This document shows positions 1-64,000 of a DNA stretch of 64,000 bases, in pieces (the first letter of the stretch is position 1; every line of letters starts with the position of its first letter). A program made the position numbers and the translations under genes. The DNA is from Chitinophagales bacterium (GTDB lineage: Bacteria > Bacteroidota > Bacteroidia > Chitinophagales > UBA10324). The stretch covers positions 1-64,000 of the forward strand of contig JACDDS010000017.1 of assembly GCA_013816805.1 (NCBI GenBank). The letters run 5' to 3'. The notes below the pieces were generated by a model that saw only the letters and a program-made list of their open reading frames with translations, did no database searches and was not told the DNA's origin.

Positions 1-2297
1 GTTACGCTGTAAGTTATAGTCGTGATACCTGCGCTAACGCCTGTTACGACACCTGTTGTGCTAACAGTAGCAGCACTTGTGTTGCTGCTGGTCCATGTTC
101 CACCTGCATCTCCATTACTGGTTAAGGTAGTCGTTGTTCCCGGGCAAACAGAAGAAGCACCGCTGATCGTGCCTGCATTGGCACTCGGATTGACGGTTAC
201 TGATTTCGTTGCAGAAGCTGTTCCGCAGGTATTGGTTACACTATAGGTTATAGTAGCATTGCCTGCACTCACACCGGTTACCACGCCGTTTGCATCTACG
301 GTAGCTGCTGCGGTATTATTACTGGACCATGTTCCGCCTGCATCACCATTACTGGTTAAGGTAGTCGTTGTTCCGGGACAAACTGAAGAAGCACCGCTGA
401 TAGTGCCTGCATTTGCATTTGGATTAACGGTTACTGATTTTGTTGCACTTGCCGATCCGCAACTGCTGTTTACCTGGTAGGTTATAGTAGCGCTTCCTGC
501 TCCTACGCCGGTTACTACACCGTTAGCATCTACGGTAGCTGCTGCGGTATTGTCACTGGTCCAGGTTCCGCCGCCGTCTCCGTTACTGGTTAAGGTGATC
601 GTTGTTCCCACGCATACCGAAGAAGCACCGCTGATAGTCCCTGCATTGGCACTTGGGTTCACCGTTACTGATTTCGTTGCAGAAGCCGTTCCGCAGGTAT
701 TGGTTACACTATAAGTTATAGTGGTTGTACCTGCACTAACTCCTGTCACCACGCCTGTTGCACTAACAGTAGCAGCACTTGTGTTGCTGCTGGTCCAGGT
801 TCCGCCGGCATCACCGCTGCTGGTTAAGGCAGTCGTTGATCCGGTACAAACTGATCCGGCACCGCTAATGGTACCGGCGTTAGCATTTGGATTAACGGTT
901 ATTGATTTCGTTGCAGTAGCGGTTCCGCAGGTATTGGTTACACTATAGGTTATAGTAGCATTGCCTGCACTCACACCGGTTACTACACCGTTTGCATCTA
1001 CAGTAGCTGCAGAAGTATTGTTACTGGTCCATGTTCCGCCTGCATCTCCGTTACTGGTTAAGGTAGTCGTTGTTCCGGGGCAAACTGAAGAAGCACCGCT
1101 GATCGCGCCTGCATTTGCATTCGGATTAACGGTTACTGATTTTGTTGCAGAAGCTGTTCCGCACGTATTGGTTACACTATAGGTTATTGTAGCAGTACCT
1201 GCACTTACACCGGTTACTGCGCCGTTTGCATCTACAGTAGCTGCAGAAGTATTGTTACTGGTCCATGTTCCGCCGGCATCTCCGTTACTGGTTAAGGTAG
1301 TAGTTGTTCCGGGGCAAACTGAAGAAGCACCGCTGATGGCACCTGCATTTGCATTTGGATTAACAGTGACGGACTTCGTTACAGAAGCTGTTCCGCAGGT
1401 ATTGGTTACACTATAGGTTATCGTTGCGTTTCCTGCAGCTACTCCTGTTACTACACCGTTTGCATCTACAGTAGCTGCGGAGGTATTATTACTGGTCCAT
1501 GTCCCGCCGCCGTCCCCGTTACTGGTTAAGGTAGTCGTTGTTCCCACACATACTGAAGAGGCACCACTGATCGTACCTGCATTGGCACTCGGGTTAACGG
1601 TTACTGATTTCGTTGCAGAAGCTGTTCCGCATGTATTGGTAACGCTATAGGTTATAGTAGCATTTCCTGCAGATACTCCTGTTACTACGCCGTTTGCATC
1701 TACGGTAGCTGCTGCGGTATTATTACTGGACCATGTTCCGCCTGCATCTCCATTACTGGTTAAGGCAGTCGTTGTTCCCGGGCAAACAGAAGAAGCACCG
1801 CTGATGGTGCCTGCATTGGCATTGGGATTCACACTCACCGATTTGGTAGCACTTGCCGTTCCGCAGCTGCTGCTTACCTGATAGGTAATAGTAGCGCTTC
1901 CTGGACCTACGCCGGTCACTACTCCGTTAGCATTTACGGTAGCAGCTGCGGTATTATTACTGGACCATGTTCCACCGCCGTCTCCGTTACTGGTTAAGGT
2001 AATCGTTGTTCCCACGCACACCGAGGAGGCACCACTGAGCGTACCTGCATTAGCGCTTGGGTTTACGGTTACAGAGGTGGTTGCTGTAGCTGTTCCACAC
2101 GAATTGGTTACACTGTAAGTTATAGTCGTAGTACCTGCAGCCAGACCTGTTACTACGCCATTTGCGTCTACAGTAGCTGCCGAAGTATTGCTGCTGGTCC
2201 AGGTTCCGCCTGCATCTCCGCTGCTGATTAAGGTAGCTGTTGACCCGGCACAAACTGATCCGGCACCACTGATGGTGCCTGCGTTTGCACTTGGGTT
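1..2297 (-). repeat. Tandem 234-bp repeats encoding BIG2-like domains, about 9.8 copies
   Basis: Direct reading shows a 234-bp period: the coding equivalent of TNTCGTA recurs near 215, 450, 688, 925, 1158, 1392, 1625, 1857 and 2093. All copies stay in one frame. Counting from the N-terminal side, copies 1-3 resemble copies 7-9, which suggests duplication of a multi-repeat block. The array continues past the left edge. Confidence 0.92.
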
Positions 2298-3218
2298 AAC
2301 GGTTATAGTGGCAGGTGATGACGTTACACTTAGAGCAGGTGAACACTGGGATGCCTGAAGGGTATAGGTAGTACCATTTAAAGAACTGCTGGGATTGGTG
2401 ATGGTTAAGCTGGGAGTATTGGTACCACTATAAGCGCCTCCATCTGAAATGGGAACGCCATTCGCAAGCCACTGATATGATACGATACTTGAAGTACCAT
2501 TTCCAGCCACCGTTGCTGTAAATACTGCAGTACCGTTTGAACAAGCCGTCTGTGAGGCGGGCTGACCGGTAATTTTGGGCTTCATATTATTGACCGAAGC
2601 ATAGAGTGAAGTTGCAGCAAAATTTGTATAGGTTCCATTATTCGAGATAATGGTATTAAGACTACCAGTGCTACAATCAGTAGAATTCCATTTACTGACT
2701 GCCATTTTTAAAGTTAATCCTGATGGTGCCGCATCAGCAGGGCGAACCATTGAAATATTGTGCGGAGCACAATTAAAAGGTAAAGAACTACTCAATTTTA
2801 TCGTTGCAACCTTTACAGGCGCAGTACTAATTAGAGTGCCTGTTACACAGCTTACGCCGGTATTAGCGCCTATTTGAAAGGCATTACCTGAACTGCTCCA
2901 TGTTATAGAACCAGGACTGTAATTGTTCATACTACCTCCATTAACAACCGAGGGAGTAATGGTGGCACCAGCAGGAATAAATGCTGAATTAAAGTTAAAA
3001 GCATACTGCATCGTTCGCAAATTGAAATCCGTGCTGGCAGATATCATATACACATCCCACTGAAGAGTGGTAGGACTCGTTAGTTGGTCATTTGCAATGT
3101 AGCAATTGAATGATTGCGCATTGCTCAATTTGCCCACACCGGACATCAAAATGATAAAAATTAAAACTTTAAAGCTGGAGAAGTAAGCTTTCATTGTATT
3201 TAGATTTTGAATTTTCAT
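1..3218 (-). CDS. Giant BIG2-repeat surface protein, 3' end beyond the window edge
   Basis: The minus strand is open from an ATG at 3218 to base 1 with no stop, so only the N-terminal ~1070 residues are visible. An in-frame ATG at 3194 is an equally good start; both precede a signal peptide ending near LSNAQ. Next come about 190 residues (DVYMIS, MQYAFNFNS) that look like the cohesin-like folds of Bacteroidetes exported proteins, then one Ig-like domain (about 3-2.3 kb). From 2297 to the edge there are about ten tandem BIG2-like repeats of 78 residues, each starting NPxANAGxxSG and carrying two cysteines. The start lies 17 bp after the stop of the upstream giant gene on the same strand, so co-transcription is likely. 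Repeats match those of that neighbour. The role is probably cell-surface adhesion or structure; the C-terminal sorting signal cannot be seen. The cohesin-like call is weak. Confidence 0.85.
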   Translation of the reverse strand, partial: MKIQNLNTMKAYFSSFKVLIFIILMSGVGKLSNAQSFNCYIANDQLTSPTTLQWDVYMISASTDFNLRTMQYAFNFNSAFIPAGATITPSVVNGGSMNNYSPGSITWSSSGNAFQIGANTGVSCVTGTLISTAPVKVATIKLSSSLPFNCAPHNISMVRPADAAPSGLTLKMAVSKWNSTDCSTGSLNTIISNNGTYTNFAATSLYASVNNMKPKITGQPASQTACSNGTAVFTATVAGNGTSSIVSYQWLANGVPISDGGAYSGTNTPSLTITNPSSSLNGTTYTLQASQCSPALSVTSSPATITVNPSANAGTISGAGSVCAGSTATLISSGDAGGTWTSSNTSAATVDANGVVTGLAAGTTTITYSVTNSCGTATATTSVTVNPSANAGTLSGASSVCVGTTITLTSNGDGGGTWSSNNTAAATVNANGVVTGVGPGSATITYQVSSSCGTASATKSVSVNPNANAGTISGASSVCPGTTTALTSNGDAGGTWSSNNTAAATVDANGVVTGVSAGNATITYSVTNTCGTASATKSVTVNPSANAGTISGASSVCVGTTTTLTSNGDGGGTWTSNNTSAATVDANGVVTGVAAGNATITYSVTNTCGTASVTKSVTVNPNANAGAISGASSVCPGTTTTLTSNGDAGGTWTSNNTSAATVDANGAVTGVSAGTATITYSVTNTCGTASATKSVTVNPNANAGAISGASSVCPGTTTTLTSNGDAGGTWTSNNTSAATVDANGVVTGVSAGNATITYSVTNTCGTATATKSITVNPNANAGTISGAGSVCTGSTTALTSSGDAGGTWTSSNTSAATVSATGVVTGVSAGTTTITYSVTNTCGTASATKSVTVNPSANAGTISGASSVCVGTTITLTSNGDGGGTWTSDNTAAATVDANGVVTGVGAGSATITYQVNSSCGSASATKSVTVNPNANAGTISGASSVCPGTTTTLTSNGDAGGTWSSNNTAAATVDANGVVTGVSAGNATITYSVTNTCGTASATKSVTVNPSANAGTISGASSVCPGTTTTLTSNGDAGGTWTSSNTSAATVSTTGVVTGVSAGITTITYSV

Positions 3219-3235
3219 TAATCGCTTTTTAATTC

Positions 3236-6200
3236 TTATGGGTGAATTGAAGAAATAACCAAGTATGTATTATTTTCCATGATAGAATAGTCAGATGATT
3301 CAACAACTCCATCACCGGTAATGTCCTGGATAATATATCCGGTAAGGACCAGGTAAACAGCATTTTCCATTTCGCTATAATCAGAACTTTCTACTACATT
3401 ATCCTGGAATCCAAGTCCTAAGCCAGCATCAGCAATATCCCCGCTATAGAACGCCCATATTCCAGGCTCCATTTCTACCATATTTCCTCCGTATGCTTTA
3501 TTGCTGTTTGTTGTGAAGTCATAGCCTAAGCTAATATCAACGGGTTGTGCACTCCATGTTTCAATAGTATTACGGTGTGTTACTTTCAAGTAATAGTTAC
3601 CCGTAACGCTGCCTGCGAAACTGACAGATAGTTGTCCATTGGTTTGCAGAATTCCTTTAGCACAATCTACTTGAGAAAGTGTGTTAGGATCTATGAGGCA
3701 GACTGTAACACTGTCGGCATCATTAACATTAGCAGATAATCCAGTTACAAACAAACATCCACCGGCTCCAAAATTATCCATAGGAGTAGGTGATCCTATA
3801 TTCTGATAATAACCCTGGATGAACATTTTAATATTCACTGTAGAGCTGCACACATTTACGGCAATGGTTTTAGTCGCATTCGCTGTTCCGCAGGTATTGG
3901 TTACTGTGTAAGTGATCGTTGCATTTCCTGTGCTTACGCCCATTACCAGCCCATTTCCATCCACTGTAGCTACCGCCGTATTATCACTGCTCCAGGATCC
4001 CCCTGCATCTCCATTGCTGGAAAGTGTAATAGTAGAACCTGTGCATACCGATGAAGCACCGCTGATGGTACCTGCATTAGCATTTGGATTTACTGTTATT
4101 GATTTCGTGGCTGTAGCCGTTCCGCAATTATTGGTTACCGTATAAGTAATCGTGGCACTTCCGGCATTTACGCCTGTTACCACACCAGAACTGTTCACCG
4201 TGGCCGCAGCTGTATTGTCACTGCTCCAGGTACCACCTGCATCTCCACTACTGGAGAGCGTAGTAGTAACACCAGCGCATACCGAAGAAGCACCGCTGAT
4301 AGTACCTGCATTAGCATTTGGATTTACTGTTATTGATTTCGTAGCTGTAGCCGTTCCGCAGGTATTGGTTACTGTATAAGTAATCGTGGCACTTCCCGCA
4401 CTAACCCCTGTTACTACACCACTCGCATTTACGGTAGCAACGGCTGAATTATCACTCGACCAGGTTCCACCTGCATCACCATTGCTGGAGAGCGTAGTAG
4501 TGGCACCAGCACATAGTGATGATGCGCCGGTAATAGTACCTGCATTGGCAAGCGGATTTACAGTTATAGATTTTGTTGCTGTAGCTGTTCCGCAGGTATT
4601 GGTAACGCTATAAGTTATAGTAGCACTTCCCGCACTCACACCTGTTACCATGCCGCTTGTACTTACAGTAGCAACGGCTGTATTGTCACTGCTCCAGGTA
4701 CCACCTGCATCTCCATTGCTGGAAAGTGTAGTTGTTAATCCAACACATACTGAAGAGGCGCCGCTGATAGTGCCTGCATTGGCGTTCGGGTTAACAGTGA
4801 CTGATTTTGTTGCTGTAGCCGTTCCACAGGTATTCGTCACGCTATAGGTGATGGTAGCAGTTCCTGTACTTACTCCCGTTACTACACCACTCGCATTCAC
4901 GGTTGCAACGGCTGTATTATCGCTGGTCCATGTTCCACCGGCATCACCATTACTTGTTAAAGTGGTTGTTGTTCCGATACATACTGATCCGGTACCACTG
5001 ATCGTCCCGGCATTAGCATTTGGATTCACTGTTATTGATTTCGTTGCTGTAGCCGTTCCGCAGGTATTGGTAACGCTATAGGTTATAGTAGCACTTCCCG
5101 CACTTACGCCTGTTACCACACCAGATGTGCTTACCGTGGCCACGGCTGTATTGTCGCTAGTCCAGGTTCCACCTGCATCCCCATTGCTGGAAAGCGTGGT
5201 AGTTGCACCGGAACATACCGATCCTGATCCGCTGATCGTCCCTGCATTAGCGTTCGGGTTAACTGTTATTGATTTCGTAGCTGTAGCTGTTCCGCAGGTA
5301 TTAGTTATGCTATATGTGATGGTAGCAGTTCCTGTACTTACTCCCGTTACTACACCACTCGCATTCACAGTTGCAACGGCTGTATTACCGCTTGTCCATG
5401 TTCCACCGGCATCACCATTACTTGTTAAAGTGGTTGTTGTTCCGATACATACTGATCCGGTACCACTGATCGTCCCGGCATTAGCATTCGGATTGACCGT
5501 CACTAATTTTGTTGTGCTGGCTGTTCCGCAGGTATTGGTTACCTGGTAGGTGATGGTTGCAGTTCCTGCACTCACACCTGTTACTACACCCGATGTACTT
5601 ACCGTAGCAACGGCTGTATTATCACTGCTCCAGGATCCACCTGCATCACCATTGCTGGTAAGTGTAGTTGTTAATCCAACACATACTGAAGAAGCACCAC
5701 TGATAGTACCTGCATTGGCATTTGGGTTAACTGTTATTGATTTCGTGGCTGTAGCCGTGCCGCAGGTATTGGTTACCGTATAAGTAATCGTTGCACTTCC
5801 TGCACTTACGCCTGTTACCACACCAGATGTGCTTACCGTAGCAACGGCTGTATTATCACTCGACCAGGTTCCACCTGCATCACCATTGCTGGTAAGTGTG
5901 GTTGTTAATCCAACACATACCGATGATGCACCGCTGATAGTACCTGCATTAGCATTCGGATTTACAGTTATTGATTTTGTTGCCGTAGCCGTTCCACAAG
6001 TATTGGTTACTGTGTAAGAGATGGTAGCAGTTCCAGTGCTCACACCGGTTACCACACCGGAAGAACTTACCGTAGCTACAGCTGTGTTATCGCTGCTCCA
6101 CGGTCCGCCTGCGTCTCCATTACTGGAAAGGGTAGTAGTAGCACCTGCGCATACAGATGATGCACCACTGATAATACCTGCATTAGCATTTGGGTTAACT

Positions 6201-9200
6201 GTTATAGATTTCGTTGCTGTAGCCGTTCCGCATGTATTGGTTACCGTGTAAGAAATCGTAGCACTTCCGGCACTTACACCGGTTACAACACCAGAACTGT
6301 TCACCGTGGCAACAGATGTGTTGTTGCTGGTCCAGCTTCCACCTGCATCACCATTGCTGGTAAGTGTAGTTGTTAATCCAACACATACCGAAGAAGCACC
6401 GCTGATAATACCTGCATTGGCATTTGGATTTACAGTTATTGATTTTGTTGCTGTAGCTGTTCCGCAGGTATTGGTAACGCTATAGGTTATAGTGGCAGTT
6501 CCTGCACTAACACCGGTTACCACACCAGATGTACCTACGGTAGCAACGGCTGTATTACCACTGCTCCAGGCTCCGCCTGCATCTCCATTACTGGAAAGTG
6601 TGGTAGTTAATCCTGCACAAACTGATGATGCGCCGCTTATAGTACCCGCATTGGCATTCGGATTCACTGTTATTGATTTCGTGGCTGTAGCCGTTCCGCA
6701 GGTATTGGTAACGCTATAGGTTATAGTAGCGCTTCCTGCACTTACGCCGGTTACCACACCGGTTGAGCTTACTGTGGCCGCAGCTGTATTATCACTCGAC
6801 CAGCTTCCACCTGCATCACCATTGCTGGTAAGTGTAGTTGTTAATCCAACACATACTGAAGAAGCACCGCTGATAGTACCTGCATTGGCATTTGGGTTAA
6901 CTGTTACCGATACCGTTGCCGTGCTGGTACAGGTTGTTGCAGGGTTCTTCGCAGTAACTGTGTATGTAGTAGTGCCATTCGGTGTTACGGTGACACTGGC
7001 TCCGCTCAAATTTCCTGGATTCCAGGTAAATGTCAGGGAAGAAGTCTGATCACTGTTATATCCGAAGGTTGTTAAAGGACGGTTTGAGCCGGTGGTGCCC
7101 GTTGTTAACGAACAGGCGCCGGCAAATCCTGCCTTCTGGTCTACTGATACAAAGGCAGTAGTATTCGATGAAACAGTGGAGGAACCACTTGCTGAAACCA
7201 CATCATAACAAAGGTTGACTACAATATTTGATGTTCCATCCCAGGTAAACGGAGTGTTAAAGGTATGCAGGTTGGTTCCTACAACAGCATTATAAGAAGC
7301 CGCCGTATAAACGGTGGTAAAGGTTCCGGTCAGGAAAGTGGTAGATGAAAATGAGGTTGCAGTAACCGGGGCGATGCTGATGGTGTAGTTCGTCATGGTA
7401 CCGCTTCCTGCTGAAGTAACATTCCAGGAAATACTGGTTATGCTGCCTGCTGTAACCCCGGCAGCGCTCAATTCAGCAGCAGTAAATAAGTATTGCGTCC
7501 GGGTTGAAGGTGTAAGGCCTGAACGATATGGGCTGTTGGTAAGTTCTGTGCTGGTAGATGTTCCGATAGTTGCAGAACCTGCTGATCCGGAATTCGCCGA
7601 TAGTACTGCAGAGCCACCAGGGCAAATGGCACCCGGAGTAGCAGTAGCTGAAGAAATTACCGGAAGCGGATTTACCACTACTGTGGCTGTGGCTGTGGCT
7701 GAGCAACCGCCATAAGTTCCGTTTGTATTATCCGTAGCAGTTACTGTGTATGTAGTAGTGCCTGTTGGCGTTACAGAAGTATTATTAGGCAGATTTCCAG
7801 GGTTCCACACGAATGTATAAGACGGATTTGAAGTACTGCTTGCACTGAGGACGGTGCTTTGCCCGGCGCATATCGTGGAAGGAGTAGCCGTTGCGCTGGT
7901 GATCGCAGGCGGAGTAGTAACAGTAGCTACAACAGCGGTCCGTGCTGATTCACATCCTGACGATAGTGACCAGTTGTAAAAATTATAGTAGTAACCTGTG
8001 GTTGCATTAGAATTTCCTGTAATGGTTACCCCATTTACCGGGCCATAAGTAGCTGTGGCGCCGGAAGAATTCCGGAGCAATGTGGCCGTGGAACCGCTTG
8101 CATAATTGAGCCTGTAGCTGGTACCCGGCGTTAAAGCAAATCCTAAAGGAATGGTGATCGGGGTCCCGACCGTGGTGGATGTAGAGTTAGCCTGAGCAGC
8201 AGTAATGGTTACTGTTGCGCTCGTCTGTAACACCGTGCCCGAGGAATTCAGCACGGTAACGATCACATTGCCAGCTGCTGTGGCGTAGACGTCCACGGAG
8301 TTGAGCGTTACATTGGAGGTGACATCAAATATTTCGTAGGACCCTGTAAAGCTGGTGCTAAAAGCTCCGATCGAAGGACTCACCGGACCTAAGGTACCGC
8401 TTGTACCGCCCACAGAAGCGCTTGCATAAAATGTAGTGGTAGTGCTTATTGACGGAGTGGTGAATGAATTACCGCTTGCCAAAGGAGTTCCGCCGGTTGC
8501 AGCAGTATACCAGTTCACCGTAGAACCTGAAGTTGACGTTGCCTGTAAATTCACTGTTCCGGTTCCACAACGGGCAGCAGGAGTCGTTCCTGTTATCATC
8601 GGATCGTTTACGGTTACCGCAACTTCATTTGATAAGGCTGTTGCACAGGAGCCGCACTTGGTGCAGGTTACCTGCAGCACATAATAGTAGGTTCCGCCTG
8701 TTAAATTGTTAGGAGTAGTATAGCTGGAAGTGGTTGCTCCTGATCCGCCGGTTACAGCCACATAGCCGCTTCCTGAAGCGGAAGAAACAAGCCACTGATA
8801 GGTAAACCCTGATAAAGCTGGTATGCCGGTAGCAGTAAGTGTGGTAGCGGTGTTTGAGGCACACACAGCAACTGTATTTGGAGTAATTGTTCCTCCGGTG
8901 GCGCTGCCGCAATCCGGAGCCGCCGTAATATTGATGTAATAATCTTCTGTTTCGCCGTAAGTATAGGTTCCACATGGACTAATACCGGAAGCTGACGAAG
9001 TTTCAACACTCACTACCCGCATTTGTGTAGTGCCGGTCGTAGCAGTCACAGGGACTGTTATGGTTCCGGATTCCGTATGATTTCCTAAAACGAAAGGAGA
9101 TGTATATACCAGTTCATTGGCATCACTGAAAGAGCCGTTTTGGTTATAATCAATGTAAATTTTAAAGCCATTAGTATACGTATAAGAATTGTTGCAAGTC

Positions 9201-12200
9201 CCGATCTGAACCGAGAATGCAGTAGCACTTCCCTGCTGTACCAAAGGCGCAGTTACACCGGTATAGTTTGAATATTTATTGAGTAAGGAACCTGCGCCAC
9301 CTGTAGTGCTGCAGGTAGAAGTATTATTCAATGTTCCGAGTGTGACATTAAAGATATCCTCATCAACAGTGCTCGTAGCATTTGATGTACAGTAGCAGTT
9401 CAGGAAATTGTTCATCAGGATTTGCTTCTTCTGAGATTGGGTAGTATCCCCTGTATTGGTACAGGTTATTACTGCCTGGTACCAGGTAGGAGCTGTTTGA
9501 GATGCAGCATATGTGAGGTTGGTTGCACCGCTGATATCAGTGAAATTAATACCATCCGAAGAAGACTGCCACTGGAAGGCAGTGCCGCTCTGTGCATAGG
9601 TAGTTCCAAGAGATAAAGTAAAGGGTGTATTGCTGCAGGCAGATGTTACCGAAGAAAGGGTAGTGGAAGCAGCTGGCTTGCCAGTACAGAAAGGAGCAGC
9701 AGTAATGTTTATATAATAATCTTCCGTTTCTCCCCAGCTATAGGTGCCGCATGAACTGATAGCAGAAGGAGTACTGGTTTCCATGGAAATTACACGCATT
9801 TGAGTAATTCCAAGCAAAGCAGAAACCGGTATGGTGATATTGCCGGATTCTGTATGAGGGCCTGAGATGCCTGCTGCAGAGAGATAGACCTGCTCGCCGG
9901 CATCTGAGAATAATCCATTCTGATTGTAGTCGATATATATGGCTACTGCATTAGTAAAGGTGCCACCACAGGTTCCTACCTGAACTGAGAACGGAATAGA
10001 TGCAGCTTGCTCTACATCCGGTGGAGTTAGGCCGGTAAAGTTTGAATATTTGTTCAATATAGATCCTGATCCGCCGGTTGTAGCACAGGTGCTGGTATTG
10101 CTTAACGTCCCAAAGGTGACTTTAAGAATTTCCTCATCTGCAGTACTGGTTGCATTTGAAGTACAATAACAGGAAGTGAACGGATTCATCTGTACTGTAG
10201 CCTGGTTAGATGTGGTGGATTGACCGCTGGCGGTGCAGGTAACTACTAACTGGTATATGGTAGTAACTGATTGGGTAGTGGTATAAGTAGTATTGGTTGC
10301 ACCGCTGATGTTGGTAAACGTAGATCCGTCAGTAGATTTTTGCCACTGATAAGTTAAACCCGTTACAGGGTATGTGTAATCAATTGATAAGGTAAAGCTG
10401 GTAGTGCTGCATACGGAGCTTGGAGATGCCTGGGCATTTGCCTGGAACGGCGAGCCCGTACATGGAGCAAACAGGATCAGGTTATCGATGCCAATATCGG
10501 AAGCTCCGTTATCCGAAGTGGCCTCGAAGCGGATAACGCTCGTTGCCGAAGTGGCTGTAATTGCGACGGATTCATTGGTCCATGCAGATGCAGTGGTCAG
10601 GCTGAGGGTTGCAGCCCCAAACGTAACACCACCATCGGTTGACAGGTACACTTTAAGGTTATCGCTACCGGAAGTATTGATGTAATCGAAGGTTAATGTC
10701 TTCGTGCCTGCAGCAGAAAGGTCAATGTAAAGGTCAAGATCACCGGTAGTACCGGCTACTGCATTTTTAGAGTGGAACCTTGCCGAATGGGCTCCGTGGC
10801 TGAATGCAGGTGTATACGCACCACTGGTGTTTGTCCAGCCGGCGCTGCTGCCATCATCATCTCTTCTCCAGGAGTTATTGCCGCTGGATGGAATATTATT
10901 CCAGTTGTTATTAGGAACGTCATCTGTGGCACATACGCTCAGCCATGGTGATTCTTCAAAATCTTCCACGTAAGGAGCCACGGCATAAGCCGGCGTGTTC
11001 ATATTCACCGGGATCGGTGATGAATAGATCAATGAATCGCCCGGCGTTAAGGTGCAGGCAACTACTGCACGGTAATAGGTGGTAGTGGTTTGGGTAGCAT
11101 TGTAGGTGGCATTGGTAGCGCCAGTGATGGTGGTATAAGTAGCACCGCCATCAGTAGATTTTTGCCATTGGAAGGTGATTCCTGACAAGGTATAAGAAGT
11201 GCTCAGGGAAAGAACGAAAGGCGAGTTCGCACAAACCGGGTTGGCAGAAGAAAGCGTATTGGAGGTGGAAGGCTTGGAATTACAAGCCGGGGTAGTAGAT
11301 ATCGTAATCAGGTAATCTTCTGTTTCTCCAAGGGTAAAGGCAGAGCAGGCATTCACATCGGCAATGGCGGTGCTGCTTGAGCGAACGCGCATACCGGTAA
11401 TGCCGGTAAGTGCAGTTGCAGGGATGGTGATGCTAACAGTGGAGGGTGTGCCTCCTGAGTTGGTAGTTACGGAGGTATATTCAGAAGCATCGAAGACGCC
11501 ATTTTGATTATAGTCTATCCAGAAGCCAACCTGGCTTCCTGATCCTGATGTAACGGAGAACGTATAGTTAAATCCACGTGCAAGGATCGCTGTAGTGTTT
11601 CCTGCTGCAGGGAAAGAAGTGTAGGCATTCGTTCCCGAAGTGGTACAGGTAGAATTCGAATTTAAGGTAGTACCCTGTACTGCTACATTCGAAATATCAT
11701 TGGCAGTGCACGAGCCGCCGAGGCCGGCCGTGCAGTAGCAGACGTAGAAGGGATTCATGAACACCGTGCCGGACGCAACTACCACATTTCCGCAGACATC
11801 CGTAATGTTATCGGTATAGGTAGTCTGTGAAGTAGGCGATACGGTGATGGATGCAGTGGTGGCACCGGTAGACCATTGGTGGGTGAAAGGCGCTCCCGCT
11901 CCGGAAGTAGTAGCTGTAAGGGTAGTAGAAGTACCGGAACAAATGGTGGGTGAATTAACAGAAGCAGTGAATATAGGCCCAATAGTAACTGAAACTGTTC
12001 CGGTATTTGAACAATTTGTGGAAGTGTTATTTGCTGTTACGGTATAGGTTGTATTAGCTGTTGGATTAACCGTTACGGTGCTGCCGGTTAAATTGCCAGG
12101 ATTCCAGGTATAGGTAGTTGATCCTGAACTGGAAGTTCCGAGTTGTCCTGTGAAGGAGGTCAGTGGCCTGTTTGCATAGGTAGTTGCTCCTGTAGTAGCA

Positions 12201-15200
12201 GTGCACGCGCCTGTTGTACCAAGCAAATTGGTATTTGCTATAAAGGAAGGTGTGGTGGCTGCTAAAGTTGAAGTGCTGCCGGTTGAAGTTACAGTATAGC
12301 AAATATCTATGAGGATATTTGAAGTGCCGTCCCAATTGAATGGCGTTGTAAAGGTGTGAACATTATTGCCGCTTACTGGTGTGTAAGTTGCCGCTGTGTA
12401 AACTGTGGTGAAGGTTGCTGTTTGGAAGGTGGTGGTAAGCACTGTTGCAGCACTGTTTGCTAATTTAATAGTATAGTTAGAAGCGGAACCATTGCCAAGG
12501 CTGGTTACATTAAAAGTAATGGCGGTAAGATTTCCGGCAACAAATCCTGCACTGGTCAGTTCAGAAGCTTTAAACAGCATTTCATGCCTGAAATCTCCTG
12601 TTCCGTAACCATAGCGATAAACACCTCCGCCGAATTCGGTAGTTGTTTGAGTGCCAATAGCAGCCGTCCCCGATACAGAGCTTGATGCGGTTAAAGTAAC
12701 AGGGCCACCCGAACAAGTAGTAGAAGGAGAGGCAGAAGCTGTTACCGGAGGTATTGAATTAACAATAACAGTTACACTATTGGTAGTAGTACATAAACCA
12801 TCTGTTGCAGTTACTGTATAAACATATGTACCTAACACAGATGGAGTCACCGTTATATTTTGTCCTGAAGTGCCGCCTGCAGGAATTCCGCTTCCAGCCT
12901 GGGGATTAGCCGTCCAGGTAAAACTGTATGTATTAGTAGTTCCAGTCTGTACTGCAGTAAGCGCTAAACCACTGTTTAAGCAACCCGATGCAGAACCTGC
13001 TGTACCATTTGCCTTGGCTGTTACAGCATCCGGTTGAGTAACGGTTACTGTTACTGGGATGCGGGAACTTTCGCAACCGGTTGCAGAATTCAATACTGAA
13101 ACGTAGAAAGTAGTAGTAGAGCTTATTGATGTGGTATAAGTATTTGAAGTACCGGATTGCAAGGCTATCAAAGTGCTGTTATCTGCATACCATTTGAATA
13201 TAGGAGATGCAAATCCATTGGGGTCTGAAACTGATGCAGTTGGCACACCGGTACCACATTGAGTGCTGTTTGTACCAGTGGGAGCAGTTGGAACAGGATT
13301 AACTGTAACACTTACAGTTGCAGTATTAGAACATGTGGTGGCCGGGTTATAAGCCGTTACGGTGTAAGTAGTGCTTAATAAAGGGTTAACAGTAACGGTG
13401 TTACCATTTAAACCGCCAGGATTCCAGGTCCAGGTTAATGATCCTGAGCCTGTTGTTTGTACCTGACCTCCAAAAGTTATAACTGGTAAAGCCGCACTTG
13501 ACGTCGATGTGGTTCCTACAATTCCACAAATGTTTGCGTTATCCTGGTAATAGCCATATACCGCTGTATAACTTTTCGTGGTAGCTGTGACAGCATCATT
13601 GCTGCTGTATAATATACCTCCTGTGCCACTTGGATCATTAGCGAAACAAATATCTATAACAATGTTTGAAGTGCCATTCCAATTGTAAGGGGCACTAAAT
13701 GTAAATGTATTGGCACCTAATACCGAAGAATAAGAAGCGGTGCTATATACGGATGTAAAAGTAGGTGAAAGTAATGCAGTTAATGTTGTAGCAGAAGTTG
13801 AGCCAATTTTGATTGCATAATTTGCATATGGCAGGGTACTGCTTTTTGTAGATATGGTATATTTTAAACTAGTAAGGTTACCTGCCACAAGTCCTGCTGA
13901 TGTTAAATCACTAGCCAATATAAGGTACTGAGTATGCTGTGCTTCCCAGGCTTGGGCAAATGGTGAAAGTCCACTACCGCTTTGAGTAGTACCTCCTGCA
14001 CCGACCACAGCGGTTCCTGCACCTATAGCTGGTGTGGTTGCTGTTAATGTTACGTTAGAACCCGCGCAGGATGTTGATGGTGTAGCCGTTGCGGAGCTAA
14101 TCGTTGGAGGAGGTGTAACTGTCAATGATACAGTAGACGTTGTGGTACAAATACCATCAGAAGCGGTTACGGTATATGCATAAGTACCCCCGGTTGTAGG
14201 TGTAACTGTTATATTTTGACCAGTTGTTCCACCAGGTGGTATGCCACTTCCTACCTGGGGATTCGCAGTCCAGGTAAAACTGTAAATATTATTGGTCCCG
14301 GCTTGTTCAGCCGTTAATGATACACTGGTATTCGGGCATACTGTTGCCGGTGTTGTTGAGCCATTTGCTTTGGCTGTAACTGCATCCGGATTTGTTACTG
14401 TTACTGTTACTGACGTGCGGGCGCTTTCACAACCGGTAGCAGGATTTACCACCGACACAAAAAATGTAGTAGTAACACTGATGGAAGTAGTATATGTAGT
14501 TGAAATGCTTGATTGTAGTGCAGTTGTACTGGTATTAGTTGAATACCACTTAAAGGTCGGTGTGGTAAATCCATTAGGATCAGATACAGAAGCTGTTGGT
14601 ACCGCTGCACCGCATTGTGCTGAATTAATACCGGTAGGGGCAGTTGGCAAAGGATTTACAGTAACGGTAACACCTGATGAAGTAATTGAACAGCCATTGG
14701 CATCAGTGCCTTTTACATAATAAGTATTGTCACTAGTAGGATTTATGGTTAAAGGATTACCTGAACCTAAGTTAAAATTTGTACCATCTAAACTCCAAGC
14801 ATAGCTTAATGAGGTAACCGCCTTGTTACCGGTGAAGGTTATATTTGGCCGCAATGTCGTTGTCGAAATAGCGCTTTGACCACAACCTGCTGTTACATCA
14901 CTATAAAAATAAGCAACAGAGGTAAAGGAGGTTGAAGTATAAGTCATTGTCGTACTGCTTGAACCGGAAGTGCCTGAACCAAAACAAATTTCAACGACAA
15001 TATTTGAAGTGCCATCCCAATTAAAAGGAGTGGTAAAATTATGTGTATTGACTCCTATAACTGGAGTATAAGAAGATGGGCCATATACTGTTGAAAAAGT
15101 TGGTGTCAAAAAAGTTGCAGACGCAAATGAAGCTGCACTTGTTGAAGCTAACTTAATAGTATAAGATGGTAAGGTTGCAGGGCTTCCTATTGAATTTACT

Positions 15201-17464
15201 GTAACTTTTAAAGAAGTTAAATTACCTGATGAAAAACCTTGAGCAGCTAATTCTGAGGCCAATATAATATACTGCTGCCTTCCATTGCCATAATAACTGG
15301 GATATAGGGTTCCTGTTACACTTGAACTACCACTAATCGAAGTACCGGAACCTATAGTACCCGATCCTAAACCTGTAAAACTCCCAGTTAATGTAAGATT
15401 ATTACCTGAGCAAACAGGATTAGGCGAAGCAGCTGCAGTTGCAGTTACGCCGGTTAAAGGTGCGTCCTGGTAGGAAGTGCCATTCGTAGTTTTGGAAGTT
15501 GTTGCATCGGTTGCGGTTACAGACCAGGTTACTGTTGAATTTCCCGAAGCTGGAATAGGAGCTGTCCAGGTTGAAGTTGTGCCTGCTGTTACAGTCCCAC
15601 CCGTCATAGTAACGCTAATGGGTGCACCTCCATTTAAGCTATATTTCAATACCACTGATATTATATTAGAAGAACCCGCCGTTATAGTGGCTGAAACTGT
15701 CCTGCCTGTTGCAGTACACTGGTTACCTGTCGGACTTATAGAGACACTATTAATAGTTACCCCTGTAACAGCGGTGCCTGTAAATTCATCGGCGCCAATA
15801 TCGGGTGTGGTGGCACCCCTGGTTTGTCCATCATAATCATCGGTAATACCTGCAACAGAAGTTCCACCCGATTCAAGTTGGGTTGCTGAACCGGCAATAA
15901 GATGCAGGTCAGTTGCAGATACAAATGGAGGATTAGTACTAACAGAAGCACCGTCTTTTCCTGTTGCAGTTTGCCAAGCTGCCAATGTAGTCTGGGTACC
16001 AGCATTGTAATACCCAACACTTCCACTTGGAGCATAATAGTCGTTGTTGTTTATAGTTCCACCGGAAATATTTGTTGTAGCACCTGTATAGAAACAATAG
16101 CCAGCAGTGCTTATATTGTTATTGACAAGAATGTTATTCTGAAATTGTGAAATTGTTGCAGAAGATGTTACTCCAATGCAAGCTGAAAAACTATTTGAAG
16201 TTGTTCCTGTACTGTTTGCTACGAGGAAAGCAATTGTATTAAAATTGATCTTTATTAAGGTAGCACCGGCTGAAATGTAGATGCCATAATTTTCGAATGG
16301 TGACAAAAGTGAAGTTGAATATTTACTTCCTACAATATCTCTGATAAAATTATTATAGATGCTGATATTATCATTTGTTGCAGAACCGGTAATACTAATT
16401 CCATATGCTCCATAACCCCCGGTATTTGGTTGCATAATATCATGAATGTTATTTTTCCGTACAGTAGCACCTGCATTTACTGTTCCTATTTCTATACCGG
16501 CAATGGTTACACTATAACCAGTGCCAGATGCGCTTACATCCCCTGCGCGCATATCATTTCCCTCAATCAGAGCGGAAGTTGCTCCGGCAGTAGCAGAAGT
16601 ATAGGAAATAAGTATATCACGCGACCCAATATTATCCGTGGCAGTACTACTGCCCATGATGTTGTTCTGTATTTTCAAAGTGTTATTAGGATAAGTTGCA
16701 GACGCCCCGGTAGCGCTAATACCCTGATAGCATCTTCTTATATCGTTGTTAAGAATAGTAATATTATTATTGCTGTAAGCTCCAGCCGTTGTAATGCTAG
16801 TACTACTTGCGTTGTTTGAGAATACAATTCCGTAAGAAGATGTTGTGGCTGTAGCACTATTCCTTCCACCCAAAATCAGGCAGTTTTTGATGGTGTTATT
16901 GGTGGCGCCGTCCAAGCCGGTAGTGCTCTTAGATCCCAAAACAATTGCAGCAGTTCCAGTACTTGCATTTGTTGCCACGGCAATAGTTAGATTTCTTGTG
17001 CCGGTAGTTCCGGGGTCATCGCCATCAATGGTGACATTATCGGCGCCATGCAGTTCAATAATACCTCTGCTTGCTGTGGGTACTAATGCGGAATTAACTG
17101 TAACATTTCCCGAAGGCATGATGGAAATGCTTGTGTAGCTGGATGTACCTCCGCTTGTTAACAATGGGGTGGGTGTAGCCGGCTCCGTAGTATTTGCCGT
17201 TATTTTAATCGTAATCACACCCTGGTGGGTACCAGCATTGATTGCTGTAAATGCAGAATTTAAATTACTGTAGGCTGTTGGACCTATAGTTCCGGCAGTG
17301 GCGGTAACAGAAACTTGTGCATTCACCCCATTAAAAAACAAAAGCAGGACTATGGAGAGCAGTCCTGCAAAAAGCTGAAAGCGTTTCACCCGGTTGAACG
17401 ATTGACAACGTACTGATTGATTGCCTTTGGTTCGGTTGGAAGCAGCAGTGTAAAAGTTTATCAT
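3236..17464 (-). CDS. Giant multidomain surface protein (beta-helix, Ig-like, GEVED, BIG2 repeats, dockerin-like C-terminus)
   Basis: This 4742-residue protein has a signal peptide with a basic stretch before it (cleavage near VNAQ, residue 50). Residues ~60-560 look like a right-handed beta-helix (repeated N-N-x-I steps). Then come Ig-like modules (CxG...TLTA ... NPxxTTTYTVTA). Four of them carry an inserted domain of ~180 residues (near 696-878, 1145-1336, 1591-1778, 3291-3475). Three GEVED domains (DYNQNG ... GETEDY, near 1916-2055, 2441-2588, 2700-2846) and a MAM-like domain (VEDFEES, near 2161-2333) follow. Thirteen 78-residue BIG2-type repeats fill residues ~3523-4536. The last ~200 residues end in an EF-hand-like DITGDGVVESSD, a dockerin-like tail common in Chitinophagaceae proteins, rather than a standard T9SS type A domain. 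It is probably an exported adhesin or matrix protein; substrate unknown. There is no frameshift despite the repeats. Confidence 0.93.
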   Translation of the reverse strand: MINFYTAASNRTKGNQSVRCQSFNRVKRFQLFAGLLSIVLLLFFNGVNAQVSVTATAGTIGPTAYSNLNSAFTAINAGTHQGVITIKITANTTEPATPTPLLTSGGTSSYTSISIMPSGNVTVNSALVPTASRGIIELHGADNVTIDGDDPGTTGTRNLTIAVATNASTGTAAIVLGSKSTTGLDGATNNTIKNCLILGGRNSATATTSSYGIVFSNNASSTSITTAGAYSNNNITILNNDIRRCYQGISATGASATYPNNTLKIQNNIMGSSTATDNIGSRDILISYTSATAGATSALIEGNDMRAGDVSASGTGYSVTIAGIEIGTVNAGATVRKNNIHDIMQPNTGGYGAYGISITGSATNDNISIYNNFIRDIVGSKYSTSLLSPFENYGIYISAGATLIKINFNTIAFLVANSTGTTSNSFSACIGVTSSATISQFQNNILVNNNISTAGYCFYTGATTNISGGTINNNDYYAPSGSVGYYNAGTQTTLAAWQTATGKDGASVSTNPPFVSATDLHLIAGSATQLESGGTSVAGITDDYDGQTRGATTPDIGADEFTGTAVTGVTINSVSISPTGNQCTATGRTVSATITAGSSNIISVVLKYSLNGGAPISVTMTGGTVTAGTTSTWTAPIPASGNSTVTWSVTATDATTSKTTNGTSYQDAPLTGVTATAAASPNPVCSGNNLTLTGSFTGLGSGTIGSGTSISGSSSVTGTLYPSYYGNGRQQYIILASELAAQGFSSGNLTSLKVTVNSIGSPATLPSYTIKLASTSAASFASATFLTPTFSTVYGPSSYTPVIGVNTHNFTTPFNWDGTSNIVVEICFGSGTSGSSSTTMTYTSTSFTSVAYFYSDVTAGCGQSAISTTTLRPNITFTGNKAVTSLSYAWSLDGTNFNLGSGNPLTINPTSDNTYYVKGTDANGCSITSSGVTVTVNPLPTAPTGINSAQCGAAVPTASVSDPNGFTTPTFKWYSTNTSTTALQSSISTTYTTSISVTTTFFVSVVNPATGCESARTSVTVTVTNPDAVTAKANGSTTPATVCPNTSVSLTAEQAGTNNIYSFTWTANPQVGSGIPPGGTTGQNITVTPTTGGTYAYTVTASDGICTTTSTVSLTVTPPPTISSATATPSTSCAGSNVTLTATTPAIGAGTAVVGAGGTTQSGSGLSPFAQAWEAQHTQYLILASDLTSAGLVAGNLTSLKYTISTKSSTLPYANYAIKIGSTSATTLTALLSPTFTSVYSTASYSSVLGANTFTFSAPYNWNGTSNIVIDICFANDPSGTGGILYSSNDAVTATTKSYTAVYGYYQDNANICGIVGTTSTSSAALPVITFGGQVQTTGSGSLTWTWNPGGLNGNTVTVNPLLSTTYTVTAYNPATTCSNTATVSVTVNPVPTAPTGTNSTQCGTGVPTASVSDPNGFASPIFKWYADNSTLIALQSGTSNTYTTSISSTTTFYVSVLNSATGCESSRIPVTVTVTQPDAVTAKANGTAGSASGCLNSGLALTAVQTGTTNTYSFTWTANPQAGSGIPAGGTSGQNITVTPSVLGTYVYTVTATDGLCTTTNSVTVIVNSIPPVTASASPSTTCSGGPVTLTASSSVSGTAAIGTQTTTEFGGGVYRYGYGTGDFRHEMLFKASELTSAGFVAGNLTAITFNVTSLGNGSASNYTIKLANSAATVLTTTFQTATFTTVYTAATYTPVSGNNVHTFTTPFNWDGTSNILIDICYTVTSTGSTSTLAATTPSFIANTNLLGTTGACTATTGATTYANRPLTSFTGQLGTSSSGSTTYTWNPGNLTGSTVTVNPTANTTYTVTANNTSTNCSNTGTVSVTIGPIFTASVNSPTICSGTSTTLTATTSGAGAPFTHQWSTGATTASITVSPTSQTTYTDNITDVCGNVVVASGTVFMNPFYVCYCTAGLGGSCTANDISNVAVQGTTLNSNSTCTTSGTNAYTSFPAAGNTTAILARGFNYTFSVTSGSGSQVGFWIDYNQNGVFDASEYTSVTTNSGGTPSTVSITIPATALTGITGMRVRSSSTAIADVNACSAFTLGETEDYLITISTTPACNSKPSTSNTLSSANPVCANSPFVLSLSTSYTLSGITFQWQKSTDGGATYTTITGATNATYNATQTTTTYYRAVVACTLTPGDSLIYSSPIPVNMNTPAYAVAPYVEDFEESPWLSVCATDDVPNNNWNNIPSSGNNSWRRDDDGSSAGWTNTSGAYTPAFSHGAHSARFHSKNAVAGTTGDLDLYIDLSAAGTKTLTFDYINTSGSDNLKVYLSTDGGVTFGAATLSLTTASAWTNESVAITATSATSVIRFEATSDNGASDIGIDNLILFAPCTGSPFQANAQASPSSVCSTTSFTLSIDYTYPVTGLTYQWQKSTDGSTFTNISGATNTTYTTTQSVTTIYQLVVTCTASGQSTTSNQATVQMNPFTSCYCTSNATSTADEEILKVTFGTLSNTSTCATTGGSGSILNKYSNFTGLTPPDVEQAASIPFSVQVGTCGGTFTNAVAIYIDYNQNGLFSDAGEQVYLSAAGISGPHTESGNITIPVSALLGITQMRVISMETSTPSAISSCGTYSWGETEDYYINITAAPFCTGKPAASTTLSSVTSACSNTPFTLSLGTTYAQSGTAFQWQSSSDGINFTDISGATNLTYAASQTAPTWYQAVITCTNTGDTTQSQKKQILMNNFLNCYCTSNATSTVDEDIFNVTLGTLNNTSTCSTTGGAGSLLNKYSNYTGVTAPLVQQGSATAFSVQIGTCNNSYTYTNGFKIYIDYNQNGSFSDANELVYTSPFVLGNHTESGTITVPVTATTGTTQMRVVSVETSSASGISPCGTYTYGETEDYYINITAAPDCGSATGGTITPNTVAVCASNTATTLTATGIPALSGFTYQWLVSSASGSGYVAVTGGSGATTSSYTTPNNLTGGTYYYVLQVTCTKCGSCATALSNEVAVTVNDPMITGTTPAARCGTGTVNLQATSTSGSTVNWYTAATGGTPLASGNSFTTPSISTTTTFYASASVGGTSGTLGPVSPSIGAFSTSFTGSYEIFDVTSNVTLNSVDVYATAAGNVIVTVLNSSGTVLQTSATVTITAAQANSTSTTVGTPITIPLGFALTPGTSYRLNYASGSTATLLRNSSGATATYGPVNGVTITGNSNATTGYYYNFYNWSLSSGCESARTAVVATVTTPPAITSATATPSTICAGQSTVLSASSTSNPSYTFVWNPGNLPNNTSVTPTGTTTYTVTATDNTNGTYGGCSATATATVVVNPLPVISSATATPGAICPGGSAVLSANSGSAGSATIGTSTSTELTNSPYRSGLTPSTRTQYLFTAAELSAAGVTAGSITSISWNVTSAGSGTMTNYTISIAPVTATSFSSTTFLTGTFTTVYTAASYNAVVGTNLHTFNTPFTWDGTSNIVVNLCYDVVSASGSSTVSSNTTAFVSVDQKAGFAGACSLTTGTTGSNRPLTTFGYNSDQTSSLTFTWNPGNLSGASVTVTPNGTTTYTVTAKNPATTCTSTATVSVTVNPNANAGTISGASSVCVGLTTTLTSNGDAGGSWSSDNTAAATVSSTGVVTGVSAGSATITYSVTNTCGTATATKSITVNPNANAGTISGASSVCAGLTTTLSSNGDAGGAWSSGNTAVATVGTSGVVTGVSAGTATITYSVTNTCGTATATKSITVNPNANAGIISGASSVCVGLTTTLTSNGDAGGSWTSNNTSVATVNSSGVVTGVSAGSATISYTVTNTCGTATATKSITVNPNANAGIISGASSVCAGATTTLSSNGDAGGPWSSDNTAVATVSSSGVVTGVSTGTATISYTVTNTCGTATATKSITVNPNANAGTISGASSVCVGLTTTLTSNGDAGGTWSSDNTAVATVSTSGVVTGVSAGSATITYTVTNTCGTATATKSITVNPNANAGTISGASSVCVGLTTTLTSNGDAGGSWSSDNTAVATVSTSGVVTGVSAGTATITYQVTNTCGTASTTKLVTVNPNANAGTISGTGSVCIGTTTTLTSNGDAGGTWTSGNTAVATVNASGVVTGVSTGTATITYSITNTCGTATATKSITVNPNANAGTISGSGSVCSGATTTLSSNGDAGGTWTSDNTAVATVSTSGVVTGVSAGSATITYSVTNTCGTATATKSITVNPNANAGTISGTGSVCIGTTTTLTSNGDAGGTWTSDNTAVATVNASGVVTGVSTGTATITYSVTNTCGTATATKSVTVNPNANAGTISGASSVCVGLTTTLSSNGDAGGTWSSDNTAVATVSTSGMVTGVSAGSATITYSVTNTCGTATATKSITVNPLANAGTITGASSLCAGATTTLSSNGDAGGTWSSDNSAVATVNASGVVTGVSAGSATITYTVTNTCGTATATKSITVNPNANAGTISGASSVCAGVTTTLSSSGDAGGTWSSDNTAAATVNSSGVVTGVNAGSATITYTVTNNCGTATATKSITVNPNANAGTISGASSVCTGSTITLSSNGDAGGSWSSDNTAVATVDGNGLVMGVSTGNATITYTVTNTCGTANATKTIAVNVCSSTVNIKMFIQGYYQNIGSPTPMDNFGAGGCLFVTGLSANVNDADSVTVCLIDPNTLSQVDCAKGILQTNGQLSVSFAGSVTGNYYLKVTHRNTIETWSAQPVDISLGYDFTTNSNKAYGGNMVEMEPGIWAFYSGDIADAGLGLGFQDNVVESSDYSEMENAVYLVLTGYIIQDITGDGVVESSDYSIMENNTYLVISSIHP
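3857..6898 (-). repeat. Thirteen tandem 234-bp BIG2-encoding repeats
   Basis: The span is 3042 bp, exactly 13 times 234. Each unit encodes NPNANAGTISGASSVC followed by TSNGDAGGTW, NTAVATV, GVVTGVSAG and TNTCGTATATKSITV-like segments. Copies 7 and 9 (N- to C-terminal) are almost identical and share the rare GTGSVCIGTTTTLTSNG variant. The last copy is the most divergent. The same unit builds the array in the next gene. Confidence 0.95.
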
Positions 17465-17973
17465 TTTCTTAATTTAGCTTGGAATGGGTGATTTCTTTTT
17501 TTTAGTCCTGGTGACAGGGCTTAATGATTTATGATGCTATGGTGAATAAAGAATCTTTCTGCAGAGTTGCGAGGTAACAGTGGTAAACAGGCTCTCTTTA
17601 TGGAACAAGTATAGCCGGAGCCTATGATGGGCCGGCTATTGAGAACATTAGAAGAAAAATCGGGAGTGTAAAAATTCATTATATAGGCAACCGGGTTTCT
17701 TTCATTTTGATGGACAAAACTTACTTCAAGCGCACTTATTTAATGGATGCTTTACTGATTTTGGTATTGAGGACCGCAGGTATATAGGAAGGGATGCGGA
17801 TATTTCGGGCGTGAAACTACGTTTGATTAGATTATCAGTATCCGCATATTTAGCGATATTCTTACTATTACCCAGTTTCAATAATATTAGGAGGATTATT
17901 ATTCATCAAAGATATGGTGAGTTTTTTTAATTATATGAAGTTTGTTTAACGGTCTCCGCACCCTCTCACTTAA
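17465..17973. other. Non-coding stretch upstream of the giant gene
   Basis: About 500 bases with no convincing reading frame on either strand. It must contain the promoter of the minus-strand giant gene, but no clear TAnnTTTG element was picked out close to its start. A 9-bp inverted repeat (ATGCGGATA near 17796, complement near 17843) with a ~40-base loop is the only structure noticed, and may be chance. Confidence 0.5.
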
Positions 17974-18180
17974 TTTCTTTTGGCTTGATCCAAAAGAAAC
18001 ATCTCGATTTATTAGTGGTCAAGGCTTCCGGAAAACGAAGCGCTTCCCAGAAAATGAAAGCTTTTATTAAAGCTCTGGTGCTATTGGTTTGCGGCGCTTT
18101 GAGGTAGCACATTTTTCCTTTGCTATCGCGCAATTCATTTCATATGCTTCTTTTTCCGAAGGCCAATTAAAAGTTTGAGC
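17974..18180. repeat. Intergenic repeat module A, copy 1
   Basis: About 207 bp. It opens with a perfect inverted repeat, TTTCTTTTGG - CTTGAT - CCAAAAGAAA, and ends near AAAAGTTTGAGC. It shares the variant ATCTCGATTTATTAGTGG with copy 3. Confidence 0.85.
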
Positions 18181-18207
18181 AGCAGGGATCGCATGGCTGC
18201 TTCCCCC

Positions 18208-18299
18208 TACCCTCTAACTCCCTAAAGGGAGAACCACTCCCCACTGTTCGAGTTTTTTTGAGCGTGGAAGTTCCCCTTTAGGGGACTAAGGGGTTGCGG
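18208..18299. repeat. Intergenic repeat module B, copy 1 (CCCTAAAGGG / CCCTTTAGGG)
   Basis: About 92 bp from TACCCTCT to GGGGTTGCGG. It contains two mutually reverse-complementary cores, CCCTAAAGGG and CCCTTTAGGG, around a T-rich centre, so the whole module can fold back on itself. Confidence 0.85.
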
Positions 18300-18352
18300 T
18301 GCTATATTAAGTGAAGCATAAAATTACCGTTGACGAGCCTTATTTACTTTCC

Positions 18353-18378
18353 GTCATGCTGAATTCATTTCAGTATCT
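18353..18378. repeat. Short palindromic element C, copy 1
   Basis: GTCATGCTGAATTCATTTCAG followed by TATCT. The GCTGAA/TTCAGC arms make a small hairpin, weakened here by GTAT instead of GCAT. Confidence 0.8.
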
Positions 18379-18394
18379 TATCAAACTCACTTTA

Positions 18395-18601
18395 TTTCTT
18401 TTGGCTTGATCCAAAAGAAACAAAAGATCAAGGCTGCCGGAAAAATAAGCGCTGCCCATCCTCATTCGGAAAAATGAAAGCTTCTAATAAAAACTATAGA
18501 TTGTTGGTTTTGCACATCTTTGATGTAGCACATTTTTCCTTTGCTATCGCGCAATTCAATGCATATGCTTCATTTTCCGAAGGCCAGTTAAAAGTTTGAG
18601 C
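18395..18601. repeat. Intergenic repeat module A, copy 2
   Basis: Same opening palindrome and closing block as copy 1, but with the alternative interior AAAAGATCAAGGCTGCCGG that it shares with copy 4. Confidence 0.85.
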
Positions 18602-18631
18602 ATTACGTATCGCCGGGCCCTATTTTATTTC

Positions 18632-18657
18632 ATCATGCTGAATTCATTTCAGCATCT
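18632..18657. repeat. Short palindromic element C, copy 2
   Basis: ATCATGCTGAATTCATTTCA then GCATCT, with intact GCTGAA/TTCAGC arms. Confidence 0.8.
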
Positions 18658-18673
18658 TATCAAACTCACTTTA

Positions 18674-18880
18674 TTTCTTTTGGCTTGATCCAAAAGAAAC
18701 ATCTCGATTTATTAGTGGTCAAGGCTTCCGGAAAACGAAGCGCTTCCCAGAAAATGAAAGCTTTTATTAAAGCTCTGGTGCTATTGGTTTGCGGCGCTTT
18801 GATGTAACACATTTTTCCTCTGCGATCGCGCAATTCAATGCATATGCTTCTTTTTCCGAAGGCCAGTTAAAAGTTTGCGC
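18674..18880. repeat. Intergenic repeat module A, copy 3
   Basis: Nearly identical to copy 1, placed exactly 700 bp downstream of it, which supports a block duplication rather than independent insertion. Confidence 0.85.
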
Positions 18881-18905
18881 AGCACGGATCGCATGGTGCT
18901 TCCCC

Positions 18906-18997
18906 TACCCTCTGACTCCCTAAAGGGAGAACCGCTCCCCACTGTTCGAGTTGTTTTGCGCGTGGAGTTTCCCCTTTAGGGGATGAAGGGGTTGCGG
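18906..18997. repeat. Intergenic repeat module B, copy 2
   Basis: Same layout as copy 1, in the same orientation, 698 bp downstream. Confidence 0.85.
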
Positions 18998-19050
18998 TGC
19001 TATATTAAGTGAAGCAGAAAATTACCGTTGACGAGCCTTATTTACTTTCC

Positions 19051-19076
19051 GTCATGCTGAATTCATTTCAGTATCT
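19051..19076. repeat. Short palindromic element C, copy 3
   Basis: Same as copy 1 including the GTAT variant, 698 bp downstream of it. Confidence 0.8.
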
Positions 19077-19092
19077 TATCAAACTCACTTTA

Positions 19093-19297
19093 TTTCTTTT
19101 GGCTTGATCCAAAAGAAACAAAAGATCAAGGCTGCCGGAAAAATAAGCGCTGCCCATCCTCATTCGGAAAAATGAAAGCTTTTATTGAAGTGCTGGTGCT
19201 GTTGGTTTGCGGCGCTTTGATGTAGCACATTTTTCCTTTGCTATCGCTCAGTTCATTGCATATGCTTTTTTTTCCGAAGGCCAATTTAAAGGTTGAG
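19093..19297. repeat. Intergenic repeat module A, copy 4
   Basis: Pairs with copy 2 (698 bp offset), sharing the interior GCCCATCCTCATTCGG. Its right end is slightly diverged. Confidence 0.85.
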
Positions 19298-19328
19298 TCG
19301 CATTTACTGCATCGCCTTACTTTATTTC

Positions 19329-19354
19329 GTCATGCTGAATTCATTTCAGCATCT
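19329..19354. repeat. Short palindromic element C, copy 4
   Basis: Intact arms; followed after 15 bases by element D. Confidence 0.8.
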
Positions 19355-19369
19355 CTCATCATTATTATA

Positions 19370-19394
19370 GACCCTGAATCAAGTTCAGGGTGAC
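19370..19394. repeat. Short palindromic element D, copy 1
   Basis: GACCCTGAATCAAGTTCAGG then GTGAC. CCCTGAA/TTCAGGG arms form a 7-bp stem. Confidence 0.8.
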
Positions 19395-19425
19395 GGTTTG
19401 AGGAATGGAGGGCTATTTGCTCCGC

Positions 19426-19518
19426 TACCCTCTGATTCCCTAAAGGGAGAACCGCTCCCCACTGTTCCGAGTTTTTTTGAGCGTGGAGTTTCCCCTTTAG
19501 GAAATGAAGGGGTTGCGG
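19426..19518. repeat. Intergenic repeat module B, copy 3
   Basis: Same layout, outside the 700-bp duplication. The right core has decayed (CCCTTTAGGAAATG). Confidence 0.8.
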
Positions 19519-19570
19519 GGCATATAAGTGAAGCAGGAAAATACCCGTTGACGAGCCTTATTTACTTTCC

Positions 19571-19596
19571 GTCATGCTGAATTCATTTCAGCATCT
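19571..19596. repeat. Short palindromic element C, copy 5
   Basis: Intact arms; again followed by element D. Confidence 0.8.
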
Positions 19597-19610
19597 CTCA
19601 AAATACTTTA

Positions 19611-19635
19611 GACCCTGAATCAAGTTCAGGGTGAC
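19611..19635. repeat. Short palindromic element D, copy 2
   Basis: Identical core to copy 1. A half copy (AAGTTCAGGGTGA) also lies at about 19891-19903, next to the NfeD stop codon. Confidence 0.8.
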
Positions 19636-19658
19636 GAATGGGGGACTGTTTGCTTTGC

Positions 19659-19774
19659 TACTCTCTGACTCTCCCGAGTTGGCGGGACAGGCCTAAAGGG
19701 AGGACCGCTCGGCATTGTTTTGAAGTTTTTTTTGAGCGTGGTTTTTCCCCTTTAGGGGACAAAAGGGGTTGCGG
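19659..19774. repeat. Intergenic repeat module B, copy 4, with a small insertion
   Basis: Same layout, but about 20 extra bases (CTCCCGAGTTGGCGGGACAG) sit just before the left CCTAAAGGGAG core. Confidence 0.8.
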
Positions 19775-19799
19775 GGCATGATTAAAGCCGCTTCTCCGC

Positions 19800-19887
19800 T
19801 ACCCTCTGACTGTCTAAAGGGAGAATCGCTCCGCACTGTTCTAGTTGAGCGTGGATTTTCCCCTTTAGGGGACAAAAGGGGTTGCGG
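19800..19887. repeat. Intergenic repeat module B, copy 5
   Basis: Slightly shortened version, ending about 30 bp before the stop codon of the NfeD gene. It could act as the 3' boundary or terminator of that minus-strand gene. Confidence 0.8.
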
Positions 19888-19917
19888 GATAAGTTCAGGG
19901 TGAGGGTGTCAGGAAGG

Positions 19918-21318
19918 CTAAGAGATCGTTTTTGCTTTTCGCACAACCAGTATATTTCCACTTACCTCAATTACTGTTACCTGTTCTCCTCTTTCGATGA
20001 GGCCGCTGTCTGCCATGGCGTCGAAGCGCTCGTTATCTATTTCAATTTGTCCGGAGGGACGCAGCGTGGTGATTGCAATACCTGTTTTATGGATGAAAGA
20101 ATTTAACCGATGGCTGGAGTGTGACTCATGGTAGCTGGAGGTGGATTCCTGTGTCTGAGTAAGCACAAACCCTTTGAGCATCCGGCTTTTGAAAATATTC
20201 CGCCCGAAAGCAAGGAATAAAAAGAATGCCGTGGCGAGCGGCAGTAGTACCCGTACCAGGGCAAGCAACACATCGTGCGTATTAGTGAGTGAGAAATCAA
20301 AGTTCTCATTCCTGACCAGTGCCAGCGTAAGGCCGGAGACGATGCAGACGATGCCTATTCCAGCCAGTGCGCCAATAGTGGGCACCACAAAAATTTCGAC
20401 GGCAAGAAAAATAACACCAACCACAAAAATCAGGATTTCCCAATGTTCGGCAAGGCCGTCTAAATACAATGGGCCGAAATAGAGCAGCGCTGCGGTGATG
20501 GCTGCAAGTATCGGGAAGCCGGCTCCCGGATGCTGGAACTCAAAATAGATACCACCCAGTATCAGCATGAGTAAGATGCCGTTCACGAAAGGATTGAGCA
20601 GGAATGATATAAAATAATCGAGCCATGTGGTATCGTATTCTATTATGGAATACGAGGCTACGTGAGCCTGCTTCAGCACTTCCTCCGTGGATTCCGCGAT
20701 GCCATCGCAATAGCCATATTTTTCTGCCTCATGTGCGGTGAGTGTGATGATTCGGCCGGTATCTGCAATATCTTTCAGATAGTTGTTAGGCGTTACCATG
20801 CCTTCAGCAATCCTGGGGTCACGGCCTGTCTGCTCCGCGGTAGAGCGCATGATGCCGCGCATATAAGACTGGTACTTATCAGGCATCACTTCCCCTGATT
20901 CATTCACCACAGAAGCTGCCCCGATCTTGGCATCACGCCGCATGTAAATGCTGTCGCAGGATATGGCTATCAGTGCGCCTGCAGAAGCGGCATTGTTCTG
21001 TATCCAGACCAGCACTACAGGCTTCGCATGTAAAAGACGCACCCGGATAGAATCTGCGATATCCAGCTGGCCTCCGTAGGTGTTTAATTTGACGACTACA
21101 TAATTGCAGTGTTGCTTTTCTGACTCATCGAGCGCGCGCTTTACCATGCGCCACGCCGGTGGAAAGATGCCCTGGTTGATTTCAAAGACATATACCTTTT
21201 CCTGTGGTGCAGGAGGTGCTGCCACAGTTATCATCGGAAGATTAAAAGATAATGAAACCAGGAGTGAAAGTGTGGTAAATAACTTTGGTTTGATCTTTGA
21301 ACTCATGATCTCTTCCAC
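19918..21318 (-). CDS. NfeD family membrane-bound ClpP-class serine protease
   Basis: The 466-residue protein has an N-terminal signal or anchor, a ClpP/crotonase-fold protease domain (about 40-225), four or five membrane segments (about 230-375) and a C-terminal NfeD OB-fold (about 400-462). The catalytic Ser-Lys dyad known from archaeal 1510-N fits S112 in NAASAGAL and K148 in MPDKYQ. Full-length NfeD proteins of this type occur beside or away from stomatins and are thought to process membrane proteins; no stomatin gene is next to it here. It is divergent from the LysM gene with under 50 bp between them, so the two promoters overlap. The ATG at 21318 is used; an in-frame ATG four codons later is also possible. 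The 3' end abuts the repeat mosaic. Confidence 0.9.
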   Translation of the reverse strand: MEEIMSSKIKPKLFTTLSLLVSLSFNLPMITVAAPPAPQEKVYVFEINQGIFPPAWRMVKRALDESEKQHCNYVVVKLNTYGGQLDIADSIRVRLLHAKPVVLVWIQNNAASAGALIAISCDSIYMRRDAKIGAASVVNESGEVMPDKYQSYMRGIMRSTAEQTGRDPRIAEGMVTPNNYLKDIADTGRIITLTAHEAEKYGYCDGIAESTEEVLKQAHVASYSIIEYDTTWLDYFISFLLNPFVNGILLMLILGGIYFEFQHPGAGFPILAAITAALLYFGPLYLDGLAEHWEILIFVVGVIFLAVEIFVVPTIGALAGIGIVCIVSGLTLALVRNENFDFSLTNTHDVLLALVRVLLPLATAFFLFLAFGRNIFKSRMLKGFVLTQTQESTSSYHESHSSHRLNSFIHKTGIAITTLRPSGQIEIDNERFDAMADSGLIERGEQVTVIEVSGNILVVRKAKTIS

Positions 21319-21367
21319 TTAAATTTATATTTACAAAGGTTGATAAAAATTATCATTGTCTAAAAAA

Positions 21368-22189
21368 ATGAAGCTTCGGTTACTTTCAGCAGCCTGCCTG
21401 CTGATGCTCTGCTCTTCCGTGCAGGCGCAATTTCTGGGCATCGGTAAAAACAAGCATAAAACGCCATACGATTCTCATGTTGTGGTTCAGGGCGAAACCG
21501 TCTACGGCATTTCACGCAGTTACCATACTACCGTAGATGAGCTTCTTGCCATCAATCCTGCCATTAAGAATAAGGCAGTATCTATTGGCGAAACCATTAA
21601 TGTTCCTTTTATATCGAGAAAAGACAGGAGAAAGGATAAGGAACGGGAGAAGATGCTTCAGGATGCCATTGTATATACCGTACAAAAAAAGGAAACACTT
21701 TATTCAATTGCGAAACGCAATAATACCAACGTTGCAACCCTGAGGCAATGGAATGACCTTGCTGATGAAACGGTGCAAGAAGGCCAGCAGCTGATTGTCG
21801 GATTTAAGAATGAGGCATTGAAAAAGATGAATGACGTTGCTGCTGAAACGGAATCAAAAGTTGAAGACGAAGAAGGTGATGTCCCTAAGAACGAATCTTC
21901 GGATCCTGCCAGACCAATGGTTACGCAAAAAGGGGCTGCCCTGTGGATACGGAGTGTGGATGATAACGGGGGGTTGTATGCGCTGCACCCGACCGCACCT
22001 ATTGGGAGCGAAATAACTGTGAAAAACCTGATGAATAACAGGACGGTATCCGTGAAGGTGATTGGTAAGCTTCCGGCCACTTCTGAAAATCATAACATTC
22101 TTATTAAGCTTTCTTCTTCTGCCGCGAAGCAATTAGGGGTGCTGGATGCAAAATTCCAGGTGGAATTGCAATATCCCCAGGCACATTAA
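21368..22189 (+). CDS. Secreted LysM protein with RlpA-like double-psi beta-barrel domain
   Basis: The ATG at 21368 gives a clean signal peptide (LLMLCSSVQAQ); a TTG at 21356 would only add four residues. Two LysM peptidoglycan-binding motifs follow (VVQGETVYGISRSYHTTVDE near 38-85 and VQKKETLYSIAKRNNTNVAT near 105-150), then a charged linker. The C-terminal ~90 residues (LYALHPTAPIGSEITVKN ... SSSAAKQLGVLD) match a RlpA/DPBB-like barrel. The likely site is the periplasm, bound to peptidoglycan; a cell-wall or division role is inferred from the family. Lytic activity is not established. Divergent from the NfeD gene. Confidence 0.85.
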   Translation: MKLRLLSAACLLMLCSSVQAQFLGIGKNKHKTPYDSHVVVQGETVYGISRSYHTTVDELLAINPAIKNKAVSIGETINVPFISRKDRRKDKEREKMLQDAIVYTVQKKETLYSIAKRNNTNVATLRQWNDLADETVQEGQQLIVGFKNEALKKMNDVAAETESKVEDEEGDVPKNESSDPARPMVTQKGAALWIRSVDDNGGLYALHPTAPIGSEITVKNLMNNRTVSVKVIGKLPATSENHNILIKLSSSAAKQLGVLDAKFQVELQYPQAH

Positions 22190-22359
22190 CAACATTTTAT
22201 TTTATGAGAAATCCTTCCATCGGATATGTTATTTATTAATAATTACAGTTTTAATTTTTTCTAATTTCGTAAAGCTTCAGCATATGACCTGATCTGCATA
22301 ACAATGAAACGATAGTTTTTCATTGATAATAATTTTACGGTATTCAATTTTTACGCCTT

Positions 22360-25260
22360 ATGAAAAATAAATACAAATTAATCCTGGCGGCGGCTTTTTT
22401 TATTGGACTCCATTCAAAAGCTGCTGATTTAAAAAATCGGGACCCCAATACCGGCTTTGTTGAAAACAGGGGCCAGGTAGCAGATCAGTATTACCAAAGC
22501 AGGGCAGATGTCCTGTACCTGTTCAGTACCTATGATTTTAAGCTGGTGCTGCGGAAGAACGGCTTTAGTTACGAGCAATGGAGCCAGGTATCATCGGGGG
22601 CAAACAAAAATGAGTCAGGCATTGATAATGCAAATTTGGATGAAGACGATGCCGGTGCGGCCATAGAAATAAGAGAACGGTCTTTAGTTAACCGCATAGA
22701 TATCGGCTTTGTGAACTGCAAAAAAAATATCGATGTTACTGGAAGTGATCCGGAAAATTTCTTCCTGAATTTTTATACTTCAGCAAACCCTCAAACGGAG
22801 GTACCGGTATTCAATAAGGTTACCTATAAAAATGTATATAAAGACATTGATTTAGTATTTTCATTTACCGAAGACCAAAGCGGAAAAAGAGTACCCCAGT
22901 ATGAGTGGTATATTCATCCTGGCGGGAAAAGTGGTAACATACAGCTCAGCTATTACGGAGCTGCCGGGATATCTGTGAACCCCGATGGTTCACTGCATGC
23001 AGTTACCGCTCTTGGATTTATCAATGAAACAAAGCCGGTAGCATTTTTTGACGACGGCACTTCGAAAAGAGCCATATCATTCATCGTTAAGAATAACAGT
23101 ATCTCCTTTGGAGCGTTAAAAACGGGTTTGGATAAAACACTGATTATTGACCCCGTTATATCATGGGGTACGTATTATGGTGGACGATCTCTGGATCTTC
23201 CCGACGAAATAGCAGTAGATTCTTCCGGAAACAGCTATATCACCGGCCGCACGAAATCGAGCTCGAAGATTGCAACAAGCAATGCATTTGATACCCATTA
23301 TGATAATGAAGACGACATCTTCTTAGCACGGTATAATTCAAATGGTAAATTGAAATGGGCTACTTATTACGGGGGCAGGGGAGATGATGTTGCCTATGGA
23401 GTATTGGTAGATCCGAACCAGCAAGTTGTTATTGGAGGAAAAACTAAAAGCGATACCGGGATTGCCAGCTATGCCGGAAAGTGTACCATACAGTGTAAAT
23501 ACACAAAAAAAAGCCTGGATGGTTTTTTAGCAAAGTTTACAGCAGATAAAGGGACTTTAAAGATGAGCACTTACTTAGGCGGTCCGGGGAACGATGAAAT
23601 TCTGGGCATTGCCTGTGATGCTGCCGGCGATATATATGCCAGTGGCTATACGGAAAGCGATACGGGTATTGTATTGGGAGACGTAGAGGATTCGACGTAC
23701 GGTGATTTTCTGGATCCTGATACCCTGGATGGTGATATAATAATGATGAAATTCAATAATGCCCTTACGGAACGGATCTGGGGATCTTATTATGGCAGCA
23801 GCGGCCGCGACAGGGGCCATAATGTTTGCGTAGATCCTTTCGGACATGTCTATCAGTCCGGCACGATTGAAGGTTCGTCCAAAAATCTTGCAACCTGGGG
23901 AGCATGGGACAAGAGTAAATCGGGCGGCCTTGATGCCTTTATTTGCAGCTGGACTTCGACAGGTAAAGTAGCATGGTTCACCTACTATGGAGGTAGCACC
24001 GTGGAGCATGGACGGGGGATTTGTGCAGATGAGGGAGGTAATGTATATAATGTGGGTTACACCAATAATGTATGCAAAGACACGATATGCTTTGACTTAG
24101 CCTCGCAGGGATCCTTTAAGACTGTTCATCCGACCCCTGATGATGATGGTTTTGTGGTGAAATTCGATTCTACAGGTCAAAGAATATGGGCGAGCTACTT
24201 CGGAGGCAGGGGGAATGATATTGTGCGCTCCATAAAGGTGGCCCCGGCAGGAGCTCCAATATATATAGAAGGAATGACGCGGAGCGGAAATAATCCTGTT
24301 ACAGAGGATGCTTATCAAAAGGTGCTCAATGGAAAGTCAGACAATTTTTTTGCAAAGATTAACTGGGAGGGATCTCAACTTATCTATTCTTCTTTTTATG
24401 GTGGCGCAATTGATGAGACTCCTTATAACAATGCATACTATGAAGGCACACTGGATATTGATCCTGCCGGGAATATTTACATTGCTTCCTGTACGAACAG
24501 CGAGGACAGTATCTCGACGGACGGCACTTCCATCTTAAGGCCGGATCAGATGGATGTTTATGTGGTTAAGTTTACGGATGCCTGCGGGGGCGATGAGGAT
24601 CCGTTTGAGCCGAATGACAATTATGGCAAGGCACCGAACCTCCCCTTTAACCCGGTAAAGAATACGGTCACCATTCACGCATTAATACAACAAAGCAATG
24701 ATGTGGATTATTTCGCCATTGTTCCACCCACTCCTTATTTAAAGGTGATATTATCTGGCCTGTCTGCCAACTATGATCTGTATTTATATAATGTTAATGA
24801 GGAGGAAGTTGGCTATTCCACGAATGCAGGATTAACAGAAGATACCATCCTGTTTAACAACGTAATTGTGGGCGAACGCTATTACGTGGCGGTAATACCA
24901 ATTGACTCTTTCAGCTATAGTGCAAACCAATGTTATACGCTTAGCCTTTCCGGCAGCACTATTCCTTTCAGAATGCAAAGCAACCTGGCTCCTGGTTCTG
25001 AGGAAGAATTTGTTGCCTCATTGTTTCCCAATCCTGCCACTTCAGCATCCAGCCTTATAATCAGGAATAAAACCCGGGATGACTTTACAGTTACCATTTT
25101 TGATTTGCCTGGAAATATGATTTCTTCAGAAAGACATCACCTTCTTATGGGGGATCATTCCATTCCCTTAAATACCGAAAACCTCAGCGGAGGAAGTTAT
25201 TTAGTTCAAATAAATACGGGCACCAAACAGTCTGTTTTAAAGCTGGCTCTTATAAAATAA
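22360..25260 (+). CDS. DUF7948/SBBP-repeat protein with PPC domain and T9SS type A sorting domain
   Basis: The 966-residue exported protein has a signal peptide (to about residue 21), then a DUF7948 N-terminus marked by GFVENRGQVAD. Residues ~270-750 carry SBBP beta-propeller repeats (WGTYYGG, GDVAYGV-like turns, DxxGNxYxxGxT motifs). A pre-peptidase C-terminal (PPC) domain starts at DPFEPNDNYGKA (~755-880). The final ~80 residues (LFPNPATS ... GGSYLVQI ... LALIK) are a T9SS type A sorting domain. It is expected on the cell surface or released; the ligand is unknown. There are no clear operon partners; a 170-bp gap separates it from the LysM gene. Confidence 0.93.
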   Translation: MKNKYKLILAAAFFIGLHSKAADLKNRDPNTGFVENRGQVADQYYQSRADVLYLFSTYDFKLVLRKNGFSYEQWSQVSSGANKNESGIDNANLDEDDAGAAIEIRERSLVNRIDIGFVNCKKNIDVTGSDPENFFLNFYTSANPQTEVPVFNKVTYKNVYKDIDLVFSFTEDQSGKRVPQYEWYIHPGGKSGNIQLSYYGAAGISVNPDGSLHAVTALGFINETKPVAFFDDGTSKRAISFIVKNNSISFGALKTGLDKTLIIDPVISWGTYYGGRSLDLPDEIAVDSSGNSYITGRTKSSSKIATSNAFDTHYDNEDDIFLARYNSNGKLKWATYYGGRGDDVAYGVLVDPNQQVVIGGKTKSDTGIASYAGKCTIQCKYTKKSLDGFLAKFTADKGTLKMSTYLGGPGNDEILGIACDAAGDIYASGYTESDTGIVLGDVEDSTYGDFLDPDTLDGDIIMMKFNNALTERIWGSYYGSSGRDRGHNVCVDPFGHVYQSGTIEGSSKNLATWGAWDKSKSGGLDAFICSWTSTGKVAWFTYYGGSTVEHGRGICADEGGNVYNVGYTNNVCKDTICFDLASQGSFKTVHPTPDDDGFVVKFDSTGQRIWASYFGGRGNDIVRSIKVAPAGAPIYIEGMTRSGNNPVTEDAYQKVLNGKSDNFFAKINWEGSQLIYSSFYGGAIDETPYNNAYYEGTLDIDPAGNIYIASCTNSEDSISTDGTSILRPDQMDVYVVKFTDACGGDEDPFEPNDNYGKAPNLPFNPVKNTVTIHALIQQSNDVDYFAIVPPTPYLKVILSGLSANYDLYLYNVNEEEVGYSTNAGLTEDTILFNNVIVGERYYVAVIPIDSFSYSANQCYTLSLSGSTIPFRMQSNLAPGSEEEFVASLFPNPATSASSLIIRNKTRDDFTVTIFDLPGNMISSERHHLLMGDHSIPLNTENLSGGSYLVQINTGTKQSVLKLALIK

Positions 25261-25272
25261 AATCGAATGGTT

Positions 25273-25827
25273 TTACAGTATTCCCTGATCGATCAATAGC
25301 TTTGCTTTTAGCACGGTTATGATGGTGAGGGCATCCTTAATTTCATCGCGCATCACTTTCTGGTACAGGTCGTGGAAAGGAATTTTTTTCACCTGGAGCA
25401 CCTCAGTTTCTTCTGGCTCGGATTGGTGGAAGCTTAATTCTTTAGCGGCGAACAGAATCCCTTTCTCATCAGTACCTGAATTGGAAAGATGACACTCTGC
25501 AATTTTCATCCAGCGGGCTGCACTTATTCCGCACTCTTCCGACAGTTCCCGCTTCGCCGATTCCAGTGGCTCGATTCCATGGGGGCCTCCGCCTTCCGGA
25601 ACCTCCCAGCTGTATTCTTTTACCGGAAGACGAAACTGACCTACTATCCAGGTGTTGTAGTGCTCATCCAGAGGCAATACACCAATGGCGAGGTTCTTAA
25701 AATGAATCACGCTGTAGATCCCTGGTTTTCCAATAGGGTTAGTGACCTGATGCTCCGACACATTTACCCAGGGATTATCGTAATATTCATTGGTGCCGTT
25801 AATTTTCCAGGGATTCTCTTCAGACAT
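25273..25827 (-). CDS. Nudix hydrolase, ADP-ribose pyrophosphatase-like
   Basis: The 184-residue protein carries the Nudix box at about 79-101, ending KRELSEECGI, preceded by WEVPEGGGP as in ADP-sugar pyrophosphatases. These enzymes cleave ADP-ribose-type nucleotides to AMP and a sugar phosphate, using Mg2+ held by the RELxEE glutamates, which are present. The first conserved glutamate of the box aligns with an isoleucine, with a Glu one place later; this may be a family variant. It sits just upstream in orientation of nothing obvious and is convergent with the SBBP gene 12 bp away. The adjacent sirtuin consumes NAD and releases O-acyl-ADP-ribose, a substrate type for such Nudix enzymes, so the pairing may be functional (inference). 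Confidence 0.9.
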   Translation of the reverse strand: MSEENPWKINGTNEYYDNPWVNVSEHQVTNPIGKPGIYSVIHFKNLAIGVLPLDEHYNTWIVGQFRLPVKEYSWEVPEGGGPHGIEPLESAKRELSEECGISAARWMKIAECHLSNSGTDEKGILFAAKELSFHQSEPEETEVLQVKKIPFHDLYQKVMRDEIKDALTIITVLKAKLLIDQGIL

Positions 25828-25894
25828 TAAAATTAATTTTAGATGTTATAAGATTTTAATTTTTGAAAATGGTATTATTTATTCCGTCAGAAAT

Positions 25895-26605
25895 TTAAGT
25901 ACTATCTCCTCCATATTCATTGATTAATCTTTCTGCCAGTTCCGGAACACCAATGGTGGCATTCGCATTTACAATTTCCAGGTTCGGTATGTGACTTACC
26001 TCCGGGATGTGCGGATCAACCAAAAATTTTAAAGCATCATAAGGTGCATACATGGCAAGGCCGGCAGCAGGATAAACCTGGAGTGAGGTTCCGATTATCA
26101 TTAGAATTTCCGCTCGCTGTGTTTCACCGATTGCTGCTTCCATTTGAGGAACATCCTCATAAAACCAGACGATATGGGGCCGGAGCTGGCTGCCATCTTC
26201 TGCCAGATCTCCCAGGTTAATTGTATCGGGGCAATCATAAATTAAAGACGGATTATTACAGCTCCTCGATTTAAAAATTTCTCCGTGCAAGTGGATGATA
26301 TGGCTGGACCCTGCCCGCTCATGCAGGTCGTCTATGTTTTGGGTAATGATGGTTACATCAAAATATTTCTCCAGCTCTGCCAGCGTTTTATGGCCGGCAT
26401 TAGGCTGAGCGGTGCGTACTTTTTTCCGCCGTTCATTATAAAAATTCAGCACCAGCTGCGGGTTCTTCTGAAAGGCAAATGGAGTTGCCACATCTTCAAT
26501 ACGGTGCTGTTCCCATAAGCCATCGGAATCACGAAAGGTCTGTATTCCGCTTTCTGCACTAATGCCTGCACCGGTGAGTATTACCAGTTTCTTTTTCTTA
26601 AGCAT
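25895..26605 (-). CDS. Sir2-family NAD-dependent protein deacylase, zinc cysteines reduced
   Basis: The start is placed at the ATG at 26605 (MLKKKKLVILTGAGIS), because an upstream TTG at 26623 would lie at the start point predicted from a -7 element at 26632-26639. Hallmarks are GAGISAESGI with FRD (NAD binding), TQNIDDLHERAG and the catalytic histidine in HLHGE. Size (236 aa) and sequence fit the CobB/SIRT5-like class, which removes acyl groups from lysines. Only two cysteines remain in the region that normally holds a four-Cys zinc site, so it probably lacks structural zinc, as in a number of Bacteroidetes sirtuins. Same strand as the Nudix gene and about 70 bp upstream of it; possible co-transcription. 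Confidence 0.92.
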   Translation of the reverse strand: MLKKKKLVILTGAGISAESGIQTFRDSDGLWEQHRIEDVATPFAFQKNPQLVLNFYNERRKKVRTAQPNAGHKTLAELEKYFDVTIITQNIDDLHERAGSSHIIHLHGEIFKSRSCNNPSLIYDCPDTINLGDLAEDGSQLRPHIVWFYEDVPQMEAAIGETQRAEILMIIGTSLQVYPAAGLAMYAPYDALKFLVDPHIPEVSHIPNLEIVNANATIGVPELAERLINEYGGDST

Positions 26606-26631
26606 GGTTGATATAGGCAACAATTACTTTG

Positions 26632-26639
26632 CAAAAATA
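26632..26639 (-). promoter_or_regulatory. Bacteroidetes -7 promoter element for the sirtuin gene
   Basis: On the minus strand this reads TATTTTTG, fitting TAnnTTTG, 27 bases before the chosen ATG. No -33 TTG was recognised. Confidence 0.45.
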
Positions 26640-26675
26640 AGAATGTGGCAGTCTATTCCCTCTGAATGTTTCGGT

Positions 26676-26683
26676 TAACTTTG
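26676..26683 (+). promoter_or_regulatory. Bacteroidetes -7 promoter element before the 26715 gene
   Basis: TAACTTTG matches TAnnTTTG, 31 bases upstream of the ATG. It is divergent from the sirtuin element. Confidence 0.45.
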
Positions 26684-26714
26684 TAATCGGAATACACTAA
26701 ACGTTAATTCACTA

Positions 26715-27275
26715 ATGCCATTTTTTTTGCGAAATATTGATACACCTCCTCTATTAACACTTATTTTTTTTCTTCTTTTTTCTTCTTTCGAAAATTTTGC
26801 CGTCAGGGCTCAGACCCATGAGACAAATGCACCAGCTCTTTTGCGGCCGGTGCAATATGTAATCACGCTTGCGCCGGTAAACGGAGGTAAAGCGTACCAT
26901 GTATATCGCAATGCTAAGATTGTTGCGAACCTTAACAACGGTGTGCTGATATCGGGTAAGGTGCGTGCAATCTCTAAAGATTCCATTTCACTCGATTATA
27001 AAAACTACGCAATCAGCAGCATCACGAATTTTAAATTTAATCCGGGAAACGCTCTTGGAGTGGCAGCGGCTATTGGGGCTGTGATCGGACTGGCAGCAAT
27101 AGCGTTTACCGCCAGCTCAAAAGATAACCAGCGCAGCAGCGCAGAGGATGCAATTTTTTACAGTGGCATCGGATTAACGGCAGTAAGTGTCGCCTTACTG
27201 ATTCCGAATTATTTTATTAAAAAAAACTTCCCAAGAACAAAATACGAGTATATCCCTGTTGCTCTGAATATGTGA
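26715..27275 (+). CDS. Hypothetical secreted/membrane protein, two C-terminal membrane segments
   Basis: Not assigned to a named family. The 186-residue protein has a hydrophobic signal segment (residues ~12-32, ending near VRAQ), then a small beta-rich domain with VLISGKVRAISKDSISL, typical of Sm/SH3-like strands, and two hydrophobic helices: a Gly/Ala-rich one (about 113-135) and a second near 150-170. It probably sits in the envelope. A good -7 element lies just upstream. Function unknown. Confidence 0.75.
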   Translation: MPFFLRNIDTPPLLTLIFFLLFSSFENFAVRAQTHETNAPALLRPVQYVITLAPVNGGKAYHVYRNAKIVANLNNGVLISGKVRAISKDSISLDYKNYAISSITNFKFNPGNALGVAAAIGAVIGLAAIAFTASSKDNQRSSAEDAIFYSGIGLTAVSVALLIPNYFIKKNFPRTKYEYIPVALNM

Positions 27276-27386
27276 AATGCTAACAGTATTAATTCAGGTT
27301 GCAATTAAACATCCTTTCCGCCCCATAACAGGATAATTTTTTTTAATTGGCTGAGCATTGAAAGGCTTCCATGCAACCATTAAGTA

Positions 27387-27887
27387 TTACGGCAGTAAAT
27401 TTCTATTCTCCAGCTTCTCCACTCCATCCGGAAAGCTTGTAGGCGGCTCGATCAATCTACGGTGATAGTCGATTTGACCAATATGATAATTGAGGTGGGC
27501 AATCAAATGGAATAAACGCTCTTCGGTAGTATTTCCAGGCCTTCCGTCTTTCAGCGGATATTCCGTTTTCATCTGCTCATCGCTCAAACCGCTAATAATA
27601 ACTTTAACACGGTAAGTAGCTTCATCAATATCTTTCATCATTTTTGAAGTATGCATGTCTCGCTCCGAAAATTCGAGATCTCGGTTCCTTGTATAACCGG
27701 TATTTCCGAGGCCTGCGCCGATAAAATGGTTCAGATTGCCCAGCAGGTGAAGACACAAAGTGCCGGCTGAATTTTTTATGTCACGGTGGATTTGCCAGAT
27801 ATTACCGCGATGCGTATAGCTGCTGATCTCATATTTTAGTTGAATAAGGGCAGCTTCAAACTGTTCAGCAATAAATTGTTGCGACAT
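27387..27887 (-). CDS. DinB superfamily (DUF1572-like) protein
   Basis: The 166-residue all-alpha protein has histidines at positions expected for the DinB/YfiT metal site (LCLHLLGNLNHF near 47-54; HLIAHLNYHIGQIDYHRR near 127-144). DinB proteins are four-helix-bundle metal-binding proteins; some are thiol S-transferases, but the substrate here is unknown. Single gene with its own -7 element; convergent with the 26715 gene. Confidence 0.85.
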   Translation of the reverse strand: MSQQFIAEQFEAALIQLKYEISSYTHRGNIWQIHRDIKNSAGTLCLHLLGNLNHFIGAGLGNTGYTRNRDLEFSERDMHTSKMMKDIDEATYRVKVIISGLSDEQMKTEYPLKDGRPGNTTEERLFHLIAHLNYHIGQIDYHRRLIEPPTSFPDGVEKLENRNLLP

Positions 27888-27909
27888 AAGAGGTATTAGT
27901 TTAGCGGGT

Positions 27910-27917
27910 CAAAAATA
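27910..27917 (-). promoter_or_regulatory. Bacteroidetes -7 promoter element for the DinB-like gene
   Basis: Minus-strand TATTTTTG, 22 bases before the ATG at 27887. Confidence 0.4.
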
Positions 27918-28018
27918 AGGGGAAGAAACTTTTCATGAAAAGATATTTCTTTACGTTATTTCTGGAAGAAACTAAATTAAATTACTTACAGCAGTAACAG
28001 CTCAGGCCAGATACCATT

Positions 28019-29560
28019 ATGAAAACAAAACTGCAGCAATTAGAAGAAAAGAAATCAAGTGCTTTGGAAGGCGGTGGTCAGAAGCGAATTGAGGAACAGC
28101 ATAAAAAAGGGAAGCTGACTGCGCGGGAGCGCCTGCACCTGCTGCTGGATGAGGGATCATTTGAAGAGATAGGGATGTTCGTTACGCACCGGTCTCATGA
28201 TTTCGGAATGCAAAAAGAGGTCTATTTAGGAGATGGAGTAGTTACCGGTTATGGAACTATAGACGGAAGGATGGTCTATGTTTATTCGCAGGATTTCACC
28301 GTCTTCGGAGGATCACTCTCGGAGACACATGCGGAAAAGATTGTGCGCCTGCTGGACATGGCCATGAAGAATGGAGTTCCGGTAATAGGGTTAAACGACA
28401 GCGGTGGTGCAAGGATACAGGAAGGGGTTGTTTCCCTCGGGGGCTATGCCGATATTTTTTACAGGAACACACTTGCATCAGGGGTGGTGCCGCAGATATC
28501 AGCCATTATGGGGCCTTGTGCCGGTGGGGCAGTTTACTCACCGGCCATTACCGATTTTGTTTTAATGGTGGAGAATACCTCGTACATGTTTGTTACCGGA
28601 CCTAACGTAGTGAAAACAGTGACACACGAAGAGGTGACCTCTGAAGAATTAGGTGGTGCGCTTACCCATGCAACAAAATCCGGTGTTACTCATTTCGCCT
28701 GTACGAATGAGCTGGATTGCATTCAGAATATAAAAAAGCTGCTTTCTTACATACCGCAAAATTGCGAGGATATTGCTCCCGTCTATGCTTATGAAGCAGC
28801 TGATGAATCACGGCTTTTATTGAATACCATAATTCCGGAGCTGCCCAGCCAGCCTTACGATATTAAGGAAGTGATCACGCTAATAGCAGATGCGGGTTCT
28901 TTTCTTGAAGTGCATAAGAACTTTGCAGAAAACATCGTTGTAGGCTTCGCACGATTAGCAGGCAGAAGCATTGGCATAGTTGCGAATCAGCCTGCTGTGC
29001 TTGCAGGTGTGTTGGATATCAATGCCTCGGTGAAGGGAGCGCGGTTTGTTCGTTTTTGCGATGCGTTTAACGTACCGTTGCTGGTGCTTGAAGATGTACC
29101 GGGATTCATGCCTGGAACTGACCAGGAGTGGAACGGGATTATCACCAATGGTGCAAAATTACTTTATGCGTTTTGTGAAGCAACCGTACCGCGTGTTACC
29201 GTGATTACCAGAAAAGCATATGGTGGTGCTTATGATGTAATGAACTCAAAGCACATTGGTGCAGATTTAAACTATGCGTGGCCGGTTGCTGAAATAGCAG
29301 TGATGGGTTCTAAAGGAGCTGCTGAAATTATTTTCAGGAAGGAGATCAATGCAGCAGAAAATAAAGAGCAGAAGCTGAAAGAAAAAGTAGACGAGTATGC
29401 TGCGAAATTTGCGCATCCCTACGGTGCAGCCGGCAGGGGATTTATTGATGAAGTGATCCGTCCCGATGAAACACGGATAAGGCTTATGAAAGCATTTTCA
29501 ATGCTCGAAAATAAGGTGGCAAAGCTTCCGAATAAAAAACATGGAAACATTCCACTGTAA
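28019..29560 (+). CDS. pccB: Acyl-CoA carboxylase carboxyltransferase beta subunit (propionyl-CoA carboxylase type)
   Basis: The 513-residue protein aligns over its length with PccB-type carboxyltransferases: [18 protein letters not shown] at the start, two crotonase-fold halves, the oxyanion-hole GGAR in [11 protein letters not shown] and [12 protein letters not shown] in the N-terminal half, and [18 protein letters not shown] and [12 protein letters not shown] in the C-terminal half. It transfers a carboxyl group from carboxybiotin to acyl-CoA, probably propionyl-CoA, giving methylmalonyl-CoA. The biotin carboxylase/carrier subunits are not in the window. Methylmalonyl-CoA mutase needs B12, which gives a possible link to the B12 uptake genes at 39-42 kb. 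Substrate choice is inferred; methylmalonyl-CoA decarboxylase alpha subunit is the main alternative. Confidence 0.88.
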
Positions 29561-29663
29561 GCACGACAACAGTTTTAGAATTCAGAAAACATGAAAGCGA
29601 AAACCCAGGGATAGTGTAAGTAATTGCACGGTCAGGAAACACTGAAAAAACCTCCATTACTGC

Positions 29664-30551
29664 GTGAATAAAAACTTCAGTGAGATTCTCCGCCGTATAG
29701 CCAATCCCTTCCTCTTCGGGAGCATCATCATTTCGCTGTGCACCCTTTCGATGCTGCTTGAAACGTATGTATTATTCGGATTAAAAATAAAACTGGACGG
29801 GCTTGCCGGAGTGGTCTTTTTTGCCACCTTATTTCTGTACAATTTTCACCGGCTGATGGGGGTTGGGCGAATTAAATCAGAGGATTACGGCATCATCACA
29901 GGATGGTCTGCGCGCAACCAGTTTGTATTGCTGATGCTTGCCATAATCGGCGCAGGCGGGGTTGGGATATTTGTTTTTCATATTGTGCCTTCAATTTTGC
30001 TTCTTCTTTTTCCGCTTGGCGCATTTTCCTTGTTATATGAATTGCCATTGGTTAGGTATAAGCACCGTTTCAACCAGATCAGGAATCTGTGGATGTTTAA
30101 GATCTTTATGATCACCGGCGTTTGGGCGATTGCTACCACGCTGCTGCCTGCACTTAACGCGGGCATTTCTCTCCGCAATCAGGAAGTATGGCTGGTAGTG
30201 GCTGAAAGGATGGTATTTATCTTTATACTGGCATTATGCTTTGATGCGCGGGATGTTCACTTCGATGTTAAGGACCATTTAAAAACGATACCCGTGCTTC
30301 TTGGTAGTAAAGGAACCAGGGTTCTTTATAGAATAAGTGCTGTTGTATTTATTGGTATCACAGCCATTCATTACGTGGTGCTGCACCATTCCCGTGGCCT
30401 GGCTATCGCAATGGCCGCATCAATTTGTTTTACTTACATTATAGTCGAGCGCGCCTTGCCGCGCCGGTCTGATTATTACTACTTGTTCCTGGTGGATGGA
30501 ATGATGATTACTCAGTTTTTATTCACCATCTCGCTCTGTCAATTACAATAG
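29664..30551 (+). CDS. UbiA prenyltransferase-like integral membrane protein, incomplete first motif
   Basis: Starts with GTG. The 295-residue protein has about eight or nine membrane segments. The sequence DARDVHFDVKDHLKTIPVLL matches the second aspartate-rich motif of UbiA prenyltransferases and its following T(I/L)P. The first motif (NxxxD) appears as LYNFHRLMG, with no aspartate at the usual place, so prenyl-diphosphate-Mg binding may be changed or lost. Alternatively it is a UbiA-fold relative with another job. It lies about 100 bp after pccB on the same strand; no link in function is evident. Confidence 0.7.
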   Translation: MNKNFSEILRRIANPFLFGSIIISLCTLSMLLETYVLFGLKIKLDGLAGVVFFATLFLYNFHRLMGVGRIKSEDYGIITGWSARNQFVLLMLAIIGAGGVGIFVFHIVPSILLLLFPLGAFSLLYELPLVRYKHRFNQIRNLWMFKIFMITGVWAIATTLLPALNAGISLRNQEVWLVVAERMVFIFILALCFDARDVHFDVKDHLKTIPVLLGSKGTRVLYRISAVVFIGITAIHYVVLHHSRGLAIAMAASICFTYIIVERALPRRSDYYYLFLVDGMMITQFLFTISLCQLQ

Positions 30552-30696
30552 GCTTGAATAGAATTTCTCAATCAGAAAAGTGAATGGCACCTCTTTTTTT
30601 TATAATGTGCATTGAACAGGTAGCCTTTCTTAAGTGTTATTTGAGCGTATATACTAAGTATTCTTAGCAATACGGTTTTTAACTCGTCGGAAGCTT

Positions 30697-31606
30697 ATGA
30701 TGCACCATAGAACGGTAGACTCACTTATCGATATTAAGGTAATTTACCTGGAGCCCGCGATCAGGAATTACCCACGCGGCTTGGAAATTTTAAGCAAATA
30801 TCCCCATGCAGCTATTGTGGAGGTTCCTTCGCACTGGAACATTCCTGAGCTGCATGGCAATGAGGGTTCTGCAGATGACTGGACGAAGATCAAGCGGGAT
30901 GTTCTGATTCTTGGTATAAAAAAATCACTTACTGCCAGGCCTAACACCCGCAGCTCTCATTTTGTAGCACCCTCACAATCGAATGGCTGTACCATGGCCT
31001 GTTAGCGACTGCTCTGTGGATGCAGCAATTTGTGCCAACGTGAAAGATATGATGAACCTTTTTCAAGAGATACCCAATGCAAAGCTCACCTTTGCCACAA
31101 AATTTGTGAACCGTGAGATGCTTGCATACGACCCACAATTAAAGACCAGGATCAGGTTCAGCCTGATGCCGCATAAAATGTCGAAGCTGGTTGACGTGCG
31201 CACCACTTTTATTAGTGAGCGGATTGATGTAATCAATGATTTTGTGGATGCAGGATATGAGGTGAATGTTAATTTTTCGCCTGTAATTTTTTATGAGGGA
31301 TGGATTGAAGATTACATGACATTATTTGAGGAAGTAAACGACAAGCTTAACGAGAAAAGTAAAAGCCAGCTGGTCTGTGAAATTATTTTCCTTACACATA
31401 ATGAGCAGTTGCATGATGTGAATTTGGGATGGCATCCCAAAGCAGAAGAGGTGCTTTGGAAGCCGGAGTTGCAGGAGGTTAAATACAGCCAGACAGGAGG
31501 CAGAAACGCGCGGTATAAAAGAGGTTTGAAAAAAGAGTTGGTGGAGGCACTTATAGATATGGTGCATTCCGAAATGCCGTATTGTAAAATCCGGTACGCC
31601 TTTTAA
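30697..31606 (+). pseudogene. Spore photoproduct lyase-like radical SAM gene broken by an internal deletion
   Basis: The first frame (30697-31005) reads into FVAPSQSNGCTMAC and stops; the second frame (open to 31606) resumes at SDCSVDAAICANVKDMM and continues to YKRGL ... KIRYAF. In intact family members NGCxMxC-x2-C, the radical-SAM iron-sulfur motif, is followed by a block of roughly 50-60 residues before the DCSVDA segment. Here these segments are fused at 31002-31004 out of frame, removing the third cluster cysteine. Both halves are otherwise well preserved, so the loss looks recent. SplB repairs the spore thymine dimer; in non-spore-formers the role of relatives is unclear. An assembly error at the junction cannot be excluded. 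Confidence 0.8.
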
Positions 31607-31748
31607 TTACATTCAGTTATTTTATTGCTTGCTTATATATCAGAAAGTGGTTACGTTAAATGGGCTGAAGAAGAATCTATATTAACTTCACCTATTATTC
31701 ACGTAAGAGTTCCTTTGAAATTCTATTGCGTATTAAAAGTAATTACAT

Positions 31749-32042
31749 ATGGATAAATTGTTTGTTGTCATCATGTCTTTGTTTCTATTTTTTTCATGCA
31801 ATACCTACGATGTAGCGCCTATTAAAAGAGGATATAGTAGCCATACCGTTATTGAAAAAATCGGTGAACCGAAGCTAAAGCGAAACATGGACACTGGTGT
31901 TGACTGGTGGTACTATGGTAAAAGGCAGGTCGTAGTATTTGAAAATGATACGGTTACCCGAGTAATTCATAACATAAAATCTGAATTGGATTCTTTGAAC
32001 TCTGTTCAGAAAAGAAAAAGTGCAATAATCGGAGACAAGTGA
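31749..32042 (+). CDS. Small lipoprotein with BamE/SmpA-like domain
   Basis: The 97-residue product begins with a lipoprotein signal peptide; LFLFFSC gives a lipobox with Cys17. The rest (SSHTVIEKIGEPKLKR ... WWYYGKRQVVVFENDTVTRV) has the two-helix, three-strand pattern of SmpA/OmlA (BamE)-like domains: a helix before GEP, then a WYY strand and a final F-x-N-D-x-V strand. A lipid-anchored periplasmic location is expected. Whether it belongs to the BAM machinery is unknown; many unrelated lipoproteins use this fold. Confidence 0.75.
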   Translation: MDKLFVVIMSLFLFFSCNTYDVAPIKRGYSSHTVIEKIGEPKLKRNMDTGVDWWYYGKRQVVVFENDTVTRVIHNIKSELDSLNSVQKRKSAIIGDK

Positions 32043-32184
32043 AACTATATAGCGTGAGGCATAGTTTTTAAATACAGAACATTTTAAAAATCAAAGTGAA
32101 TAAAGCCGCATTAAAAAAATTAAGCGCATTTAAAGATGTTTTTGTACCACCTTATTAAAAATATTTTACTTCACCCTATCTTCC

Positions 32185-32799
32185 TCAATTAAAATTGTAG
32201 TGTATTCCAATTCCCAAAAACCGGTAAACATCGAAACTTCCAAATTTACGTATACTACTAATCTTGTTCGATTGATATACCGGAAACCCGTAGGCAATGC
32301 CAAAAAGATTTGCAGTTAGAGAAATTCTTTTAGAAAGAAAATATTCAAATCCTATTGAGGGTCCTGCGCCAATGTATAAAAGTTTATCCGGGGCACGATT
32401 GATTTCTACGCCAGAAGAATATTTTAGAAAACCATTGAATGATGGATTGAAATAGGCATTTTTAAACAATTTAAATTTTAGCTTTCCTCCGGCGAATACC
32501 TTTACACCCCATGATTTATGGTTAGGTGATCCGGACCAATAAGGAATAAATCCAGCTTCAAAATAAAACTTGTTTTTTATTCTGGAATCAAACTCAAATG
32601 CCAGGCCGCTATTGCGAATTATATTATTGCTAAAACTTTTTTTCTCTTTCAGGTTACTGATTACCTCTGATAAATAAGGCACAAATGTACCCAGTTCAAG
32701 GCCTGCTGAATTTTTATAATACGGATATTTAAAACTTTTTTGTCCGGTGCAAATGAAAGGTAGTAAAGCGCAGATTATAATTAAGGCAAATACTTTCAT
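32185..32799 (-). CDS. Hypothetical outer-membrane beta-barrel-like protein
   Basis: The 204-residue protein has a signal peptide (LLPFICTGQ) and alternating aromatic strands (KFYFEAGFIPYW, GVKVFAGGKLKFKLF, YIGAGPSIGFEYFLSKRISL), ending VYRFLGIGIHYNFN with a C-terminal aromatic-rich strand. This pattern is that of small Bacteroidetes outer-membrane beta-barrels. No specific family or ligand is recognised. Single gene. Confidence 0.7.
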   Translation of the reverse strand: MKVFALIIICALLPFICTGQKSFKYPYYKNSAGLELGTFVPYLSEVISNLKEKKSFSNNIIRNSGLAFEFDSRIKNKFYFEAGFIPYWSGSPNHKSWGVKVFAGGKLKFKLFKNAYFNPSFNGFLKYSSGVEINRAPDKLLYIGAGPSIGFEYFLSKRISLTANLFGIAYGFPVYQSNKISSIRKFGSFDVYRFLGIGIHYNFN

Positions 32800-32885
32800 A
32801 GTAATGGAAATATTTAAACATATTAATTAAATTGTACTTTGTTCACATTCTTCCTGCGAATAAATTGCAAGTATAGCTATCCAAA

Positions 32886-34119
32886 TCAGTAACTTCCATT
32901 CACTAAAATTTTTCGAACGACGTTAATTGTGGAACTGGTGAATTGCAGCAGGCACATTCCGGAAGGCAGATTATTGAGAGAAAAATTCCGGGATTGGCCT
33001 TGTGGCATTATTTAAATTTTCTTCATACAGTATTTTTCCGTTCATCCCGGTTATCGTCATAATTCCATTGAAGATTTCATTTTCACCATTATTTATCACT
33101 TCAAATGAACCGGTAGTAAAAGAAGGGCATAACGAGCAGGTTTAGTGGGTAATTTGAGAGAGGAGGAACCGCAGTGGCGCAGGCTACATTGCCTATGCCT
33201 TCGGGTAAATGATCAAAAAGAAAACCGTTGGATAATTCAAGCAGTGTATCCATCTGCGGTGATTGCGGCAAGATCCCATGGCCGATGCCGGGAAAAGGAT
33301 GGAGATGCGACTCCATATTATATCGAAGCGCAGCGTCGTGAATATCGAAGCTTCCGAACAAATAGATTCCTGAGGGTCCGTAGCCGGAAGTAGGGAACAA
33401 TGGTGTCGTTCGTTCCATGAAAAAGGTAGTGAGGAGTAGTTTCATTTTTTAGCCAGGAAGTATCTACGATTCCGCCCCAGCAACCGATGATGCTCCTTAC
33501 ACCAGATCCAAACCCGGTATTGCCGCTGCTTTGATCCAGAGGCCCCAGCTTTTGCTCATCAACAAAAGGATTGATTTCTTCCTGTTCCCAATAGGCACAA
33601 GTCAGCGCAATCAAGGCTCCAGCAGAAGTGCCGATCATAAATATAGCCGAAGTGTCGGCGCAGTAATCGGCTCCATGTGCTTTAAAGAATCTTATTGCGG
33701 CTTTTGCATCCTGTGTAGCTTCGTATCCCTCTTCGTAGTTATCGGCGGGGGTGGTGGGATTTTCAACGCCGAGCCTGTAGTTTATCGAAGCTACAAGATA
33801 CCCCCGCTGAGCAAAATAATTACCAAAGGTAATTGCCTTGTCGCAGCACTTATCGCTTCCCGTTCCATGAGCATATATCAGCACGGGTCGCAGGTAATTA
33901 ACTGATGCACTCGGTTTATATATATCAAGAAATAGTGTCTCCTGCAGATTTGTTTGCCAGTTAAAAATTAGAACCGTATGGAATGTTGATCGCTTTAATT
34001 ATCTCCGGATAAACCGCATCCTTAAAAGCTCCCGGCGGTGCTGGTTGAGCAAAAGAAAAAACAGGCCATAAGTAAAGAGCCCCAATCAAGAGATACTTAT
34101 TATGAGCATATTTTTTCAT
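32886..34119 (-). pseudogene. Secreted alpha/beta-hydrolase (carboxylesterase-like) with T9SS tail, four frameshifts
   Basis: Reading the minus strand from ATG 34119 gives a signal peptide (LYLWPVFSFAQ) and IPYGSNF, then a shift at the A-run 33963-33967. The next frame gives YAHGTGSD, the nucleophile elbow GTSAGA and HGTNDTIVPY. A second shift at 33388-33389 leads to GYGPSGIYLFGSFDIH and PGIGHGILPQSP with the catalytic His. A third at 33118-33121 enters TTGSFEVINNGEN of a T9SS type A domain, and a fourth at 32996-32997 reaches NFSLNNLPSG and the final stop. Removing one base at each site restores a single frame of about 410 residues. No in-frame nonsense codon was seen. This is recent decay, or local sequencing error. 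Confidence 0.82.
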
Positions 34120-34330
34120 GGATCACTTCATCAGTAAATTTTGAAGCGTCAAAATAAAATTCTGGTTTTTATGAATTCAATAAAATCGTGATTTCAGGCA
34201 GTAAGATTTTAGCCCTTACAGATTAGGTAATATTTTACATTAAATCCAGAATTGAATTTACTGCTATTACGGGTGATAGCCAACAAAAGATTACGGAGTT
34301 TCCTTTATTTAATGGCAGATTATTTACAGT

Positions 34331-36538
34331 TCAATGAACAATATTCATTTTCTGTGTAAACTTTTGGTTGCCCTGCTTAATAGTAACCATATATAAGCCC
34401 GGCTTCCATTCGTGGGTATCGATTAGCATATTCAACGTGCTTCCGGATTCAAACCTGTCAGCAAACAGCTGCTGGTCCAGGACATTGTAAATAAAAAGAC
34501 TCAGCGGTTCCTCCGTTTCGGAAGAAAAGCTAATAGAAACCTGGTTTTCGACAGGATTAGGGGAAATGGTAAATAGATTCCCTGCCATTTCCACACCCTC
34601 ATCATCAGAATCAGGTTCCCGGGTATTTACTATGTTCTTCAAAAAACAGGAAATATCTTCTATAGGATCAGTATCTCCCAATGCCGTCTGAAGGCTATCA
34701 AGTGTTTTTTTGTATTGCTGGATCCGCTGGGCGTAGTCTGAATTATTTATTTGATTTGTATTTTCCTTTGGGTCATTTACCAGGTCGTAGAATTCTTCCG
34801 TGGTGGAACTGCAATAGTGGTGCACATAGGTATAATCCAGGGAACGGATACCGCGGTTTGAAGGCACTCCCTTTTGTCCTCCAAATTCATAATAGAAAAG
34901 AGGACGTTTGATTTCGCCCGTTACCAGTTTATGTAAAGAGACTCCATCCATATTATAGGTATTGGAGATGCCTGCTGCATCCAGCATGGTAGGTGCAATG
35001 TCGATTGTAGAAGCAATTTGATTTTTAATTACAGCAGAATCTGAAAACCATTTTGGATAGCGCACAAAAAACGGCAGGCGGATCGATTCTTCCTGCATAA
35101 TTTCTTTGCCTTGCAATAAATGCTCTCCTTTTAAATAGCCGTTATCAGATGTAAAAAATATAAGGGTATTGTTCAGCAACCCTTTTTTCTCCAGGTAACT
35201 TATCAGCGTATCGACATCATATTCTATGCCCGCAAGAGTCTGGTATTCTTTTAAAGTATTTGAAATAGTAGTGGCCGAATCAGCCTTCCACTGAAGAGAG
35301 CCTCCATAAAAGAAATCGGGATAATTCTTTGAATAGGTGTAAAAATTAGATGGAAAAGGCATGCGTTCATTTTCGTACAGATGGGAATCTTCCTTACGAG
35401 GCATGGATGGCGTGTGGGGTGCCCGTGTAAAAAACATAAGCATAAAAGGTTTATCAGCAGGTGCATCCTTTAAAAAGGTTAAAGCCAGCGCGGGGTAAGT
35501 ATCCAGGATGTTACCCTTTATGGTAGTATCTTTTCCATTTACGATGTACGGAGGATCATTATAAAAATCATTGGTAGTAACAGCATACCAATTGAATCCT
35601 TTTGGTACTCCCTGTCCCTGCCCGTATTTCCCTACGAACCCTGTATAATAACCGTTGTCAGTAAGTACCTGCTGTACAAGAGTTCCATTGCTCATATGGT
35701 TGCCATTATTAAGTACTCCATTGTGATGTCCATACAAACCGGTATAAATGGAGACGCGGCTGGGTGCGCACTGAGAAGTGGATGGAATCATGTATTGAAA
35801 ATTCACACCTTCATAAGCAATGCGATTTATAGAAGGTGACTTAAACCAGTTAGGGCCACCTGTGGGCAGAAAAGTATCATACCGGCCATCATCCATCAAA
35901 ATAACCAAAATGTTAGGCCGCTGTCCGGAATTAGCAGTTATAAAGGTTACTGTCTCCGTCCAGTCAGAAGTATTCTGGCCGCAATTACTTTGCAGCTGCA
36001 CGTCATAATTTGTAGCAGGCAGCAGCTTTTTCAATTTATACGTAGTATTATTCAGATCATTAACTTTTGTCCATCCTGAAGTTCCTGTCACCCGGTATTT
36101 TAAATTATACAGTGAGCTGTTACATTTTGCCTGCCAGCTTATAGTTGCAGAAGAATCGGTAACTGCAGTTATAAAAACCTGTTGTGGTGCCGAACAAACT
36201 AATGTTTGAAAGATAACCGGTTTAGAATATCCCTGCGTGGTATTATCAGAGCAAAATGATGCCACCTGCACGCTATACTTAGTATCAGCAGCAAGACCTG
36301 TGACGGTGTAACTGGTGGCGTTTCCGGCGTTTACGGTTATCCAGGCAGCAGATGAGGAAACTTTATATTGAATCTTATATAAAGTTGCACCTGTTACGGC
36401 AGACCAATCCACAACAGCATCACAGCTGGAAACACTGGTAACCTGGAGGTTATTTGGCTTTTGAAGAAAGCACTGAGCGTAAGAATGGGTAAATGGAATT
36501 ACAATTAAGCTTAAGAGTAGTAGCGTATATTTCATCAT
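34331..36538 (-). CDS. Exported sulfatase with two N-terminal FN3 domains and T9SS type A tail
   Basis: The 735-residue protein has a signal peptide (to about 21), two fibronectin type III domains (about 24-112 and 114-203), a sulfatase domain (about 207-620) and a T9SS type A sorting domain (about 655-735: FTISPNPVENQ ... KPGLYMVTIKQG). The sulfatase signature is C257-A-P-S-R261, with Cys257 the residue converted to formylglycine; metal ligands are expected at DD216-217 and in the SDNG segment. It probably removes sulfate esters from polysaccharides outside the cell. No SusC/SusD pair or maturase lies nearby. The substrate cannot be told from sequence. It lies 210 bp from the esterase pseudogene, same strand. 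Confidence 0.92.
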   Translation of the reverse strand: MMKYTLLLLSLIVIPFTHSYAQCFLQKPNNLQVTSVSSCDAVVDWSAVTGATLYKIQYKVSSSAAWITVNAGNATSYTVTGLAADTKYSVQVASFCSDNTTQGYSKPVIFQTLVCSAPQQVFITAVTDSSATISWQAKCNSSLYNLKYRVTGTSGWTKVNDLNNTTYKLKKLLPATNYDVQLQSNCGQNTSDWTETVTFITANSGQRPNILVILMDDGRYDTFLPTGGPNWFKSPSINRIAYEGVNFQYMIPSTSQCAPSRVSIYTGLYGHHNGVLNNGNHMSNGTLVQQVLTDNGYYTGFVGKYGQGQGVPKGFNWYAVTTNDFYNDPPYIVNGKDTTIKGNILDTYPALALTFLKDAPADKPFMLMFFTRAPHTPSMPRKEDSHLYENERMPFPSNFYTYSKNYPDFFYGGSLQWKADSATTISNTLKEYQTLAGIEYDVDTLISYLEKKGLLNNTLIFFTSDNGYLKGEHLLQGKEIMQEESIRLPFFVRYPKWFSDSAVIKNQIASTIDIAPTMLDAAGISNTYNMDGVSLHKLVTGEIKRPLFYYEFGGQKGVPSNRGIRSLDYTYVHHYCSSTTEEFYDLVNDPKENTNQINNSDYAQRIQQYKKTLDSLQTALGDTDPIEDISCFLKNIVNTREPDSDDEGVEMAGNLFTISPNPVENQVSISFSSETEEPLSLFIYNVLDQQLFADRFESGSTLNMLIDTHEWKPGLYMVTIKQGNQKFTQKMNIVH

Positions 36539-36735
36539 TATTATTCATTTTATAGGATACAGAAATGTTAATTACAGGTTGACATTTGATCAGCAAAATT
36601 TTAAAAGACTACTGATACTACATGATCAATAAAAGATGGTTAATCAGTTTATATTTAAAATTTTTTGAAAGGATTATATGCTAAAGTACATCAGATTTCA
36701 AGCGTATGCTGAGAAAAGTTACAATGAGATTTATT

Positions 36736-37548
36736 TTAAAATGGTATTGGATCAAGAGAATTTTTTGGCTGCCGGAAATATTTATAAAACAATTCAACCG
36801 CTCTTAAACCTTCACTGCCTAAATCGATGGTAAATTCATTAACGTACAGCCGGATGTGCTGCCATATCACTTCTTCATCCATTTCCTGAGAATACTCTTT
36901 AACAAATTTAAGTGCTTCTTCGAAATGTGTTAAAGCATATTTTACACTGGATCTTATAATTTTATTTATTATTTCCGACTGATCAGGCGGGAAAGATTTC
37001 CTTATAAAAATTCCGCCAAGCGGAATAGGGCTTTGTGTTTGAGCTTCCCACATCTCACCTAAATCAGCCACTTTCTGCAACCCCTTCTTCTGATACGTAA
37101 ACCGGTTTTCGTGAATAATAACTCCGAGATCGGCTGTTTCATTCAAAACGGCATCTTCAATTTCAGAAAAAACCATTTCCCAAAGGTCGCCGTGGTTTTT
37201 AAAAAAAATGTTAAAAAGAAAATTAGCAGTAGTCAGCCGTCCCGGCATAGCCACTGAGCAACCAGCTATTTCATCTAATGCAATCTTTCTTTTTGAGATT
37301 AACAGAGGTCCGCAATTTCTGCCGAGAGCACTTCCTGAATGTAATAAGGAGTAATGATCGCGGGTGTATGAGTAAGCTGCATAACTTAGTTTGGTTATAT
37401 CCAGCTCTCCGTTTACTGCCCGGCGGTTAAGAGTTTCGACATCTTCTATAACAGGCGAAAACTGAATGCCTTTGCAATCCACTTTTCCATGAAGCATTGC
37501 ATAAAAAATAAAGGTATCATTGGGGCAGGGAGAAAAACCAAGGGTCAT
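36736..37548 (-). CDS. mqnD: 1,4-dihydroxy-6-naphthoate synthase (futalosine menaquinone pathway)
   Basis: The 270-residue protein begins LGFSPCPNDTFIFYAMLHG, the diagnostic MqnD N-terminus, and has the periplasmic-binding-protein-like two-lobe fold of the MqnA/MqnD family (later landmarks LITKLSYAAY-like segment and LGVIIHENRFTY). It converts cyclic dehypoxanthinyl futalosine to 1,4-dihydroxy-6-naphthoate in the alternative menaquinone route. It implies that this organism makes menaquinone by the futalosine pathway; the other mqn genes are not in the window. Divergent from maf with about 108 bp between starts. Confidence 0.92.
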   Translation of the reverse strand: MTLGFSPCPNDTFIFYAMLHGKVDCKGIQFSPVIEDVETLNRRAVNGELDITKLSYAAYSYTRDHYSLLHSGSALGRNCGPLLISKRKIALDEIAGCSVAMPGRLTTANFLFNIFFKNHGDLWEMVFSEIEDAVLNETADLGVIIHENRFTYQKKGLQKVADLGEMWEAQTQSPIPLGGIFIRKSFPPDQSEIINKIIRSSVKYALTHFEEALKFVKEYSQEMDEEVIWQHIRLYVNEFTIDLGSEGLRAVELFYKYFRQPKNSLDPIPF

Positions 37549-37656
37549 AGCTCGAATGGAATAACGGTTTTAACAATATCAGTCAAATACAGTTCCTGTT
37601 GTGATTATAATATTCATTTATTTTTGAAATCACTTACCCACAGTTTAATATTTACT

Positions 37657-38244
37657 TTGAAAATTATACTTGCCTCCAAATCTCCCCGACGCCAGCAATT
37701 ACTCTCCGATCTTGGAATCCGGTTTTCGCTGCTGCTTACTGAAGTAGATGAAACGTATCCGGCTGATTTACATATCGGGAAAGTGCCTGAATACCTTTCT
37801 GCTAAAAAGGCAGACGCTATTCGCAATCTCATTAAGACCGATGAGCTTCTTATCGCTGCAGATACTGTTGTATTGTTTGAAGATCAAATATTTGGAAAGC
37901 CGGAAAATACAGAAGAAGCAAAAAAAATGTTAACCATTCTTTCAGGCAACATTCATGAGGTGATTACGGGAGTAACACTATTAACGAAAGATAAAGCAGT
38001 TACATTTTCGGAATTAACCAGCGTGCATTTTAGAAAGTTAAGCGATTCAGTGATTAACCATTATGTAGAAACATTTCATCCGTTTGACAAAGCAGGAGGG
38101 TACGCCATACAGGAGTGGATAGGATTGGTGGGAATTGAAAAAATTTCCGGATGCTATTACAATGTAATGGGGCTGCCGGTTTGCCGGCTCGTTAAGGAGC
38201 TTGAAAGCTTCGGAATAAATCTTCTTCATAACCAGGATCAATAA
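37657..38244 (+). CDS. maf: Maf family nucleotide pyrophosphatase
   Basis: The open frame extends back into the mqnD gene, but family alignment places the start at TTG 37657 (KIILASKSPRR), giving 195 residues, the usual Maf length. Motifs: S-x-SPRR near the N-terminus, EVDET, the catalytic DTVV segment, GKP, HEVITGVTL and the C-terminal ETFHPFDKAGGYAIQ. Maf proteins hydrolyse the alpha-beta phosphate of dTTP, UTP or modified nucleotides, acting as house-cleaning enzymes. Convergent with rnhA with 3 bp between stops. Confidence 0.92.
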   Translation: MKIILASKSPRRQQLLSDLGIRFSLLLTEVDETYPADLHIGKVPEYLSAKKADAIRNLIKTDELLIAADTVVLFEDQIFGKPENTEEAKKMLTILSGNIHEVITGVTLLTKDKAVTFSELTSVHFRKLSDSVINHYVETFHPFDKAGGYAIQEWIGLVGIEKISGCYYNVMGLPVCRLVKELESFGINLLHNQDQ

Positions 38245-38247
38245 CTG

Positions 38248-38727
38248 TTATATCAGGTGCTGCTTATCTTTTTGCATCTGTTCAAAACCAGCATCAATCT
38301 GCAGCCCTGGCCCACGCAGTGCCTCAACGGCTAACTGATCACAACGCTCATTTTCAGGATGGCCGGAATGGCCTTTTACCCATTCAAAGGAGATGCTATG
38401 CTTTAGGTATAAGGGAAGCAAGAGTTTCCACAGATCGGGGTTTTTCACCTTTTTCCATCCCTTTTTTTCCCATTTTAACAGCCATTCCTGCCGTATTGCT
38501 TCTACTACATATTTTGAATCTGAAAAGATTTTTACAGTGCAATGATCCCACTTTAATTGTTCCAGTCCCTTTATTACAGCCATCAATTCCATCCTGTTAT
38601 TGGTAGTTCTTCTGAAACCTTCCGAAAGCTCTTTTTCAGATGCTCCGAACTTAAGGATGACACCGTAACCCCCAGGCCCCGGATTGCCGGAGCAGGCTCC
38701 ATCTGAATACAAAAAAATTTGCTGCAA
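38248..38727 (-). CDS. rnhA: Ribonuclease HI
   Basis: The 159-residue protein has the complete RNase H1 active site: D9 (YSDGACSGNPGPGG), E47 (NNRMELMA), D70 (IFSDSKYV) and D130 (ENERCDQLA), with the handle-region helix around WEKKGWKK and H123 in the GHSGHPEN loop. It degrades RNA in RNA-DNA hybrids. The start at MQQIFLYSDG is well fixed by the family. Single gene, convergent with maf. Confidence 0.96.
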   Translation of the reverse strand: MQQIFLYSDGACSGNPGPGGYGVILKFGASEKELSEGFRRTTNNRMELMAVIKGLEQLKWDHCTVKIFSDSKYVVEAIRQEWLLKWEKKGWKKVKNPDLWKLLLPLYLKHSISFEWVKGHSGHPENERCDQLAVEALRGPGLQIDAGFEQMQKDKQHLI

Positions 38728-38837
38728 CGATTACGGATTGATGTGCAAAGAAATTTGATTTGACTTACAAAGCAACTTAATCCAGGGAATTCTTATGCTG
38801 CATTCTATAAGATAAATAATTTTATCTTCGCCGGGTA

Positions 38838-39028
38838 ATTGGTTCAGTTCATTAGTAAAATGATTGATTAAAAGGGAATGAGGTGAGATGCCTCAACAGT
38901 TCCCGCTGCTGTGATCCTGCAATAAAATATTTGAAGTGCTTTTAATTCTTCAGCCACTGTTTCAAAATTATGAAATGGGAAGGTGATTAGAAGCCAGGAG
39001 AGTCAGAAGACCTGCCAATTCCATTAAT
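38838..39028 (+). promoter_or_regulatory. Cobalamin (B12) riboswitch aptamer
   Basis: The leader contains the conserved landmarks in order: AAAGGGAATG with GGTG (38870-38886), the GCCACTG segment at 38953-38959, GGGAAGG at 38978, and the B12 box AGTCAGAAGACCTGCC at 39001-39016. Their order and spacing match cobalamin riboswitches. It lies about 100 bases before the BtuB-like gene. Binding of adenosylcobalamin would be expected to repress expression. Exact ends are approximate. Confidence 0.93.
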
Positions 39029-39035
39029 CATTTTC

Positions 39036-39072
39036 TGCTTTCGGGTAAAAAGCAAAGTGAGATGCAATCTCA
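39036..39072 (+). promoter_or_regulatory. Putative riboswitch expression platform hairpins
   Basis: Two small stems follow the aptamer: TGCTTT/AAAGCA (39036-39054) and TGAGAT-GCA-ATCTCA (39058-39072). There is no long T-tract, so control of translation start seems more likely than termination. This is inference. Confidence 0.4.
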
Positions 39073-39125
39073 TTTCATTTTCCCGGAAGTTTTTTAAAGG
39101 CTGAAAGACTGCACACACCGGCATT

Positions 39126-41342
39126 ATGGAAATAAAATCACATTTAACAATTGGTTTTTTATTTTTTTTCCAGGCCGTTGAGTGGTTTTCTGCAAATGCC
39201 CAGGATTCTATTCTTGTTCACGCCATACCAGGGGTAATTATTTCAGCAACCCGAACACCAAAAGGCATAGATAGTATTGGCAGATCGGTTACACTGATTT
39301 CTTCACAGGAAATAAAAAGCTCAGCAAATGATCTTGCACAATTGCTTTCCAACTATGCCGGCATTTCCGTGATCGGTGCAGGGCAAAATCCTGGCATGAC
39401 GGAAAGTATTTTTATGCGTGGTGCCAATAGCAATCAAACCCTTATACTAATCGATGGCATCCGCATTTCTGATCCCTCGTCTGTGAATAATGCAATTGAT
39501 TTGGCAGAGCTTTCTGTTTCAGGATTGCAGCAAATTGAAATAGTACGCGGATCTCACAGTACACTATTTGGATCTGCTGGAATAGGAGGTGTTATTAATT
39601 TGATTTCAGCGACACCTGTTAAAACCGGTTTTCATGGTGAAGTAAGAGTTAAGGCAGGAACGTTTGGTAAAAAAACGTTTCTGCTCGATGAGAACCTTGC
39701 GCTTAACTATTCTTCAAAAAAGGGCTTGTATGGCAGTGCTGAATTTTTTAATAAAAATGTAAACGGCCTGGATGCCACCGCTGATACGGTTAGCCGCATA
39801 AATGCATTCAAACGTTTTGACAGGGATAATTTCGGGTTAACAAAAGCAAATGCAAAATTGGGGTTTACTGATAAAAAATGGAATGTGTCCGGAACGTATT
39901 CTTATACTGATGAACGTACTGATTTCGATAAAAAAGGTTTTAAATATAATGATCCTTACGGGGTAAACCCTGATGCCTGGTACGATGGGGACAGCACCAG
40001 AATCTTTACCACCAGGCATCTTAGTACTTACAAGGCAGCGTATCGAATAGACCCGCACTGGCATCTGCAATTAAACGGCGGCATAAGTGTGATAGATCGT
40101 CATACTATTGATGATTCTTCCATTGTAAACTATAATGGAGTTTTTGATCACACCATTTCCTCCGGCTTCTACAGGGGTACCAGCTTAAGCAATGATATGC
40201 AGGTAACCTGGAATCAGAAAAACATCACAGTATCTGCCGGAGCAGGAGGGATGAGGGAAAGGATGACTTTTCTGACAGATTACTTCACAAATGGAATATT
40301 TGGCCCATATGAATCGGTTGTTAATGTAGATTCCATACATCCTCACGCCTTCATTTATAATGCTTTTGTCCAATCCGATTTTTCTGGTGAGCTTATCACC
40401 CGTTCATTGTCTTCCTTGCATATTATCGCGGGCATCCGGTGGAACCACCATGATCTCTTCGGAGACAAATGGATGTATGAAATAAATCCGTCTTATTGCA
40501 TTAAGGCAAATACCTTGGTTTATTTATCGTGGTCAACAGGTTTCAATGCTCCCTCTCTGTACCAGCTTTATGCGCCGGACTTTTATTATATTTCAGATAT
40601 CTCCAGGGGGAATCCGTCATTAAAGCCGGAAACATCGCAATCTATTGAAGCAGGTTATAAGCAAAAGATTGGAAATACATTTTCCCTTGCGCTTTCAGGA
40701 TACCGAAGCGTGGTGGATAATGAAATTGAATACGTGTACTTATGGGATAAAGACATTCCGGTCAATTTATTAGGTACGGATTTTTCACGGGATGATTACC
40801 GTGGCGATACTTATATAAATATCGGAACACAGACTAATTACGGTGCCGAACTAAGCTTCAGTTACAAACCTGTTGCTAAGATTAAGGTGGATGGCACCAT
40901 CAGTGTGGTGAAAGGAAAACTTACTTACAGGGCTTCTTCAATAGATACAATGCATACAGAAAGCAACCATGTACAGCTTTATAGTAACGGCGCTTTTCCG
41001 TCTTCAGAAATAACTACCAATGGATTAATCAGGCGACCCAATACGGCCAACCTTAAAACGACCTGGTTTCCTCTTCAAAAATTTTTCGCACAGTTAAGTG
41101 CCTATTGGAGTGGTCGCCAAAAGGATATTTATTATGATTCAAACCTTGGACCATTCGGAGCGCTCGGCTCCATTCCCGTTAAAGGATATGTCTTGTTTGA
41201 TGGCTTATTTAATTATGAATTTTCAGAACACTTTGGCTCCAGTTTAAAAATTGAAAATATTCTGAATACACATTACACGGAAATCAATGGTTTTACTACT
41301 AAGGGACGGGCAGTTTATTTAACCTTGAAAGGATCATTTTAA
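39126..41342 (+). CDS. btuB: TonB-dependent outer-membrane receptor, BtuB-like vitamin B12 transporter
   Basis: The 738-residue protein has a signal peptide (ending near FSANAQ), a plug domain (about 35-155: VIISATRTPKGI, IFMRGANSNQTLILIDGIR, VRGSHSTLFGSAGIGGVIN) and a 22-strand-type barrel ending in an aromatic C-terminus (YLTLKGSF). The short plug and sequence fit BtuB more than siderophore or SusC receptors. The cobalamin riboswitch directly upstream strongly supports corrinoid uptake. Energy comes from TonB-ExbBD, not in the window. A Dph6-like gene follows after 66 bp and is probably co-transcribed. Confidence 0.93.
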   Translation: MEIKSHLTIGFLFFFQAVEWFSANAQDSILVHAIPGVIISATRTPKGIDSIGRSVTLISSQEIKSSANDLAQLLSNYAGISVIGAGQNPGMTESIFMRGANSNQTLILIDGIRISDPSSVNNAIDLAELSVSGLQQIEIVRGSHSTLFGSAGIGGVINLISATPVKTGFHGEVRVKAGTFGKKTFLLDENLALNYSSKKGLYGSAEFFNKNVNGLDATADTVSRINAFKRFDRDNFGLTKANAKLGFTDKKWNVSGTYSYTDERTDFDKKGFKYNDPYGVNPDAWYDGDSTRIFTTRHLSTYKAAYRIDPHWHLQLNGGISVIDRHTIDDSSIVNYNGVFDHTISSGFYRGTSLSNDMQVTWNQKNITVSAGAGGMRERMTFLTDYFTNGIFGPYESVVNVDSIHPHAFIYNAFVQSDFSGELITRSLSSLHIIAGIRWNHHDLFGDKWMYEINPSYCIKANTLVYLSWSTGFNAPSLYQLYAPDFYYISDISRGNPSLKPETSQSIEAGYKQKIGNTFSLALSGYRSVVDNEIEYVYLWDKDIPVNLLGTDFSRDDYRGDTYINIGTQTNYGAELSFSYKPVAKIKVDGTISVVKGKLTYRASSIDTMHTESNHVQLYSNGAFPSSEITTNGLIRRPNTANLKTTWFPLQKFFAQLSAYWSGRQKDIYYDSNLGPFGALGSIPVKGYVLFDGLFNYEFSEHFGSSLKIENILNTHYTEINGFTTKGRAVYLTLKGSF

Positions 41343-41408
41343 AATTACAAGCCATGCCATTACTACAGCTGTTATCTTTTATCTGAATTTTAGTTTATCA
41401 AGGAGTTA

Positions 41409-42107
41409 ATGATTAAAGCAGCAATTTTTTGGAGCGGAGGGAAAGATTCGGCGTTGTGCCTTGATGAGATAATGCAATCTTCAGAATACCAGGTGGCTTA
41501 TCTGGTTACCTTCTTTTCCGGCGAACCTTGTCTGGTTAGTACGCATGGAATTCGCGTTGAATTGCTTAGAAAACAAGCCGGCGCTATTGGTATACCTCTA
41601 AAAGAGATTTATGTAAAGAATAGCACCAATGCGGAATATGAATTTGAATTCGGAAAGGTGATGGAAGAACTTAAATCGGAAGAAATACATCACGTTATTT
41701 TCGGTGATATTTTTCTGGAAGAGATAAAAAGCTATAGAGAAAGCTTGTTGGCGGATAATTGGATGAAAGGTGTCTTTCCTCTCTGGAAAAAAAATACAGA
41801 ATTTCTTTTACAAATTTTTTTGACAAGAGGCTATAAAGCAATCACCTGTTGTGTGAACAGCGCTTTTTTGGATCAGTCGTTTGCAGGAATAAGGCTCGAC
41901 TTTTTTTCGAGGAAATGGTTACCATCCTCCATTGATGTTAGCGGCGAAAATGGGGAATATCACACATTCGTATTCGATGGTCCTTTTTTTAAAAATGAAG
42001 TAAAATTTAAAAGGGGAGAAAAGGTGTTCCGGCCGCTTGAAATTAAACTCAGCAATCTAGCTTTAGAAAAAATCGGATACTGGTTTATCGACCTTATCCC
42101 GGTATAA
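41409..42107 (+). CDS. Dph6-like PP-loop ATP pyrophosphatase in the B12 module
   Basis: The 232-residue protein has the PP-loop SGGKDS at 9-14 and the family's C-terminal signature SGENGEYHTFVFDGP, so it belongs to the Dph6 (diphthine-ammonia ligase) family of adenosine nucleotide alpha-hydrolases (COG2102). Bacteria do not make diphthamide, so its substrate must differ. It lies downstream of the riboswitch and btuB with no terminator evident, so it is likely under B12 control. A role in corrinoid salvage or modification (amide ligation by ATP pyrophosphorolysis) is a reasonable inference but unproven. Confidence 0.85.
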   Translation: MIKAAIFWSGGKDSALCLDEIMQSSEYQVAYLVTFFSGEPCLVSTHGIRVELLRKQAGAIGIPLKEIYVKNSTNAEYEFEFGKVMEELKSEEIHHVIFGDIFLEEIKSYRESLLADNWMKGVFPLWKKNTEFLLQIFLTRGYKAITCCVNSAFLDQSFAGIRLDFFSRKWLPSSIDVSGENGEYHTFVFDGPFFKNEVKFKRGEKVFRPLEIKLSNLALEKIGYWFIDLIPV

Positions 42108-42109
42108 GA

Positions 42110-42652
42110 CTACACTTTTATTATGGAAGGGTTTGTTTTCTTAAGAAGTTCATACCCTCCGAAAAGCACACCGCAATAAAAAAGGTCACCGGCAATGGTA
42201 TTTCCAAAAAACGGAATTCCTTCTGCAAAGCACTTTCCAAGGCCTTGTGCATCCTGCGTATACAGCCCTGCTCCAAGCCAAACAAAGAAGTTGGTAATGA
42301 AGAAAAAAAGAAGTGAGGAAACGAGAGAAGCGAGAATTATATTCGGTACGCTTACTCTGTTTCGCAGATATATTCCAATAACGGTAATGATGGCAAATGC
42401 TCCATAAACATCCCAGATGCCCGGATGAAATCCAATAATAAAATCAGTGACCACCATTGCAATCAGGGGTACAAGGAAAGCGTATTTCTTTTCACGAAAA
42501 CTAGCGCCGCTGAATAGAGCCATTGCAGCAATTGGAGTGAAGTTCCACAGGTGAAGCTGGTTGGATAAAAGACGGCTTAAGGAAGCGCATAGGATAATCA
42601 GACATAAAATAATAAACTGGGAAGAGAAAACTTTATCTTTCATGGAGATCAT
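42110..42652 (-). CDS. DUF6580 family membrane protein, putative ECF-type transport component
   Basis: The 180-residue protein has about five membrane segments; NFTPIAAMALFSGASF and VPLIAMVVTDFIIGFHPG are characteristic of DUF6580, which resembles substrate-binding S components of ECF transporters. It would sit in the inner membrane. It is convergent with the Dph6-like gene with only 2 bp between stops, next to the B12 receptor; inner-membrane corrinoid transport is therefore a candidate role, not shown. No riboswitch was seen on its own upstream side. Start ATG 42652; an alternative in-frame ATG lies three codons later. Confidence 0.75.
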   Translation of the reverse strand: MISMKDKVFSSQFIILCLIILCASLSRLLSNQLHLWNFTPIAAMALFSGASFREKKYAFLVPLIAMVVTDFIIGFHPGIWDVYGAFAIITVIGIYLRNRVSVPNIILASLVSSLLFFFITNFFVWLGAGLYTQDAQGLGKCFAEGIPFFGNTIAGDLFYCGVLFGGYELLKKTNPSIIKV

Positions 42653-42712
42653 TTTTTCGTGGGTAAATTTACTTGAAAAATCAGTTCATCAAAAGTTATT
42701 GATACTTAATAT

Positions 42713-42904
42713 ATGGTTTCACAAATGCCGTGGATAGCGCGCAGCTTTAATTTCGATATCCCAATAGACTTGTTTCCTTACGTGTTAGTTCGCTATGGCG
42801 GAACGCCGGCAAGGGTTGAGGACATGATACAAAATCACAACAATACGGAAGTATTAAACCGGAACATGGAAACTGTATGTCAAAGATCATTTGAAAAATT
42901 CTGA
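42713..42904 (+). pseudogene. Remnant of a DinB-family gene, N-terminal fragment
   Basis: The 63-codon frame begins MPWIARSFNFDIPIDLFP and runs through RYGGTPARVEDMI, matching the N-terminus of DinB proteins of the type ...RKFNFDFP...ERLRGTPARLEE. After that the reading loses similarity and stops. Full-length members have about 150-180 residues and carry metal histidines, all missing here. It is most likely a truncated remnant; no insertion sequence or repeat marks the break. Confidence 0.6.
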
Positions 42905-43011
42905 AAGCAAATCACAACCGTTGGCATCAAATCACAACACAATTCAAGCTATAGTGATGTAGGTTGAACCTGACTGCCCCATTAAATAGCGATTATTACA
43001 GTCAGCAGGCT

Positions 43012-43986
43012 CTATTTCTTTCGCCGTTTGTTTCTTGCACATATAGGGCACCATTTCCCGCGTCTCACCGTTCTTAAAGCAGTTACCCATCGGTGCCCTT
43101 CACCGCATAGCCATTCTACTCTCGAGTTAATATTCTTGTACTCCTTAGATAGTATCTTTCCGCCGCGCTTTTCAGCAATTTTTGCGTACACTTCAAGTGG
43201 AAAGAGCGATTTTTTATGACTGCGAATGGTAGCACATTGGGGACACCATTTCCCATTCTTAATGTTGTGAGGTTTAGACCACCATACATGACCTGCTTTG
43301 CATTTCCATTTTAATTTTGTATAGCAATTCACATAAGTTTTTGACAGCAATTTGCCAGCCTGATCTTTTGCAATTTTTATGAATATTTTAATGCTGTCCT
43401 TTTGTTTCTCAGCAATATCAGTGTGAAAGCATCGAAAGCACCATTGACCTCGCTGTATTGCGTTTGGAAGTGCCCACCATTCATGACCTTGTGCACACCG
43501 CAATTGAAGGCGTGTAGCATTGTTAACGTAGTCAGTGGATAAAAGCTGGCCCCCGCGGTTCTTTACAATCCTGGTGTATATATTAAAATATTTCTTTTTT
43601 CTTTTTTCAGTTTTTTCATTATAAGAACAAATCGGACATCGTATTCCTTTCCTTTTTATTCCGGCAGCCTGGACCTTCCAGCAATGTCCATTATGGCATT
43701 TAAAAAGAAGCTGGGTTTTTAAATTAGCGTATGTGGTGGAGAGGCATTCGCAGCCTTGTTCATGTGCCAGCTCATGAAACTTATTAAGCCGTATTTTCTT
43801 TTCATCATTCTTAGCACATTGCATACACCATGAACCTTGCTGTATGTGTGCAAATGCTCTTTCAAAAACGTGTCCTTGCTTGCATTTCCAGATAAGCTTG
43901 GAAAACATTTCTGCATATTCTTTACTAAGGCATTTTCCTTCCCGGGTGCCTGCATAAAATTGCATATCATTAATAGTATACTCCAC
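43012..43986 (-). CDS. Five-fold zinc-ribbon (treble-clef-like) repeat protein
   Basis: The 324-residue protein consists almost only of five tandem modules of 62-67 residues. Each has GGxLLSxxYxN, a hydrophobic strand and a putative zinc site C-x3-H-x14/15-C-x2-C: C35/H39/C54/C57, C97/H101/C117/C120, C164/H168/C183/C186, C229/H233/C248/C251 and C294/H298/C313/C316. The protein is Lys/Arg-rich. Similar C-x2-GH-xW ... WCPxC units occur in probable zinc-ribbon families (DUF4379-like) and next to nuclease domains, but no nuclease domain is present here. Nucleic-acid binding is a plausible inference. It has no signal peptide, so it is cytoplasmic. Isolated gene between the DinB remnant and prfB. 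Confidence 0.8.
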   Translation of the reverse strand: MEYTINDMQFYAGTREGKCLSKEYAEMFSKLIWKCKQGHVFERAFAHIQQGSWCMQCAKNDEKKIRLNKFHELAHEQGCECLSTTYANLKTQLLFKCHNGHCWKVQAAGIKRKGIRCPICSYNEKTEKRKKKYFNIYTRIVKNRGGQLLSTDYVNNATRLQLRCAQGHEWWALPNAIQRGQWCFRCFHTDIAEKQKDSIKIFIKIAKDQAGKLLSKTYVNCYTKLKWKCKAGHVWWSKPHNIKNGKWCPQCATIRSHKKSLFPLEVYAKIAEKRGGKILSKEYKNINSRVEWLCGEGHRWVTALRTVRRGKWCPICARNKRRKK

Positions 43987-44037
43987 TTATATTTTTTAAA
44001 CACCCAAGGCTGTTCAAGGTATGAATCAAAAAAGAAT

Positions 44038-45124
44038 TCAATTATTTTTCTCCGCCATCAGGTATGCTTTTATAAAGTCATCGATGCCGCCGTCGAGCAC
44101 GGCTTGTGTATTGCTGGTTTCAAAGCCGGTCCGTGCATCTTTCACCAGCTTATAGGGATGCAGCACGTAATTCCTGATTTGTGAGCCCCACTCAATTTTC
44201 TTTTTACCTGCCTCAATTTTATCCCGTTCTTCATTGCGCTTTCGGATTTCTTCTTCGTACAATTTCGACTTTAGCATTTTGAGTGCCTTATCCTTATTAC
44301 CGCCCTGTGTACGGTCTTCCTGGCAGGCTATTACAATGCCGGAAGGTTTATGACGCAGCCTTACAGCGGTCTCTACCTTATTTACGTTTTGTCCGCCTGC
44401 ACCGCCAGAGCGAAAAGTTTCCCATGTGATGTCGTTAAGATTTATTTCTATCTTAATTGTATCGTCAACTAAAGGATACACAAAGACCGAAGCGAATGAC
44501 GTGTGACGCCTAGCATTGGAATCGAATGGAGAGATCCGTACTAGTCGATGAACACCTGATTCTGATTTTAAATAGCCATAAGCAAAATCACCCTCTAATT
44601 CTATGGAGCAGGATTTGATGCCTGCCACTTCACCGTTCTGAATATCGAGCTCGTGAATTTTATACCCATTTTTTTCTCCCCACATCAGGTACATCCGCAT
44701 CAGCATTGCTGCCCAGTCACAGCTCTCAGTACCACCGGCCCCGGCATTGATTTCCAATATGGCACCCAGCTGATCTTCCTGGGAAGTAAACGTAGATCGG
44801 AACTCCAGGTCGTCAATAGCGTCTAACGCTGTTTTATATTGCAACTCTAAATCTTCGGCGGTACCTTCACCAGCCTGATAAAATTCTAATAAGACCTCAG
44901 TTTCACCCACCTCTTTTTCTGCAGTATTATAAAGATTTACCCATTGCTTATTAATCTGTATCTGCTTCATCAATGCTTCTGCTTTTTTTGGATCGTTCCA
45001 AAAATCAGAGGCAGAAGTGAGTTGTCCATCCTCTTTAATTTTTTCTACACGGTTTGCGTAGTCAAAGAAACCTCCTCAGTGCCTCAAGTCGGCTCTTTAT
45101 ATCTTTTAGTTGATCGGTAGTCAT
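44038..45124 (-). CDS. prfB: Peptide chain release factor 2, programmed +1 frameshift
   Basis: Translation starts at ATG 45124 ([20 protein letters not shown]) and reaches an in-frame TGA at 45062-45064 in the slippery CTTTGAC, preceded by the SD-like AGGAGG (45071-45076). A +1 shift continues with [13 protein letters not shown] and the long frame to 44038, about 361 residues in all. Domain landmarks: SPF anticodon-like motif in RISPFDSN for UGA/UAA recognition and GGQ in [13 protein letters not shown] for peptide release. This is the classic RF2 autoregulation: low RF2 allows frameshifting. A -7 element lies at 45157-45164. Treating the 311-residue second frame as the whole gene would lose the N-terminus. 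Confidence 0.95.
45061..45076 (-). promoter_or_regulatory. prfB programmed frameshift site
   Basis: On the minus strand: AGGAGG, three bases, then CTTTGAC. An SD-like stimulator sits the usual short distance before the CTT slippery codon and TGA stop. Confidence 0.93.
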
Positions 45125-45156
45125 AAAAATTAGGAGTTACAATTTCTTTTGTTAAA

Positions 45157-45164
45157 CAAAAATA
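45157..45164 (-). promoter_or_regulatory. Bacteroidetes -7 promoter element for prfB
   Basis: Minus-strand TATTTTTG, 32 bases before the ATG at 45124. Confidence 0.45.
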
Positions 45165-45397
45165 ATTTATCACGTATTATCCTATTTGTATTGCCGGTAA
45201 TTTAATTTTTTGGTGCTTATTTCTGTAAGACAATTGGGAATATTTTTCTACAGAAAATTATTGGTTTTCTACAATTATAAAAATTGTAAAACCCTTACAG
45301 AGTATAAATTTACGGTATGATTTTTTATGATCCTATAACCATCACCACTTAATGTATTTTGTTGGAATCTCCTCTTATTTATAATAAGTCTCTTAAC

Positions 45398-45976
45398 ATG
45401 AAAATGTACTTTAAACTAATTCTTGTGATTACTCCAGTACTGATTCTAATTCTGATTATGAACAGTACAGCACAAATAAGCAATGATACTATGAAAGGAG
45501 GTCAGGGATCACCTTCCAATCAGCAAATGAACTCAGGCCAGGGAAATCAGGGAATGATAAAGTTTATAGCAGATGCTATGGCCTCCAACGCTGAAGAAAT
45601 AAAGTTGGCAAAATTAGGTGAGGCTAAATCCTCTAATTCTGAGCTGAAGAATATTGCGAAAACTTTAGTAACTGATCACACTAAGATGCTGAACGATCTT
45701 AGGAACATGACAAGCGGAAAAAACATGATGCATCCAGATATAGATTCCAGCAAAGCAATGACCGATGTCAAAATGCTAACTAATAGTAAGCCGGATGACT
45801 TTGATAGAACCTGGACAGATATGATGATAGAAGGTCATCGTGCAATTATAAATAGATTTAAGAGTGCAATGACTGAAGTAAGCGAGCAGCAATTAAAGAG
45901 TTGGATCTCATCAGGCTTGCCCAAGATTCAAATGCACCTGGATAAGCTCACTGAATTAAGATCGAAATTGAAATAA
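45398..45976 (+). CDS. DUF4142 domain secreted protein
   Basis: The ATG at 45398 gives a signal peptide (LILVITPVLILILIMNSTAQ); the open frame begins further up at a TTG without support. The mature part is helical: GMIKFIADAMASNAEEIKLAKLG ... NIAKTLVTDHTKMLNDL ... MIEGHRAIINRFKSAM, the ferritin-like four-helix pattern of DUF4142. Function in this family is unknown; members are often stress-associated envelope proteins. A strong terminator follows at 46054. Confidence 0.88.
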   Translation: MKMYFKLILVITPVLILILIMNSTAQISNDTMKGGQGSPSNQQMNSGQGNQGMIKFIADAMASNAEEIKLAKLGEAKSSNSELKNIAKTLVTDHTKMLNDLRNMTSGKNMMHPDIDSSKAMTDVKMLTNSKPDDFDRTWTDMMIEGHRAIINRFKSAMTEVSEQQLKSWISSGLPKIQMHLDKLTELRSKLK

Positions 45977-46053
45977 ACCAACAATAGATTAAGCAGTATT
46001 TAAGATCCCGCTTTGGTATTTATCGTTCTCAGCGATATCACAAGGCGTAAAGA

Positions 46054-46088
46054 GGCGCAGGTTTTGGTGTTTCCTGCGCCCTTTTTTT
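46054..46088 (+). terminator. Rho-independent terminator
   Basis: GGCGCAGG (46054-46061) pairs with CCTGCGCC (46073-46080), followed by a T-tract. It lies about 80 bases after the DUF4142 gene. Confidence 0.9.
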
Positions 46089-46232
46089 ATTTATCCCTTT
46101 GTACATTGCAGATATCAATCATTACAATTTATACTCAAGGAAGCAAAATTAATTAAGTCTGTAAAGGAAGTTTTACGGCATAAGTTTTTCTATAAAAGAT
46201 GTCACTATTAAATCACTCTTTAAATTCAGAAG

Positions 46233-46760
46233 ATGAAAAAAAGATCTAACGCTACACCAAGAAATAAAAACAATAATCTTAGTCAGGATTCCGGCAATGG
46301 AAATCAGGCAGGGGAAAATTTTCCAGGCTATCCCCATTATCCTTCTAAAGAAGATATAATGGATCCCAAGAACGCCATAGAAAAAGAACCCTTTAGTGAG
46401 GATAATAGTATTACACCGGGTAAAGTGGAAGCTGCGCCTTATCAAAACAGTTCCATTAAGTCTTCAGGGGCTCCGGTTGAATTCCCCATGCCGCCAGATG
46501 CAATAGACGACCTGGAAATTGTTAGCGGAACTGAAGCTGATGTTACGGAAGAAGATCTGGAAATATTAGGATCAGATGAGCTTAACGCCGACCTTGGAGA
46601 CGACGAAATACTTAAAAACAGAGTATGGCCTGTTGACATGACAGGGGAAGATCTTGATGTTCCGGGTACTGAATTAGATGATGATAATGAGATGATCGGG
46701 GAAGAAGATGAAGAAAATAATACGTATAGTCTGGGTGGCGATCGTCACGATGATGTGTAA
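46233..46760 (+). CDS. Acidic, low-complexity hypothetical protein
   Basis: The 175-residue protein is strongly acidic and probably disordered. Its C-terminus (VDMTGEDLDVPGTELDDD then GEEDEENNTYSLGGDRHDD) resembles small conserved hypothetical proteins seen in Sphingobacteria/Chitinophagales. There is no signal peptide; the N-terminus is basic (MKKRSNATPRNKNNN). No function can be assigned. Confidence 0.75.
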   Translation: MKKRSNATPRNKNNNLSQDSGNGNQAGENFPGYPHYPSKEDIMDPKNAIEKEPFSEDNSITPGKVEAAPYQNSSIKSSGAPVEFPMPPDAIDDLEIVSGTEADVTEEDLEILGSDELNADLGDDEILKNRVWPVDMTGEDLDVPGTELDDDNEMIGEEDEENNTYSLGGDRHDDV

Positions 46761-46812
46761 TTAGCGCTTGTTTAAGCCTGGATATTCAATCAGTACAAAC
46801 AGAAAGCTTTAA

Positions 46813-47358
46813 TTGAGAAGTCTCCAGATTTTATTATTCGTTTGTGCCATTCATTCTGTTTATGCTCAGAATAAAGAAGGTTCGGAGACTGCAAATGAAA
46901 TTAAATGGAATAAAGATTATAAACTTAGCTATTGTAATTTTCAATCTGCTATCCCTGAGAATACGCCTTGGGCTGGATTGACGTCAAGCAAAATTTTTTT
47001 TTCTTATGAAACGGTAAATGGTAAAATTTCTGCTTATACGGTCTATGCGTCTTTTGAACCTGGAAGATCATGGATAAAAATTGATACCTCTTCGGTGCTT
47101 CATCATGAGCAGCTTCATTTCGATATTACGGAACTATATGCCCGTAAATTATATGCTGAAATGAAATCGAAAGCCGGGCAGCTTACTGCTTCAAAATCTA
47201 AAGAAATCTTTTCAGGCATTAATAAGGAATGGGGCAAGACACAGGAACAATATGATGAGGAAACAGCGCATGGCATTGTATCGGAAGCGCAGGAACAATG
47301 GGTTGCAAAAATACAGCTCCTGTTAGAGCAATATGGTCCTTATCCTGAAAGTCAGTAA
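46813..47358 (+). CDS. DUF922 secreted putative zinc protease
   Basis: A TTG at 46813 is the start: it precedes a good signal peptide (SLQILLFVCAIHSVYAQ) and no ATG is near. The 181-residue product carries HHEQLHFDITE with an HExxH zinc motif (H98, E99, H102) and E107, as in DUF922 (predicted secreted Zn-dependent protease). An N-terminal beta region (SSKIFFSYE ... GKISAYTVYASFEPGRSW) is typical. Expected in the periplasm. Proteolysis is predicted by family only. It lies about 50 bp after the acidic-protein gene. Confidence 0.85.
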   Translation: MRSLQILLFVCAIHSVYAQNKEGSETANEIKWNKDYKLSYCNFQSAIPENTPWAGLTSSKIFFSYETVNGKISAYTVYASFEPGRSWIKIDTSSVLHHEQLHFDITELYARKLYAEMKSKAGQLTASKSKEIFSGINKEWGKTQEQYDEETAHGIVSEAQEQWVAKIQLLLEQYGPYPESQ

Positions 47359-47413
47359 CTATTCTTCCTCTAAACAGGATTTTAGTTGGATAATTAAATT
47401 TTAGAATTCCAGT

Positions 47414-48127
47414 ATGAAAGCTATACGGGCTACAATACTGTTCCTTGCAGTTTTTAGTATCGCCATGGGCTACTTTGAATCTGTGGTAGTAATATACTTG
47501 CGCGAACTATTTTATCCTAATGGATTTCAATTCCCATTAGCGGTTATTCCTCAAAAGATAGCAGTGGTAGAATTTTGGAGAGAAGCGGCAACAATTATAA
47601 TGTTATTGATGATGGGGATTATAGCAGGGAAAAATACTGCTCAGCGGTTTTCTTTTTTTCTGTTATGCTTTGGTGTGTGGGATATATTTTATTATATATT
47701 TCTAAAGTTGTTATTGCATTGGCCAGCCTCTCTTTTTACTCAGGATATTTTATTCGTAATTCCTGTACCGTGGGTAGGACCGGTACTTGCACCTTGCCTG
47801 GTATCTCTTACAATGATAGTTCTTACCCTTTGCGTAGTGTATTACCATGAGAAAGACATCCGGGTCACGATCAGTAATAAAGAATGGTTAATTTTTATTC
47901 TTGGGGCCGCAGTGGTAGTCCTGTCTTTTACCTGGGATTATTTACAATACATTTCTTTGAATAACGGTTCCATATGGACACCGGTGAGCCAGGCAGCACT
48001 ATTTGATGAAATACCACATTTTATCCCACAGGATTTTAATTGGTGGTTATTCTCAGCAGGTGAGCTGTTTCTAATAGCGGGAATATTCCTGATGGTTTAC
48101 CGGCATAGAAAGCTTACCTATAATTAG
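47414..48127 (+). CDS. Hypothetical multi-pass membrane protein
   Basis: The 237-residue protein has about six hydrophobic segments (roughly 7-29, 57-70, 78-100, 118-142, 156-174, 210-230). No motif identifies a transporter or enzyme family. Conserved-looking features are FWREAAT after the second loop and WDYLQYISL. It lies 55 bp after the DUF922 gene, same strand, possibly co-transcribed. Confidence 0.75.
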   Translation: MKAIRATILFLAVFSIAMGYFESVVVIYLRELFYPNGFQFPLAVIPQKIAVVEFWREAATIIMLLMMGIIAGKNTAQRFSFFLLCFGVWDIFYYIFLKLLLHWPASLFTQDILFVIPVPWVGPVLAPCLVSLTMIVLTLCVVYYHEKDIRVTISNKEWLIFILGAAVVVLSFTWDYLQYISLNNGSIWTPVSQAALFDEIPHFIPQDFNWWLFSAGELFLIAGIFLMVYRHRKLTYN

Positions 48128-48140
48128 TAAATGCTGTCAG

Positions 48141-48608
48141 TTAAATATAGCATTTCAGCACTTTTTTAATTTTATTGGCGACGGTGTTTATCTGATGTTC
48201 ATCATCATATTTTTTTCTTGGCCAGAAAAATCCCTTTAAACCATCTCCTTTGCTTCGCGGTATCACATGGATGTGAAAATGAGGAACGCTTTGACTAACC
48301 TTATTATTCATAGCTACAAAAGAACCCTGGGCATTCAAAGATTCTTTCATTACTACCGAAAATAACCTGGCTATCTTAAACAGGGGTTTTATTAAATGGT
48401 CGGGTATATTTTCCAGCAACTCATAATGTATTTTAGGAACTATTAGAGTATGTCCAGCAAAGACGGGCTTTATATCCAAAAAGGCTATCGTAAATTCATC
48501 TTCGTGAAGTATATGAGCATTTTCGAGCCCGGAAGCTATTCTGCAAAACAAGCATTCAGGCGTGTCTTCATTTTTTTCAGCACTGAGACCGGTTTTCCTG
48601 CCTGCCAT
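48141..48608 (-). CDS. HIT family nucleotide-binding hydrolase
   Basis: The start is set at the ATG at 48608 (155 residues), which brings CLFCRIASG to the usual distance; the upstream extension is unlike the family. The HIT motif is PHFHIHVIPR, with the histidine nucleophile in HxHxH, and LFCRI with upstream cysteines may bind zinc. Family members hydrolyse AMP-linked substrates such as AMP-lysine or Ap4A. Convergent with the membrane-protein gene (13 bp apart). Confidence 0.9.
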   Translation of the reverse strand: MAGRKTGLSAEKNEDTPECLFCRIASGLENAHILHEDEFTIAFLDIKPVFAGHTLIVPKIHYELLENIPDHLIKPLFKIARLFSVVMKESLNAQGSFVAMNNKVSQSVPHFHIHVIPRSKGDGLKGFFWPRKKYDDEHQINTVANKIKKVLKCYI

Positions 48609-48663
48609 TATTAGATGAATTGTAAGTAAAAAAGTTTGAAGAAATTCCCTTACCAATAAGTCA

Positions 48664-48702
48664 TAAAAAAAGGCCGTCTCGGAAAAGACGACCTTTTTCT
48701 TT
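48664..48702 (-). terminator. Rho-independent terminator after the Pro/Thr-rich gene
   Basis: GGCCGTCT and AGACGACC form a stem around CGGAAA (48671-48692), flanked by A-run and T-run on the two sides. On the minus strand it follows the 48715 stop closely. Confidence 0.8.
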
Positions 48703-48714
48703 AAAAATTAATTT

Positions 48715-49401
48715 CTATTTAACATAAATTTTCGTTCCATCATCACTAACATAATATTTTTTTCCGCTGGAATCTTTATACAGCATGTGGCCTTTTGCAT
48801 CTTTTCCTGCTGACAGATCGGTCCCTGTAATTTTCTTCATTTGAGCGTCGGAAAGCTTGGAATGTGAAGTTTGGTTGGACATATTATCAGATTTGCCGGT
48901 GGTACCCGCTGGAGTCGACTTTGTATCCGGAGTGGTTTGATGAGTCGGATTTACTCCTTCGGTAGGGTGAGTCGGGTTGGTCTGTTGCGAAGGAGTAGTC
49001 TGCTCGGCAGGTGTAGTTTGGGTAGGCGTAGGATATGTATTGGTGGGTGACGTTGTAGAAGGGGTCATCGGATCGGGGTTCTGCTGATTAGGATCCTGCG
49101 CAGGTGATGTGGAATTAGGTGTTGTAGTAGGGTGCGTAGGATTTGTCTGCTGCGCAGGAGTCGTTTGCTGACTTGGACTTGTCTGCGTTGGTGTTGGATA
49201 AGTATTGGTGGGCGATGTAGGATGCGTTTGTAACTGGTTCGGATCCTGTGTAGCCGGAGTAGTGCTTGGGTTAGTTGCAGGTGTAGTGGAATTCGGCAAA
49301 TCTGTTTGCGCAAAAGATGGCAATGTAAAAAGCATTCCTGCAGCTATTGCGATGGAAATCCCTTTTTTATAAAGGTTTCCTTTTTTTATTTGATTTTTCA
49401 T
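48715..49401 (-). CDS. Secreted Pro/Thr/Gln-rich low-complexity protein
   Basis: The 228-residue product has a signal peptide (IAAGMLFTLPSFAQ), then about 140 residues of P/T/Q/N-rich sequence with a ~65-residue internal duplication (SPTNTYPTPTQT ... QQTNPTHPT occurs twice). The C-terminal ~50 residues form a compact module (LSDAQMKKITGTDLSAG ... YKDSSGKKYYVSDDGTKIYV). No family recognised. It is probably an envelope linker protein with a small folded C-terminal domain. Compare the P/T-rich gene at 61702, which has a similar N-terminal half. Confidence 0.8.
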   Translation of the reverse strand: MKNQIKKGNLYKKGISIAIAAGMLFTLPSFAQTDLPNSTTPATNPSTTPATQDPNQLQTHPTSPTNTYPTPTQTSPSQQTTPAQQTNPTHPTTTPNSTSPAQDPNQQNPDPMTPSTTSPTNTYPTPTQTTPAEQTTPSQQTNPTHPTEGVNPTHQTTPDTKSTPAGTTGKSDNMSNQTSHSKLSDAQMKKITGTDLSAGKDAKGHMLYKDSSGKKYYVSDDGTKIYVK

Positions 49402-49663
49402 TGTTATTAAGGTTTGATTGTGTTAAAATTTATAAGGTTAGATAATCGTTTATTCAAACACCGTGCCTGTAAATAAGAAGTACCGTGATAAATAAATGAC
49501 ATTATGAATGCTAGCATAAATCAGCATTTATAAGATTAAACTAATACCACTTTATTATGTCATATATTTTATTGTAAAGGTGAATAGATCACCATAAAAT
49601 TTTTATAACATTATAGATTCAATCTAATTTAGATATCATTTAATAGTCAGCCCTTTAAGATAT

Positions 49664-51670
49664 ATGAAGCTTATCACTGCTTATAGCGGGAAAAGAATAT
49701 GGTTTTCCGTTTTTACTTTAAGTATCCTGTTATCTATAATATTTTCAGGCCATTCTGCAGCACAATATCGTATAGTGGACTGGGGTGCGTACTTTGCTGA
49801 TAGCACAACTGACTTCAGCTTTGCAGAGGAAGAGTATATTGAAGATATAAAGCTCGATCAGCAGGATCCGCAGAATGTTTATGTAGTGGGAATGACGAAA
49901 TCTACATTTGGTTACAGCATGCCATGTGACAGCGATACTTTATTTTATGGCGGTCCCGGAGATGTCTTTCTTGCAAAATATGACCGTTGCGGTGCACTTC
50001 AATGGTCAAGATATTTGGGCAATGAAAACAAGACGGATTATGGATATAATATGGCTTTGGATTATGATGTTTTTGGTAACACGACCATATATATAGGAGG
50101 TGAAATGAAGACCAATGGCAGAGGCCCTAAGGCTGTTATTTGTGATGGTGGAAATGTTCCCTTCCAGATTAAGCCGGCTGCAACGTGGGATGCTTTTGTT
50201 GCTAAATATGATGAAACCGGAGATCTTCAGAGGTGGACCTACCTTGGAGGTACTGAGCCGGACTCTGTTTCAAGCGTTGATCAAATTCTTGGGCTGGCCG
50301 TTTATAACCATCATGTGTTCGCAGTGGGTTACACAGAGTCCAAAGATCTGGATGAAGGTGCACGCATAAAAGGTGTTTCAAGGTATGGTCAGAGCGGAGA
50401 CGGTTTTATTGCAGAATTTACGGCTAACCTTGATACGCTATCCTATTTTTCATATGTGGGGGGGCGCGGACAGGACCGGTGTCATGCAATTAAAATTTAT
50501 CAGCCTGATACGGGATCAGTACAATTATTTATTGATGGTACCACCGAGAGCGTGGATGGAATTTTCGCGGGGACTGGATTTGATAGTGTGTTAACCGCAG
50601 CGCCTGATGCATTTGTAGGAAAATGGGAAGATACTTCTGGTACTGGAAAATTCGAAAGAATTTGGTGTACTTACATAGGCGGAGACGGAAATGACCGGGG
50701 AAGGGATATTGATCTTGACAATAAAGGTAATGTAATAATGAGTGGGCAAACTCAAAGCGATTCTTTAACGTGGGCTCATGGATATGATTCTACTTATAAC
50801 GGTGATATTGATGGCTTCGTAATTAAGATTCCCAATGACGGAGGTATGCCAATCTGGGGCACATACTTTGGCGGCTATAATGACGATCAGCAGATGGGCG
50901 TACTTTGGAACCGTAGTGCAAAAGGAGACAGGGTTTTTATAACAGGAATAACGAATAGTTCGCAAAATCCCCGTTGCCTTCCTACACCAAACCGTCTGCA
51001 TTTTCCCGTTTTTCCTATACTGGGCGATTTGCAAAACTATATTAGCGGATATGCGGATACAGCATATTGTCCTAACATAACCGAAACGGATGCATATATT
51101 GCCGAGCTCACCGATGCGGCATTGGGTCAATCTCTTATTTTTTCGTCTTATTTAGGTGGATCAAAGCCGGAAATAAACGGAAACCAGCAGTTTAGCTACA
51201 GCCCAACATTAGCAATGGCCACCACCGGCGAATTGTATATTGCATTGAATACTTACAGTGACGACATCCGGCAGGCTGTAGGCACTCAGTTTCAAACACG
51301 AATTGATATTTTTCATGGACAAACTGATGCATTTATTGCACGGCTTTTAAATGACAGTGACCGGATGGAGTATAACTGCAAATATCCTCCTGATCCGGAT
51401 GCTGTCATTACCTATGCGGAAGGAAATTTCTTAAATGTATATCCCAATCCGGCCCAAAAGTTTAATGCCTCTTTTTCACTTCCAGGAAGCGCCACTATCA
51501 GTTATACAGTTTTTGACCCTGTGGGAAGAAAAATTTTAGCTGACACACATTTTTTTGATAGTGGAAAAAATGTTTTACCGATTGATTTAACCCGCCATCC
51601 TTCGGGATTATACATTTTAGAGATAGGGTATAATAAGGAATTATACCGGATTAAGCTCTTAAAGGAATAG
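49664..51670 (+). CDS. SBBP-like beta-propeller protein with T9SS type A sorting domain
   Basis: The 668-residue exported protein has a signal peptide (SIIFSGHSAAQ). Repeated blades of the type DVFLAKYDRCGALQWSRYLG, IGGDGNDRGRDI and GFVIKIPNDGGMPIWGTYFG mark SBBP/propeller repeats through residues ~40-590. A T9SS type A domain follows (about 600-668: LNVYPNPAQKFNASF ... PSGLYILEIG). It is similar in plan to the 22360 protein but lacks the DUF7948 and PPC parts. Surface or secreted; ligand unknown. Possible hairpin GGTGA/TCACC at 49579-49594 in the leader. Confidence 0.9.
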   Translation: MKLITAYSGKRIWFSVFTLSILLSIIFSGHSAAQYRIVDWGAYFADSTTDFSFAEEEYIEDIKLDQQDPQNVYVVGMTKSTFGYSMPCDSDTLFYGGPGDVFLAKYDRCGALQWSRYLGNENKTDYGYNMALDYDVFGNTTIYIGGEMKTNGRGPKAVICDGGNVPFQIKPAATWDAFVAKYDETGDLQRWTYLGGTEPDSVSSVDQILGLAVYNHHVFAVGYTESKDLDEGARIKGVSRYGQSGDGFIAEFTANLDTLSYFSYVGGRGQDRCHAIKIYQPDTGSVQLFIDGTTESVDGIFAGTGFDSVLTAAPDAFVGKWEDTSGTGKFERIWCTYIGGDGNDRGRDIDLDNKGNVIMSGQTQSDSLTWAHGYDSTYNGDIDGFVIKIPNDGGMPIWGTYFGGYNDDQQMGVLWNRSAKGDRVFITGITNSSQNPRCLPTPNRLHFPVFPILGDLQNYISGYADTAYCPNITETDAYIAELTDAALGQSLIFSSYLGGSKPEINGNQQFSYSPTLAMATTGELYIALNTYSDDIRQAVGTQFQTRIDIFHGQTDAFIARLLNDSDRMEYNCKYPPDPDAVITYAEGNFLNVYPNPAQKFNASFSLPGSATISYTVFDPVGRKILADTHFFDSGKNVLPIDLTRHPSGLYILEIGYNKELYRIKLLKE

Positions 51671-51893
51671 CATCTTTCGCACTATCAATGGATGGTATCA
51701 TTATTAAGATTGTGATTCCTTTTTATTAATAAAGCCCGACCTCATCTACAGACTTTCAATTTGGTACAAATAATTCTTTATTGTTAATGGTGTGATTATT
51801 TCCTTAAGGGATAGCAGTTTTAATTTCCCTCGCAAAGTCTGCCTGATTCATAATCATTCCTGTTTAATATTATAAAGATTAACGTTCGTGATT

Positions 51894-51901
51894 TAGCTTT
51901 G
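51894..51901 (+). promoter_or_regulatory. Bacteroidetes -7 promoter element of the sdh operon
   Basis: TAGCTTTG fits TAnnTTTG, 33 bases before the sdhC ATG at 51935. Confidence 0.55.
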
Positions 51902-51934
51902 CAGCGTCTTTAACTAAATCCGGATGCAGTTTTT

Positions 51935-52624
51935 ATGGGCTGGATGATTCAAATGCTTAATTCTTCTCTCGGCAGGAAATATGTAATGGCGCTTACCGGT
52001 TTGTTTCTCTGCAGCTTCCTCGTTATTCATTGGTTTGGAAATATGCTGCTATATGTTCCCGACAATGGAAAAACCTTTAACACATTTACCTTTTCCATGG
52101 AACATAATATTTTGATTCGGGCAATGGAGTATATCCTTTTTGCGGGTTTCATTATTCACATTATTCAATCTTATACTTTAACACGTCAGAACCAGAAAGC
52201 AAGACCGATCCCTTATATAGTAGTTAGGAATACCAATGCTACGCCCTGGTATTCCAGGTATATGGGAATCTTAGGCGCATTAATTTTTTTCTTTCTGGTA
52301 GTTCATCTGAGAAATTTCTTTTGGGATCTTCGGTTTACAGATAAAATAACCGATGATGCTCAAAGTGAAATAATTAATCTCTATCCTGAAGTAATATCTG
52401 TGTTTTCTATTTGGTACTATGACGTTATATATGCCGTAGGGGTTATCGCATTGGGCTACCATTTATGGCATGGATTCCAGAGCGCCTTTCGCTCTTTGGG
52501 TATCATGCATAAAAAATACACTCCAGCAATAGTTTGGATAGGTAAAATATATACTGTAATCATTACCGGAGGCTTTTTATCTATGCCTGTATATTTTTAT
52601 CTGTCTCAATATTTAAATAAATAA
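51935..52624 (+). CDS. sdhC: Succinate dehydrogenase cytochrome b subunit (single large type)
   Basis: The 229-residue protein has five membrane segments and histidines suitable for two hemes (VIHWFGN, FIIHIIQSY, VVHLRNFF, YHLWHGFQSAF), as in the diheme SdhC of Bacteroidetes (type B complex II). It anchors SdhAB to the membrane and passes electrons to menaquinone, which agrees with mqnD in this window. First gene of sdhC-A-B; sdhA follows after 7 bp. Confidence 0.95.
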   Translation: MGWMIQMLNSSLGRKYVMALTGLFLCSFLVIHWFGNMLLYVPDNGKTFNTFTFSMEHNILIRAMEYILFAGFIIHIIQSYTLTRQNQKARPIPYIVVRNTNATPWYSRYMGILGALIFFFLVVHLRNFFWDLRFTDKITDDAQSEIINLYPEVISVFSIWYYDVIYAVGVIALGYHLWHGFQSAFRSLGIMHKKYTPAIVWIGKIYTVIITGGFLSMPVYFYLSQYLNK

Positions 52625-52631
52625 CTGTTGA

Positions 52632-54545
52632 ATGGCATTACAATCCAAAGTCCCACCTGGCGCACTTGATCAAAAATGGACACAATATCGCTCTACCATA
52701 AAATTGGTAAGCCCTGCAAATAAAAGGAAGCTGGAAGTTATTGTAATCGGGACGGGTTTAGCGGGTGCATCTGCAGCAGCATCTCTCGCCGAATTAGGCT
52801 ATAAGGTCAAAGCGTTTTGTTTTCAGGATAGCCCCAGGAGAGCGCACTCCATTGCGGCCCAGGGTGGAATTAATGCTGCAAAGAATTACCGTAATGATGG
52901 CGATAGTATATACCGTTTATTTTATGATACTATAAAAGGTGGTGATTACCGCTCTCGCGAAGAAAATGTGTACCGTCTGGCTGAAGTAAGTGTCAACATT
53001 ATTGATCAATGTGTTGCGCAAGGTGTGCCTTTTGCGCGTGAGTATGGCGGGTTGCTGGATAATCGATCCTTTGGTGGCGTGCAGGTATCGCGTACATTTT
53101 ATGCCCGCGGTCAGACAGGTCAGCAATTATTAATTGGAGCATATCAGGCGCTGGAAAGGCAGATAGGTTTAGGAAATATTAAAATGTATTCCAGGCACGA
53201 AATGCTGGACGTAGTAATATCCGATGGAAATGCGAACGGCATTATTGCGCGTGATTTAATTACGGGTGAGATCCAGCGGCATGGTGCACATGCTGTAGTT
53301 CTTGCCACAGGAGGTTATGGAAACGTATTTTTTCTTTCTACCAATGCCATGGGATGTAATGTTACCGCAATCTGGAAAGCATATAAAAAAGGCGCGTTTT
53401 TTGGGAATCCATGCTTTACACAAATTCATCCTACCTGCCTTCCCGTGCACGGCGAATATCAGTCAAAGCTTACTTTGATGAGCGAATCGCTGCGCAATGA
53501 TGGCCGGGTTTGGGTTTCCAAAACAAAAGGCGACAAAAGAAAGGCAAGTGAAATTCCGGAAGGTGAGCGGGATTATTACCTGGAAAGAAAATATCCTTCA
53601 TTCGGAAACCTGGTGCCGCGCGACATTGCCTCCCGCGCGGCTAAAGAAGTGTGTGATGAAGGCAGAGGCGCAGGACCTACCGGGCTGGCAGTATACCTGG
53701 ATTTTGAGGATGCTATAAAACGACTGGGTCAAAATGTAGTAAGTGCTCGTTATGGGAACCTTTTTGAAATGTATGAAAAGATTACCGGAGACGATCCTTA
53801 TAAGACTCCAATGATGATTTATCCTGCAGTTCATTATACCATGGGAGGGTTATGGGTTGATTATAATCTGATGACTACGGTTCCGGGGCTTTATGCTATT
53901 GGCGAATGCAACTTTTCCGACCACGGTGCAAACCGCCTCGGGGCATCGGCACTAATGCAGGGACTTGCAGACGGATACTTTGTGCTTCCTTACACTATTG
54001 GAGAATATCTTTCAGGAGAAATACTTTCAGGAAATGTAAACACCAATAGCATGGAGTTTATAGAAGCCGAAGAAAATGTAAGATCGCGCATTAAAAAATT
54101 ATTAAACAATAAAGGGGGAAAAACGGTTGACTATTTTCATAGGATGCTTGGTAAGGTAATGTGGGATGATTGTGGCATGGCCCGGAGCAGGGAAAGTTTA
54201 TTGAGAGCCGAAGGAGAAGTAAAAAAAATTGAGCAGGAGTTTTGGGAAAATGTCAAAGTTCCGGGAAAGGAAAATGAATTTAACCAGGAATTGGAGAAGG
54301 CTGGGCGTGTGGCTGATTTTATTGAGCTCGGTGCGTTAATGATTCAGGATGCCTTGCATCGGGAAGAGAGCTGCGGCGGACATTTTAGGCTGGAATATCA
54401 AACACCGGAGGGGGAGGCTTTGCGTAATGATGATCAGTTTATGTATGTAGCGGCGTGGGAATATGCAGGAAACGGAAATGCTCAGATGCATAAGGAAGAA
54501 TTAAATTATGAAACGGTGCATCCGACACAGAGAAGTTATAAATAG
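52632..54545 (+). CDS. sdhA: Succinate dehydrogenase flavoprotein subunit
   Basis: The 637-residue protein has the FAD dinucleotide fold ([19 protein letters not shown]), the flavinylation segment around [13 protein letters not shown], the active-site region ([17 protein letters not shown]) and the C-terminal substrate-capping parts ([28 protein letters not shown]). It oxidises succinate to fumarate. Length and sequence fit the Bacteroidetes SdhA/FrdA group, which can also run as fumarate reductase. Second gene of the operon, 63 bp before sdhB. Confidence 0.97.
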
Positions 54546-54608
54546 CGTATTATTCAATTCTGATTTTAAGGCTAATATCTTGCAATTGTAGAAAGTTTAA
54601 CCTGAGCT

Positions 54609-55361
54609 ATGAAGTTGACATTAAAAGTTTGGCGTCAGAAAAATTCCCAGGATAAAGGTGGCTTTGAGAACTATTTTTTAGACAATGTTGATGCAGATGC
54701 GTCCTTTCTGGAAATGTTTGATGTGCTGAATGACAAGCTGATCAATGAAGGGAAGGATCCTGTAGCCTTTGACCACGATTGCCGGGAAGGAATATGCGGA
54801 ACATGCAGTATGTATATAAATGGTCGCGCCCATGGACCGCGCCAGGCTACCACTACCTGTCAGCTCCATATGCGTTTTTTTAATGATGGTGATACCATTG
54901 TTGTAGAACCCTGGAGGGCTAAATCATTTCCTGTAATAAAGGATCTAGTGGTAGACCGTTCTGCATTTGATCGGATTATAGCTGCCGGCGGCTATGTTTC
55001 AGTAAATACGGGCCAGGCACCCGAAGCAAATTCGATTCCGGTCGAAAAAGATAAGTCAGACATTGCATTTGAATCTGCTGCATGCATTGCCTGCGGTGCT
55101 TGTGTAGCTGCCTGTAAAAATTCTTCTGCGATGCTGTTTGTGGCTGCAAAAGTCTCTCATCTTGCTTTACTTCCACAAGGCGATGTTGAACATTCTGGCC
55201 GTGTTCTCGATATGGTTGTACAAATGGAAAGGGAAGGATTTGGAGGCTGCACCAATACAAATGCATGCGAGGCTGAATGTCCCAAGGAAATTTCCGTTAC
55301 CAATATTGCCCGCCTGAATAGAGAATATATGAAAGCCAGTCTTTCTTACAGTAAACCATAG
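54609..55361 (+). CDS. sdhB: Succinate dehydrogenase iron-sulfur subunit
   Basis: The 250-residue protein has an N-terminal [2Fe-2S] ferredoxin-like domain ([15 protein letters not shown] and a later Cys in TTTCQLH) and a C-terminal part with [13 protein letters not shown] and [14 protein letters not shown] for the [4Fe-4S] and [3Fe-4S] clusters. It carries electrons from SdhA to SdhC. Third gene of sdhCAB. Confidence 0.97.
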
Positions 55362-55482
55362 ATGCTTTAATTCACTTCTCTATCGCAGATTTAAATCACA
55401 GGCCCCGGTTCAAATTTTTAGAAGAGGTAATACAATTTTAAGCGTTTAAAAAGGTTGTAAATTGCATACTTCTGAATACGCA

Positions 55483-58209
55483 ATGCATAGCTATAAATGT
55501 ATATCCGGAAAACAAATAGTTATACGGGTTTTATTCTCGATTATATCATTAATTTTTACTCATTCCGCATTTGCAACTCATAACCGGGCAGGGGAAATTG
55601 TTTACAAGCATTTAAATGGTTTCACTTACCAGGTCACCATAATTACTTACACCAAGACTGGGGGTGAGTCTGATGCTGCAGACAGACCCAAACTTCAAAT
55701 AAGCTGGGGAGATGGAACTACAGATTCCTTATTCCGGTCAAATGGAAATGGGAACGGAGTAGAAATTGAAAACCATATAAAATATAATGAATATACAGGT
55801 GTGCACCGATATCCTGGCTTTGGGACTTTTGTAATTTCTATGTCGGATCCTAACCGGATCTCCACCATCAGGAATATTCCTAATTCTGTAAATCAGCCAT
55901 TTTTTATTGCAGATACCTTAAAGATTTTAGATCCCCAGTTTTATGGGTACGATAATTCACCGATCTTATTAAATCCTCCGGTAGATTACGGTTATGCCGG
56001 GCAGGTTTATATTCATAACCCAAATGCATATGATCCTGATGGTGACTCTCTGTCTTTTGAGTTTATAGTTCCGGGTACCGCCCCCGGACATGATGTGGAT
56101 GGTTACGTGCCACCTAACCAGGTTCCGGGCACTCCGTGCTGCCAAAGTTTTACCATAAACTCACGCACAGGGGAAGTGGTGTGGGATCATCCTGTGTTTG
56201 GTGCATCACCTGCTGATGCAGGGATTGTGTACAATTTTGCAATCCTGATTAAAGAATATAGGAATGGGTTTGAAATAGGCACTATGGTGCGCGATATGGA
56301 AGTAATTATTTTAAATGCACTTAACCGTCAACCGGTATTAGCAGAAGTACGGGATACGTGTATAGTGGCCGGCTCTACATTAGTGCTGAATGTTTCAGCA
56401 ACGGATCCCGATGCAGGCCAAACAGTTAGCATTATATCAAACGGAGGCCCTTATGATGTGCCGTCAAGCCCTGCAACTTTTACCTCCTTCTCAGGCTTTG
56501 GCAGGGCTTCAGGAATCTTTAATTGGAATACCACATGTGAACATATCAGGGCTCCTTTTTATCAGGTGGTTTTTAAAGCAGAAGATAATTATAGTGGTGG
56601 ACCTGCCATTGATTTAAAGAATTGGCTGATAACAGTAGTTGCTCCTCCCCCGCAAAATGTGCTTGTAACCCCCCAGGGTAACAATATAATAGTCAGCTGG
56701 CAAAATCCATATTCCTGTGCTGCCACTGCTCGTTTTATAGGATTTTCAGTGTGGCGAAAGGAGGGAAGCGACTCTTTTATTCCAGGCCCATGTGATGTAG
56801 GTTTGGAAGGTAAAGGATATACCAAACTTGGGGAACATCTTACCGACTATCAGTACATCGATCAAAATGTTCAGCGGGGTAAGTTATACTGTTACAGGGT
56901 GCTTGCAGAATTTGCAGATCGTACTGCGCCGCCCGCTGGTTTTTTTTTCAATAATGTGGAAAGCCTGCCTTCGGATGAAAGCTGTGCTTCTTTGCGTAAG
57001 GAAATCCCTGTAATTACAAATGTAAGCGTCACTGTAACAGATGTTGTGAATGGCAATATGTTTATTGCGTGGTCCAAACCCAATGCAGCAGATTTAGACA
57101 CCCTCCTAAATCCCGGGCCGTATAAATATGTGATTTACCGATCTGTTGGCTTTCCGGGTGCAGCAGCTATGCAAAAGATTGATTCGTTTTCAGCGCCTTC
57201 TTTTTATTTATTGAACGATTCCGTTTTTAACGATAAAAATTTAAATACTTCAGATAATCCATATTCCTATAAAATAGTTTTTTATTCAAATGGAAACCTG
57301 ATTGGGGAAACCAACACTGCATCAAGTATCTATTTAACAACATCAGGAAGCGATAACACAGTTACTCTTTCGTGGCAGTTAGACGTGCCGTGGACTAATA
57401 ACTATTATATTATTTACAGAAAAAATGCTCAGGCACAATATGATTCTATTGGCACCAGCAATTCTTTTTCTTTTTCCGATGAGAGCCTTGCAAACGGGGT
57501 CGAGCATTGTTATGTGGTTAAAAGTGTCGGCAGTTATTCAGCTCCGGGATTTGTAAATCCCATAATAAATTTATCAGAAGAAAAATGCGCCATGCCGGTA
57601 GATACAATTGGGCCTTGCGCACCAGCCCTTACGGTAAGAAACACCTGCAATGACCAGGATTTTAATATTCCTGGTTTTGTTAATCAGTTGTTGTGGACTT
57701 ATGCAGATCCTAGCTGCGCTGATGATGTGATAAAATATTTAATCTATTTCGCATCGAATTCATCATCCGCCTTTACTTTGGTAGATTCAGTTCCCGATCC
57801 TGCAACCTCCTCCTTTAACCATGTGCAGTCATCAACTATCAGTGGCTGTTATGCAGTAGCTGGGGTTGATTCGTTCAGTAACACCGGACCTTTATCGAAT
57901 GTAGTTTGTGTAACCATTTGTCCTACCTATACTTTGCCTAATGTATTTACACCGAATGGTGATGAGAAGAATGATGTGTTTCATCCATTTCTGCCAATAG
58001 CTTTTATTGACAAGGTAGATATGAAAATATTTGACCAATGGGGAACATTGGTTTATCAGACCAGTGATCCTTATATAAGCTGGACCGGAAGAGATATTAA
58101 GAGCGGGAAGGAATTACCTGAAGCAGTTTATTATTATGTCTGCAATGTATATCAAAACGGTCTTCGTGTGTTACCAACGTTGAACGGTTACATTCATCTT
58201 TTAAAATAG
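55483..58209 (+). CDS. Large exported protein with FN3-like domains and T9SS type B sorting domain
   Basis: The ATG at 55483 gives a signal peptide (VLFSIISLIFTHSAFA); a TTG at 55462 would add seven residues. The N-terminal part (THNRAGEIVYKHLNGFTYQV ... ISWGDGTTDS) is the PKD-like start common in gliding-associated proteins, followed by cadherin/Ig-like (DPDAGQTVSI) and FN3-like domains. The C-terminal ~90 residues (TLPNVFTPNGDEKNDVF ... FDQWGTLVYQT ... VYYYVCNV) form the CHU_C / T9SS type B sorting domain. Mature size about 880 residues. Surface exposure and a role in adhesion or gliding are inferred. Confidence 0.92.
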   Translation: MHSYKCISGKQIVIRVLFSIISLIFTHSAFATHNRAGEIVYKHLNGFTYQVTIITYTKTGGESDAADRPKLQISWGDGTTDSLFRSNGNGNGVEIENHIKYNEYTGVHRYPGFGTFVISMSDPNRISTIRNIPNSVNQPFFIADTLKILDPQFYGYDNSPILLNPPVDYGYAGQVYIHNPNAYDPDGDSLSFEFIVPGTAPGHDVDGYVPPNQVPGTPCCQSFTINSRTGEVVWDHPVFGASPADAGIVYNFAILIKEYRNGFEIGTMVRDMEVIILNALNRQPVLAEVRDTCIVAGSTLVLNVSATDPDAGQTVSIISNGGPYDVPSSPATFTSFSGFGRASGIFNWNTTCEHIRAPFYQVVFKAEDNYSGGPAIDLKNWLITVVAPPPQNVLVTPQGNNIIVSWQNPYSCAATARFIGFSVWRKEGSDSFIPGPCDVGLEGKGYTKLGEHLTDYQYIDQNVQRGKLYCYRVLAEFADRTAPPAGFFFNNVESLPSDESCASLRKEIPVITNVSVTVTDVVNGNMFIAWSKPNAADLDTLLNPGPYKYVIYRSVGFPGAAAMQKIDSFSAPSFYLLNDSVFNDKNLNTSDNPYSYKIVFYSNGNLIGETNTASSIYLTTSGSDNTVTLSWQLDVPWTNNYYIIYRKNAQAQYDSIGTSNSFSFSDESLANGVEHCYVVKSVGSYSAPGFVNPIINLSEEKCAMPVDTIGPCAPALTVRNTCNDQDFNIPGFVNQLLWTYADPSCADDVIKYLIYFASNSSSAFTLVDSVPDPATSSFNHVQSSTISGCYAVAGVDSFSNTGPLSNVVCVTICPTYTLPNVFTPNGDEKNDVFHPFLPIAFIDKVDMKIFDQWGTLVYQTSDPYISWTGRDIKSGKELPEAVYYYVCNVYQNGLRVLPTLNGYIHLLK

Positions 58210-58271
58210 TAAACTATTAGGAGAAATCCTTTAAGGTGTATTCAGAAAGGTAAAAAATTTAATCCTCCATC

Positions 58272-58859
58272 TTGTTCACTGGCATTATTGAAACTACCGG
58301 TAAAATTACTGATCTCGAAAAAGAAGGTTCTAACATACGCTTCACCATCCAGTCCCCTATTTCACCAGAATTAAAAATTGATCAGAGCGTTTCGCATGAT
58401 GGAGTATGTTTAACTGTAGTGAGTGTGCATGATGGCCATCACTCTGTTATTGCAGTTCAGGAAACTTTGAGTCGTTCCAATTTAAACAGGAAAACTGCAG
58501 GAACCATTATTAATCTCGAACGCTGTTTATTGTTAAATCAGAGGTTAGACGGACATATTGTACAAGGTCATATTGATGAATCAATAAGAATAAAGTCAAT
58601 AAAGGAAATGCAGGGAAGCTGGTTATTCACATTTTTCTTACGGGAAAAAGATAAATTTTTTTTAGTAGAAAAAGGGTCCGTATGTATAAATGGGGTAAGC
58701 CTTACGGTAAAAGAAGTAAAGAAAAAAAGTTTTTCTGTTGTGATTATACCCTATACGTTCGAGCATACTAATTTTCAATTCCTTAAGGAAAGTGATAAAG
58801 TGAACGTGGAATATGATATTATCGGAAAGTACTTTTTAAACTATTTAAAAAAGAAATGA
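58272..58859 (+). CDS. ribE: Riboflavin synthase (alpha subunit type)
   Basis: The 195-residue product starts at a TTG (FTGIIETTGKI) with no nearby ATG. It has two lumazine-binding beta-barrel domains: first with SHDGVCLTVV, second beginning GHIVQGHIDE and containing INGVSLTV. It converts two 6,7-dimethyl-8-ribityllumazine molecules to riboflavin. Length is typical of family. It lies 62 bp after the type B sorting-domain gene and 50 bp before the YkgJ-like gene. Also called ribC in some species. Confidence 0.95.
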   Translation: MFTGIIETTGKITDLEKEGSNIRFTIQSPISPELKIDQSVSHDGVCLTVVSVHDGHHSVIAVQETLSRSNLNRKTAGTIINLERCLLLNQRLDGHIVQGHIDESIRIKSIKEMQGSWLFTFFLREKDKFFLVEKGSVCINGVSLTVKEVKKKSFSVVIIPYTFEHTNFQFLKESDKVNVEYDIIGKYFLNYLKKK

Positions 58860-58911
58860 ACATCCAAAATGAAACATAGGAAAATTCAAATAGGGATCTG
58901 ATCTTTGTATT

Positions 58912-59508
58912 ATGGCTGCTTCACCAGAATATCAATTAATCCTACAGCAAATACAGGAAAAAGCACGGAAGGAAAAGAAGGAGAATCGTGTTTTATTCAA
59001 ACGTCTGAAAAAAAGTAAACCAATTGGTTTTGATAAGGCCTTTAAATATTATCATGACGTAGCATTTTCAAATACAAATTGCCTTGAATGCTCGAACTGC
59101 TGCCGCATAGCACAGCCGGTTTTCGATATGAAAGATATACGGCGACTTTCAAAACATCTTTTAATAGGCCCACGTGAGTTCATTAAAAAATATTTAAAAA
59201 AAGATCCCACCTACGAGTACCTGACAAAAACAACTCCCTGCCCATTTATTGGTGACGATAACAAGTGCCAGGTTTATGAGTTCAGGCCTTCCGGTTGTCG
59301 CACTTATCCCCCGGCTAAATTACGCCAGACACCTGAACAGCTGGATGTGATTCACGATAACATCGGTATTTGCCCTGCAATAAATAAAATGGTGGAAAAA
59401 ATTAAAGAAAGGTTTAGTCTCAAAGAGAGATTGCCTTTTTTCATTTCACCCGCATTGCAGGAACCTGTTTCTGTACCTGTATCAATCGCTGCTTCCGAAA
59501 ATTCTTAG
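58912..59508 (+). CDS. YkgJ family cysteine-cluster protein
   Basis: The 198-residue protein has the cluster pattern CLECSNCCRIAQPVF, then TTPCPFIGDDNKCQVYEFRP with GCRTYPPA and a last Cys in NIGICPA, fitting the YkgJ (CxxCxxCC) family of presumed Zn- or Fe-S-binding proteins. The N-terminus is basic and helical. Biochemical role unknown. Convergent with the ABC-F gene; a small stem ATTCTA/TAGAAT lies between them (59544-59561). Confidence 0.88.
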   Translation: MAASPEYQLILQQIQEKARKEKKENRVLFKRLKKSKPIGFDKAFKYYHDVAFSNTNCLECSNCCRIAQPVFDMKDIRRLSKHLLIGPREFIKKYLKKDPTYEYLTKTTPCPFIGDDNKCQVYEFRPSGCRTYPPAKLRQTPEQLDVIHDNIGICPAINKMVEKIKERFSLKERLPFFISPALQEPVSVPVSIAASENS

Positions 59509-59566
59509 TCAACTATTACGCAAGATTTTAATACAGATATCTGATTCTATAAAAGTAGAATTCACT

Positions 59567-61495
59567 TTATTTTCTTATTCCCTGCAGCTGCTCACTTAAT
59601 TCTGACCATCGGTTCATTTCTTTCTCGAGTTGTTGTTTATAAAGTGTGTAATGGGAATAGATCTCCTTTGTTTCTTCTGCAGGAAGTAATTCGGGTCTTG
59701 AAATTTTCAATTCCACATGGGAGATTGAGGTTTCGAGATCAGAAATTTTTTTTTCCGCCTCCGTTACCTGGCGCTCTAATTTTTTCCGATCCTTTTGAAG
59801 CTGCCTCGTGTCTTCAGACGAGATGAGTTTTGGAACTTCTTTACCATTCCTTTCGCTATTCTTTTGCAATTCAAGGTCGCGGAAAGTTTCGCTTTTCTGA
59901 GATTCTAAAAATTCATAAACCCCGCCGGCATATTCTTTAATGGACTGATTTTTAAAATAATAAATTTTATTCACTAAGCCATCCAGAAAATCACGATCGT
60001 GGGAAACTACTACTAAGGTTCCGTTATATTTATTCAGAGCTTCCTTCAATACTTCCTTTGATCGCATATCAAGGTGATTTGTTGGCTCATCGAGCACCAA
60101 AAAGTTGACAGGTTCTAATAATAATTTTGCCAGAGAAAGCCTCGATTTTTCACCACCGCTAAGTACTTTCACCTTCTTGTCCACATCATCACCACGAAAC
60201 AAAAACGCACCCAGCAAGCTTCTTACCCTGGAACTCATTTCACTTGGAGCTATTTTATCAATGGTATTAAATACCGTTTCTTCGCCACTCAGTCGGTCGG
60301 CCTGGTGCTGTGCATAAAAACCAATTTTTACATTGTAGCCTGGTTTTAATTCTCCTTTGGCCTCTTCTTCACCTACAATAATTTTTGCCATTGTGGTTTT
60401 TCCTTCACCGTTCCTTCCTACAAAAGCAATCCTGTCACCTCTGGAAATCTCGAATGAAATGTTTTGCAGAATGTTCTTATTGCCGAAGCTTTTATTGATA
60501 TGCTTCGCCTCAAATACCACCTGGCCCGAACGTTCTGCTTCAGGAAAACGAAAACGTATGGAGGAGGCATCTTCATCATCCACCTCTATCCGTTCTTTAC
60601 GGTCCAATTGCTTTATAAGTGATTGTGCAAATTTCGCCTTGCTTGCCTTATACCGGAATTTTTCTATAAGCACTTCCGTCTGCCTTATTTCCTTATCCTG
60701 ATTTTTCTTTTGTGCTAAAAGATGGTCCCGGCGCTCCTTCCTTAAATGAACATACTTGGAATAGGAGCATGGATAATCTTCAATTTTCTTATTGGATATT
60801 TCAATGGTTCTGTTTGTGACGCGATCTAAAAAGGCCCGGTCATGAGAGACCAGCACAACCGCACCAGCGTAATCCTGTAGAAATTCTTCCAGCCAGATAA
60901 TTGCTTCAATATCTAAGTGATTAGTAGGCTCATCAAGCAACAGCAGGTCCGGTTTCTGCAACAATAATTTCGCAAGCTCAATCCGCATCTGCCATCCTCC
61001 GCTGAATTCGCTTACGTTCCGCGAAAAATCTGTTCTTTCAAACCCCAATCCTAATAAAATCTTTTCCATCTGGCTTTCGAGCGTGCCTATACCCAGTATC
61101 TCCAAACGATGCCCCGCATCATGCCAGTCGTTCAGCAGATCGAGATATTCCTTCTCCTGATGATTTGCATGATGGCTTACACTTTCTGTAAGCTCTGCAT
61201 AGTGTTTTTCAAGATTTTTTATTTCAGCAAAGGCAGTTTCCGTTTCCCGCAGTACGGTTTTACTTCCGTTGAAATTTAACTCCTGTGAAAGATAGCCGCG
61301 CGTAAATTCCTTGGGAAAAGAAACAGTTCCTTCATCTGCGCTGTCATTACCTGCAAGTATTTTAAGAAGGGTAGATTTTCCAGCACCATTCTTTCCAGTT
61401 AATCCAATCCGGTCCCGGGGATTAATAAGAAAAGTAACATCTTCAAAAAGATATTCACCGCCATAATGCACACCAAGGTTAGTAACAGAAATCAT
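59567..61495 (-). CDS. ABC-F family ATPase (ribosome-associated type)
   Basis: The 642-residue soluble protein has two ATP-binding cassettes without membrane segments. Cassette 1: GKNGAGKSTLLKIL, SGGWQMRIELAKLLL, LLLLDEPTNHLD. Cassette 2: GRNGEGKTTMAKII, LSGGEKSRLSLAKLLL, FLVLDEPTNHLD. A linker rich in charged residues sits between them (about 245-310) and a C-terminal coiled coil at about 550-640 resembles that of Uup/YdiF. ABC-F proteins act on the ribosome during translation or confer drug protection; this one looks like a housekeeping member. A TAATTTTG -7-like element lies directly before the ATG. Confidence 0.95.
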   Translation of the reverse strand: MISVTNLGVHYGGEYLFEDVTFLINPRDRIGLTGKNGAGKSTLLKILAGNDSADEGTVSFPKEFTRGYLSQELNFNGSKTVLRETETAFAEIKNLEKHYAELTESVSHHANHQEKEYLDLLNDWHDAGHRLEILGIGTLESQMEKILLGLGFERTDFSRNVSEFSGGWQMRIELAKLLLQKPDLLLLDEPTNHLDIEAIIWLEEFLQDYAGAVVLVSHDRAFLDRVTNRTIEISNKKIEDYPCSYSKYVHLRKERRDHLLAQKKNQDKEIRQTEVLIEKFRYKASKAKFAQSLIKQLDRKERIEVDDEDASSIRFRFPEAERSGQVVFEAKHINKSFGNKNILQNISFEISRGDRIAFVGRNGEGKTTMAKIIVGEEEAKGELKPGYNVKIGFYAQHQADRLSGEETVFNTIDKIAPSEMSSRVRSLLGAFLFRGDDVDKKVKVLSGGEKSRLSLAKLLLEPVNFLVLDEPTNHLDMRSKEVLKEALNKYNGTLVVVSHDRDFLDGLVNKIYYFKNQSIKEYAGGVYEFLESQKSETFRDLELQKNSERNGKEVPKLISSEDTRQLQKDRKKLERQVTEAEKKISDLETSISHVELKISRPELLPAEETKEIYSHYTLYKQQLEKEMNRWSELSEQLQGIRK

Positions 61496-61499
61496 AAAG

Positions 61500-61507
61500 C
61501 AAAATTA
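61500..61507 (-). promoter_or_regulatory. Possible -7 element directly before the ABC-F start
   Basis: Minus-strand TAATTTTG fits TAnnTTTG, but ends only 4 bases before the ATG, implying a leaderless or very short-leader mRNA if real. Confidence 0.3.
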
Positions 61508-61701
61508 GTTGGTAGAGCCGATAAATTTTTTATCCTTTTCATTACGCTGGCATTGTCTCATTATTTTTTGCCTAAAATAAAAATGAAAAGAGTGGAAGGA
61601 GTAAGATAAACCGGGTCGTGATATAGAAAAATAAAAATGGAATGATTTATGCAAAAGGTTGATTTCAGAAAAAATTTTAATAAATTAAAACCCTTAAACA
61701 A

Positions 61702-62268
61702 ATGATTCACAATTCATTAAAGAAAGTATCTTACGGATTGGCGGCATTTTGTTTTACTCTTGGAGTGAACAATTTCGTTTTTGCACAGCAAACGTCCCCA
61801 ACCACACAGCCTTCAACGCCAACTACTCAGCCAACCACGCCCACTACACAGCCGAATACTCCGGTTACGGATCCTGATGTTCAAAAGAATAATATGGATA
61901 ACGGCAACAAGATTATGGATAAGGACAATAAGGGTATGGACGAAAACATGAACAAGAACGGTATGAAGGATTCATGGGAAGATTTTAGAAGCGATGTTAA
62001 GGCAAAATACCAAAAAGTAATGGATGAAGTTCAAGCTGTAAAGGAGCAGGCTAAAGAAAAGAAATTTGATGCTTCTCCTGACTTTAAGCAAGCCCTGGAC
62101 AGATTTGAATCACGCGCGAAAGAATTTGGCCGGCGCATGAGAGATGCAGATGAGGTTTCCGCAGATAAGAGAACTTCATTCAGAAAAGAAATGGATGAAG
62201 ATCTTGCCAGGCTGAATGCAGAACGTGATAAGTTGAAAGCTGCATACCAAAAGCAGATGGATAAATAA
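61702..62268 (+). CDS. Secreted Pro/Thr-rich protein with C-terminal coiled coil
   Basis: The 188-residue protein has a signal peptide (LAAFCFTLGVNNFVFAQ), a short PTTQPxTPTTQ repeat tract (about 30-55), an Asn/Asp/Met-rich linker (KNNMDNGNKIMDKDNKGMDE) and a long charged helix from about 95 to the end (EVQAVKEQAKEKKFDASPDF ... EMDEDLARLNAERDKLKAAY), predicted coiled coil. No family recognised. It is probably an envelope protein; the layout resembles the 48715 product. Confidence 0.8.
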   Translation: MIHNSLKKVSYGLAAFCFTLGVNNFVFAQQTSPTTQPSTPTTQPTTPTTQPNTPVTDPDVQKNNMDNGNKIMDKDNKGMDENMNKNGMKDSWEDFRSDVKAKYQKVMDEVQAVKEQAKEKKFDASPDFKQALDRFESRAKEFGRRMRDADEVSADKRTSFRKEMDEDLARLNAERDKLKAAYQKQMDK

Positions 62269-62285
62269 TTATAGATCTGGTAATA

Positions 62286-62318
62286 AAAAACCCATAACAG
62301 ACCGTTATGGGTTTTTTT
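62286..62318. terminator. Bidirectional rho-independent terminator
   Basis: AACCCATAAC and GTTATGGGTT form a stem around AGACC, with A-run before and T-run after, between the convergent 61702 and 62343 genes. Confidence 0.92.
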
Positions 62319-62342
62319 TATTTAGCAGATGAATTAAACTTG

Positions 62343-63911
62343 CTACACTGTAAATTTAATCCCCTGGGCTAATGACGAAGACGTTCCATAATTAATAGTA
62401 TTTGTCTGCCGGCGCATATACATTTTCCAGCTATCACTTCCGGATTCACGGCCACCGCCTGTTTCTTTTTCACCCCCGAATGCACCTCCAATTTCTGCAC
62501 CGCTTGTTCCTATATTAACGTTTGCAATTCCGCAATCACTTCCTGCTGAAGAAAGAAACTGTTCCGCTTCTAAAAGGTCCTGGGTAAAGATTGCAGAAGA
62601 CAGCCCCTGTGGTACATCGTTATGTAAATCAATTGCTTCTGCCATGGTTTTATATTTCATCAGGTATATTAGAGGGGCGAATGTTTCCTCTTTCACAATA
62701 GGTAAATTATGGTGTACTTCTGCTATACATGGAACTACATAACATCCCGATTCATATCCCTCACCATCCAGCACTTCACCACCTGTAAGAATACTGCCGC
62801 CTTGCTTTTCTACCTCATGTATAGCATCGGTATACATTTTAACAGCTCCGGTATCTATTAAAGGGCCTACATGGTTTTCAGGGTGGAGGGGATTGCCAAT
62901 ATTTAACTGATTGTATATCTTTTTAAGGCGATCTTTTACTTCTTCATAGACATTCTCGTGAATAATAAGACGCCTGGTAGAGGTGCAGCGCTGGCCTGCA
63001 GTTCCAACAGCGCCAAATGCAACGGCGTGCATCGCGAGGTCAAGATCAGCCTTTTCAGAAATAATTATTGCATTATTACCACCCAATTCCAAAATGCTTT
63101 TCCCCAGCCTTTCGCTTACCAGCTTGGCTACCCGTTTTCCAACCCGGGTGGAACCAGTTGCTGAAATAAGTGGGATGCGGGGGTCTTCCAGCATTATATC
63201 TCCAACCTCCTTTGAGCTTCCCGCAACCAAATTCAGTACTCCTTCAGGAATATCATTTTCTTTTAAAACCTTTGCAATCAATAACTGGGTGGCTACAGAA
63301 CACAGCATTACTTTTGAAGAAGGCTTCCACACAATAACATCACCACAAACTAAAGCAAGCATTGCATTCCAGCTCCAAACTGCAACTGGAAAATTAAACG
63401 CAGTTATTACTCCAACAATTCCGAGAGGGTGCCATTGCTCATACATCCGGTGGTGGGGTCGTTCTGAATGCATGGTCAGTCCATATAACTGTCTGGATAA
63501 ACCAACTGCAAAATCGCAGATGTCAATCATCTCCTGCACTTCCCCAAGCCCTTCCTGGTAACTCTTACCCATTTCATAAGAAACTAATTGTCCTAAAGAC
63601 TCTTTTTTGTTTCGCAGCTCTTCTCCAATCTGCCGGACGATATCGCCTCTTTTAGGAGCGGGAACTTTTTTCCAATCGGTAAAAGCTTTTTGAGCTGTTT
63701 GTATTACATTCTCGTAATCTTCACGTGAAGCAAGCCTCACCTTACCGATTAATTTGCCATCTGCCGGCGAATAGGATTCAAGTATTTCACCTGATGTATT
63801 GAGCCATTCTGTACCTGTAGATGCCCCGGAAGAAATAGGTTCTAACTGCAGCTTTTTTATAAAATTAAGCCCAGCAGTTTCAGCCGTCGCTGGTAATTTA
63901 ATATCGATCAT
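62343..63911 (-). CDS. amaB: Aldehyde dehydrogenase, ALDH7 / alpha-aminoadipic semialdehyde dehydrogenase type
   Basis: The start is taken at ATG 63911 (MIDIKLPATAETAGL), giving 522 residues, close to ALDH7 length; the frame is open further upstream but would start before the -7 element. Catalytic Cys lies in GTAGQRCTSTRR and the general-base Glu in LELGGNNAI; NAD fold motif SATGSTRVGKRV. The C-terminal segment SGSDSWKMYMRRQTNTINYG is typical of antiquitin-like enzymes, which oxidise aminoadipate semialdehyde (piperideine-6-carboxylate) in lysine breakdown. No other lysine-catabolism gene is visible here, so the substrate is a family inference. Confidence 0.9.
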   Translation of the reverse strand: MIDIKLPATAETAGLNFIKKLQLEPISSGASTGTEWLNTSGEILESYSPADGKLIGKVRLASREDYENVIQTAQKAFTDWKKVPAPKRGDIVRQIGEELRNKKESLGQLVSYEMGKSYQEGLGEVQEMIDICDFAVGLSRQLYGLTMHSERPHHRMYEQWHPLGIVGVITAFNFPVAVWSWNAMLALVCGDVIVWKPSSKVMLCSVATQLLIAKVLKENDIPEGVLNLVAGSSKEVGDIMLEDPRIPLISATGSTRVGKRVAKLVSERLGKSILELGGNNAIIISEKADLDLAMHAVAFGAVGTAGQRCTSTRRLIIHENVYEEVKDRLKKIYNQLNIGNPLHPENHVGPLIDTGAVKMYTDAIHEVEKQGGSILTGGEVLDGEGYESGCYVVPCIAEVHHNLPIVKEETFAPLIYLMKYKTMAEAIDLHNDVPQGLSSAIFTQDLLEAEQFLSSAGSDCGIANVNIGTSGAEIGGAFGGEKETGGGRESGSDSWKMYMRRQTNTINYGTSSSLAQGIKFTV

Positions 63912-63927
63912 CTTAAAGGATTTTATG

Positions 63928-63935
63928 CAAAAATA
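63928..63935 (-). promoter_or_regulatory. Bacteroidetes -7 promoter element for the ALDH gene
   Basis: Minus-strand TATTTTTG, 16 bases before ATG 63911; supports this start. Confidence 0.45.
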
Positions 63936-64000
63936 AATGAATGATTCGATGATTCTAAAAATCACGGAAATGCGCTCAAGCTATTAAGCTTTTACTGCAT

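Follow-up and report, generated by a model that had tools for sequence, protein, structure and literature searches.

DUF4379/CapR-like modules are known elsewhere from EDxHD/Vsr-like homing endonucleases, in which they recognize the target. The phage intron homing endonucleases, as the available part of PMC12350094 presents them, contain three to five domains of ~60 aa in addition to an EDxHD/Vsr domain; these small domains are distantly related to CapR, DUF4379, and DUF723, and the CapR-like domain is regarded there as likely DNA-binding. According to the available sections of PMC10448857, the T5orf172 homing endonucleases possess repeated zinc fingers, between which recombination occurs, and CapR, the capsid repressor of the phage satellite PLE, is a zinc-finger DNA binder derived from the DNA-binding part of these enzymes, which represses and does not cut. 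It should be mentioned that these sections mostly write DUF4397 (PF14344), with 4379 in one figure legend, and that the family meant is uncertain. DUF4379 is not named in the available part of PMC4999995.

The protein described here shares with the phage intron enzymes tandem modules of ~60 aa akin to DUF4379 and a patchy occurrence. Unlike those enzymes, which in the available part of PMC12350094 bear a nuclease domain and reside in introns, it is nuclease-free, and its gene follows prfB with no intron noticed. The comparison with CapR also reveals differences. The CapR motif is CxxC...CxC (PMC10448857, available sections), whereas the present protein has five C-x3-H...C-x2-C modules and gives no Pfam match to the CapR homology domain (PF21817) at E values up to 10, although several of its relatives do match this domain. 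Furthermore, the neighbours of its gene look like housekeeping genes, unlike those of CapR.

An intact protein of five zinc modules

The window, i.e., the whole stretch of 64,000 nucleotides analyzed, contains an intact ORF of 324 aa at 43012-43986 on the minus strand, with a GTG start and a TAG stop (ORF list and translation). When the surrounding 3 kb were shuffled base by base 300 times, no open run exceeded 263 codons, as against the 324 found here. The protein has five C-x3-H-x14/15-C-x2-C sites, which start at residues 35, 97, 164, 229, and 294 and are therefore spaced by 62, 67, 65, and 65 residues. In 5000 shuffles of the protein, the motif was found 0.005 times on average and once at most. 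The initial annotation had described five regular zinc modules that fill the whole chain with a period of 62-67 residues, and the ORF and the five sites agree with this description.

The CDS of the five-module array (43012..43986, minus strand) was assigned on the basis of the DUF4379 match and the full-length alignment of homologues. All the modules are on the minus strand: the N-terminal module 1 at 43810..43986 (zinc site, 43816-43884), module 2 at 43621..43800 (43627-43698), module 3 at 43423..43599 (43429-43497), module 4 at 43228..43404 (43234-43302), and module 5 at 43033..43209 (43039-43107). The DUF4379 stretch of module 4 alone is under the cut-off, and that of module 5 reaches it together with its neighbours. 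The protein is basic (67 Lys and Arg versus 24 Asp and Glu), with a strongly positive net charge. Elsewhere in the window, long tandem repeats of 234 and 468 bp are located at 88-2305 and 3978-6906, perhaps in repeat-rich surface-protein genes.

Pfam DUF4379 (PF14311) matches the protein in four stretches with 45.7 bits (cut-off 24.5; E 7e-12), and, taken singly, its modules score close to or below the cut-off. Two PHROG families named endonuclease match it with E values of 6e-45 and 3e-41; these matches cover residues 86-255 and 28-320, i.e., the modules. Searches of the protein against Pfam, NCBIfam, and PADLOC found no catalytic family at E <= 0.001. The best E value from NCBIfam was 0.12, with no match close to the cut-offs, and the sole PADLOC match listed, ThsB (E 0.013), is not believed. 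Pfam found no T5orf172 domain in the protein. An EDxHD/Vsr nuclease domain was also absent from it, and the insert profile A3 found none in its genome; the module spacing of 62-67 residues leaves no room for such an insert. The proposal that no nuclease is attached is supported.

Predicted fold of the modules

The structure model was calculated from the protein and 17 aligned relatives. Its mean pLDDT is 90 and its pTM is 0.49: the modules are well predicted, but are poorly fixed relative to each other in the model. The order of a helix, a β hairpin, a short helix, and a helix is repeated five times. The DUF4379 modules are thus predicted to be treble clefs, not zinc ribbons. Pfam likewise gives a probable treble clef, so that the earlier term "zinc-ribbon" was loose. 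The four putative zinc ligands are present in all five modules, and the protein probably binds zinc.

Among predicted viral structures, 188 entries match the model at E <= 0.001. The best 50 of these 188 include many array proteins of phages and giant viruses, and several of their names are homing endonuclease, restriction endonuclease, and CapR homology protein. In the PDB, Foldseek found nothing significant for the model (best E 0.011), and sequence and profile searches listed no chain for the array at a significant E value. The best PDB match of a single module by VIA-align was a chain of the trypanosome mitoribosomal small-subunit assembly, with a Z score of 5.9 and an rmsd of 2.2 over 59 aligned residues (24% identity). 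This resemblance would fit binding of structured RNA by the treble-clef modules. RNA binding seems quite unlikely, however, since a Z score below 8 may mean only a common arrangement, the trypanosome chain does not appear among the profile matches listed for PDB sequences, and the recognizable extra domains in the relatives are mostly DNA nucleases or homing-associated.

Homologues and distribution

The same genome encodes a paralogue of 325 aa with five modules and 41% identity (40% in alignment A2). One of the 15 other family genomes, G004, encodes a homologue of 322 aa (L040), also with five modules and with 37% identity. All 20 zinc ligands are kept in the three proteins in the full-length alignment. 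The presence of two five-module homologues of the same size means that the protein is not a fragment. The initial annotation had named derivation from a longer nuclease gene as a contrary case; this possibility was therefore discarded, and in addition no nuclease remnant was recognized by eye in the six frames of 42653-43020.

A search with the DUF4379 family adds one family genome, G015, in which the match is in a 128-aa frame. When the own genome is included in each count, matches were found in 2 of 60 genomes of a wider sample, in 4 of 395 genomes of the phylum, in 6 of 396 genomes of the order (profile A1), and in 21 of 395 genomes of the class (broader profile A5); a nuclease-free array is the best locus in 13 of the 395 class genomes. 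The module family is present in 254 of 50,697 phage records and 40 of 72,556 plasmids and, judging from predicted-structure matches, in giant viruses. Scans of the viral and genome collections with single-protein patterns gave no homologues. Profile A1 found none in the viral collection and 32 loci in the genome collection. The earlier statement that such arrays are rare in bacteria is thus only partly right; the occurrence in phages, plasmids, giant viruses, and 13 of 395 class genomes speaks against rarity.

Transfer of the gene had also been suggested. The patchy occurrence (1 of the 15 other family genomes) and the different neighbours at each copy fit transfer, but the composition does not indicate a recent one: the GC content of the gene (0.401) is normal for the window (0.423). 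For the paralogue, the GC content (0.444) is somewhat above that of the adjoining sequence (0.398).

Two architectures and the inserted nuclease

The relatives occur in two forms: arrays with an EDxHD/Vsr-like nuclease insert of ~127 aa, and nuclease-free arrays, which range from 2 modules (L113 and L114) to 11 (L103). The window protein belongs to the nuclease-free form. The insert recognized by profile A3 is carried by 12 of the 32 loci of the genome collection. Ten loci (L040, L041, L042, L045, L046, L050, L055, L057, L062, and L063) are nuclease-free as judged from module spacing and A3, with a Pfam scan for L042 and L045 only. Three loci have other C-terminal parts: that of L056 consists of HA and HNH-repeat domains (Pfam), and those of L065 and L067 were recognized by eye, with zinc-type domains only found by Pfam in L065. 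The other seven loci are partial or unclassified. In the class sample, besides the own genome, the best locus is nuclease-free in 12 cases and has the A3 domain in three; the remainder comprises one other nuclease-like insert (by eye) and four unclassified loci. L055 is identical in sequence to L111 of this sample. The A3-type domain is also present in the Bacillus phage relative L128 and in three plasmid relatives, L132, L137, and L138.

Thirteen aligned inserts have the invariant residues E9, D43, E54, H60, D80, and K83. The fold of the insert, modeled for one insert with its flanking modules, is predicted to be closest to that of the homing endonuclease I-Bth0305I (Z 9.2; rmsd 3.4; 94 aligned residues), followed by Vsr (Z 8.5; rmsd 3.1; 104 aligned residues), with a Toxoplasma mitoribosome chain tied with these two (Z 8.8; rmsd 3.4; 107 aligned residues). 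The invariant residues and the I-Bth0305I/Vsr-like fold suggest that the usual company of the array is a DNA cutter. It is this domain, the counterpart of I-Bth0305I and Vsr, that is missing from the window protein. The arrays themselves remain similar, with 33-43% identity between the window array and those of nuclease-bearing relatives (alignment A2). The ligands are invariant in sets of 147 and 41 modules, which is circular, because the modules were picked by the motif.

Profile A3 gave no match in the 16 family genomes, the own genome included, or in the four genomes with the nuclease-free arrays L041, L042, L045, and L004. It matched four of four known carrier genomes, whose sequences are contained in A3 and which are thus no independent control.

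Two further features were observed in nuclease-free arrays. The seven-module array of L041 (5992-7434) contains one in-frame stop that separates four modules from three, either as a real split or through an assembly error. The five-module arrays of L050 and L062 (Gammaproteobacteria) have an initial hydrophobic stretch, by eye a membrane anchor, which is unusual for a DNA binder.

Genomic setting

The GTG start of the window gene is 51 bases from the stop of the upstream gene on the same strand. The gene names used for this region and its counterparts, prfB (the upstream gene), rpsP, surE, and DUF4920, are putative assignments. In four of five relatives viewed, among 15 listed by the search, prfB is followed by rpsP (by recognition). 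This order points to a rearrangement or insertion at the window locus in this lineage. The ORF at 42713-42904 on the plus strand had been regarded as a gene remnant and a sign of transfer. Pfam gives no match for it at E <= 0.01, nor does the PDB give a credible one for its first 40 residues, so that it does not constitute evidence for transfer. Assignment of this ORF to a DinB-like gene had no support from Pfam or the PDB and was abandoned.

Among the 15 other family genomes, the two genes that flank the G004 homologue are neighbours without an array in 3, and in the other 12 they were not observed together. Such a site, together with the free-standing position of the arrays between unrelated genes, would be consistent with a selfish immunity factor or competitor, in which binding of the array at the site cut by a homing endonuclease or phage would shield this site from invasion. 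We regard this as very unlikely, because no insert-type nuclease was found in the 16 family genomes and the two copies in the window genome have no flank sequence in common (blastn). In a comparison of L104 with G830, which belong to one genus, for an empty site of a nuclease-free array, only the upstream flank was found.

Around the paralogue are a GIY-YIG gene (~0.66 kb), a PDDEXK_3 gene (0.8 kb), and a type ISP/IIG restriction-methylation gene (1.4 kb; L151, 2958-6215), and the genome has one T5orf172 match (E 2.8e-4) elsewhere. These genes favour a two-part system, in which the array would recruit or guide a nuclease encoded elsewhere (GIY-YIG, T5orf172, or other), so that homing or defence would still end in a cut. 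Such a system is unlikely: no nuclease gene was recognized by eye in the ORF lists next to either the window gene or its G004 homologue, no specific partner gene family recurs at 16 Bacteroidota loci, and the genome gives no insert-type nuclease match at this sensitivity. Comparison of the genomic neighbours in other genomes, which the initial annotation had proposed, yielded no recurring specific partner at these 16 loci. The mutually matching neighbours there are large repeat-type proteins, one pair shared by L041 and L142, and a family of ~200 aa, 4-5 kb away, that is common to L142 and L151. Defence-type genes are close to two arrays: the type ISP/IIG gene at the paralogue and, at L150, the PADLOC candidates PDC-M19A/B, which adjoin the array (7207-8061).

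In Proteobacteria, nuclease-free arrays adjoin RHS, VgrG-PAAR, TssF, or FhaB/FhaC genes in 7 of the 12 cases with neighbours seen; these loci were chosen from hit lists, not at random. The seven (L063 at 5998-6801, L129, L130, L131, L133, L134, and L135; 4-6 modules) are from Burkholderiales and one Pseudomonas, and the RHS gene of L129 was assigned by eye. L062, the second array of L132, L136, L139, and L140 are without such neighbours. The proteobacterial arrays at these loci resemble the window protein in being nuclease-free and having 4-6 like modules. However, they have such neighbours and a common C-terminal module (by eye), and the window gene has neither.

Tandem repeats with a 21-bp period and unlike sequences were observed within 1.5 kb of the array at 6 of 14 array loci, against ~1.0 expected from controls in the same genomes, some of them short, that were not matched for intergenic space. 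They are at 7607-7845 in L042, 8612-8778 in L142, 6818-7056 in L143, 8585-8925 in L144, 5958-6183 in L147, and 2309-2421 in L112, whose array is nuclease-bearing. No such repeat is present near the window gene, and the control of 100 kb from its genome has 0; a role of these repeats as the target was accordingly not adopted.

Evolution and selection

A tree was calculated from the first two modules of 37 proteins, and its root was not inferred. Six proteins with incomplete or unusual first modules were dropped from it, and 28 loci (duplicates, distant subtypes, partial ones, and the nuclease-bearing L064) had been left out beforehand. The window protein groups with the paralogue (96/87). Beyond one fork (87/68) are all 11 nuclease-bearing rows and 8 nuclease-free rows; the 18 rows outside that fork, which come from Bacteroidota or the same class, are without exception nuclease-free. 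Sixteen of the 34 inner branches are unresolved. On this weakly resolved tree, the nuclease-free label is clustered, with 5 changes against a mean of 9.7 after shuffling (0 of 500 as low). By identity, however, the closest array is composed of the five modules of the nuclease-bearing archaeal L039, with 43% in alignment A2 (paralogue 40%) or 42%, so that a separate nuclease-free lineage is not clear-cut.

When the modules of the three copies were paired by position, 6, 31, and 26 of 120 permutations scored at least as well. Orthology of the modules position by position was thus weak and was not retained; only module 1 has its best match in its counterpart in the paralogue (53%). In the comparison of module 1, module 3 of L055 (49%) is as near as module 1 of L041 (49%).

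Selection was estimated for close pairs of nuclease-free arrays. The dN/dS values were 0.035/0.336 (NG86) and 0.037/0.274 (YN00) for the two-module arrays of L113 and L114, and 0.031/0.261 (NG86) or 0.038/0.189 (YN00) for the six-module arrays of L129 and L131. These two pairs, which are family members other than the window gene, are under purifying selection, with a ratio of 0.10-0.20 depending on the method. In two further comparisons with L133, dS was saturated.

Many family members carry nucleases, including L039 with the closest array by identity, and the occurrence is patchy, as would be seen if the window gene were a decaying remnant of a homing endonuclease, deprived of its nuclease and no longer functional. 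Against such decay, the frame is intact, the three diverged five-module copies have retained every one of the 20 zinc ligands, and the two pairs of other nuclease-free arrays show the low dN/dS ratios given above. A remnant is therefore highly improbable.

The genomes of L113 and L114, which belong to different families, share more than 3 kb at 89-94% identity around the two-module array. Since the flanks are also alike, the pair may have moved within a larger segment, and a recent transfer of such a segment between these genomes is suggested. The nuclease-bearing pairs L044/L048 and L074/L075 are alike over the gene only, as expected for homing.

Proposed function

We propose that the protein is an intact, nuclease-free five-module DNA-binding array, which is related to homing endonucleases and acts by occupying DNA. 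We give this proposal about an even chance of being correct. The observations behind it are the five-module architecture, which two diverged homologues have conserved, the lack of a recognized nuclease in the protein, and the lack of an insert-type nuclease match in the genome at this sensitivity. Bound to double-stranded DNA, the array would resemble beads on a string, in which each basic module would contact a few base pairs and the five together would read a long site. Such occupancy might block transcription, or the site might be shielded or competed for. That the protein binds DNA, and that it works as a repressor or roadblock, is inferred, and CapR, the only characterized precedent that we found for DNA occupancy by such a protein, may serve as an analogue. 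The searches found no operator or target for the window protein.

Eukaryotes usually read DNA with multi-module zinc arrays that have no catalytic part. A broader and more tentative idea, which we consider possible though rather doubtful, is that nuclease-free arrays are widespread modular DNA readers of bacteria, consisting of 2-11 near-equivalent zinc modules that undergo gain, loss, and shuffling, maintained by selection, and located at spots of genomic conflict. If this is true, the conflict spots would be restriction, RHS/T6SS, and two-partner-secretion loci in several hosts. A bacterial class of catalysis-free zinc arrays seems hardly described; the available parts of the DUF4379 literature lead to homing-endonuclease contexts (PMC12350094 and PMC10448857). 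The nuclease-free arrays would then be a bacterial counterpart of the eukaryotic multi-zinc-finger or TALE proteins, with the window protein as a typical member. If DNA is read module by module, they would provide a natural recognition scaffold of variable size. In that case, the family would also offer a direct test of how the DNA-binding parts of selfish nucleases turn into regulators.
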